Shown here one piece after another: positions 1-38,740 of a stretch of DNA of 38,740 nt. The notes beneath the pieces are model-generated. The model saw only the letters and a program-made list of their open reading frames with translations. It ran no database searches and was not told the DNA's origin. How positions within the stretch are numbered: the stretch's first letter is position 1; each line of letters starts with the position of its first letter. The translations under genes were made by a program, and so were the position numbers. The DNA comes from Oceanospirillaceae bacterium. Lineage in GTDB: Bacteria; Pseudomonadota; Gammaproteobacteria; Pseudomonadales; Balneatricaceae. The stretch spans positions 1-38,740 of the forward strand of contig JABXIM010000173.1 in assembly GCA_013373085.1 (NCBI GenBank), in the 5' to 3' direction.

Positions 1-11
1 ACAAAATTCGT

Positions 12-88
<77 letters not shown>

Positions 89-162
89 TCTTAAAAATCT
101 CGCAAGACCTTCATCCACCTGCATGATACCCAAGTCCATCTCCACTTTCTGCAGAGGGATGA

Positions 163-250
163 GAACGCCCGAAGGGGGTTCGACCAAAACGTCGGGAACG
201 TTTTGGGACTGCCGCAGGCAGGGCCCGAAGGGCCGAGGGCAGGACAGCCC
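163..250. repeat. array of five consecutive small hairpins
   Basis: Five short inverted repeats follow one another with almost no spacing: 163-170/174-181 (one mismatch), 184-192/198-206 (nine perfect pairs, five-base loop), 209-213/217-221, 222-226/230-234 and 237-240/247-250. The array lies between tRNA-Pro and the glycosyltransferase start. An open frame through it belongs to an upstream extension of the glycosyltransferase that I do not believe is translated. It could be a member of a dispersed intergenic repeat family or an RNA structure in the leader; the sequence does not decide which. Confidence 0.6.
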
Positions 251-307
251 GAGCAATCAGTGCCACACCGCCCATCCCGCTCCTTTCAGCAACACATCGA
301 TATTCCT

Positions 308-1561
308 ATGAATCTGCTAGTCATTGGCTACGTATGGCCGGAACCGGCCTCCAGCGCTGCGGGCTATCGCATGCTCGCCCTGCTCGATGGCTTTCGCCAG
401 CACGACTGGAACGTCATCTTTGCCAGTCCCGCCGAGAAAAGCATTCACCGCGCCGATCTTCCCGCGCGAGGCATCGATGAACAGAGCATCGCACTGAACT
501 GCTCCAGCTTCGATGCGTTCCTCCGGGAAGCGCAGCCGGATGTCGTGCTGTTCGATCGCTTCATGATGGAGGAGCAGTTCGGCTGGCGGGTTGAACTGCA
601 CTGCCCGCACGCGCTGCGGGTTCTGGATACCGAGGACCTTTCGTGCCTGCGCCACGCACGCCATGCAGCAGCCAAGCTGAGCGGCCAGGTCACCACCGAC
701 GTCGCACCCCGGCTGCTTTTCTCGGATCACGCCAAACGAGAAGTCGCCGCCATCCTGCGCAGCGATCTGACCCTGATGATCTCCCGGGCAGAGATCCAGT
801 TGCTGACGTCTGCCTTTCAGGTCGATCCCAGCCTGCTGCATTACTCGCCTTTCATGCTACAGCCGGTCACTCCTGAACAGCAGGCGCAACTGCCTCAAAT
901 GGACCAGCGCCAGCACTTTATCGCCATCGGCAACTTCCGCCACGCACCCAACTGGGACGCCGTGCTCTGGCTGCAGCAGGCGATCTGGCCCCTGATACGG
1001 CGCCAGCTACCGGAGGCCGAGCTGCATATTTACGGCGCCTATCCGCCCCCGAAAGCGACCGCCCTCGACAACCCCAGACAGGGTTTTCGGGTAAAAGGCT
1101 GGGCAAAGAGCGCGAGCGAGGTGATGCAGCAGGCGCGGGTGAACCTGGCGCCGCTGCGCTTCGGCGCAGGCCTGAAAGGCAAGCTGGTCGACGCCCTGGC
1201 CTGCGGCACCCCCTCGGTGACCACGACGGTAGGCGCAGAAGGGATGGCCGACGAGCAAGAAGCCTGGCCGGGACCGGTAGCCGACACGCCCGAAGCCTTC
1301 GCCGCAGCCGCCTTAGAACTGTATCGCGATCCGGATCAATGGCGGCAGAGTCAGCAGCAGGGCTTTCGCCTGCACAACCGCCATTTTGCGTTCGAAACCC
1401 ACGCCGAAGCACTGATGGCGCGACTGGAAACGCTCGGCCGCACACTCGATCAGCACCGGTTAAATAACTTTACCGGCGCCATGCTGCGCCACCACAGCAT
1501 GAAAAGCACGCAGTACATGGCCCAGTGGATAGAGGCAAAAAACAGACATAAAACCGATTAA
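308..1561 (+). CDS. GT-B fold glycosyltransferase (GT4-like)
   Basis: 417 aa. The protein opens with a strand-turn typical of GT-B glycosyltransferases (MNLLVIGYVWPEP). The C-terminal half carries the donor-site signature of the group: IGNFRHAPNWDAV near residue 230, ELHIYGAYPP, and the stretch GLKGKLVDALACGTPSV near residues 300-320, which corresponds to the nucleotide-sugar-binding motif of GT4 enzymes. The frame is open upstream to 203, but that extension covers the hairpin array, so ATG 308 is preferred. It stands alone with no polysaccharide operon around it, so donor and acceptor cannot be inferred. Likely a cytoplasmic enzyme acting on a cell-surface glycan or small molecule. Confidence 0.8.
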   Translation: MNLLVIGYVWPEPASSAAGYRMLALLDGFRQHDWNVIFASPAEKSIHRADLPARGIDEQSIALNCSSFDAFLREAQPDVVLFDRFMMEEQFGWRVELHCPHALRVLDTEDLSCLRHARHAAAKLSGQVTTDVAPRLLFSDHAKREVAAILRSDLTLMISRAEIQLLTSAFQVDPSLLHYSPFMLQPVTPEQQAQLPQMDQRQHFIAIGNFRHAPNWDAVLWLQQAIWPLIRRQLPEAELHIYGAYPPPKATALDNPRQGFRVKGWAKSASEVMQQARVNLAPLRFGAGLKGKLVDALACGTPSVTTTVGAEGMADEQEAWPGPVADTPEAFAAAALELYRDPDQWRQSQQQGFRLHNRHFAFETHAEALMARLETLGRTLDQHRLNNFTGAMLRHHSMKSTQYMAQWIEAKNRHKTD

Positions 1562-1704
1562 GCCGGATCGCATCGAACAGCGCTGAAACGGCTGATTCGA
1601 TGCCCACTCCGAATTAAATGGCTGCACTGCAGCAACGACCATATGCGCCCGGGAGCCATGAATCGAGCTGCGCGCAGCTGCTTGAAAATATGCCTGGATA
1701 CCCG

Positions 1705-2394
1705 TTAACCGACGAGCAGCTTATCCAATTGGCTGTAATTGTTTTTCAGCCATACCTTCATCCGCTGGCGCTCTGCAATATTAGCCATATCTCGATTATT
1801 GGCCGCCGCCCAGAAGCTGGCATTGGCGAAGTCCACCTTCTGTGTCAGCTTAGGATGCAGCTTGCCGAGTTCGAACAGGTGCGCTCCCCGCTCTTCCGCT
1901 GTACGGTAAGCCCCGGACGCGTGAAGCCCGCTGAAATCACTGCCACGACCCAGATTCTTTACTACAACAAATTGCAATTCGGGCTGGGGGTAGCGCTCCA
2001 GGCTTTTGCCGAGAAGTTCTATGGAATCGGCGCCGTCATCCATCACATGCCATAGAAACACTTCGTAACCCATTTCATCGAAGAGACCAAAGACATCGGT
2101 TTCTTCGATCCACTCCCCCAGACGGGCTGAAGTTTGCGCCGCAAGATCGATAATCAAGTCGTGCTCGGGATTGGTCTCGCTGGCCTCAAGGATGCCATCA
2201 AGACTGTCATCCTCGCCAACAATGACCGGGGAAGCGAATTCACCGTAAAACCGTGAAAAAGTTCCATGCGACGCATCGGAGTCAAAGCCGAGAAAAGAAC
2301 GCCGCTGGTCGATATAGTATTGCGCCAGCAATCTTGAGGTCATTGATTTACCGACCCCTCCTTTTTCACCGCCTATAAAATGCACTTTACTCAT
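1705..2394 (-). CDS. orphan ParA/MinD-family P-loop ATPase
   Basis: 229 aa. A deviant Walker A box (GEKGGVGKS, residues 9-17, with the extra signature lysine) and the hydrophobic strand DLIIDLAAQ (about residues 79-87, Walker B region) place it in the ParA/MinD/Mrp-like ATPase group that dimerises on ATP. The second half (KNLGRGSDFSGL, KVDFANASFWAA) is not that of chromosomal ParA, MinD or FlhG. No ParB, replication protein, conjugation gene or parS-like repeat lies nearby, so a partition role is unsupported. Codon use looks less GC-rich than in neighbours, which hints at acquisition. Start ATG is preceded by AGGGAC. Its cargo is unknown. Confidence 0.75.
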   Translation of the reverse strand: MSKVHFIGGEKGGVGKSMTSRLLAQYYIDQRRSFLGFDSDASHGTFSRFYGEFASPVIVGEDDSLDGILEASETNPEHDLIIDLAAQTSARLGEWIEETDVFGLFDEMGYEVFLWHVMDDGADSIELLGKSLERYPQPELQFVVVKNLGRGSDFSGLHASGAYRTAEERGAHLFELGKLHPKLTQKVDFANASFWAAANNRDMANIAERQRMKVWLKNNYSQLDKLLVG

Positions 2395-2586
2395 GTGTTG
2401 TCCCTGATAATACGAGTCTGTGGGTGGAGCCTGCCGGATCTGCAGGAGGGTGAGAAACCAGAGGCGCGATTATGTGCACATGAGTGATAACACTTCAACT
2501 CTGCGCCAGAACGAGATAAGCAACCTGCGACCGCGGACTGACACAATGCCGAGCCCCCGGTCACTCGGATTATCATGCCCCATTTG

Positions 2587-3561
2587 TCACGAAGCACTCG
2601 ACTCTGCAGTCGCCCCGAGCGACGCGAGCAACGATGGAATCTCATTGCGGACATATTCCAGAGGCAGGCAGTGCTCGACCCGGTCGCTGGCGAAGCGCAG
2701 AAAGCCGCGTGCCGCGTGGGGCAGACGACGATCCCGGCGCACGATGAAGTACCAGTGACTTTCGATGGGGAAATGCCGCACCGGAAGCACCACCAGCCCC
2801 GGGTTCACGGCCGGCAGAACATGCTGCGACAGCACCGCCAATCCCATTCCGGACGTCACTCCGACCCGTATTGCCTCGTTGCTGGCCATCTGCAGGATAC
2901 CCGACAACTGCACCCCCTGCCCCTGCAGCCAGCTTTCGAACAGCATTCGCGTGGCCGAACCCGGCTCACGCAACAGAAATCGCTCGCGCGCCAGGTCCGT
3001 ACTCTCGACTTCAGCCCGCTGCGCCAGCGGATGATTTTCCGGCGCGACCATCACCAGCGGGTTGCGTAAAAAGCGAGCCGCCAGCGCATGCTCCAGCGAC
3101 GGGGGATGACTGAAGACATAGATATCGTCCAACTGGCGATCGAAACGCCCCAGCAACTGCTGGCGATTGCCGATCTGCACCGTAACGTCGACATCCGGAA
3201 AGGCACGGCTGTACGGCCCCAGCAGCCGTGGAAGCACATACTGTGCAGTATTCACCAGCGCGATACTGAAGTGACCGCGCCGCCCTCCGCGCAGCTCCGC
3301 CAGATAGTCCTGATAATCATCGAAACGCCCCGTGACGTCGAGCGCCGCTCGGTAAAGCTCCGACCCCGCCTCCGTTGTTTCAACACCCGCAGCTCCAGAC
3401 TGCAGCAACGGCTCCCCCACTGCTTCGGCCAGTCGCTTGAGCTGCTGCGACACCGTCGGCTGAGTCAGATGAAGCTGTCGCGCAGCCGCCGTGACCGAAC
3501 CCGTACGAACGGTCGCAACATAAACCTCGAGCAAACGAAAAGTGAGATGGCGCAGCTTCAT
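2587..3561 (-). CDS. LysR-family transcriptional regulator (CbbR/CysB-like)
   Basis: 324 aa, usual size for the family. The N-terminal winged helix-turn-helix is clear (SVTAAARQLHLTQPTVSQQL, about residues 22-41), followed by a linker helix and a periplasmic-binding-like effector domain from about residue 90 (HFSIALVNTAQYVLPRLL). It is divergently transcribed from the SbtA-type permease with 110 bp between starts, the classic layout in which a LysR protein controls the neighbouring gene and itself. The linked transporter suggests an effector tied to inorganic carbon or C1/C2 metabolites, by analogy to CbbR/CmpR; this is inference. Confidence 0.9.
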   Translation of the reverse strand: MKLRHLTFRLLEVYVATVRTGSVTAAARQLHLTQPTVSQQLKRLAEAVGEPLLQSGAAGVETTEAGSELYRAALDVTGRFDDYQDYLAELRGGRRGHFSIALVNTAQYVLPRLLGPYSRAFPDVDVTVQIGNRQQLLGRFDRQLDDIYVFSHPPSLEHALAARFLRNPLVMVAPENHPLAQRAEVESTDLARERFLLREPGSATRMLFESWLQGQGVQLSGILQMASNEAIRVGVTSGMGLAVLSQHVLPAVNPGLVVLPVRHFPIESHWYFIVRRDRRLPHAARGFLRFASDRVEHCLPLEYVRNEIPSLLASLGATAESSAS

Positions 3562-3573
3562 CGAGCAAGACTC

Positions 3574-3589
3574 ATAGATAATTATCTAT
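3574..3589. promoter_or_regulatory. perfect 16-bp palindrome, candidate LysR operator
   Basis: ATAGATAATTATCTAT is a perfect palindrome 12 bp upstream of the LysR start and 82 bp upstream of the permease start. LysR regulators bind interrupted palindromes of the T-N11-A type; this site contains ATAG and CTAT half-sites. Its position within an AT-rich divergent promoter region fits autoregulation and control of the permease. Binding itself is not shown. Confidence 0.6.
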
Positions 3590-3671
3590 ATACATAAACC
3601 AAATAATTAATTAGAAGCAATACCAATTCAACGGCAAAATCCGCGCCAAATTCTTCAACGGAGACCGGAAA

Positions 3672-4613
3672 ATGCCGGATATAGTCGTCATGTTCTTTTT
3701 GCTCGGCCTGGTAGCAGGACTCGTGCGGTCGGACCTGAATATACCGAAAGCCGCCTACGATACCCTGAGCCTGCTACTGATGCTGACCATCGGCCTCAAG
3801 GGCGGTATGGGATTGCACGGCCAGCTCAGCCTCTCACTGGTACCCGAGCTGCTGCTGGTCATGCTGCTCGGCGCACTCATTCCGCTGGTGCTGTTCCCGC
3901 TACTGCGAACGGTCGTCGGCCTGTCACTGGCCGACAGCGCCAGCATCAGCGCCCACTACGGCTCGGTCAGCGCCGGCACCTTTGCGGTGGCACTCGCCTA
4001 CGTCGAAAGCCAGGGCCTGGTCACCGGGCCCCAGGCGACGCTCTATCTGGTTTTGCTGGAGCTGCCGGCGATCATGGTAGGCCTTGCACTGTTCCGCCGT
4101 TTCAACGCCGACAACGCCAGCCAGCACTCCAAAACCAGCCTGCTGCACGAGACCCTGACCAATCGCGGCGTCATACTGCTGACAGGCGGCGTGCTGATCG
4201 GCTACCTCTACGGCCCGCTCGAGGGCGCTGCCGTTACCGATCTTTTTACCGGCGCCTTCAAGGCGGTGCTGGCAATCTTTCTGCTGGAGATGGGGCTGGT
4301 GGCCTCGGAGACGCTCAGGCCGCTGCCTCTGGCCCGTTGGCGCCTACTGGCGTTCGCGGTCATCGCGCCAACCGCTCTGTCACTTGCCGGGCTGAGCGTC
4401 GCGCTACTGCTGGCCTTGCCGGCCGGCACCGCCCTTATACTGGCCAGCCTCACCGCCAGCGCATCCTATATTGCCGCGCCCGCAGCAATCCGTTCGTCCA
4501 TTCCGGACGCCGACATCGGCCTCGCCATGCTGGCAGCGCTCGGCATCACTTTCCCGTTTAACGTCATCGTCGGCATCCCGCTTTATCACCAGCTGATCCT
4601 GCATACCGCATAG
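3672..4613 (+). CDS. SbtA-family sodium-dependent bicarbonate permease
   Basis: 313 aa with roughly ten hydrophobic segments in two halves. N-terminal PDIVVMFFLLGLVAGLVRSDL, then TIGLKGG, AHYGSVSAGTFAVA and the matching second-half motif SYIAAPAAIRSSIP are hallmarks of the SbtA (DUF897) family, inner-membrane Na+/HCO3- symporters known from cyanobacteria and many marine heterotrophs. A GGAG precedes the ATG. It is divergent from the LysR gene. No adjacent SbtB (PII-like regulator), carbonic anhydrase or Rubisco gene is present, so a role in anaplerotic carboxylation or pH balance is as likely as autotrophy. Confidence 0.85.
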   Translation: MPDIVVMFFLLGLVAGLVRSDLNIPKAAYDTLSLLLMLTIGLKGGMGLHGQLSLSLVPELLLVMLLGALIPLVLFPLLRTVVGLSLADSASISAHYGSVSAGTFAVALAYVESQGLVTGPQATLYLVLLELPAIMVGLALFRRFNADNASQHSKTSLLHETLTNRGVILLTGGVLIGYLYGPLEGAAVTDLFTGAFKAVLAIFLLEMGLVASETLRPLPLARWRLLAFAVIAPTALSLAGLSVALLLALPAGTALILASLTASASYIAAPAAIRSSIPDADIGLAMLAALGITFPFNVIVGIPLYHQLILHTA

Positions 4614-4630
4614 GATCGGACAGAACCTAC

Positions 4631-4660
4631 GGCGCCATTCACCGAATGACGAATGGCGCC
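4631..4660 (+). terminator. 10-bp stem-loop after the permease gene
   Basis: GGCGCCATTC (4631-4640) and GAATGGCGCC (4651-4660) form a perfect ten-pair stem with a ten-base loop, 17 bp after the permease stop. No T run follows, so it may protect the mRNA 3' end or act with Rho rather than as a classic intrinsic terminator. Confidence 0.5.
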
Positions 4661-4941
4661 CATCGACCCCACCGGCTTTCGACCAATCGACACGCCAAGG
4701 ATATCGCCATCAGTGAAGGTGAATTGCACTCAGGCGTTAACCGCCAAGGCGTCATACCACACCTCTCCCAGACCGTCAGTAAGCTCTCCAGGGATATCAA
4801 AGTTACCTGAAATTATTTCATCTATTAGCTGAAAAAGCGTCGTTTGCACAGGACCGGGCCGAGCCGTATTCTTGCGCCCGAACACAAAATGTATACAACC
4901 TAGCAAAGCATGCGAACAGATCGCAGCCCCAGGAGGAGACA
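4661..4941. other. intergenic region without a supported gene
   Basis: This stretch completes the 328-bp gap between the permease and the small basic protein gene. The end nearest the small gene is AT-rich and contains TATACA at 4892-4897, a possible -10 element, but no convincing -35 at correct spacing. A short minus-strand frame ends here (GTG near 4850 to about 4730, 37 codons); I could not support it as a gene. Confidence 0.4.
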
Positions 4942-5166
4942 ATGAAGATGAGCTACCTGCCTTTCGATTTCGCCACCCAGCCGAACGTCAACCGTCGCGA
5001 AACCGAACGCGAATACTTTATGCGCATGATCCGTGAGCAACAGGTCGAGCGCGCTCAGGCCAAGCGCCAGGAACGCGCCCGCAAGATCAAGTCAGCCCTG
5101 AACAAAACCGTCGGCATGCTGCAGCTGAAGCGCACCCAGAGCCTGGAAAACCTGTTCTGCCGCTAA
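4942..5166 (+). CDS. small basic helical protein, unknown function
   Basis: 74 aa, rich in Arg, Lys, Gln and Glu and predicted largely helical (REYFMRMIREQQVERAQAKR followed by a basic QERARKIKSALNK stretch). No domain recognised and no Cys pair except one near the C-terminus. A strong ribosome-binding site AGGAGG (4931-4936) sits five bases before ATG 4942, and the gene has its own terminator, so it is very likely expressed as a single-gene unit. A second ATG two codons downstream is possible. The basic helix could bind nucleic acid or an acidic protein; this is speculation. Confidence 0.75.
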   Translation: MKMSYLPFDFATQPNVNRRETEREYFMRMIREQQVERAQAKRQERARKIKSALNKTVGMLQLKRTQSLENLFCR

Positions 5167-5226
5167 TCTGACAGGCACGCGGCGTCCGAATCTCCTCCAT
5201 AAAATAGACGCCACTCCCGCCTGAAG

Positions 5227-5249
5227 CCGGGGCCGACAGGCCCCGGTTT
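5227..5249 (+). terminator. intrinsic terminator of the small basic protein gene
   Basis: CCGGGGCC (5227-5234) and GGCCCCGG (5239-5246) form an eight-pair GC stem with a GACA loop followed by TTT on the plus strand. It lies between convergent genes and touches the stop codon of the aminopeptidase gene, so it probably serves the plus-strand gene; on the minus strand no T run follows. Confidence 0.7.
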
Positions 5250-6537
5250 ACCCCGCCAGCTCGTCCTGAGCGAAAAACCTGCGCAATACCCGACTCAGAT
5301 TCCAGGCATCCCGCACACCCGCCATTTCCCGGATGGAATGCATGGCGAACTGCGGAACGCCGATATCCAGTGTGCGCACACCAATCTCCGCCGCCGTTAT
5401 GGGCCCGATCGTACTACCGCAGGCCATGTCGCTGCGTACCACGAAGGCTTGCACCGGCACCTTTTCCTGCGCCGCCAGATCCCTGTAGATCGCACTGGTC
5501 TCGCTGCTCGTCGCGTAGCGTTGATTGGCGTTGATCTTGATAACCGGGCCACCATTGATCAGCGGCCCGTGGTTACCGTCGTGACGGTCCGCGAAGTTCG
5601 GATGCACGCCATGGGCATTGTCAGCCGAGATCAACATCGATCGGGCGATCATACGATGTCGCGCCTGCGGTTCGGGCAGCAACCGCTCCAGCAACTGCTG
5701 CAGCATCGGCCCCTGCGCCCCGACGGCACTCATGCTGCCGACCTCCTCGTGATCATTGCAGACCAGCAGCGCGCCCTCGTTCGTGTCGCTCTGTTGCAGC
5801 GCCTGCAGCCCGATGAAGCAGCTAAGGAGATTATCGAGCCGGGCTGAAAGCAGGAATTCCTGCTCCAGACCCACCAGCGCAGGCGCCTGGGTGTCGTACA
5901 GCGACAGGTCGAAATCGAGCACCTCCCCGATACCCTGCACTCCCTGCGCCTCCAGCTCCCGCTGCAGCAACTCGCGAAAATCCATTGCCGTTCCGGAGCG
6001 CCCCAGCAACGCCGGCAGAAATGTCTGAGCGTTGATCGCCCGACCACTGTTGACCTCGCGATCGAGATGGATCGCCAGGTTCGGTATCACCGCCACCGGT
6101 CGCCCGAAATCCAGCAGCGCACCACCCAGCCCGCCATCGGCGCGGCGAAAATTGACCCGACCGGCAATCGACAGGTCACGATCGAACCAGGGATTCAGCA
6201 GCACACCGCCGTACACCTCGACACCGAGCTGAAAATAGCCGTGGCGATGCAATTCCGGATTCGGCTTGATCTTGAGGCAGGGCGAATCGGTATGAGCCCC
6301 CACCATCCGCAGCCCCGACTCCTCCAATCCACGCTCGGCCGGCATTCTCCAGGCGATGATAGAAGACCCGTTGCGGGTGGTGTAGTAACGACCACCGGGC
6401 TGCAACGCCCAGTGATCGGCCTCATGCAGCCCCATGAAGCCTTCCGCTTCCAGGCGGCGCGACATCTCGGCGACGGCATGGTAAGGCGTCGGCGACGCCC
6501 GCAAAAATGCCATCAGCTCCTGATTGAAATCTTGCAT
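5248..6537 (-). CDS. apeB: M18-family aspartyl-type aminopeptidase
   Basis: 429 aa, the normal length for bacterial M18 metallo-aminopeptidases, cytosolic dinuclear-zinc enzymes that remove acidic N-terminal residues. Metal and catalytic motifs are visible: GAHTDSP (His82), [11 protein letters not shown], the acidic pair in [19 protein letters not shown], and the C-terminal MHSIREMAG that supplies a last metal-ligand histidine. N-terminal SPTPYHAV is also typical. It is followed on the chromosome, upstream in transcription, by the FKBP gene with a 14-bp gap, suggesting one transcript. GGGAGC lies before the ATG. The symbol follows Pseudomonas usage for the family. Confidence 0.93.
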
Positions 6538-6551
6538 TGCATTGCTCCCGA

Positions 6552-7064
6552 TTACTGCGGCATGACATTCAGCAGTTCAATTTTGAAAACCAGCGTGGAA
6601 TTGGGCGCAATTTCCGGCGCCGGACTGGTCGCACCATAGGCAAGTTCCGGAGGGATAAAAAACTCCCACTCCCCCCCTTCACGCATAAGCGGCACTCCCT
6701 CGCGCCAGCCGGGGATCACGCGCCGAAGCGAAAATTCCGCCGGCTTGTCGCCGCCATAGGAACTTTCGAATACGGTGCCGTCGATCAGTCGCCCCTCGTA
6801 GTTCACGCGCACCTGGCCGCCAGGCTCCGGCGACGCGCCGCTGCCGGGGCGCAACACCCGATACTGCAAACCGGAGGGCAGCACGGTGACACCTTCACTG
6901 ACGGCATTTCGGGCCAGAAACGCCTCGCCTGCACGCCGGGTGTCGTCATTCAGCGCCTTGTCGACAAGCGACTTCCGAAAAGCCGCCTCTTCGGGATCCT
7001 CGCCACACCCGACCAGCACGACACAGGACAGCAACAGCACCATTGGCAACCCACTTGTCTTCAT
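6552..7064 (-). CDS. FKBP-type peptidyl-prolyl isomerase lipoprotein
   Basis: 170 aa. The N-terminus [20 protein letters not shown] is a lipoprotein signal with lipobox LVGC, so the mature protein starts at Cys20 and is membrane-anchored. Following a short helical segment, the FKBP fold covers about residues 65-168 with the expected motifs [38 protein letters not shown] and [10 protein letters not shown]. It accelerates cis-trans isomerisation at proline during folding of exported proteins. The N-terminal dimerisation domain of FkpA/Mip is much shortened here. It is divergent from prc, another periplasmic protein-quality factor. Confidence 0.92.
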
Positions 7065-7215
7065 CGCACAACCCCGAACACTCTGGCATAAACGCTTGAT
7101 TTTACATCAGGTCGGCCGATGGCTACACTCAGAGACTGCTCTGGTTGAACTTGCCGGCTTTCCCGCCTGTCTCAAGTTTCACCCACCCTGGCCAAACTGG
7201 GACGCACCGAACGAC

Positions 7216-9300
7216 ATGCTCAACCGTATCCATATCCTGCTGTACACCCTGATTCTGTCCTTTTCGCTGCAGACAGCCGTTGCCAGCACAGCGACGCCGG
7301 TCGAGCTGGAGCCCGAGCCGGTTCACAAGCAGACGATGATCGAGATCCTCGACTCGCTGAACCGCGAGCACTACAAGGACATCGATATCGACGACCGCTT
7401 TTCCGGCTGGCTGCTGGATCAGTACCTGGAGGATCTCGACCCCAGCCGCAGCTACTTTTATGCCAGCGACATCGCCGAATTCGAACCTCTCAGAACCCGC
7501 CTCGACGACAGCCTCAGAACCGGCGATCTCGAAGACGCCTATATCATTTTCAATCGCTATCAGGAGCGAGTACACGAGCGTCTCAACTTCATGATCGGCC
7601 AGCTCGAAGACGGCATCGACGACCTGAATTTCGATGTCGACGAGACGCTGGACAGCGACCGCTCCGAAGCCCCCTGGGTCGACACCCGGGAACAGATGGA
7701 CGCGCTCTGGCACAAGCGCCTGAAGAGCGCCGCGCTGAGCCTGAAACTGGCCGACCAGACACCCGAACAGATCACGGAGACGCTGCTCAAGCGCTACCGC
7801 TACCAGCTGCATCGCACAGAACAGCTCAAAAGCGAGGACGTATTCCAGACTTATGCCAACGCGCTGTCCAAGGGATACGACCCCCACACCCAGTACTTTT
7901 CGCCGCGCAGCTCGGAAAATTTCCAGATCAACATGAGCCTGTCGCTCGAGGGTATCGGTGCGGTACTGCAGAACGACGACGAGTACACCAAGATCGTACG
8001 CCTGGTGCCGGCCGGCCCGGCAGAAAAGACCGGCCAGCTCAAGGCAGCCGACAAGATTGTCGCGGTCGCCCAGGGTGACGACGGCGAGATGGTCGACATT
8101 ATCGGCTGGCGCCTTGACGATGTGGTCGACAAGATCCGCGGCCCGGCGGACACCGTGGTGCGACTGCAGGTCATGCCGGCCGACAGCAAGGACCGACAGA
8201 AGCGCAAGGAAGTCCGGATTGTCCGCAGCAAGGTCAAACTCGAGGAACAGGCGGCTCATAAGCGCATCCTGGATCTGGACTACAAGGGCGAGAAGTACCG
8301 CCTCGGCGTCATCGAAATTCCAGCCTTCTATATCGATTTCGCTGCCCTGCAGAGCGGCGACCCCAATTACAAGAGCACCACCCGGGACGTCGAACGCCTT
8401 ATCCAGGAACTGCTCAAGGAAGACATCCAGGGACTCGTTATCGACCTGCGGGACAATGGCGGCGGCTCGCTGCGCGAGGCCAATGAGCTTATCGGACTCT
8501 TCATCAGCCGCGGCCCGACGGTACAGATACGCGACCCCAATGGCCGGATCGATATCCTTGGCGACTTCGATGCCGGCGTCGCCTACAACGGCCCGCTGGC
8601 CGTACTGGTCAACCGTCTTAGCGCATCGGCCTCGGAGATCTTCGCCGGCGCCATCCAGGACTATCGCCGCGGCATCATCGTCGGCAGCCAGACCTTCGGC
8701 AAAGGCACCGTGCAGTCACTGCACAGCCTGCGACACGGGCAGCTGAAGATGACCCACGCCAAGTTTTACCGCATATCGGGCGACAGCACCCAGAACAAGG
8801 GCGTCGTGCCCGACATACTGCTGCCCAGCCTCTACAACGAGCTCGACATCGGCGAGAGTGCCCTCGAGGGCGCCCTGCCCTGGGATCAGGTCCGAGCCGT
8901 TCGACACGGAAAATTCCTCGGCGTCGACAACTTCATCGACGAACTGACTGCGCGCCACCAGAAGCGCGTCGCTTCGGACCCCGACTTCATGTTCATGCGC
9001 GAGCAGGTCGAACATCTCAAGGAAGACAATGACGACAACATCATCCCGCTCAGCGAAAAAACCCTGCGGGAAGAGCGCGACAAAGCTGATCAATGGCAGC
9101 TGGATGCCCAGAACCGCCGCCGCGCCCTGAAGCAACAACCCCCACTGAAGGCCCTGACAGAACTGGATGACGAACTGAGAAAGGACGAGCAGGGTCGCCC
9201 CATCAGCCCGGAATCGGAAGCACAATTGGCGGAAACCGGGCGCATCCTGCTGGATATGGTAGACCTGAGCCTCAGCTACAGCACCACTGCCAAACAGTAA
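7216..9300 (+). CDS. prc: carboxy-terminal processing protease Prc/Tsp
   Basis: 694 aa from ATG 7216, close to E. coli Prc. The start is set by the signal peptide MLNRIHILLYTLILSFSLQTAVA; longer open frames upstream overlap the FKBP gene. Order of domains: N-terminal helical region, a PDZ domain around residues 235-325 (LEGIGAVLQNDDEYTKIVRL), the S41 protease core (VIDLRDNGGGSL; catalytic pair Ser471 in LSASASE and Lys496 in FGKGTVQ), and a C-terminal DUF3340-type region. Prc degrades periplasmic proteins bearing nonpolar C-termini and trims lipoproteins and cell-wall hydrolases. Stop codon and next start are only 9 bp apart, suggesting an operon. Confidence 0.96.
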   Translation: MLNRIHILLYTLILSFSLQTAVASTATPVELEPEPVHKQTMIEILDSLNREHYKDIDIDDRFSGWLLDQYLEDLDPSRSYFYASDIAEFEPLRTRLDDSLRTGDLEDAYIIFNRYQERVHERLNFMIGQLEDGIDDLNFDVDETLDSDRSEAPWVDTREQMDALWHKRLKSAALSLKLADQTPEQITETLLKRYRYQLHRTEQLKSEDVFQTYANALSKGYDPHTQYFSPRSSENFQINMSLSLEGIGAVLQNDDEYTKIVRLVPAGPAEKTGQLKAADKIVAVAQGDDGEMVDIIGWRLDDVVDKIRGPADTVVRLQVMPADSKDRQKRKEVRIVRSKVKLEEQAAHKRILDLDYKGEKYRLGVIEIPAFYIDFAALQSGDPNYKSTTRDVERLIQELLKEDIQGLVIDLRDNGGGSLREANELIGLFISRGPTVQIRDPNGRIDILGDFDAGVAYNGPLAVLVNRLSASASEIFAGAIQDYRRGIIVGSQTFGKGTVQSLHSLRHGQLKMTHAKFYRISGDSTQNKGVVPDILLPSLYNELDIGESALEGALPWDQVRAVRHGKFLGVDNFIDELTARHQKRVASDPDFMFMREQVEHLKEDNDDNIIPLSEKTLREERDKADQWQLDAQNRRRALKQQPPLKALTELDDELRKDEQGRPISPESEAQLAETGRILLDMVDLSLSYSTTAKQ

Positions 9301-9309
9301 GGACACGCC

Positions 9310-10080
9310 ATGGGCATCGGACGCCGCCCACTGATCCTGCTTGGCACACCGATCCTGATAGCAGCCCTCGGCTTCGGGGGCTACTTCAGTTACCAGAGCC
9401 TGCAGAGCCAGCACCAGGACAATATCAAGGAACTGGAACTCTTTGGCTTCGGCATGGTGTCGCACTCCCCCTACACCGAATCAATCGGTGAGCTCGGCGC
9501 AACGCAACTGCCGGCAACCTTCGCCGAATCCGATCTGACACCGACGCAAAAGGTGATATACGGCCTGATGCAGGACAAGGACCGGCTGATGGACGAGAAC
9601 CGTGCGCTTAAGACACAGTTGCAGGCACTCGAAAAACAGGTCAGCGAACTGCAAGAGTATCGCGAACTGAACGAGCGCTTCGCTCCGGAAAGCTTCGACG
9701 AGGAAATACGGCGGGTCGAAAAAGACCTGAAAGCCTATCTGCTGCGGCTACCGGAAGCCGAGCGCTTCTCAAACCTTCAGCTTGAGATCATGGCGACATC
9801 ATCGGCCCGTGAGTACCGGCGTTTCGTGGAACAGCATCGCCTGATGCTGGAAAACGCCGAACGCGCCCGCATCATCAACGGGCAGCTGCCCGCATACGCC
9901 TTCTGTGTCGGGGACGCGACGACAATCGCGGCCAACTCGGCGAACGAGGAAAGGATGCTGGCGCAATACCTGCGGACAGGCGACGACGATCTGCTGACCG
10001 CGCCACTGCGCAACGATCTGCAGATAGTGCTGAAGCCCTGTCAACAAGCACTGCGCAAGGCTCTGGAAGCAACACTGTAG
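9310..10080 (+). CDS. membrane-anchored coiled-coil protein downstream of prc
   Basis: 256 aa, no family recognised. One hydrophobic segment near the N-terminus (PLILLGTPILIAALGFGGYF, residues 7-26) with few charges after it predicts an inner-membrane anchor and a periplasmic body. Residues about 90-125 form a coiled coil (KDRLMDENRALKTQLQALEK). The C-terminal half is helical with two cysteines (AFCVGDATT and KPCQQALR) that could form a disulfide outside the cytoplasm. The 9-bp spacing from prc implies co-transcription. It may assist Prc as an adaptor, but that is inferred from position only. Confidence 0.75.
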   Translation: MGIGRRPLILLGTPILIAALGFGGYFSYQSLQSQHQDNIKELELFGFGMVSHSPYTESIGELGATQLPATFAESDLTPTQKVIYGLMQDKDRLMDENRALKTQLQALEKQVSELQEYRELNERFAPESFDEEIRRVEKDLKAYLLRLPEAERFSNLQLEIMATSSAREYRRFVEQHRLMLENAERARIINGQLPAYAFCVGDATTIAANSANEERMLAQYLRTGDDDLLTAPLRNDLQIVLKPCQQALRKALEATL

Positions 10081-10114
10081 CGACACTCAATGCGCCGCCA
10101 CCTGCGTCCCGGTA

Positions 10115-10438
10115 TCAGTTGTCCTTTTTTGCCGCCAGGCGCGCCAACGCTTCCGCCTTCTTGGCTTCGGCACGGGCTTTCTTGGCAGCAGCCTTGGCTT
10201 CACGCTTGCGCGCCTGCTCGGCTTTCTGCTCCTCCTGGATGCGGTTGAGTTCTTCCTGACGCTGCTGTTCGCGCTCCTGCTTCAGGCGCGCCTTTTCACG
10301 CAGATCGGATACAAACTCTTCAGACTTGCGGTCACGCTCGGCTGCGAGTTCTTCGATTCGCTCACGCTTGCTGGCTTCGATGTTGGCTTCAAGTTGCTGC
10401 AGCTTGGCTATCTGAGCCTCGAGATCGGTTTTGGTCAT
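10115..10438 (-). CDS. small Lys/Ala/Glu-rich coiled-coil protein
   Basis: 107 aa, almost entirely charged helix: heptad-like Glu/Lys/Arg in the first two thirds (IAKLQQLEANIEASKRER) and a basic Ala/Lys tail (AKAAAKKARAEAKKAEALAR) reminiscent of TolA domain II or histone-H1-like tails. No membrane segment or signal peptide. It is convergent with the gene after prc, 34 bp apart, and divergent from rpsA. Low-complexity sequence makes homology unreliable. It could be a nucleoid or scaffold protein. The complete frame and clean start support a real gene, but function is unknown. Confidence 0.65.
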   Translation of the reverse strand: MTKTDLEAQIAKLQQLEANIEASKRERIEELAAERDRKSEEFVSDLREKARLKQEREQQRQEELNRIQEEQKAEQARKREAKAAAKKARAEAKKAEALARLAAKKDN

Positions 10439-10506
10439 CTACTTCGGGTACACACTCTGCTTTGTTGATTCAGACGCCAATTATAACGACATCTAGCAGA
10501 GGAACG

Positions 10507-10684
10507 CTATCTTCACCTTTGCATTAGCTGTATAATATGCCTCCCTTTTGCGATGACCGGCCGCCCGTCAGCCTCGGCGGTCGCTGTCGCCCAAGCGTTA
10601 AACCTGACCCTATACAGCTGACGGTATAGGAAGCTCGCGCAGTCCGATCTACACAGGACGGCCGACTTACAATAGGACTATTTC
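10507..10684 (+). promoter_or_regulatory. rpsA promoter and structured leader
   Basis: A consensus -10 box TATAAT lies at 10531-10536; the -35 is poor (best CTATCT at 10507-10512 with 18-bp spacing). This gives an untranslated leader of about 140 nt, long for one gene. The leader contains CCTATAC (10609-10615) pairing with GTATAGG (10624-10630) and only a weak AGGA (10675-10678) before the ATG. In E. coli the rpsA leader lacks a canonical Shine-Dalgarno and is folded into hairpins through which S1 represses its own translation; the same logic is inferred here. Confidence 0.6.
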
Positions 10685-12364
10685 ATGAGCGAAAGCTTTG
10701 CTGAACTGTTTGAAGAATCCCTGCAGAACGTAGACATGACCCCGGGCACCCTGGTCATGGGTGAAGTTGTCGATATCGACAGCGACTGGGTTACCGTGAA
10801 CGCAGGTCTCAAATCCGAAGCCATCATTCCCCGCGCACAATTCCTGAACGACGCCAACGAACTGGAAATCCAGATCGGCGATACCGTTAAGGTTGCCCTC
10901 GAAGCGGTTGAAGACGGTTTCGGTGAAACCCGCCTGTCCCGCGAAAAGGCCAAGCGCGCCGAAGCCTGGGAAGTTCTGCAGACCAAATTCGAAGCCGAAG
11001 AAACCGTCAAAGGTTATATCAGCGGCAAGGTCAAGGGCGGTTTCACTGTCAGCATCAACAACATCCAGGGCTTCCTGCCGGGCTCCCTGGTCGACGTTCG
11101 CCCGGTTCGCGACGTAGACCACCTGGAAGGCAAGGAACTGGAATTCAAACTGATCAAGCTGGATCCGAAGCGCAACAACATCGTTGTTTCGCGTCGTGCA
11201 GTCCTGCAGGAAGCCAACAGCGCTCAGCGTGAAGAGCTGCTGGCTACCCTGGAAGAAGGCCAGGTCGCCAAGGGTTACGTCAAGAACCTGACCAACTACG
11301 GTGCCTTCATCGATCTGGGTGGCGTCGACGGCCTGCTGCACATCACTGATATGGCTTGGAAGCGCATTTCCCACCCGAGCGAAATGCTGAACCCGGGCGA
11401 CGAGATCTCTGTCAAGATCATCAAGTTCGACAAAGAGACCGGCCGCATCTCCCTGGGTCTGAAGCAGCTGAGCGAAGATCCGTGGGAAGCCATCAAGTCC
11501 CGCTACCCGGCTGGCAGCAAGGTACCGGCGCGTGTCACCAACCTGACCGACTACGGCTGCTTCGCTTCCATCGAAGATGGCGTGGAAGGCCTGGTTCACG
11601 TGTCCGAAATGTCCTGGACCAACAAGAACATCCACCCGTCCAAAGTCGTTCAGATCGGCGACGAGATCGAAGTGATGATTCTGGATGTCGACGAAGAGCG
11701 TCGTCGTATCTCCCTGGGCATCAAGCAGTGCACCGAAAACCCGTGGATCTCCTTCGCTGAGCAGTACGCTGCTGGCGATCGCGTTTCCGGCACCATCAAA
11801 ACCATCACCGATTTCGGTATCTTCGTTGGCCTGGACAACGAACTGGACGGTCTGGTGCACATGTCTGACATCACCTGGGAAGCCGACGCCGAGGCAGCTC
11901 TGCGCCAGTTCAAGAAGGGTGAGGAAGTCGACGCTGTCATCCTGTCCATCGATGCAGAGAAAGAGCGCATCTCCCTGGGCGTCAAGCAGCTGGAAAGCGA
12001 TCCGTTCAGTGAATACGTCCTGGCGAACGACAAGGGCACCATCGTTACCGGTACCGTCAAGTCCGTTGAACCGAAAGCCGCTATCATCGAGCTGGCCGAA
12101 GGTATCGAAGGCACTCTGAAGGCATCCGAGCTGGCCGCTGAGCGCATCGACGACGCCACCACCTTCCTGAAGGTCGGCGAAACCGTCGAAGCCAAGATCA
12201 CCAACGTTGATCGTCGCAACCGCAACATCAACCTGTCGATCCGCGCCAAAGATCAGGCTGAAGAGAAAGAAGCTCTGAAAGCCGTTCGCAGCCAGGAAGT
12301 CGAGACCGCTGGTCCGACCACCATCGGCGAACTGATCAAGCAGCAGATGCTGAAAAACAACTAA
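10685..12364 (+). CDS. rpsA: 30S ribosomal protein S1
   Basis: 559 aa, within two residues of the E. coli protein. Six S1 (OB-fold) repeats are visible, beginning near residues 20, 105, 192, 277, 364 and 451; repeats 3-5 show the recurring patterns [30 protein letters not shown] and ISLGIKQ. S1 binds mRNA on the small subunit and helps translation of structured or weakly initiated messages. Codon use is visibly biased toward preferred codons, as expected of a highly expressed gene. Unlike the common cmk-rpsA-ihfB arrangement, the gene here is monocistronic with its own promoter and terminator. Confidence 0.98.
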
Positions 12365-12386
12365 GAAACCTTCGGGTTCTTGGTAG

Positions 12387-12415
12387 AAAAAGGAGCGCTT
12401 CGGCGCTCCTTTTTT
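12387..12415 (+). terminator. rpsA intrinsic terminator
   Basis: AAAAAGGAGCGC (12387-12398), a TTCG tetraloop and GCGCTCCTTTTTT form a twelve-pair hairpin with a T run 22 bp after the rpsA stop. A smaller hairpin with a TTCG loop (12363-12381) precedes it. Confidence 0.92.
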
Positions 12416-12502
12416 CGTTTCTGCCCCGCTGCAGATTTGCCGGAATCGCAGGATCGATGGAGCCGCAATGGCACCGTAGTGACGGTTTGCTCAAGGTATC
12501 AA

Positions 12503-12522
12503 GCGGCGCAACCCATCCTACG
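12503..12522. repeat. GCGCAACCCATCCTACG-type intergenic repeat arm
   Basis: This 20-bp segment between the two terminators matches the arm of a dispersed intergenic repeat that I recall from many gammaproteobacteria (GTAGG-GGGTT ... AACCC-CCTAC type). A related arm occurs at 20825-20836. No partner arm of good quality is seen here, so it looks like a remnant. Confidence 0.4.
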
Positions 12523-12563
12523 AGTCACACCCTTTTCCTGCTTCAGCGCGATGAACCAACAAA

Positions 12564-12590
12564 AAAAAGGAGCACCATGCGCTCCTTTTT
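12564..12590. terminator. bidirectional terminator between rpsA and ycgN
   Basis: AAAAAGGAGC (12564-12573) and GCTCCTTTTT (12581-12590) pair perfectly around a seven-base loop. The minus strand gives a run of eight T, so it mainly ends the ycgN operon; the plus strand also has a T run. The stem is nearly identical to the rpsA terminator 175 bp away. Confidence 0.88.
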
Positions 12591-12623
12591 CATGCAGCCA
12601 ACAACCAGCGGCCAGCCGCGAAC

Positions 12624-13073
12624 TTACAGCTTGTCGGTCATGATCACGTAATCGACAAGGTCGTCGTCGCTGATTTCGTTATCCAGCACTTCATACCAAT
12701 CCAGTACGGAGGCGTGCGCTTCGCGCACCGTCTCCGGACGACCACTGATCAGCGGATGCCAGTCCGGCAGATCCTTGCCCTCGTATACGAGCCGGTATGC
12801 GCAGGTCCGTGGCAGCCAGTGAAATTCGGCCACGTCCTGCGGCCGCAGCTTGACGCACGACGGCACCAGCGTGCAGCGGTTTTCGTATTCAGTGCAACGA
12901 CAGTTGTCGAGATCGAGCAGATGACAGACCGCCGTGGTGTAAAACACCTCGGCGGTATCTTCGTCCTCGACCTTGTGCAGACAACAGAGCGCACAGCCGT
13001 CGCAGAGCGACTCCCACTCCTGCGGCGTCATCTCCTGCAGCGACTTGCTGCGCCAGAAGACCTCCTGCGCCAC
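12624..13073 (-). CDS. ycgN: YcgN-type cysteine-cluster protein (UPF0260)
   Basis: 149 aa, standard for UPF0260. Clustered cysteines CDGCALCC (residues about 24-31), then CHLLDLDNCRCTEYENRC and SCVKLRP, form the pattern of the zinc/iron-chelating CxxCxxCC family. Its biochemical role is not established. Translation starts at GTG 13073, two bases after the ycgL stop, so the two are translationally coupled. It is the last gene of the dnaX-to-ycgN run and is followed by a strong terminator. Confidence 0.92.
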   Translation of the reverse strand: MAQEVFWRSKSLQEMTPQEWESLCDGCALCCLHKVEDEDTAEVFYTTAVCHLLDLDNCRCTEYENRCTLVPSCVKLRPQDVAEFHWLPRTCAYRLVYEGKDLPDWHPLISGRPETVREAHASVLDWYEVLDNEISDDDLVDYVIMTDKL

Positions 13074-13075
13074 GC

Positions 13076-13363
13076 TCAGCGTACCCCGGTTTCGGGACGG
13101 TCGCGAAAGAGATCGAGCATATACTCCTCCTTCGGCGGCGGCATCTGCAGGTAGTATCCCCTTTCGTCGATACCCGCGAGCACCTTTTCGACATCGACCC
13201 GCGCCAGCCTGCGCGACGCCGTGACCGGCATATCCATTACGTGGACGGCACGCCCAAACATTTCAAGCAGCGCCCCGGGCACCCGCTCAAGCTGCTCGCG
13301 CTTGTCGACGTAGAGGTACATCTCGTCCTTGCGCGAGCTTTTGAAAATACTGCAAATCTTCAT
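13076..13363 (-). CDS. ycgL: YcgL domain protein (UPF0745)
   Basis: 95 aa. Matches the YcgL family: ICSIFKSSRKDEMYLYVDKR at the N-terminus, then RVPGALLEMFG and GYYLQMPPPKEEYML. The family has a small alpha/beta fold and no settled function. ATG 13363 (MKICS) is chosen because it gives the family's N-terminus; ATG 13369, two codons earlier, is equally possible, while an extension to 13396 would be unusual. It sits between rnd and ycgN as in Pseudomonas. Confidence 0.92.
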   Translation of the reverse strand: MKICSIFKSSRKDEMYLYVDKREQLERVPGALLEMFGRAVHVMDMPVTASRRLARVDVEKVLAGIDERGYYLQMPPPKEEYMLDLFRDRPETGVR

Positions 13364-13483
13364 TGTCATTACCGCTATTGCCCGCGTGTCGGGCATGATC
13401 GCGCCGAACCCCTCGATTGCCAGAGACCCGTGCGCGCCAATACCAAAGGTGATGCATCCACTGCATCACGTCGTACGGCAGAT

Positions 13484-14659
13484 TTACTGTTCGAACTGAT
13501 TCAGCTGCGCCAGCAGACGCTCACCCACCACCTCGCGCCGCCATCCCTGCAGCCCTTCCGGCAGCCGATACTCGCCGGCCTCTTCCCGCGAACGCACAAG
13601 CGCTTCGAGATCCCGCTTGCGCAACAGCACTTCAGGCGCGATATCGAGCTGCTCGGCACGCTGTCTCGCAATTGCCTTCAGCCTCTTGAGACGCTTGTTC
13701 CAGATAACGTGCAAGGGCTTCGGAATCGGCTCGACCGGCCGCTGCGCCAGCTCCAGCACCGCCTTCTGCAACACATCGAGCATCGCCTGACCATCCTCGC
13801 GCACCACGCGGCGTTTCAGATCCGGCACCCGTGCCAGCTCTTCCAGGTTGCGCGGCCAGCGGTTGATGATCTCCAGCAGCTGCTGATTCCGCAACACCCG
13901 GTTGCGCGGCACATCCCGCGCCCGACAGACCTGCTCGCGCCATGCGGTCAGATCCCGCAACGCCGCCATCTTGTGAGGCGGCACCGCCGCCATCTGACTG
14001 AAACGCAGATAGTAGCTCCAGCCTTCCGGATCGCGATCGACCGCATTGTCGAGCAGCGCTGCCATCTCCTCCGCCAGCCAGGCGGACATACCCCGCTGCT
14101 CGAGTTCCTGTTGCTGCTGACGGCATACCGCTGGCAGATAGGCGACATCCAGCGCCGCATACAGCTCCTGCTGCTGCGTCAAGGGTCGCTGCAACCAGTC
14201 CGAGGTTGTCTCCGCCTTGCCCATCTGCACGCCCAGCGCGTGCTCCAGCATCCGCTGCAGCCCCATGGTGAAGCCCCAACCGACATAGGCGCCGGCGACC
14301 TGGGTGTCGAACAGCGGCTGCGGCAACACACCAAGGCAGTGCAGGAACAGCTCCAGATCCTCGGAGCAGGCGTGCAGCACCTTCAGCACCGACTCGTCGG
14401 TGAAAAGCGCCGCCAGCGGCGCAAAGTCGCTGATCGCCAGCGGATCGATCAAATAGCAACGACGATCGTCCGCCAGCTGGATCAGCCCGGCGATCGGGTA
14501 GAAGGTATCGACCCGCTGGAACTCGGTATCCAGCGCCACCATCGGCAACGTGCGCCAGTACTGACAGAGCCGCGCCAGCTCCTCGTCGGTATCCACCCGG
14601 ACGGGCTGCCGCGCCGCCTCTTCAAGGAGGTGCCAGTCGTATCCATTCGTATCGGTCAT
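13484..14659 (-). CDS. rnd: ribonuclease D
   Basis: 391 aa. The DEDDy 3'-5' exonuclease domain shows motif I VALDTEFQRVDTFYP (about residues 40-55), motif II around HACSEDLELF, and motif III YAALDVAYL (Tyr and Asp of DEDDy). An HRDC domain follows from about residue 210 (ALRDLTAWREQVCRARDVPRN). RNase D matures tRNA 3' ends and trims other stable RNAs. It is separated from recR by 7 bp and from ycgL by 120 bp; the latter gap may hold a minor promoter but none is obvious. Confidence 0.95.
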   Translation of the reverse strand: MTDTNGYDWHLLEEAARQPVRVDTDEELARLCQYWRTLPMVALDTEFQRVDTFYPIAGLIQLADDRRCYLIDPLAISDFAPLAALFTDESVLKVLHACSEDLELFLHCLGVLPQPLFDTQVAGAYVGWGFTMGLQRMLEHALGVQMGKAETTSDWLQRPLTQQQELYAALDVAYLPAVCRQQQQELEQRGMSAWLAEEMAALLDNAVDRDPEGWSYYLRFSQMAAVPPHKMAALRDLTAWREQVCRARDVPRNRVLRNQQLLEIINRWPRNLEELARVPDLKRRVVREDGQAMLDVLQKAVLELAQRPVEPIPKPLHVIWNKRLKRLKAIARQRAEQLDIAPEVLLRKRDLEALVRSREEAGEYRLPEGLQGWRREVVGERLLAQLNQFEQ

Positions 14660-14666
14660 GCCTACC

Positions 14667-15266
14667 TCAAATCAGGCTGCGCCTGCCGGCCAAGGCATGG
14701 GCCAGCGTACCGCCATCAATATACTCGAGCTCGCCGCCGACCGGCACACCGTGGGCGATACGACTGACGCGAATTCCCATTTCCCGCACCTGCTCGGCGA
14801 TGTAGTGAGCCGTCGCCTCCCCTTCCACTGTCGGGTTGGTCGCCAGTATCACTTCCTTCACCTCGCCAGCCTCAAGACGCCCGACCAGGCGATCGATACC
14901 GAGATCGTCCGGTCCGACGCCATCGATCGGCGAAAGATGCCCCTTGAGCACGAAATAGTAGCCGCCGAAGCCACCGGTCTGCTCGATCGCCAGCATATCG
15001 ACCGGAGACTCCAGCACACACAGCAGCGACGGGTCCCGACTCCGGGATGCGCAAATAGCACAGACCGGATCCTCGGACAAAGTCCGGCAGGTCTCGCATT
15101 CGCCGACCTGCTCGACCGCATCGCGCAGCGCTACGGCAAGCTCCAGCGCCGCCGGACGGTCATGCTCGAGCAGATGCAGCGCCATGCGCTGCGCCGACTT
15201 GGGCCCGACACCGGGCAGACAGCGCAGCGCCTTGATCAACTGCTGAATCAGGGGACTGAAGGACAT
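14667..15266 (-). CDS. recR: recombination mediator RecR
   Basis: 199 aa, full length. N-terminal helix-hairpin-helix ([16 protein letters not shown]), a C4 zinc finger ([16 protein letters not shown], about residues 57-72), and a Toprim domain ([20 protein letters not shown] then [16 protein letters not shown]) are all present. RecR acts with RecF and RecO to load RecA on SSB-coated gaps. It follows ybaB by 4 bp, the conserved dnaX-ybaB-recR arrangement. Confidence 0.97.
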
Positions 15267-15270
15267 GGCG

Positions 15271-15597
15271 TCAGAACGGCATGTTGAAGCCAGGCGGCAA
15301 CTGCATGCCGGAGGTCACCTTGGCCATTTTTTCCTTGGTATTGGTCTCGACCTTGCGCACCGCATCGTTGACGGCCGCAGCGATCAGGTCCTCGAGGATT
15401 TCCTTGTCCTCTTCCATCAGGCTGTCATCAAGGGAGATACGCTTGACGTCGTGACGGCCATTCATGACCACCTGTACCAGGCCCGCGCCGGATTCGCCGG
15501 TCACTTCGGCACGCGCAATCTCCTCCTGCGCCCGCTGCATGTCTTCCTGCATTTTCTGGGCCTGTTTCATCAGGTTGCCCATGCCGCCTTTCATCAT
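15271..15597 (-). CDS. ybaB: YbaB/EbfC-family nucleoid-associated protein
   Basis: 108 aa. N-terminal [20 protein letters not shown] and central [18 protein letters not shown] are the family signature. YbaB forms a tweezer-like dimer that binds DNA and shapes the nucleoid. Two adjacent ATG codons (15597 and 15594) could start it; AGAGG is a few bases upstream. It lies 16 bp after dnaX in the same operon. Confidence 0.95.
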
Positions 15598-15613
15598 TTC
15601 TCATTACCTCTTG

Positions 15614-17584
15614 TTAATCCGGTTCGACCGGAATCACGCTTTCCAAATCGATACTGGCGTCGAACTGCGACAGCACAGCCTGTACCAGCGGGTCCTGCTC
15701 GATGGCCGTAACCGCCTGAGCCAGACGCTCCTCTCGCTTGCGCACCTGGTACTGGTGCGGCGTTTCACGCCGCTGGACACCAACCTTGAATTCTACCTCA
15801 ACTGCCGAGCCAAAATAATCGCACAGCGCCTGACGGATACGTTCGCGCTGCGTCTCGCTCAGCAAAGCCTCCTGCTGGGCGGTGTAGTGGAAGTGCAGAA
15901 CATTCCCCTCCACCGACTCGAGCGACAGGTTCGCCACCAGGCTCGCCGTCATGCCGCTGAGACCCAGACCTATACAGAGCCGAACCCAGTCCCCGGCCTG
16001 CAACTGATCCAGCGCCAGAGGCCCGGCACCCGCCACGGGATCCGCCGCCAGGACCGTCGCCCCGCCCTGCGGAGACGCAGACGCTATTGATGCCCGCTCC
16101 TTGTCGACTGGCGCTGCCGTCGGCGCGACAGCAGGCTCTGGCGCCGCGATGACTGGCGCTCGCGGAGCCGGTTCAGACTTTTTTGCGACAGGCTCTCCGG
16201 CGTCGTCGTCGTCATAGGCCGGGATATCGGACTCATCGTACTCCGGCGGCGCCGGCGGCAGATCCGGTGCGTCATCGCGCTCATCGCTCGCGGGCAACGG
16301 CGCCTGCGGGGCCACCTCCCACGGCGGCGGATCGGACTCCGGCGTCGATGCGGGCCGAGGCGACGGCTCCACCGGGGATACGGCCGGCGCCTCGGTCGGC
16401 AACGGCTGATTTTCGACGGACTGCGGCTTCGCTTCCGCCTTCGGTGCCTCGGCAACCGGCGCAGATACCGCCAGGTCGGGCGCCTGACCCGGCTCGGAGT
16501 CGGCGGGACGGAATGCCAGCATCCGCAGCAGCACCATCTCCAGCCCCTCGCGCGCATCCGGCACGAACGGCAGATCACGCCGCCCCATCAACGCAATCTG
16601 ATAGTACAGCTGAACATCTTCGGCACTTAGCGCCTGCGCCAGCGCCAACACCTGCTCGCGGTCTCCAAGACTGTTATCAGCCGCGTCGGGCAGCACCTGG
16701 GCGATGGCGATTCGGTGCAGCAGACTGATCAGGTCACCGAGCACGCTGGCGTAATCCGGCGAGAAACGCGCCAGCTCCTCGACAGCCGCCAGCAGCGCCC
16801 GCGGATCCCGCGCCGCCAGGCTTTCCACCAGCCGATACACCAGGCGCTGGTCGATGGTGCCGAGCATCGCCTGCACATCGACTGCCGTGATCCGGCCGGC
16901 GCCAAAGGCGATCGCCTGATCGGTCAGACTCATGGCATCGCGCATCGAACCGTCGGCCGAGCGCGCCAGCTGCCACAATGCCGGTTCCTCGAATGCGATA
17001 TGCTCCTGCCCGAGCACGAAGATCAGATGCTCGACGATACGCTCGGGGATCAGGTTCTTGAGGTTGAACTGCAGACAGCGCGACAGGATGGTCACCGGCA
17101 GTTTCTGCGGATCCGTCGTCGCCAGCAGGAATTTTACGTGGGGAGGCGGCTCTTCCAGCGTTTTCAGCAGCGCATTGAAGGAATGCGTGGAGAGCATGTG
17201 CACCTCGTCAATCAGGTACACCTTGTAGCGCCCGTGGGTCGGCGCGTACTGCACATTCTCCAGCAGCTCGCGGGTATCCTCCACCTTGGTCCGGGACGCC
17301 GCGTCCACCTCGATCAGATCGACGAAGCGACCCTCTGCAATCTCACGGCAGGCACTGCACTGACCGCAGGGATCCGACGAAACCCCGGTCTCGCAGTTGA
17401 GCGATTTGGCGAACAGGCGCGCGATCGAGGTCTTCCCCACCCCGCGCGTGCCGGTGAAGAGATAGGCGTGATGCAGACGATCGTCATCCAGCGCATTGAC
17501 CAGCGCCTTCAGAACGTGCTCCTGCCCCACCATCTCCTGGAATCGTTTCGGGCGCCATTTACGCGCCAGAACCTGATAGCTCAT
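15614..17584 (-). CDS. dnaX: DNA polymerase III subunits tau and gamma
   Basis: 656 aa for the full tau form. The AAA+ clamp-loader ATPase occupies about residues 1-370: P-loop GTRGVGKT (45-52), zinc-module cysteines 64, 73, 76 and 79, Walker B LIDEVHM, sensor motif LSRCLQF. A proline/alanine-rich acidic linker (about 370-530) leads to the C-terminal domains that in tau contact DnaB and polymerase alpha. In the linker, codons 467-469 carry the slippery sequence A AAA AAG with a TGA close behind in the -1 frame, so a shorter gamma product of about 470 aa is expected. It heads the operon dnaX-ybaB-recR-rnd-ycgL-ycgN. Confidence 0.97.
   Translation of the reverse strand: MSYQVLARKWRPKRFQEMVGQEHVLKALVNALDDDRLHHAYLFTGTRGVGKTSIARLFAKSLNCETGVSSDPCGQCSACREIAEGRFVDLIEVDAASRTKVEDTRELLENVQYAPTHGRYKVYLIDEVHMLSTHSFNALLKTLEEPPPHVKFLLATTDPQKLPVTILSRCLQFNLKNLIPERIVEHLIFVLGQEHIAFEEPALWQLARSADGSMRDAMSLTDQAIAFGAGRITAVDVQAMLGTIDQRLVYRLVESLAARDPRALLAAVEELARFSPDYASVLGDLISLLHRIAIAQVLPDAADNSLGDREQVLALAQALSAEDVQLYYQIALMGRRDLPFVPDAREGLEMVLLRMLAFRPADSEPGQAPDLAVSAPVAEAPKAEAKPQSVENQPLPTEAPAVSPVEPSPRPASTPESDPPPWEVAPQAPLPASDERDDAPDLPPAPPEYDESDIPAYDDDDAGEPVAKKSEPAPRAPVIAAPEPAVAPTAAPVDKERASIASASPQGGATVLAADPVAGAGPLALDQLQAGDWVRLCIGLGLSGMTASLVANLSLESVEGNVLHFHYTAQQEALLSETQRERIRQALCDYFGSAVEVEFKVGVQRRETPHQYQVRKREERLAQAVTAIEQDPLVQAVLSQFDASIDLESVIPVEPD
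16134..16186 (-). promoter_or_regulatory. dnaX programmed -1 frameshift signal
   Basis: On the minus strand GCAAAAAAG (16186-16178) reads GC-A-AAA-AAG in the dnaX frame, the heptamer used in E. coli dnaX. After a -1 slip the next codons are GTC and TGA (stop 16175-16173), so gamma would end Lys-Lys-Val. Eight bases after the heptamer a two-part stem-loop can form: outer GGCTC (16169-16165) with GAGCC (16138-16134), inner GCGCC (16159-16155) with GGCGC (16145-16141). Heptamer, immediate stop and downstream structure together make chance unlikely. Confidence 0.88.
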
Positions 17585-17690
17585 CGTAGCCCTGATGCCG
17601 ACTTCTGTTAACAGGCGCCTATGCTACCGGCTGGGACGCCGCCACGCCAGCGATTAACGGCCGCGGCCCGCGCACGACCTGACCGGCTGG

Positions 17691-17729
17691 TTGAGATTTA
17701 GAAAGCAATAATTATAATAAGCATTGCTT
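17691..17729 (+). promoter_or_regulatory. promoter and MarR operator of the efflux operon
   Basis: TTGAGA (17691-17696) and TATAAT (17713-17718) at 16-bp spacing form a strong sigma-70-type promoter. An inverted repeat, AAGCAAT (17703-17709) and ATTGCTT (17723-17729), straddles the -10 box. A MarR dimer bound there would block RNA polymerase, fitting autorepression of the marR-emrAB transcript, probably relieved by a phenolic or hydrophobic ligand. Confidence 0.8.
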
Positions 17730-17751
17730 ACTAAATTACTCCGGACCCGCC

Positions 17752-18192
17752 ATGACCTCGCGCCACCTGCCCGACGAGAATGCCCTGGGCTTTCTGTTTG
17801 CCGACATAACCCGCCTGATGCGACGCCATTTCCAGGCTCTGGACAGCGACAGCGGCCTCACTTACAGCCAGGCGCGAGTGCTGGTCAACATCGCCCGCCT
17901 CGAGGGCCGGCGCCAGGTCGAGCTGGCCGACGTGATGGAGATACAACCGATCACGCTGGCCCGCCTGATCGACCAGCTGCAGGCCCAGTCTCTGGTGGAA
18001 CGCCGGCCGGACCCGAAGGACCGGCGCGCCCATCGCCTGTACGTGACCGAGGCCGCAGCCGGCCCGCTGCAGGAGATTCGCAAGCTCGGCCAGAGCGTCT
18101 ATGACCGCATGCTGCAGGGGCTGGACACTCCGCAGCGGGACGCTCTGATGTCGGCGCTGAAGCTGATTCGCGGCAACCTGATCACCGACTGA
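17752..18192 (+). CDS. MarR-family transcriptional repressor
   Basis: 146 aa. The winged helix-turn-helix is clear: LTYSQARVLVNIARLEGRRQ, then LADVMEIQPITLARLIDQLQ (recognition helix, about residues 63-82), wing LVERRPDPKDRRAHRLYVTE with the conserved DxRR. It is the first gene of a three-gene operon with EmrA- and EmrB-like pump subunits, 41 bp ahead of the former, like EmrR/SlyA-type local regulators. Its operator overlaps the promoter just upstream. Confidence 0.93.
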   Translation: MTSRHLPDENALGFLFADITRLMRRHFQALDSDSGLTYSQARVLVNIARLEGRRQVELADVMEIQPITLARLIDQLQAQSLVERRPDPKDRRAHRLYVTEAAAGPLQEIRKLGQSVYDRMLQGLDTPQRDALMSALKLIRGNLITD

Positions 18193-18233
18193 GCCGGCTT
18201 TACCCAGCAACATCGAACAAGGGAGCCCATCCC

Positions 18234-19307
18234 GTGAAAGACACCCAAGACAACTCCGTGCACGAGCACAGGGAACACCGCATTCGCAGGCACCTGCGCG
18301 GCCGCTTCGTGCTGATGCTGGTCGTGCCGCTGCTGGCACTCACCGCAGGACTGGCGCTCTACCTGAGTGGCGGCCGCTTCGTCGAAACCGACAACGCCTA
18401 CCTGAAAGCCAGCAAGGTATCGGTCAGCAGCGAGGTCAGCGGCCGAATCCAGCAGGTTCTGGTAAGTGAAAACGACGCGGTGGAACAGGACCAAGTTCTC
18501 TTCCGTATCGACCCGACGCCATTCCGGACCGCGCTGGATCGCGCCCAGGCTCACCTCGCCGGCGTCACCACCAAGCTGGAGGCCCTGCAGCAAGGCTATC
18601 GCGAGAAGCAGGCCGAAATCGCCGAAGCGGAAACCGACCTGAACTTCTGGCAACGCGAAGCCGGCCGCCAGGAGCAGCTCGCCGTCAAAGGGGCGGTATC
18701 GCAGTCCGGGCTCGACGAGGCCCGCCATAACGCCGACATGGCGCGACAGAAAAAAATCGCGCTGACGCTGGAGTTGCAGCGCCTGGCAGCCGAACTGGCG
18801 GGCGGCCCGGACAGCCCGCTGGAGCGGCATCCGGACTACCGCGTCGCCGCAGCCGAACTCGAGCAGGCACGCCTCGATCTGGCACGTACCGAGGTACGCG
18901 CCCCCTTCAGCGGCCACGTCAGCCAGCTGCCGGAAGCCGGGGAATTCGTAGCCAGGGGCAACGCGGCCGCAGTGCTCATTGGCGACAGTTTCTGGGTCGA
19001 AGCCAACTTTATCGAGGCCGACCTGACCCACGTGACGCCCGGCCAGCCGGTCGATATCCGGCTCGACGCCTTTCCCGATCGCCGCTGGCGCGGTACCGTC
19101 GAGAGCCTCAGCCCGGCGACCGGCGCCGAGTTCGCGGTCATCCCGGCGCAGAACGCCACCGGCAACTGGGTAAAGATCCCGCAGCGCGTGGCGGTACGCA
19201 TCCGCCTGCAGCAGGATCCCGACGCCCCGCTGCTTCGCGCCGGTCTTAGCGCCCTGGTCGAAGTCGATACCGGCACCCAATGCCGGATCTCGAGCCTCTG
19301 CTCATGA
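18234..19307 (+). CDS. EmrA/HlyD-type efflux membrane-fusion protein
   Basis: 357 aa. A short basic cytoplasmic N-terminus is followed by one membrane segment (FVLMLVVPLLALTAGLALYL, about residues 24-43). The first lipoyl half follows (TDNAYLKASKVSVSSEVSGR), then DAVEQDQVLFRIDPTPF, a periplasmic alpha-hairpin coiled coil (about 105-215), the second lipoyl half (VRAPFSGHVSQLPEAGEFV) and a beta-barrel. It bridges the inner-membrane pump and an outer-membrane channel not encoded here, probably a shared TolC. AAGGGAG precedes the start. Its TGA overlaps the pump's ATG. Confidence 0.93.
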   Translation: MKDTQDNSVHEHREHRIRRHLRGRFVLMLVVPLLALTAGLALYLSGGRFVETDNAYLKASKVSVSSEVSGRIQQVLVSENDAVEQDQVLFRIDPTPFRTALDRAQAHLAGVTTKLEALQQGYREKQAEIAEAETDLNFWQREAGRQEQLAVKGAVSQSGLDEARHNADMARQKKIALTLELQRLAAELAGGPDSPLERHPDYRVAAAELEQARLDLARTEVRAPFSGHVSQLPEAGEFVARGNAAAVLIGDSFWVEANFIEADLTHVTPGQPVDIRLDAFPDRRWRGTVESLSPATGAEFAVIPAQNATGNWVKIPQRVAVRIRLQQDPDAPLLRAGLSALVEVDTGTQCRISSLCS

Positions 19308-20803
19308 ACCCGGCGCGCAGACGCCTCCTGGTCACCGTCACGGTGATGCTGTCGACCATCATGCAGGCGCTGGACACCACCATCGCCAACGTCGCCCTGC
19401 CCAACATGCAGGGCACGCTGTCCGCTACCCAGGACCAGATCTCCTGGGTCCTGACCTCCTATATCGTCGGCGCCGCGATCTTCATGCCGATGACCGGCTT
19501 CCTCGCCGCACGCTTCGGACGAAAGCGACTCTTCCTCGCCTCGGTCATCGGATTTACCCTGTCCTCGATGCTCTGCGGCGCCGCGCAATCGCTGGAACAG
19601 ATGGTGCTTTTCCGCCTCTTGCAGGGGGTGTTCGGCGCCGCTCTGGTACCGCTGTCGCAGGCGGTCCTGCTCGACAGCCACCCGCCGGAAAAGCACGGCT
19701 CGGCGATGGCGCTCTGGGGCGTTGGCGTCATGGTCGGTCCGATCCTCGGGCCGACGCTCGGCGGCTACCTGACGGAATACTACGACTGGCGCTGGGTGTT
19801 CTATATCAACCTGCCATTTGGTGTGCTGGCCGGACTCGGGCTCTGGCTGTTCGTGGACGAAACGGCCACCGACCGCGCCCGCCGCTTCGACCTGCTCGGC
19901 TTTGCTTTCCTGGCGCTCGGGATCGGCACGCTGCAGATGGCACTCGACCGTGGCGAGCTGCTGGGCTGGCTGGATTCGACAGAGGTCGCCATCGAACTTT
20001 CGCTGGCGGCGCTGTGCGGCTACCTGTTCGTGACCCACAGCCTGACGCACGCACATCCGTTCATCAATCCGACGATCTTCCGCGATCGCAATTTCAGCCT
20101 CGGGCTGATGATGATTTTCGCGGTCGGTATCATCCTGCTGGCGACCATGGCGCTGATGCCGCCGTACCTGCAGCACCTGGCCGACTATCCGGTGGTGACC
20201 ACCGGCCTGGTACTGGCACCACGGGGTATCGGCACCATGGCGGCGATGCTGATCGCGGGCCGACTCGGACATAGGGTCGACGACCGCTACAAGATCGGCG
20301 CCGGCCTGGTACTGATCGCAGTCTCGTTGTGGGAAATGACGTTTTTCACCCCGGACGTCAGCCGCTCCGAACTGGTGCGCACCGGGATCGTCCAGGGATT
20401 TGGACTGGGCTTCGTTTTCGTGCCGCTGAGCACCCTCGCCTTCGCCACCCTGGCCCGGGAGCATCGCAACGAGGGCACCTCACTGTTCAGCCTGATGCGG
20501 AATATCGGCAGCAGTATCGGCATTGCCTGGATGATGTCGCTGCTGGCCCACAACACCCAGGCCAACCATGCGGCGTTTGCGAGCTACATAACGGATTTCA
20601 GTCTGCCGCTGCGCCAGGCCGCCGAAGCCGGCGTCTGGAATCTCGATACAACGGCCGGCCTCAGGGCTCTGAACGACGAGGTGACGCGCCAGGCGCAGTC
20701 ACTGGCGTACCTGCAGGACTTCCATATCATGATGTGGGTAACGCTGGCGGGACTGCTGATGTTGCCGTTGATGCGGCGGCCGGTCAACGCGGGTAAGCAG
20801 TAG
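19304..20803 (+). CDS. EmrB-type drug efflux pump (DHA2, 14 TM)
   Basis: 499 aa from ATG 19304, which overlaps the emrA-like stop (ATGA). An in-frame ATG at 19280 would add eight residues and cannot be excluded. Fourteen hydrophobic segments and the DHA2 signatures are present: MQALDTTIANVALP (motif D1) in TM1, GFLAARFGRKRLF (motif A), and GVGVMVGPILGPTLGG (motif C, antiporter). It is a proton-driven major-facilitator exporter of hydrophobic compounds working with the membrane-fusion protein. The substrate is not deducible. Confidence 0.93.
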   Translation: MNPARRRLLVTVTVMLSTIMQALDTTIANVALPNMQGTLSATQDQISWVLTSYIVGAAIFMPMTGFLAARFGRKRLFLASVIGFTLSSMLCGAAQSLEQMVLFRLLQGVFGAALVPLSQAVLLDSHPPEKHGSAMALWGVGVMVGPILGPTLGGYLTEYYDWRWVFYINLPFGVLAGLGLWLFVDETATDRARRFDLLGFAFLALGIGTLQMALDRGELLGWLDSTEVAIELSLAALCGYLFVTHSLTHAHPFINPTIFRDRNFSLGLMMIFAVGIILLATMALMPPYLQHLADYPVVTTGLVLAPRGIGTMAAMLIAGRLGHRVDDRYKIGAGLVLIAVSLWEMTFFTPDVSRSELVRTGIVQGFGLGFVFVPLSTLAFATLAREHRNEGTSLFSLMRNIGSSIGIAWMMSLLAHNTQANHAAFASYITDFSLPLRQAAEAGVWNLDTTAGLRALNDEVTRQAQSLAYLQDFHIMMWVTLAGLLMLPLMRRPVNAGKQ

Positions 20804-20836
20804 GTCGGGTGGAGCCCGGAACGAGCGCAACCCAAC
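20800..20836. repeat. GTAGG..GGGT / GCGCAACCCAAC intergenic repeat
   Basis: Beginning at the pump's stop codon, GTAGGTCGGGTGGAGC is followed by GAGCGCAACCCAAC, an imperfect inverted repeat of a kind scattered through gammaproteobacterial intergenic regions. It may act as a 3' stem-loop for the operon. The rest of the 243-bp gap to kdsB shows no gene and no clear terminator. Confidence 0.5.
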
Positions 20837-21046
20837 ACTCTTCGAGTCCACCGCAACAAACCGATCTGTACTGCGATCGATATGACGAGCCCCCCCTGAA
20901 AACCGCGCCTGCGTTTTCAGGATATCCACCATACCTGGCGGTCACGCGATGCACTCAGCCGTGCGGAAACTGCTATACCCAGCGCCGAAGCAACGTTGCA
21001 TCCCTGCTCCGGTCCTGACTTCGAATATCGTTGGGTAGAGACCGCG

Positions 21047-21814
21047 TTACGAAGCGCCGAGCAACGCCCGCAGGCGCTCGAGATCTTCCGGTGTATCGAC
21101 GCCGGGCGGCGGCAGCTCCTGCGCCTCGGCGACATGGATACGGGCGCCATTCCAGAGCGCACGCAGCTGCTCCAGACACTCGGTGTTTTCCACAGCCGCC
21201 GGCGGCCACTGCACGAAATCGTTCAGCAGCTGCACCCGATAACCGTAGATGCCGATATGCCGCTGCCAGGAAAAGCCCGCCGGCAGGTCATCGCGCGGCT
21301 GGCCGGCCGCAAAGGCATCGCGCGGCCACGGGATGGTGGCGCGGCTGAAGTACAACGCCATGCCGAAGCGGTCCGTCACCACCTTGACGATGTTCGGGTT
21401 GAGCATACCCGCCACATCCTCGATCGGCTCGGAAAGCGTGGCAATGCCAGCCTGCGGATTGGCCGCGAGATTCGCCGCCACCTGGTTGATGATCGAGGGC
21501 GGCACCAGCGGCTCGTCGCCCTGGACGTTGACGACAATCTCGTCACTGCCAAAACCCAGACGGCTCACCACTTCCTGCAGACGGTCGGTACCGGAGGGGT
21601 GGTCCGCCGACGTCAGACACACCTCGGCGCCGAAACCGCGCGCGGCGTCGGCGATACGGTCATCGTCGGTTGCCACCAGCACCCGGCTCGCATCGCTCTG
21701 ACAGGCGCGTTCGTAGACATGCTGAACCATCGGCTTGCCGGCGATATCGGCCAGCGGCTTGCCGGGAAAACGGCTGGACCCGTAACGGGCCGGGATGATG
21801 ACACTGAAGCTCAT
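21047..21814 (-). CDS. kdsB: CMP-KDO synthetase
   Basis: 255 aa, full length. N-terminal [20 protein letters not shown] is the nucleotide-binding signature; further motifs [20 protein letters not shown] and [12 protein letters not shown] bind CTP, Mg2+ and KDO. It makes CMP-KDO for the inner core of lipopolysaccharide. Its ATG overlaps the Trm112-like stop (ATGA), and together with lpxK upstream it forms a lipid A/KDO cluster as in Pseudomonas. Confidence 0.97.
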
Positions 21815-22014
21815 TTGCGGGCCTGCTTCCTCAGGTGTTCACGTTCGTCTTCGGTGAGCTTGCGCGCCTCGGTTTCCAGCATCACCGGGATGTCGTCCCG
21901 GATCGGGTAGGCCAGGCCGCTGGCGCTGCAGAACAGTTCGTTCGTTTCCCGATGGTAATGCAGCGGTGCCTTCGACACCGGGCAGACCAGTATATCGAGC
22001 AGTTTGGTATCCAT
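21811..22014 (-). CDS. Trm112-family small protein (YcaR-like)
   Basis: 67 aa. Matches the bacterial Trm112 group: [17 protein letters not shown], then [20 protein letters not shown] and a charged C-terminal helix. Eukaryotic Trm112 activates methyltransferases; the bacterial role next to kdsB is not settled. It lies between lpxK and kdsB, the normal order, but is separated from lpxK by the 266-bp palindromic element. A GAGAG lies before the ATG. Confidence 0.92.
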
Positions 22015-22040
22015 GTTCGACTCTCAGTTGGCGGAGATAC

Positions 22041-22306
22041 ACAGCTTTTTCAGGTAGTAATGTCAGAACTCAGAGCCCCGGAAAGCGTCACAGGGCAAGG
22101 CGCAGTCGCAAAGGCATGGTGGTTCCATGTCGAGCGAGTGCAACGCAGCCTGGTGGCGTTTTCCGGGGCTCCCGCAGGGCCGCCTTGGCAGCGTCCGCCC
22201 CTTCGTTGCTCATCGCTTATGTAGAGTAACTACACCGCGCGATTCACGCCTTGCCGCAAACGCAGCCAAGAAGGCTGAGCGTGACATTACTACCTGAAAG
22301 AGCTGT
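22041..22306. repeat. nested-palindrome intergenic element, copy 1
   Basis: 266 bp bounded by 25-bp inverted arms (22041-22065 and 22282-22306; 24 of 25 pairs, the exception T-G). Two hairpin units lie inside. Unit A is 22074-22170 (97 bp; base 22074-22087/22157-22170, 13 of 14 pairs plus one G-T) and carries AAGGCATGGTGG at 22111-22122. Unit B is 22180-22274 (base 11 of 14 pairs; apical TGTAG/CTACA at 22220-22234). The right arm contains the last codons and TAG stop of lpxK; the left arm ends 26 bp before the Trm112-like start. Copy 2 at 30943 has the same layout. I recognise no named family. Confidence 0.85.
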
Positions 22307-23279
22307 TACTATTTAACTTCGATGCCAGCGCCGATTCAAATGCTGGCGCGAGCCGGGCCTCGACCGGCAGGTACCAGCTGTCCGGCGGCGCCACGTCGCG
22401 GCACTTGACCGCATCCTTCTCGGTCATGACCAGCGGCAGCGGTTCATCGAACGCCAGGTCCTCAGCGCTGAAGGCATGATGATCGGCGAAGCGGTGGGGC
22501 ACCGGATCGAACCCCAGGCGGCGCAGCGTATCGTAAAAGCGCTGCGGGTTTCCGATGCCGGCCACCGCATGCACGCGGCGCGCACCCGCCCACTCCTCGG
22601 CCGCGCAACGTCTGCCGTCATCGAGGGAAACCAGTTGCCCCGGCGTCAGCTGCATACGGTGGGCACCCGGCGGACAGAAGCGTCCATCGCCATTCACCAC
22701 CACCAGATCGACCTCGGCCATCCGCCCCGGCGGCTCGCGCAACGGCCCCTCCGGCAGGCAACGGCCATTACCCAGCCCGCGCTCGCTGTCCAGCACCAGA
22801 ATTTCGACATGCCGGCCCAGCGCATAATGCTGCAGGCCGTCGTCGCTGATGATGAGGTCGCAGTCGGAAGTTTCCAGCAGATAACGCGCCGCCGCGGGAC
22901 GATCCGGATCGATCACCAGCGGGCAGCCGCTGCGACCGGCGATCAGCAGCGGTTCGTCGCCGGTCTCGGCGGCCGCGCCGTCCGGCCGTACCGCGAACGG
23001 ATGGGCGGGCGGACTGGCGCCGTAGCCGCGACTGATAACGCCCGGCCGGTAGCCGTGCCGGCGGGCCCAGTCGATAAGGTAGAGCACCAGCGGAGTCTTG
23101 CCGGTGCCGCCGACGGTGATATTGCCGACCACGATCAGCGGCACCGGCGGCTGCCAGACGCGTTCGGGATGATCGATAAAGCCCTGGCGCCGGCGGCGCG
23201 ACAGGCAGCGGAACAGCCATTCGAGAGGACGCAGCAGGCGCAGCCAGGCACTGCCCCGGTACCAGGCCCCTACCAGCAT
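22290..23279 (-). CDS. lpxK: tetraacyldisaccharide 4'-kinase
   Basis: 329 aa, full length. The N-terminal membrane-associated segment is followed by the Walker A region VGNITVGGTGKTPLV (about residues 50-64), VISRGYG, and DCDLIISDDGLQHYAL with catalytic and metal residues. LpxK phosphorylates the 4' position of the lipid A precursor at the inner membrane. It starts one base inside the exbD stop (TAATG overlap). The C-terminus is serine/asparagine-rich and its last codons lie in the arm of the palindromic element. Confidence 0.96.
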   Translation of the reverse strand: MLVGAWYRGSAWLRLLRPLEWLFRCLSRRRRQGFIDHPERVWQPPVPLIVVGNITVGGTGKTPLVLYLIDWARRHGYRPGVISRGYGASPPAHPFAVRPDGAAAETGDEPLLIAGRSGCPLVIDPDRPAAARYLLETSDCDLIISDDGLQHYALGRHVEILVLDSERGLGNGRCLPEGPLREPPGRMAEVDLVVVNGDGRFCPPGAHRMQLTPGQLVSLDDGRRCAAEEWAGARRVHAVAGIGNPQRFYDTLRRLGFDPVPHRFADHHAFSAEDLAFDEPLPLVMTEKDAVKCRDVAPPDSWYLPVEARLAPAFESALASKLNSNSSFR

Positions 23280-23692
23280 TATTCCGGCTCTTGGGTGGTG
23301 ATGCTGAGGTGAACGAAGCCCAGCTGCCCGGCCACATCCATGACGGTCACCACCGCCTGATGCGGCGTGGTGCCATCGGCGGTGATCAGCAGCGGCTTAT
23401 CGCGCTGTTCACCGGCCTCCTGCTGCAGCGCCCTGCGCAGCGTATCGGCTTCGGCATTGACCAGTGGTTTGCCGTTGATGCTGTAGTGCCCCTCGGCATC
23501 CACCAGCACCTCGAGCAGATCACGGGACGCCTCACCGGGCTCGCCGCTGGCTTCCGGCAGTTCGACCTCGAGATGGGTCTCGCGGGTGAAAGTCGTCGAG
23601 ACCATGAAGAAAATCAGCAGCAGGAACACCACATCGATCAGCGGCGTCAGGTTGACGCTGACCTCTTCCTGGCGGCGGCGCTCGAACTTCAC
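23279..23692 (-). CDS. exbD: ExbD/TolR-family proton channel subunit
   Basis: 137 aa. Cytoplasmic KFERRRQEEVSVNLTPLID leads into a single membrane helix (VVFLLLIFFMVSTTF) with the conserved aspartate (LTPLID) that carries protons, then a periplasmic domain. GTG 23692 is the only sensible start. With ExbB it converts proton flow to mechanical work for a TonB-like partner not encoded here. Located between exbB and lpxK, as in Pseudomonas. Confidence 0.94.
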   Translation of the reverse strand: MKFERRRQEEVSVNLTPLIDVVFLLLIFFMVSTTFTRETHLEVELPEASGEPGEASRDLLEVLVDAEGHYSINGKPLVNAEADTLRRALQQEAGEQRDKPLLITADGTTPHQAVVTVMDVAGQLGFVHLSITTQEPE

Positions 23693-23713
23693 TGCAGGAC
23701 TTCCGCTGCGGAC

Positions 23714-24334
23714 TCAGACATAGTCCACCTCGCGCTCGCCGTGGACCACTTCGACCAGTTTCACCGCCTCCTGCTCCATTTCCTTGACCAGCGAATCGAC
23801 ATGACGCTGGAAGTAACGATGGAAGATCAGCGTGGGAATGGCCACCGCAAGGCCTGCGGCGGTGGTCAGCAGCGCCTCGGAAATGCCGCCTGCGAGCACG
23901 GAGGCGTTGCCAGTGCCCTGCGCCATGATTTCGGTGAACACCTTGATCATGCCGATGACGGTACCGAGCAGGCCCAGCAGCGGCGTGATGGCGGCAATGG
24001 TACCGAGGGCGTTGAGGAAGCGCTCCAGTTCGTGAATCACCTGGCTGGCCGCTTCGAGAATGCTTTCCTTCATGACCTCTCGGCCATGACGGGCGTTGTT
24101 GAGACCGGCCACCATGATACGGCCGAGGGGGCTCTGATCACGGATCTCGCGCATTTCCGCCGGCGTCAGCGCCTTGCTCTGCATGCGCGTCCAGATATCG
24201 GCCAGCAGGCCCCTGGGCGTGACGCGGCTGGTCCGCAGCACCCAGAATCGTTCGAGACAGATCGCCAGTGACAGTACCGAGCAGGCCACGATGGGAATCA
24301 TCAGCCAGCCGCCGGCTTTGAGAAGTTCGTACAC
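23714..24334 (-). CDS. exbB: ExbB/TolQ/MotA-family proton channel subunit
   Basis: 206 aa from GTG 24334, preceded by GGAGAG; the longer open frame upstream is rejected because it adds a Gly/Arg-rich stretch unlike the family. Three membrane segments: GGWLMIPIVACSVLSLAI near the start, LNALGTIAAITPLLGLLGTVIG, and SEALLTTAAGLAVAIPTLIF, with the long cytoplasmic loop between the first two. It forms the pentamer around ExbD. Order exbB-exbD-lpxK is conserved in pseudomonads. Confidence 0.94.
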   Translation of the reverse strand: MYELLKAGGWLMIPIVACSVLSLAICLERFWVLRTSRVTPRGLLADIWTRMQSKALTPAEMREIRDQSPLGRIMVAGLNNARHGREVMKESILEAASQVIHELERFLNALGTIAAITPLLGLLGTVIGMIKVFTEIMAQGTGNASVLAGGISEALLTTAAGLAVAIPTLIFHRYFQRHVDSLVKEMEQEAVKLVEVVHGEREVDYV

Positions 24335-24430
24335 CCTTTGCTCTCTCCGTCCAGTCCCGCTTCCGCCCGGGCACCCCGCCGCGCGCGCTGTCCCGTACTC
24401 TAACATAGCTACAGGGCCAAAAGTAGCCGC

Positions 24431-26647
24431 TTAACCCGCTGACCAATAACGCTTTTTCACCTGTCGCCAGACACGCGCGCGACACTCGCCGGGCGCGGCC
24501 ACCAGCTCGATCGCACCGCTTTTCGCCGTGCTCAGGGTGGCGGCGCCGGCAGCGCTGAAGCGCGCCACCACCTCAGGCGCCGGATGGCCGTAGGGATTCA
24601 GGTAACCGGCGCTGAACAGCACCGTTTGCGGCCGGGTCGCCGCGACGAAGGCTTCGCTGGACGAACTGCCACTGCCATGATGGGACGCCAGCAGCCAGGT
24701 CACCGGCGACAGCCCCTGGTCCACCAGGCGCCGCTCGACACCGCTGCCGATATCGCCGGTCAGCAGCAGCCGGCAGCCGTGCGCCTCGATCAGCAGCACG
24801 CAGGAACTGTCGTTCTCGTTCGCACCGCCACCGCCGTGCAGGTAACGAAACCGCGCCGCACCCCAGCGCCAGTGGTCGCCGGCGCGGCAGGCGCCGTATC
24901 CCTCCCCGGCCTGCAAGGCGGCACTGCCGGACACCCGGTGAGCGACACTCAGCCGCTCCAGCACCCGCTCCCGGCCTCCGGCGTGATCGTTGTCGGCATG
25001 GCTGAGCACCAGGCGGTCGAGATGCCGCACGCCATCCCGGTGCAACAGCGGCAGCACGGCACGCTCGAACGCGGTGGCGCCGCTGGAGTAGCCCGGGCCG
25101 GTATCGTACAGCAACCGGCGGCCGGCGCTTTCCGCCAGCACCGCCACGCCTTGGCCGACGTCAAACACCCAGACCCGCAGACCGTCTCGCGTCCCGCTGG
25201 CAGCCGGCATACCGAACAGCGTCAACGCCCAGACCGCCAGCGCCAGCAGTCGGGCCGGCATGGATAGCGGCAACACCAGCACCGCGGCAGCCAACAGCGC
25301 CAGTGCCAGCAGCGGCCAGGCCGGCACCGCGAACTGCGCCGCCGCCCCGTCCCAGCCCGCCAGTACCCCGAGCCCGCGCCAGAGTCCGCCGACCAGAGCC
25401 TCGTAGACCCCCACCGGCCAGTCGCTGCCGGCCCAGACACCCAGCAGCAGCGGCCCCAGCCCCAGAATCAGCAGCGGTAGCAGCGGGATCGCCAGCAGAT
25501 TGACCAGCGGACCGATCAGCGAAAGCTCGCCAAACATGCCCAGCAGCAACGGCGTCATCAGGCAAAAAATCGCCAGTTGGGTGCGCAACAGTCGCTGCCA
25601 GAGCGGATGTCGTCCCCGTTCCTGGCTCAGCAGCAACAGCACCGCCACCGCGCCGAACGAAAGCCACAAACCCGGCTCCAGCACCGCCAGTGGCTGCAGG
25701 GTCAATACCAGCCCCAGCGCCAGCCACCAGCGCCGCCAGACGGGCAGCGGCACCAGCCAGAAACTCGACAGCAGCAGCGCCGCGGCCATGATCCAGGCCC
25801 GCTGCGTCGCCAGCCCCGTCCCCGCCAGCATCACGTAGCCACCGCTGAACAAAAGTGCGAGCCCCACCGGCAGCACACGAACCGCAAAGCCCGGTAACCA
25901 GCGGGTCGGGCACAGCCAGCAGGCCCCGCGCCCCAGCAGCCAGCCGAAAGCGACAAGGATGCCGATATGCAGCCCGCTGACCACCAGCAGGTGCACGGTA
26001 CCGGTGCGCCTCAACCGCTTCCAGTCCTGCTCGTCGAGACCGCGACGGTCACCGAGCAGCAGCGCGCGCGCCAGCGCCGCCACCTTGCTATCGGTGACCG
26101 CTCCATCCAGCGCTTCGGCCAGCATCGCCCGCAGGCCGTCGATGCCCGGGCGGCGCCCTTCCCGCACCACCTCGCCACGCACGTAGCCGGTCGCGTCAAT
26201 GCCCCGCGCCAGCGCCCAGCGCTCGTAATCGAATGACGCCGGATTCCAGAGTCCGCGGGGCGGTTTGAGACGCGCCTGCAGCGTAACGCGATCGCCCGGA
26301 TACAATCGGAAGGAGGGATCATACCAGCCCAGCCGGACACGCCGAACCCGGCTGCCATCCCGTTCCAGTAACCGCAGGTCGAAACGCTGCACCCGGTCGG
26401 ACTGCTGCGGCAGCCCGGTCACGATACCGGACAGTCGGTGGTCACGCCCCTGCATATCAGGATCCAGCCGATGCCACAGCTGCCAGTGACCGTAACTGAT
26501 CGCCACCAGCAGCCCCAGCCAGAATGGCAGGCCATAGCGCCGCCAGGGTGCACTGATCAGCAGCGGCGCGAATAACAGCCAGACCCAGCCGTGCGGCAGC
26601 GACGGCAGAAAGGCACCGGCCAGTATGCCGGCAACGTAGAAGATCAT
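24431..26647 (-). CDS. comEC: ComEC/Rec2 DNA-uptake channel protein
   Basis: 738 aa from ATG 26647, which has AGGG just before it and begins directly with membrane segment MIFYVAGILAGAF. N-terminal DUF4131 region with OB-like fold (about 60-190), the multi-spanning Competence domain (about 215-480; GTVHLLVVSGLHIG), and a C-terminal metallo-beta-lactamase-like domain (about 500-738) with LSHADNDHAGG and LLLTGDIGSG. In transformable bacteria ComEC passes single-stranded DNA across the inner membrane, and the C-terminal domain may degrade the other strand. Metal ligands look intact, so competence is possible; no other competence gene is in this window. Confidence 0.94.
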   Translation of the reverse strand: MIFYVAGILAGAFLPSLPHGWVWLLFAPLLISAPWRRYGLPFWLGLLVAISYGHWQLWHRLDPDMQGRDHRLSGIVTGLPQQSDRVQRFDLRLLERDGSRVRRVRLGWYDPSFRLYPGDRVTLQARLKPPRGLWNPASFDYERWALARGIDATGYVRGEVVREGRRPGIDGLRAMLAEALDGAVTDSKVAALARALLLGDRRGLDEQDWKRLRRTGTVHLLVVSGLHIGILVAFGWLLGRGACWLCPTRWLPGFAVRVLPVGLALLFSGGYVMLAGTGLATQRAWIMAAALLLSSFWLVPLPVWRRWWLALGLVLTLQPLAVLEPGLWLSFGAVAVLLLLSQERGRHPLWQRLLRTQLAIFCLMTPLLLGMFGELSLIGPLVNLLAIPLLPLLILGLGPLLLGVWAGSDWPVGVYEALVGGLWRGLGVLAGWDGAAAQFAVPAWPLLALALLAAAVLVLPLSMPARLLALAVWALTLFGMPAASGTRDGLRVWVFDVGQGVAVLAESAGRRLLYDTGPGYSSGATAFERAVLPLLHRDGVRHLDRLVLSHADNDHAGGRERVLERLSVAHRVSGSAALQAGEGYGACRAGDHWRWGAARFRYLHGGGGANENDSSCVLLIEAHGCRLLLTGDIGSGVERRLVDQGLSPVTWLLASHHGSGSSSSEAFVAATRPQTVLFSAGYLNPYGHPAPEVVARFSAAGAATLSTAKSGAIELVAAPGECRARVWRQVKKRYWSAG

Positions 26648-26777
26648 CCCTGATCCCTCGGGCTTGTCATCGGGGCCCATCCCGGGCCCCGGCGAAGGTC
26701 CGCGGCAGCTATCGCCGCATACCGGACAAAGAAACCCTGTGCCGCGACTCATCACGGAATCGCAACCTATTAGCAGG

Positions 26778-26806
26778 TTCCCTTAATCACAACCTCTGGG
26801 CATAAT
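26778..26806 (+). promoter_or_regulatory. possible promoter of the DUF2062 gene
   Basis: TTCCCT (26778-26783) and CATAAT (26801-26806) are 17 bp apart, about 55 bp before the start codon at 26863. Both boxes are imperfect. The 215-bp gap to comEC also contains a GGGCCC-rich inverted repeat near 26675-26695 and no other recognisable signal. Confidence 0.4.
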
Positions 26807-26862
26807 ATAGCGCCTTGAGCTCTGGTTCCCAGCGCGCCACTCTAGTCCAGCAAGTCGAACCC

Positions 26863-27405
26863 ATGCCGCGAAAGCTGATCAAGAAATACATGCCAGATGC
26901 GCACAGGGTGCGATCGCACCGACACCTGAGCTGGCTTGGCGACCACCTCCACGACCCCAACCTGTTCCACCTCACCCGAAAATCGGTTTCCCGCGCAACG
27001 CTCGTCGGTATCTTCTGCGCCTTTCTGCCGATACCGCTGCAGATGCTGGTGGCAGCGATCATCGCGGTCGTGGCGCGCTCGAACCTGCCCATCTCGGTAG
27101 GTCTGGTGTGGCTGACCAATCCGCTGACCATGCCGCCGGTTTTCTACTTCACCTATAACGTCGGCACGTTCCTGCTCGATGCACCAACCAAGCACGTGGA
27201 GTTTGATCTGTCGCTGGCGAACCTCGGCGCCGAGATCGCCGCGGTCTGGTGGCCGCTACTGCTCGGCTCGGTGATCTGCGGAATCTTTTTCGCCGCCCTG
27301 GGATACGCGGCCGTGCAGCTATTCTGGATCTGGCACGTCAACCGCAGCTGGAAACGCCGCTCGGAATCGCGCGACAAGAAGAAAGACGAAAGCGGTAAGC
27401 AGTAA
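26863..27405 (+). CDS. DUF2062 membrane protein
   Basis: 180 aa from MPRKLIKKYMPD, the usual start of the family; an open extension to 26815 is not needed. Cytoplasmic N-terminus, then membrane helices at ATLVGIFCAFLPIPLQMLVAA, VGLVWLTNPLTMPPVFYFTYN and LLLGSVICGIFFAALGYAAV, with the family's NPLTMPP motif, and a basic C-terminal tail. Function unknown. The Pseudomonas homologue also sits between comA(comEC) and lol genes, which supports the assignment. Confidence 0.93.
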   Translation: MPRKLIKKYMPDAHRVRSHRHLSWLGDHLHDPNLFHLTRKSVSRATLVGIFCAFLPIPLQMLVAAIIAVVARSNLPISVGLVWLTNPLTMPPVFYFTYNVGTFLLDAPTKHVEFDLSLANLGAEIAAVWWPLLLGSVICGIFFAALGYAAVQLFWIWHVNRSWKRRSESRDKKKDESGKQ

Positions 27406-27497
27406 GCGAAGCCCGCCTCTAAATCCGCAGATAAGATCAAGCGCCGCGCAACCCGTCAGTCCGAGTGCGGCTTACCGCTTGCTCTCTATCAGACTGA

Positions 27498-28181
27498 TCA
27501 GCTAATCGAATGCAGTTTGCCGTCGCGCAGTTCGAGGCGGCGATCCATCCGCGCAGCGAGCTCGGTGTCGTGGGTCACGACGATAAAGGACACGCCGGTG
27601 CGATTGTTGAGGTCGTCCATCAACGCCTGCACTTCCGCGGCGGTGTGGCGGTCGAGGTTGCCGGTTGGCTCGTCCATCAGCACGCAGGCCGGCTCCGTCA
27701 CCAGCGCCCGCGCAATCGCCACCCGCTGACGTTCGCCACCGCTCAGCTGCGGCGGCTTGTGTTTCAGCCGCGCACCCAGCCCCACCGCTTCCAGTATCCG
27801 CGCCGCCGCGGACTGCGCCTCTGCGATCGGCGCGCCGCGGATCAGCAGCGGCATCGCCGCGTTCTCCAGCGCCGTGAACTCCGGCAGCAAGTGATGAAAC
27901 TGGTAGACGAAACCGAGCACGCGGTTGCGGATTTCGCAGCGCTTGCGTTCCGAGACCGCGTACAGGTCTTCGCCGCCGACCTCGACCCGCCCGGTGGAGG
28001 GCATATCCAGACCGCCGAGAATGTTCATCAGGGTGCTCTTGCCGGAACCCGAGCTGCCGATAATCGCCACCCGCTCGCCCGGCGCCACTTCGAACTCGAC
28101 CTGGCTCAGTACCTGCAAATGACTGCCGCCCTCGCGGTACACCTTGTCGATACCCTGCGCCAGCATGACCGCATTATTCAT
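27498..28181 (-). CDS. lolD: LolD ATPase of lipoprotein-releasing ABC transporter
   Basis: 227 aa. Walker [10 protein letters not shown] (about residues 42-50), Q-loop [11 protein letters not shown], signature [15 protein letters not shown], Walker [14 protein letters not shown] and H-loop VVTHD are complete. LolD powers extraction of outer-membrane lipoproteins from the inner membrane to LolA. Its start overlaps the permease stop by 8 bp, so they are coupled. Confidence 0.97.
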
Positions 28182-29418
28182 AGCGCAGCGCCTCCGCAGG
28201 CTGGGTACGCGACGCGCGCCACGCCGGATACAGGGTTGCGAGGAAGCTGATCAGCAGCGCCGAACCGCAGATCAGGTAGACGTCCGGCCACTGCAATTGC
28301 GATGGCAGGTAGCTGATAAAATACACGTCCGCCGACAGGAACTGGATACCGAGCGCCCGCTCCAGCCAGGCCACCGCGTCCGTCACCGTCAGCGCCAGCA
28401 GCACACCGAGGCCGGTGCCGAGCAATGTGCCGACAATGCCGATCAGCGAGCCCTGCACCATGAAGATACGCATGATGCGGCCCGGCGTCGCGCCCAGGGT
28501 ACGCAGGATGGCGATGTCGGCCTTCTTGTCGGTCACCACCATCACCAGCGTCGAAACGATATTGAACGCCGCGACAAAGACGATCAGGAACAGCAGCAGG
28601 CCGATCATGCGCTTTTCCATCTGGATCGCCTGAAACAGGTTGCCGTGACTGCGGGTCCAGTCGTTGACCAGGTAGCTGCCGCCAAGCTCGGCGGCGATCT
28701 GCCGCACCTCTGACGGCGCCTCGAACAGGTCGGCGAAACGCAGCCGGATACCGTCGACGGCATCGCCCTGGCGCTTGATCACGCCGGCATCGTGCAGACC
28801 GATATAGGCGAGACTGGCATCGAGCTCGGCGCCGACCTCGAACACGCCGACGACGTCGAAACGCTTGAGCCGCGGCACCACGCCGGCGACGCTGACCGAG
28901 GCCTCCGGCAGCACCAGCGTAACCTTGTCGCCGACCGATACGCCAAGCGAACGCGCCAGCAGCGCGCCGAGCACGATACCGAAACGCTGCTGCTCCAGCG
29001 CCTCCAGGCTGCCCTGGCGCATATGCTGGCCAATGATGGACACATCCGGCTCGCGCTCAGGATCGATGCCGTAGACCAGCACCCCGTGGACGCGTCCACC
29101 CTGGGTCAGCATGGCCTGGGCCTGAATGTAGGGCGCGGTGCCGAGCACATCGGGATTCTCGGCGATGCGGTCGGCCAGCTCCGGCCAGTTCTGCAGCGGC
29201 TCGCCGTACCCCGAAATGGTGGCGTGCGGCACCATGCCCAGGATGCGTTCCTTGAGCTCGCGGTCGAAACCGTTCATCACCGACAGCACAACGATCAGCG
29301 CAGCGACACCGAGCATGAGCCCGAGCATCGACACCAGGGAGATGAACGAGATGAAGTGGTTGCTGCGTTTGGCGCCGGTGTAGCGCAGCCCCACGTACAG
29401 GGAAAATGGTCTGAACAT
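28174..29418 (-). CDS. LolC/LolE-type lipoprotein-releasing permease
   Basis: 414 aa. N-terminal [30 protein letters not shown] is the first membrane helix with the family signature; a large periplasmic MacB-like domain (about 50-240) and three C-terminal helices of the FtsX fold ([57 protein letters not shown]) follow. Only one permease gene is linked to lolD, whereas Pseudomonas has lolC and lolE flanking lolD. It may therefore act as a homodimer (LolF-type), unless a second permease is encoded elsewhere. Confidence 0.94.
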
Positions 29419-29477
29419 GCGCCGGATTAAACCACAGCGGCCCCTATAACTCTAACCAAATCAGATAAATAATTGCG

Positions 29478-29483
29478 TATACT
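29478..29483 (+). promoter_or_regulatory. candidate -10 box for the pilZ-tus operon
   Basis: TATACT, 34 bp before the PilZ start, in the 98-bp divergent region. The matching -35 position (29455-29460, ACCAAA) is poor, suggesting a weak or activated promoter. Confidence 0.45.
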
Positions 29484-29516
29484 GATCCCAACGAGGGATT
29501 TTGCGAGAAAGCAGAA

Positions 29517-30089
29517 ATGAGCCAGGATCGTCGTCAGTTTTATCGTATCGACCACCAGGTCGCACTGGAGTATCGGGTGGTGCCCGAGACCGATGTGATG
29601 AACAGCGCCCGCCCCTACCAGTTCGACGTTTCGCCGCATTTCCTGCTGCTCGGCGAACTGCAGGCGCTGGACAGCGAAACCGGCCACCTGCTGCGCAAGA
29701 TCGGCGAGAGCCAGCCCGATATCGCCGCCTACCTCAAGCTGATCAACACCAAGATCGACATGCTCGCCAACAGCCTGGTATCGCAGGAGCTGACCGATAC
29801 CTCGGGCCTGCGCCTGAAGTCGATCAACCTCAGCGAGGGTGGCCTGTCGTTCGACAGCAATCAGTCGCTGCGCCAGGGCGACTACCTGGCGCTGAAGCTG
29901 GTCTTCCCGGAGAACCACCTCGGCCTGCTGCTCTATGCCCGCGTGCAACGCTGCGCGCCGACCAAGGACGGCTTCCATATCGCCATCGAGTTCTTCAAGC
30001 TGACCGAAAGCTGCCGCACCCTGATCGCCCGCTACATTCTCGAGGCCCAGGCGCGGGAGCGGAAACAGCGACTCGGTCACGATGCCTGA
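29517..30089 (+). CDS. PilZ-domain protein (c-di-GMP binding candidate)
   Basis: 190 aa. Cyclic-di-GMP motifs are visible in unusual spacing: an RxxxR-like RRQFYRI at residues 5-11 and NLSEGGLSF (D/NxSxxG) near residue 104. About 90 helical residues separate them, followed by a beta-barrel half (GDYLALKLVFPENHLGLLLYARV). This split form is the YcgR-unlike type found beside lol genes in pseudomonads. It overlaps the Tus-like gene by 8 bp, so the two are co-translated. A cytoplasmic effector; partners unknown. Confidence 0.88.
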   Translation: MSQDRRQFYRIDHQVALEYRVVPETDVMNSARPYQFDVSPHFLLLGELQALDSETGHLLRKIGESQPDIAAYLKLINTKIDMLANSLVSQELTDTSGLRLKSINLSEGGLSFDSNQSLRQGDYLALKLVFPENHLGLLLYARVQRCAPTKDGFHIAIEFFKLTESCRTLIARYILEAQARERKQRLGHDA

Positions 30090-30954
30090 TTCCCATCCGG
30101 CGCTCGCCACCGAGCTGCTCGAGTCGTTCGATGCCCTGAGCCGGGCACTCACCCGTTTCAGCACCCTGATGCAGGACAGCGACCGCGCGCTCTGGCTGCC
30201 GCTGCACGACAGCGAACTCGAGGTCGGCGAAAAAGCCATGGCGATCTCGTTGATCGCCGATATCTGGTACCGCGACGGTCAGGACGGCCGCCGCACCCGC
30301 AGTCGTCACGGCCTGATCGGTGCGGGCCCCGAGCTGCTCGACGCCACCCGGGCGCTGAACGCCTGCAAAGCGGACTTTCAACAGGCCGCGACCAGCCTCA
30401 ACGCCGATCATCTGCGCGAACTGCCGCTGCGCCTGGCGCACCGCGCCGGAGCCCTGGCGGAAATTTTGAATCTCCACGGCCTCGGCCGCATCCATCTCAA
30501 GCAGTGCTACCGGCAGGTACCGCTGCTCGACCGGACCCCGACCCGGGTCGGGTTCAACTGGTACAGCAGCGGCCGCAGCATCCGCAGACTCAGTGCGGCC
30601 GATGCGATGAAGATGCTGCTGAAACTCGACCAGAGCCAGCCCCATGTGCAACTCCAGCTCGAACGCCTGTCGCCGCTGCCGCAGCATACGCCCCTGGCCC
30701 AGCTGCAGACGCAGGTTCCGGTGATGCGCGCCAACATCGGCTGGAAAACCGACGCCGGCTGGGAACGCCAGGCACGCAACTGCCCGTTGCCGCTGGTGTT
30801 CCCACTGGACGCCGGCAAACCGCTGCCGGAGCACAACAGACCCGACCTGATGCCGCCGATCGGGCGCCAGCGCGCCGAGCGCTCCGACGCCCGCATCGAC
30901 CCCGACCCTTTTTTGCCAAGCCTGCGCATTCATAAATATCTGAGGAGCCTATGA
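30082..30954 (+). CDS. tus: Tus-family replication-terminus site-binding protein
   Basis: 290 aa against 309 for E. coli Tus. Identification rests on remembered sequence similarity in the C-terminal half. LLDRTPTRVGFNWYSSG followed by SIRRLSAADAMKMLLKL matches the Tus segment with VLHDPATLRFGWANKH and its following helix. The final third (VPVMRANIGWKTD, ARNCPLPLVFP, and the last strand LPSLRIHKYL) matches Tus VKVQPIARVWYKGD, HACPTPLIALI and IPRLHLYV in order and spacing. Tus binds Ter sites and blocks forks in one direction. The first 100 residues are helical and divergent. It overlaps the PilZ gene, and its stop lies inside an arm of palindromic element copy 2. Confidence 0.8.
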   Translation: MPDSHPALATELLESFDALSRALTRFSTLMQDSDRALWLPLHDSELEVGEKAMAISLIADIWYRDGQDGRRTRSRHGLIGAGPELLDATRALNACKADFQQAATSLNADHLRELPLRLAHRAGALAEILNLHGLGRIHLKQCYRQVPLLDRTPTRVGFNWYSSGRSIRRLSAADAMKMLLKLDQSQPHVQLQLERLSPLPQHTPLAQLQTQVPVMRANIGWKTDAGWERQARNCPLPLVFPLDAGKPLPEHNRPDLMPPIGRQRAERSDARIDPDPFLPSLRIHKYLRSL

Positions 30955-31210
30955 GTAAGTCCCAATCGGTCTCTGGCTTGCAGCGCGAGCTGGAGTCGAG
31001 GCGCAGTTTCGAAGGCATGGTGGGGCCCTGTCGAGAAGCTGCAACAAAGAGTCCTGCTCGCGCTGCAAGCCCCGGAGGGCGGCTCCTGAAGCACTCATCT
31101 GCCGCGTTGCGGCGTTTGGAAAGGGCTACGGCCATTCCCTTCACACCGCGCCTTGCAGCTCCGCGCTTCAGGAGCCGCAGAGGACAACTGGGACTTATTC
31201 ATAGGCTCCT
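30943..31210. repeat. nested-palindrome intergenic element, copy 2
   Basis: 268 bp bounded by 22-bp inverted arms (30943-30964 and 31189-31210; 21 of 22 pairs, the exception G-T). Unit A is 30975-31071 (97 bp; base 30975-30990/31056-31071, 16 perfect pairs) with the core AAGGCATGGTGG at 31012-31023. Unit B is 31079-31178 (base 31079-31092/31165-31178, 14 perfect pairs; apical AAGGG/CCCTT at 31121-31141). The left arm includes the last codons and TGA of tus; the right arm ends three bases before the next gene's ATG. Layout and core agree with copy 1, while arm and stem sequences differ. Confidence 0.87.
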
Positions 31211-31213
31211 TAC

Positions 31214-31507
31214 ATGACCGACAAGAAGACCCGATTGCTGCACCATATCGCCACCGCCCTGGGACTGCTGTTCCTCGGCGGCTGGTTTCTGCTGTTCAAG
31301 ACCCTGGGGATACTCGACTGGATCGTCGGGCTGGTGCCGCAAAGCCATGCCGGCGCCGGATTGATGATCGCCATTGCGGCGGTGATGCTGCCGGCCTTCT
31401 TTATCTGGAAGCTTTACAACCGCTGGGTCGAGAAACGCCTGCAGATTCGCGGCATCTATTACGAAGATCACTATTACGGCAAGCCGGACGACAAGTCCGA
31501 CGACTGA
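31214..31507 (+). CDS. small two-TM membrane protein, unknown
   Basis: 97 aa. Two hydrophobic segments: ATALGLLFLGGWFLLFKTLG (about 13-32) and GLMIAIAAVMLPAFFIWKL (about 49-67), then a basic and finally acidic cytoplasmic tail (GKPDDKSDD). No family recognised. The start is three bases after the palindromic element and has no Shine-Dalgarno; the region that should hold it is inside the element's arm, so translation may depend on that structure or on coupling to tus. Confidence 0.72.
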   Translation: MTDKKTRLLHHIATALGLLFLGGWFLLFKTLGILDWIVGLVPQSHAGAGLMIAIAAVMLPAFFIWKLYNRWVEKRLQIRGIYYEDHYYGKPDDKSDD

Positions 31508-31539
31508 TCGCCGCGCCCGAATTATTCGCTGCGGGGCTC

Positions 31540-31648
31540 AGCTCCCACTGATGGTGGACAAATGGTGTGGGAGCGCCGCCCCCGGTGCGAATGCTTTTCG
31601 TCCTGCCCCGGCATCAAAAACTGCTTCGCGGCGAGGCGCCACTCCCAC
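31540..31648. repeat. REP-like inverted repeat between convergent genes
   Basis: GTGGGAGCGCCGCC (31567-31580) and GGCGCCACTCCCAC (31635-31648) are opposing arms, with a third partial arm AGCTCCCAC at 31541-31549. The arms resemble Pseudomonas REP sequences (GTGGGAGC... type) arranged as a head-to-head pair. It lies between convergent genes and could terminate both transcripts. No REP-associated transposase is nearby. Confidence 0.65.
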
Positions 31649-31685
31649 GAGGAGAAGCGGCATCCCCGCCGCGAACAAACCGGCG

Positions 31686-34010
31686 TTATTTGAACAGCTT
31701 TTTGAACGGCCCCAGTTCCAGGAACCAGGTTTCGCCGGACCAGTCGTCGACACCGTCGTTGTCGGTGACCACGAACGCCTTGCCGTTATCGCTGATGGCG
31801 ACACCCTCCGGCTTGTCGCTGACCCAGCCGTGGCTGTCGCGCAGCGCGGGGAGCAGGTCGTAGACCTGTTTTTCGCTCGCCGTGACGATGCCGTCTTCCA
31901 GCGCCGATGCCGGCACCCGCACCAGGGTCTTCAGTTCGGCGAAGTCGCCGGTACGGTTGTCGCGCTCGATCAGCACCAGCGAGCCGTCTGGCGCGCGGGT
32001 GATTTCAGACAGCCCCACCCAGGAGGCATTGGCCGGCAGCGCTGCCAGTTCCCAGGCGATATGCCCCCAATCGCCGGAAGCCGGGTCGTAGGTCCACAGG
32101 CGGGTGCGGTTCGGCTGCCCCTTGTCGTTGAGGCCGCCTTCGTCATCGTCCAGCGCTTCGCAGCCCGGCGTGCTGTAGTCCCAGCCACGCTGCTGCGCCA
32201 CGAGCAGGCTGTAGTCGCCGTTATCGCCCGGCACCACCGCCACGCCCTCGAAGCCTGAGCCGAGAGTGCCGGTTTCGATCGAAGCCGCACGACAGTCCAG
32301 GATTTCCTGCGGCAGGCCGATTTCCGACAGCACGGTGCCGTTTTCAGCCAATTTCAGCAGTCGATTGGGACGGGAATCGCTGGCGTTGCCTTCGCTGGCG
32401 ACCCAGCGACTGCCGTCCGGCGCTATGGCGATGCCTTCCGGGTCGTAGTTGCCGCTACCGCCCTCGATCCTGGTCGCAGCGGTAATCAGTGCAGGCATGG
32501 CCGAGGTGTCGATGCTGAAAATCCGGCTCTCGCTGTAGAAGGAATCCCAGACCGCCAGCAGCTGGTCCTTCTCACCCGGCACCGCGGTCATGCCGGACAG
32601 CGCCGACCAGCCGAGCGGTTTGCCGTCAACGTCGGACGAGAGAATCTGCGGGTAGGTCGGCGCGCCCTGTTTCAGCTCGTAGATCATGATGCTGGAACGT
32701 ACGCCGAAACTCGGATCGTCCTTTTCGCCCGAGGCAATCAGCAGGTTGCGCTGCGGGATTGCCAGCAGGCCTTCCGGGCCGAACGGCGCCGGCAGTAGCT
32801 GGCGAAAATTCGGGCTGGCATCGTTCACCTCGTACACCGCGACGAAGCTGCCACGTTCCGAACCAACGAAAAGGTAGTCGTCGTTGCCGAAAGTCCCCTG
32901 CTCGATCGCCTCGGGCTCGGAGCCCTTGTTCTCGGAGCGGCCTTCCGGGTAATGACCGTGACGCACCGCGATCTCCTCGAAGCTGGCGCCGCTGTCGAAC
33001 AGCAGCTCGCCATCCTGGGCGAAGATCGAGAAGCCGCGGCTGCCGCCGAACAAGTCGCCTTCGTTGGCGGTGGCAATCCACCACTCGCCCTTGCGGCCTT
33101 TCACCCAGGCCACGGCATCGGGTTCGCGCGGCACGGCGTTCAGCGTATCGCTCAGCGAGATCAGATCGTCTTCGACGGCATCGACGCCTTCAAGAGCGAC
33201 GGTCCCCAGGTCGAAGTGACTGATTACGTTCCCACTCGGAAGATCAACCACCGCAAGGTGATTGTTTTCCTGAAGCGTCACCGCCACCCGGTTGTTGCTG
33301 TTGACGTCGACGAACTCAGGCTCCGGATCGGAGCCGCCATAGGCCGCGAGGCCGGTCAGGCTGACCTGGCGCAGGCCCCAGTTCGAAGGATCTTCTCCCT
33401 CGACGTCGACGATGGCCAGGTAGCCCGCCGGCGCCTGCGGCAGGCCGCCCTCGACGCCATCGACCACGATATCCTCGTCACGCTCGTTCTCGATGGCGAT
33501 GGCGACGTAGCGCCCGTCCGGGCTGACCTTGATCGAATCCGGCTGACCGCCGAGATCCAGGGTCGCAACCAGCGCCCGGCTTGCGATATCGACCACCGCC
33601 AGCTCGCCGCCGGCGTTGACGTAATCCTCGCTGGTATTGACGGCGACCAGGGCGAACTCTTTCCGCTCATTGCCTTTGCCGACCGTCACCACGTCGACCG
33701 AGGTCGGCTCGCCATTCAGCGCCAGTGTACCGGCCGGCTGCGGCATCGCGGGATCGGTGATATCGACGAAACCGATCTGCTCCATCGGGCTGTCGGTGTA
33801 GATCAGCGTCATGCCGTCGCGGCTCGCCGCAACGATTTCCGATACCGTCTCCTCGCCGATGGCATCGCCGTTGTTGAGGTAGTTCGCCAGCGTCGATACA
33901 CGTTGGAAGCTCATGGCGTCAGGCGCCTGCGCGGCGGCCATGCCGGCGCCGCCGGCACAACCGGTCACTACCAACCCGGCGATCATCTTGCTCAGTTTGT
34001 TCCTGGTCAT
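31686..34010 (-). CDS. phytase-like/esterase-like exported beta-propeller protein
   Basis: 774 aa from ATG 34010 (GGAG upstream; a GTG three codons earlier is less likely). N-terminus MTRNKLSKMIAGLVVTGCAG could be a lipoprotein signal (lipobox VTGC, Cys18) or a cleaved signal ending at AAAQA. The first half has propeller-like repeats (SVDVVTVG, PDSIKVSPDGRYVAIAIENE, EPEFVDVNSNNRVAVTLQEN), as in choice-of-anchor or alkaline-phosphatase-associated domains. The second half (YDPEGIAIAPDGSRWVASEGN, SGFEGVAVVP, KPEGVAISDNGKAFVVTDND) is the phytase-like family PF13449. Probably periplasmic or surface-exposed; substrate unknown. It has no operon partner. Confidence 0.82.
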   Translation of the reverse strand: MTRNKLSKMIAGLVVTGCAGGAGMAAAQAPDAMSFQRVSTLANYLNNGDAIGEETVSEIVAASRDGMTLIYTDSPMEQIGFVDITDPAMPQPAGTLALNGEPTSVDVVTVGKGNERKEFALVAVNTSEDYVNAGGELAVVDIASRALVATLDLGGQPDSIKVSPDGRYVAIAIENERDEDIVVDGVEGGLPQAPAGYLAIVDVEGEDPSNWGLRQVSLTGLAAYGGSDPEPEFVDVNSNNRVAVTLQENNHLAVVDLPSGNVISHFDLGTVALEGVDAVEDDLISLSDTLNAVPREPDAVAWVKGRKGEWWIATANEGDLFGGSRGFSIFAQDGELLFDSGASFEEIAVRHGHYPEGRSENKGSEPEAIEQGTFGNDDYLFVGSERGSFVAVYEVNDASPNFRQLLPAPFGPEGLLAIPQRNLLIASGEKDDPSFGVRSSIMIYELKQGAPTYPQILSSDVDGKPLGWSALSGMTAVPGEKDQLLAVWDSFYSESRIFSIDTSAMPALITAATRIEGGSGNYDPEGIAIAPDGSRWVASEGNASDSRPNRLLKLAENGTVLSEIGLPQEILDCRAASIETGTLGSGFEGVAVVPGDNGDYSLLVAQQRGWDYSTPGCEALDDDEGGLNDKGQPNRTRLWTYDPASGDWGHIAWELAALPANASWVGLSEITRAPDGSLVLIERDNRTGDFAELKTLVRVPASALEDGIVTASEKQVYDLLPALRDSHGWVSDKPEGVAISDNGKAFVVTDNDGVDDWSGETWFLELGPFKKLFK

Positions 34011-34195
34011 CCGCAACACTCCAGATCCTTTGCGATAAAAGCCGCCGGCAGTGCCACGCTGGCGCGACCGGTAACGGCTCCGTGGCGGCGACTACGCCCC
34101 CCGATACGTTTGCCGGGGACATCCGCCCTGCCCGCAGGCAGACGCAAGACTATAGGCAACGGAGGTGACGGCGGGATGACAGGAGACGCGGGGGC

Positions 34196-34218
34196 GGCCC
34201 CGGTCGGACGCCGGGGCC
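34196..34218 (-). terminator. GC-rich stem-loop after the SLC13 gene
   Basis: GGCCCCGG (34196-34203) pairs with CCGGGGCC (34211-34218) around a seven-base loop, 32 bp downstream of the permease stop on the minus strand. No T run follows, so it is a weak terminator candidate. The rest of the gap up to 34010 shows no gene. Confidence 0.45.
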
Positions 34219-34249
34219 CTGTTTCAAGGCAGGAGAAGGTGCGGCCGGT

Positions 34250-36025
34250 TCAGCCCTGCAACGGCCAGCCCAGCAGCAAGATGCTGAGGGTCACGGCGCC
34301 GATGAACAGATTCATGGGCAGACCGACCCGGACGAAATCCATGAAGCGGTAGCCGCCCGGGCCATAGACCATCAGGTTGGTCTGGTAGCCCAGAGGGGTA
34401 GCGAAGCTCGCCGACGCCGCCATCATGATCGCGAACACGAAGGGTTCGGCGTTGAGACCGGACTGGCCGGTGATCTGCAGCACGATGGGCAGCATCAGGA
34501 TCGCCGCCGCGTTGTTGGTGATCACTTCGGTCAGCATCGACACCGCAACATAGCACAGCACCAGCAGCAGCCAGGCACGGCCGTCACCGAGGTCGATGAT
34601 GCCGCCGGCGAGATAGGCCGCGACGCCGGTTTTATCCAGCGCCGCCCCCAGCGAGAACGAGGCGGCGATGGTCAGGATGACGCCCAGATCGACGCTGCGC
34701 TCGGCCTGGCTGACCGAGCAGCAGCGGGTGGCGATCATCAGGCCGGCGCCGATCAGCGCGGCATTGAGCATGCTGATGACCTCGAAACTGGCAAGCCCCA
34801 CCACGCCGACCAGAATCGCCCAGGCCAGCCAGGCCTGCCGGTGCCGTGGCGTTTCCGTCGCCAGGTCGTTGATCAGCAGGAAGTCGCGGTTGTAGCGCTG
34901 GCGACTGACGAACGCCGGCCGCGCCTCCAGCAGCAGGGTGTCGCCGGCCTCGAGCCGGATGGTGCCGAGGTTGCCGCGGATCCGTTCGCCGTTGCGCGCC
35001 ACCGCCAGCACCACCGCGCCGTAGCGGTCGCGGAAGCGGGCATCGCGGATCGCCTGGCCGACGGCGCCGCAGTGCGGCGAGACTACCGCCTCCACCAGGC
35101 AGCGTTCCGGCCTGTGGGTCATCAGCGACTGCGCCTGCCCGTTCTCGGCCGACGGCACGATGCCCTTGATTCGCAGCAGGTCGGCGATCGACTCGGTATC
35201 GCCGGCGAACACCAGCCGGTCGCCGCCGCGCAGCCGCTCCTCCGACGACACCGCGGTCACCACGCTGCCGCCGCGCTCGATCTCCACCAGGTACACCTGC
35301 TTGAGATGTCGCAGTCCCGCTTCCTCGACGGTCCGGCCCTCCAGCGGGCCGTTGGCGGCGACGGTAACCTCCAGCGTGAATTCGCGCAGGTTGGCGAAGG
35401 TATCGCCGCTTTCCCGGTTCGGCAGCCAGCGCGGGAACAGCAGCCACATGAACAGCAGCCCGCACAGCGCCACCGGCAGACTCAGCGCGGTGATGGCGAA
35501 CAGCGACAGGCCTTCGGCACCGGTCAGCGCCTGGTACTGGGCGTTGACGATCAGGTTGGTGCTGGTGCCGATCAGCGTCAGGGTACCGCCGAGAATGGCG
35601 CAGTAGCTCAGCGGAATCATCAGCTTCGACGGCGCGATCCCGATCCGCCGCGCCCAGGTATTGATCACCGGGATCAGTGTCGCCACCACCGGCGTGTTGT
35701 TGAGAAAGCCGCTGAGCAGCGCCACCGGTGCGAAAATCCGCAGCATCGCGCTGCGCACGCTCTCGGGCCGGCCAAGCACCTTGTCGATCAGCATATCCGC
35801 CGCGCCGGAGGCGTGCATGCCGGCCGCGACCACGAACATCGCCGCGACGGTGATCAGGCCGGCATTGCTGAACCCGGCCAGCGCATCGCCGCCGTCGAGA
35901 ATGCCGGACACGCTGAGAATCGTCAGCACCGTCATCATCACCAGGTGAGGCCGGATATGGGTGAAGATCAGGGTCAGCAGCGTCACGCATGTGAGCGACA
36001 GCGCAAACCAGCCTTGCCAGTCCAT
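34250..36025 (-). CDS. SLC13/DASS-family permease with TrkA-C domains
   Basis: 591 aa from ATG 36025 (AAGGA upstream). Two blocks of membrane helices flank a cytoplasmic insert. The first block contains LSGFLNNTPVVATLIPV and GGTLTLIGTSTNLIVNAQY, the second SMLTEVITNNAAAILMLPI and ASFATPLGYQTNLMVYGPGGY; these SNT/T-containing re-entrant hairpins bind Na+ and substrate in the divalent-anion:Na+ symporters. The insert (about residues 195-385) carries two TrkA-C-like ligand-sensing domains. Such proteins import sulfate, carboxylates or other anions; the substrate is not determined by sequence. Confidence 0.92.
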   Translation of the reverse strand: MDWQGWFALSLTCVTLLTLIFTHIRPHLVMMTVLTILSVSGILDGGDALAGFSNAGLITVAAMFVVAAGMHASGAADMLIDKVLGRPESVRSAMLRIFAPVALLSGFLNNTPVVATLIPVINTWARRIGIAPSKLMIPLSYCAILGGTLTLIGTSTNLIVNAQYQALTGAEGLSLFAITALSLPVALCGLLFMWLLFPRWLPNRESGDTFANLREFTLEVTVAANGPLEGRTVEEAGLRHLKQVYLVEIERGGSVVTAVSSEERLRGGDRLVFAGDTESIADLLRIKGIVPSAENGQAQSLMTHRPERCLVEAVVSPHCGAVGQAIRDARFRDRYGAVVLAVARNGERIRGNLGTIRLEAGDTLLLEARPAFVSRQRYNRDFLLINDLATETPRHRQAWLAWAILVGVVGLASFEVISMLNAALIGAGLMIATRCCSVSQAERSVDLGVILTIAASFSLGAALDKTGVAAYLAGGIIDLGDGRAWLLLVLCYVAVSMLTEVITNNAAAILMLPIVLQITGQSGLNAEPFVFAIMMAASASFATPLGYQTNLMVYGPGGYRFMDFVRVGLPMNLFIGAVTLSILLLGWPLQG

Positions 36026-36401
36026 GTTCGTGGTTATCCTTAGCGATAAGAAACTGGAGTATAAAAACACCAAAAAATAACCTAAAGGAATATTATTTAA
36101 TTTTTATATATCTATTTTATATATGCATTCAGCCGTCCGGTGCCTCCCGAAGACGCCCACACAGCGCCGCGACGGAGACTACACTTAGACGATCTGATGC
36201 CGTCCGGTAAGCGCGCTGTTGCTGACCGGACAGCCAGTCATTTGCCAAGGATCAGCGACGCCGCTGCCGTGAAGCGGCGTCGGGAGCACAGGATGTCATG
36301 ACCCCGAACAGCGCCCGCCACCATCCAACCGCACGCACGACGCAAGCCCCCGCTGCGGGCAGACCGGTAGACGCCGCCAGGACCGGCGGGAGCCTCCGGT
36401 C
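36026..36401. other. 376-bp divergent intergenic region with hairpins
   Basis: Positions 36060-36125 are very AT-rich and probably hold the SLC13 promoter on the minus strand, but I cannot choose one -10 with confidence. Two hairpins follow: GTCCGGT/ACCGGAC (36202-36208 and 36225-36231), and a perfect ten-pair stem CGACGCCGCT/AGCGGCGTCG (36256-36265 and 36273-36282). The part nearest the hydrolase start contains no recognisable gene. Confidence 0.5.
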
Positions 36402-38117
36402 ATGAAATCGCCGCCAGCAGATTTCGAGCGCCGCGGCGACTCCCGCGAACTGGTCGTGCTGCTCCATGCCTATACCCAGTCGCCCGGACACCTGAGTGCA
36501 CTGCGCGACCGGGTCGCGGCGGCCAGGCCCGACGCCGACATCCTGATACCCGCAATGCCACTCGGCGTGTTCTCGTTCGCAGACTGCAACCAACTGGTCG
36601 CCGACCTGCTGCGCCGCATCGACCGCTGCTGGGAGGCCAACGACCATTACCAGTCTGTGGTGCTGGTCGGCCATAGCATGGGCGCGCTGCTGGCGCGTAA
36701 GCTCTACGTCTGCGCCTGCGGCGATAACCCCGAAGCCCCGCTGGACCCGCGCATCGATGCCGCCCAACCGAGGCCCTGGGCCGACCGGGTTGAACGCGTG
36801 ATCCTGCTGGCGGGCATGAACCGGGGCTGGGCTGTCAACCACCACCTGTCAGTGCTCAACGCCATTCTCTGGACCCTCGGCCTGCTTGTCGGCCGCCTGC
36901 TGACGCTGTTCCGCCCCGGCAAGCCGATCATCCTGTCGATCCAGCGCGGCGCCATCTTCATCGCCGAACTGCGCCTGCAGTGGCTGCTGATGCGGCGCCG
37001 GGCGCGGGACCGGGGCGCCGGCGATGCCCTGACCATCCAGCTGCTCGGCTCCATCGACGATATGGTCTCGCCCGGCGACAATATCGATCTGATCTCGGGT
37101 CGCGACTTCATCTATCTCGACGTGCCTCACTCCGGCCATGCCAACGTGATCGAGATGGACGACTCGCCCGCCGGTCGGGAGCGGGCCGCTGTGTTCCGGC
37201 GCGCGCTGCTGGAATCACGCCAGACCCTCGAAGCGGAACAGGCGCTGCCGGCCGACAACGCCGCCGGCGAACCGCAGCCGGAGGTCACCGACGTGATCTT
37301 CGTGATCCACGGCATTCGCGACGCCGGCTACTGGACCCACAAGGTGGCGCGCCGGGTACGCGAGAAAGGACGGCACCTGGGCCGGGTGGTGGCGACCGAA
37401 ACCTCCAGCTACGGCTACTTCCCGATGCTGCGCTTTATCCTGCCGGACGAGCGGCGTATCAAGACCCAGTGGTTCATGGACCAGTACGCCGAGGCCAGCG
37501 CGCTCTACCCCAACGCCCGCTTTTCCTTTATCGGCCACAGCAACGGCACCTACCTGCTGGCCAGCGCGCTGCGCGACTACCGTTGCTGCCGCTTCCACCG
37601 CGTTGTCTTCGCCGGCAGCGTGGTGCGTCGGCACTACGACTGGGAACGCCATATCGCCAGCGGGCAGGTGCAAGCGGTCGCCAACTACGTCGCCACCGCC
37701 GACTGGGTGGTCGCCTTTTTTCCCAAGGCGCTGCAGACCCTCGGTCTGCAGGACCTCGGCAGCGCCGGCCACGACGGCTTCGCCTCCCCCGCCGTGAGCC
37801 AGGTGACCTACGTGCGTGGCGCCCACAGCGCCGCGCTCAACGAAGACAACTGGGACGCCATCGCCGACTTCATCCTCGGTGACGAAGACAACGAGGCCCA
37901 TGCCGTTCCGCAGCTGATTCGCAGGCACCGCAACCCACTGGTGTGGCTGCCGGGCATCGTCGCGCCGTTGATCTGGGTGATCATTGCCGCCCTGCTCGCC
38001 GCCATCGGCTACGCCATCACTCTGACTCACAGCGGCTGGGGCTGGGCACAGTGGCAAACCACGCTGCTGTTTGTCGGCTATATCATGCTGGTGTGGACGG
38101 TTCTAACGCGGCTGTAG
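36402..38117 (+). CDS. tandem alpha/beta-hydrolase membrane protein
   Basis: 571 aa with two consecutive alpha/beta-hydrolase domains. Domain 1 (about 15-270): LVVLLHAYTQSP oxyanion strand, nucleophile elbow VGHSMGAL (Ser about 93), acid region GSIDDMVSPGDN, and histidine in VPHSGHANV. Domain 2 (about 295-500): VIFVIHGIRDAGYW, nucleophile elbow IGHSNGTYLL, and histidine in RGAHSAAL. Both triads look intact apart from the acid of domain 2, which I could not place. Two membrane helices close the protein (LVWLPGIVAPLIWVIIAALL and TLLFVGYIMLVWTVL). GGGAG lies before the ATG. Substrate unknown; possibly a lipid or ester at the inner membrane. Confidence 0.82.
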   Translation: MKSPPADFERRGDSRELVVLLHAYTQSPGHLSALRDRVAAARPDADILIPAMPLGVFSFADCNQLVADLLRRIDRCWEANDHYQSVVLVGHSMGALLARKLYVCACGDNPEAPLDPRIDAAQPRPWADRVERVILLAGMNRGWAVNHHLSVLNAILWTLGLLVGRLLTLFRPGKPIILSIQRGAIFIAELRLQWLLMRRRARDRGAGDALTIQLLGSIDDMVSPGDNIDLISGRDFIYLDVPHSGHANVIEMDDSPAGRERAAVFRRALLESRQTLEAEQALPADNAAGEPQPEVTDVIFVIHGIRDAGYWTHKVARRVREKGRHLGRVVATETSSYGYFPMLRFILPDERRIKTQWFMDQYAEASALYPNARFSFIGHSNGTYLLASALRDYRCCRFHRVVFAGSVVRRHYDWERHIASGQVQAVANYVATADWVVAFFPKALQTLGLQDLGSAGHDGFASPAVSQVTYVRGAHSAALNEDNWDAIADFILGDEDNEAHAVPQLIRRHRNPLVWLPGIVAPLIWVIIAALLAAIGYAITLTHSGWGWAQWQTTLLFVGYIMLVWTVLTRL

Positions 38118-38202
38118 GGGAACAAGCGCCTGTACTCCTGAGCTGCCCCACTGAACTCTCGCCTTCGCTTAGACTGAAAGAAAACCAAAGGAGTCACAGG
38201 TC

Positions 38203-38571
38203 ATGAGCAAGCAAAATACACAAGCCAGTACTTACCCCGGCAGGTTGCAGAATTTCGAGCGGAACTCTCGTAGCCTTTCGTCTTCCCAGCCTTCGCTGAT
38301 GCAGGCATTTTGGGGGCTTCATAGCGAAGCGGTAGCTAACGGTGCTCTCGACAGCAAGTCCAAGGAGCTCATTGCCCTGGCTATCAGCGTTTTCGCCCGC
38401 TGTGACGACTGCATTGCGCACCATGTCTATGATTCGCTTGAAGCTGGTGCGACCAAAGAGGAAATTTCCGACGCGCTGGGTGTAGCAATCCTCATGGGTG
38501 GCGGAACCAGCGTGGTGTATGCGACACACGCTTTTGAGGCGCTTGAACAGTTTTCCGTTGGCAGGAGTTAG
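38203..38571 (+). CDS. AhpD-like carboxymuconolactone decarboxylase-family protein
   Basis: 122 aa. Central KSKELIALAISVFARCDDCIAHH contains the AhpD-type ExnCxxCxxxH redox motif, followed by the helix GATKEEISDALGVAILMGGG. Proteins of this family are small all-helical oligomers acting as peroxidase or thiol-disulfide partners. AAGGAG (38188-38193) lies nine bases upstream of the ATG. No AhpC or peroxiredoxin gene is adjacent. TAGACT at 38170-38175 might be a -10 box. Confidence 0.9.
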   Translation: MSKQNTQASTYPGRLQNFERNSRSLSSSQPSLMQAFWGLHSEAVANGALDSKSKELIALAISVFARCDDCIAHHVYDSLEAGATKEEISDALGVAILMGGGTSVVYATHAFEALEQFSVGRS

Positions 38572-38578
38572 GGATGCC

Positions 38579-38645
38579 GGGGTCAGGTATTGTCTTTTGC
38601 TCCGGAAGTTGTATCTGGACGAGTCAAAAGGCAAGACCTGACCCC
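38579..38645. repeat. inverted repeat GGGGTCAGGT ... ACCTGACCCC
   Basis: Arms of 21 bases (38579-38599 and 38625-38645) match at 19 positions, ten of them perfect at the outer ends, around a 25-base loop. Sequences of this GGGTCAGGTnTTG form are familiar to me from the surroundings of REP-associated tyrosine transposase genes, but no such gene is within the window. It begins 7 bp after the AhpD-like stop and may also end that transcript. Confidence 0.65.
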
Positions 38646-38740
38646 TCAATTCGTCTTGATCCCTCAATTCGTCTTGATCCCTCAATTCGTCTTGATCCCT
38701 CAATTCGTCTTGATCCCTCAATTCGTCTTGATCCCTCAAT
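38643..38740. repeat. 18-bp perfect tandem repeat, runs off the window
   Basis: The unit CCCTCAATTCGTCTTGAT is repeated five times without change (38643-38732) plus eight bases of a sixth, continuing past the right edge. The first unit overlaps the CCC of the inverted-repeat arm. The unit is a multiple of three, so a minus-strand frame stays open as repeated RDQDEL; this is likely incidental. Perfect identity implies recent expansion. Confidence 0.95.

Follow-up and report, generated by a model that had tools for sequence, protein, structure and literature searches.

The 266-bp element at 22041-22306 is, in our opinion, best explained as a MITE with a conserved twin-hairpin core, the units of which would act as RNA within read-through transcripts. 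We give this reading a probability of roughly one half, the RNA form of the units and its use being the conditional part of it. The inner units themselves are strongly supported as one structured family under selection on structure, with pairing partners that change.

The element at the lpxK-trm112 junction and its kin

The window, that is, the whole stretch of 38,740 nucleotides analysed here, is one entire contig of G000, a source genome of 5.78 Mb. The element is an insertion at the junction of lpxK and trm112 (Table 1), and the same junction is free of it in all six congeners (other genomes of the genus), in each of which LpxK was found. As the initial annotation had stated, these 266 bp are made up of paired outer arms and two inner imperfect palindromes. 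The same holds for the length of unit A, which is 97 nt (its arms showing 83% pairing across 24 nt), and for the offsets of the core AAGGCATGGTGG, which begins at 22111 and 31012, i.e., 70 and 69 nt from the starts of the two window elements at 22041 and 30943. These are the only exact matches of the core, and with up to two mismatches it gave eight matches against a chance expectation of 3.4. The insertion replaced the last codons of lpxK (22290-22306), and the end of this gene differs in the congeners. A simple consensus search of 21950-22400 returned no promoter- or terminator-like sites.

Table 1. Coordinates of the genes and element parts in the window.
Feature	Position	Strand	Remarks
KdsB-type gene	21047-21814		PF02348; comes after trm112
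trm112	21814-22014	-	PF03966
left terminal inverted repeat, type F1 (..TTTCAGGWAGTAATGTC)	22041-22065	+	25 nt; 96% complementary to 22282-22306
hairpin unit A (CAAGGCG..TGGTT..GCAACG)	22074-22170	sense +	RNA fold; model R1 match 22076-22165, 83.8 bits
linker mini-hairpin CCC-GCA-GGG	22171-22179		between units A and B; read from sequence
hairpin unit B, motif of unit A inverted	22178-22276	sense -	RNA fold; model R1 match 22184-22273, minus, 71.1 bits
right terminal inverted repeat	22282-22306	-	overlaps lpxK 3' end; stop codon 22290-22292
lpxK (ORF)	22290-23279	-	PF02606
second window element, like core within IS5-like ends	30943-31210		model R1 units 30977-31066 (+, 81.9 bits) and 31085-31175 (-, 67.7 bits)

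The element has the features of a MITE: it is shorter than 500 bp, bounded by terminal inverted repeats, present in dispersed copies and absent from otherwise corresponding empty sites. Since 266 bp is too short for it, the element probably lacks a transposase gene of its own. A putative target duplication would read as TA or TAC. A blastn search of G000 recovered, besides the window copy, four other near-full-length copies (74-77% identity) and several partial ones, and one copy of this type was present in the congener G005. The F1 end sequence, with up to two mismatches, was found at 21 places in G000, G003 and G005 among the seven genomes searched; eight of these places were read, and they comprised three core-less end-to-end palindromes and five single ends. 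Around the latter, Pfam assigned five of eight ORFs to a methyltransferase, an amino-acid permease, a DctM transporter, a Crp-type regulator and a DUF1285 protein, the other three being without a match. The ends of 22041-22306, at up to 25% mismatches, were likewise absent from the 30 DDE_Tnp_1 loci read (92 matches, nine genomes). Thus, neither at these 30 loci nor at the five single-end places did we see a transposase-bearing element with such ends, and in the comparison with the 30 loci the element does not behave as an IS5-derived MITE.

The second window element does. It is one of a larger set of elements with different ends (GGRRCCTRYGAAYAAGTCCC, which we take to be like the IS5 end); this set has further copies in G000, and some copies are flanked by YTAR-like duplications, e.g., TTAG (L016) and CTAA (L022). 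In congeners, IS5-group insertion sequences 1162-1195 bp long (L202, L204, L217) have similar ends, with differences at 2-5 of 20-21 positions; the proteins of L202 and L211 match PF01609 and PF05598. Copies of this second kind also lie at contig ends of G000 (e.g., C144, C131, C158, C1, C136 and C190), where they probably break the assembly, and the copy numbers given for this genome are therefore lower bounds. In the congener G005 (L189:206-1077, i.e., G005:C5:84105-84976), a span of 872 bp between IS5-like ends contains the core in broken halves, together with an open gene for an Lrp/AsnC-type regulator that was apparently acquired by this element.

Fold, covariation and the strand that folds

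The units share one general plan: a long stem that varies freely is followed by a conserved internal loop (CAAGGCG / GCAACG), after which come another stem, another internal loop and, at the tip, a short hairpin. Folded as RNA, unit A reached -66 kcal/mol on the plus strand (z -8.9) and -47.4 on the minus strand (z -5.5), while unit B reached -47.6 kcal/mol on the minus strand (z -3.75) and -33.5 on the plus strand (z -1.79, with 8 of 200 shuffles as good). The covariance model R1 recovered all four window units (Table 1), the next-best match in the window scoring 15.9 bits (E 0.13). As for known RNA families, Rfam at the gathering score matched the window only at one tRNA (12-85). Five carrier loci searched at E<=5 returned eight Rfam matches, none of which reached the gathering score; three of these were to miRNA precursors and lay on units.

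Covariation was counted in two alignments. A1 contains 17 units aligned by sequence in sense orientation, and the structure counted was the fold of window unit A: an outer stem of 18 bp, the internal loop CAAGGCG/GCAACG with one invariant G-C, a stem of 8 bp, a 3x2 loop and a stem of 7 bp. In A1, 88.4% of cells were paired and 30 of the 34 pairs showed a double change. As the structure derives from a row of A1 itself (one of 17), the percentage paired is favoured and, to a smaller degree, the double changes. Cells with a double change numbered 177, against a shuffled mean of 53.2 and against 34-44 when the partner was slid by 1-3 columns; none of 500 shuffles reached the observed values on any of the five measures. 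A2 contains 133 distinct rows found by the model and fitted to the structure. Here, 89.6% of cells were paired, the covariation score was 0.850 versus 0.104-0.152 with slid pairings, and double-change cells numbered 1594 versus 462.7 in shuffles. Four of the five measures were above shuffles in A2, the exception being the count of pairs that show a double change at all (33, a value reached by 60 of 500 shuffles). The initial annotation had claimed selection on structure with changed partners for arms and units alike and had named covariation among further copies beforehand as the test. Both alignments leave this claim intact for the inner units; the outer arms have to be taken out of it, being the terminal inverted repeats of different transposon kinds.

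A transition in a stem leaves a G.T pair on one strand and an A.C pair on the other, and the ratio of the two can thus be used to ask which strand folds. On the units' own sense strand, G.T to A.C was 116:21, 68:8 and 84:11 in the three stems P1, P2 and P3 of 107 non-redundant units. Model matches could favour G.U; outer-stem pairs counted rigidly in the family copies first found by blastn gave 23:3 and 18:4, a count that lessens this bias only in part, as the unit borders are still model-derived. First units showed 89:16 and second units 53:18. Since G.T far exceeds A.C on the sense strand, it is one strand of each unit that is folded, and selection for folding of the sense strand in each unit is supported. 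Part of the G.T excess could also arise from strand-biased mutation. The sense-strand excess, together with folding, means that unit A is read on the plus strand and unit B on the minus strand. The earlier idea of G-T mismatches on the plus strand, on which both copies were said to be collinear, therefore applies to unit A; unit B has its wobble excess on its own sense strand, which is minus, and sense is not plus throughout. Nor do we favour cruciform extrusion, for which structure probing had been suggested at that stage, as the selected state: a cruciform folds both strands alike, yet G.T exceeds A.C 5.5 to 8.5 times on one of them (2.9 times for second units). An exception would be a cruciform of which the sense hairpin alone is recognised. 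In the terminal repeats of 10 elements, nine G.T and three A.C wobbles were counted, a comparison that is uninformative, as no strand is defined for the element taken in its entirety.

The arrangement of the units is equally regular. In 81 distinct loci, drawn from 91 with matches among the 92 searched, all 51 neighbouring pairs were in '+-' order, with a gap of 16-21 nt in 49 of them, and 30 loci had a single match (the model did not report the second unit of L009 and L077). Nine single-contig genomes, picked for carrying units, contained 130 unit matches: 43 '+-' pairs, one '--' pair (in G272), no '-+' pair and 42 singles. The linker CCC-NNN-GGG was present in 44 of the 51 two-unit loci. Neighbouring units thus face each other, so that the first unit of a pair is sense on either strand. 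Given how many matches are single, the pair is not indispensable; one-unit forms are exemplified by L030 and L190. Palindromes of two ends without any unit, about 50-65 bp long and some with target-like flanks, occur at L083, L093, L099 (around 1500), L192:135-200 and L234-L236. It is possible that such core-less forms are deletion products or a smaller mobile form.

We infer the RNA form from three of these observations: G.U pairs are frequent, unit B is significant as RNA and not as DNA, and the order is sense-first. The main competitor, less likely in our view yet to be taken seriously, accepts the same MITE and supposes that the units are folded single-stranded DNA, the sense strand folding during replication or transposition and being bound by a host or transposition protein, in the way that integron integrase binds folded attC sites. 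A structure-specific DNA-binding protein would leave behind this kind of selection, which acts on a single folded strand whose internal loops are conserved, and the core-less derivatives look like slippage loss of a hairpin, which would fit a core that folds in single-stranded DNA. Stability does not separate the two forms, the sense strand being the more stable in 91 of 103 units with RNA parameters and in 94 of 103 with DNA parameters. What speaks for RNA is, in the first place, window unit B, whose z of -3.75 as RNA compares with -1.73 and -1.23 for its two strands as DNA, neither clearly above shuffles. In the second place, G.T pairs, more usual in RNA when frequent, abound in the units, and one of them is present in 17/17 units of A1 and is the commonest at its position in A2 (83/128). 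Finally, no gene recurs next to the units: of 469 ORFs of at least 100 aa around 55 loci, compared with one another, none was related to ORFs from two or more further loci, a result with which a partner acting in trans would be compatible.

Ends, genomes and replicons

Recognisable inverted ends were found in 47 of the 51 two-unit loci in one count and in 48 after one locus was re-read; 13 of 47 left arms start with CTAG. Clustering of the 48 arms above the shuffled 99.9% level, which may split distant relatives, yielded 18 clusters, one with 20 loci having IS5-like ends and 13 with one locus each. Cores may be close where ends are not. Core identity was 81% over 188 nt between L133 and L157, 81% over 175 nt between L133 and L150, and 75% over 160 nt between L010 and L134; the end scores of these pairs were 4, 4 and 3, respectively, against a shuffled 99% level of 8. 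Such like cores within unlike transposon ends show, as far as the compared sequences go, that it is the core that persists, with ends that can be replaced, and they suggest that a widespread folded RNA or DNA cargo rides on differing transposons.

The breadth of this pattern also bears on the more ordinary idea of a functionless MITE, with palindromes of fold-back origin maintained by homology among copies. Some copies have indeed lost units, and MITEs commonly yield stably folding transcripts, according to the available part of one account (PMC10969869). We nevertheless consider the idea improbable: the loops are conserved while double changes replace the stems, the G.T excess is strand-specific, and one core geometry recurs in 18 end clusters and in 94 of 299 genomes. 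Least probable are recombination or resolution sites read by a recombinase as duplex DNA (inverted half-sites GGCGCA / GTTGCA): each unit does carry conserved short motifs in inverted order, but a site read as duplex needs neither covarying stems outside the motif nor a one-strand G.T bias.

Units were matched by model R1 in 22 of 57 relatives (35 without a match) and, phylum-wide, in 94 of 299 genomes representing 45 of 154 genera (205 without a match), both totals including G000; among good-quality phylum-wide genomes the fraction was 61/239. One family (f51) accounted for 53 of the 94 positive genomes, and the other 41 comprised 11 from the same order (including G000), 19 from the same class and 11 from other classes. 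Marinobacter zhejiangensis is one of the carriers. In the plasmid collection, model-confirmed carriers were records of Pseudomonas aeruginosa, Azotobacter chroococcum, Halomonas sp., Vibrio campbellii and V. tritonius. The window element and the Marinobacter copy as queries had no match among these plasmid records; other copies as queries matched in Azotobacter, Pseudomonas, Halomonas and Vibrio, and for L156 the only match was a stretch of 63 nt on a Deinococcus plasmid, lying outside the unit match of L156. Phages gave no match with two element queries, and E. coli genomes gave none with a copy from G296.

Gene tables, which do not contain RNA genes, had no feature on the element for two plasmids and a hypothetical protein for a third. 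The V. tritonius plasmid pMA35 has a 'hypothetical protein' within an element (L259:1581-1748), probably a spurious ORF. Genome G272 (2.7 Mb, one contig) has 35 unit matches and no PF01609 match at E<=0.001, which suggests that its mobilising enzyme is of another kind, was missed or is gone.

Proposed mode of action and comparison with known systems

Overall, we picture the element as follows. A transposase acting in trans would move the non-autonomous 266-bp element via its outer arms. The core consists of two units of about 97 nt in opposite orientation, usually with the CCC-NNN-GGG mini-hairpin in the middle. Read along either strand, the order is sense-then-antisense, so that RNA polymerase coming from either side would first meet a sense hairpin, and the units may then work as RNA within read-through transcripts. 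A possible benefit is that a transcription unit of the kind of lpxK-trm112-kdsB would tolerate the element and suffer little polarity; alternatively, the units may bind a conserved host factor. Beyond this single locus, it is tempting to suppose, though we put it forward tentatively, that the persisting lineage is the folded twin-hairpin core itself, previously undescribed and most likely a non-coding RNA, which would be spreading through proteobacteria with transposase families as interchangeable vehicles and with ends being exchanged.

The usual view of MITEs is that they are reduced versions of a single insertion sequence and that their interiors carry no meaning. In the elements described here, the interior is conserved and the ends change across the phylum-wide carriers. 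This makes it testable why some non-autonomous elements succeed, be it through a useful or protective RNA or through an aid to replication or transposition. The covariance model provides a means of finding further elements of this sort.

Among known structures, integron attC sites are comparable in part: each is a long imperfect hairpin with a stem free to vary, of which one strand is recognised by structure, and in these respects the units are alike. However, when the A1 consensus CAAGGCGC..GCAACGC was read by eye against the attC boxes RYYYAAC / GTTRRRY, they did not correspond; CAAGGCG / GCAACG are unlike these R boxes, and the units form inverted pairs inside transposon ends. REP sequences and BIMEs are similar in having palindromic units in many copies, with alternating orientation in BIMEs, as the accessible parts of the sources describe them (PMC3733652, PMC2817692). 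REPs, in the same partial account, measure 20-40 bp and carry GTAG or CGTC tags (PMC3733652), whereas the units here span about 97 nt, have internal loops and lie within transposon ends; neither tag is found among the invariant columns of A1.

QMITE2, Correia and ERIC/RU elements are likewise short, non-coding, mobile and folding repeats, but in the portions of the literature at hand each is described with its own ends, and a folded core common to many end types does not appear there (PMC10969869, PMC4853749, PMC2229807, PMC5896051, PMC2759123). The closest published system that we found is MITEPsy1 of Pseudomonas syringae. The available part of its description presents a non-coding MITE of 100 nt that moves in vivo and duplicates a CTAG or YTAA target, whose ends the authors ascribed to the IS5-family ISPsy2 and for which Blast revealed similar sequences in other Pseudomonas, Marinobacter and Klebsiella (PMC3189936). 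Compared by description only, it differs from our element in length (100 versus 266 nt), and that part of the text mentions neither a folded core or covariation nor twin units or an exchange of ends (PMC3189936). A literature search, with subscription papers and preprints outside its reach, yielded no account of the core described here. Judging from these searches, what appears to be new is a MITE whose conserved part is the twin-hairpin core.
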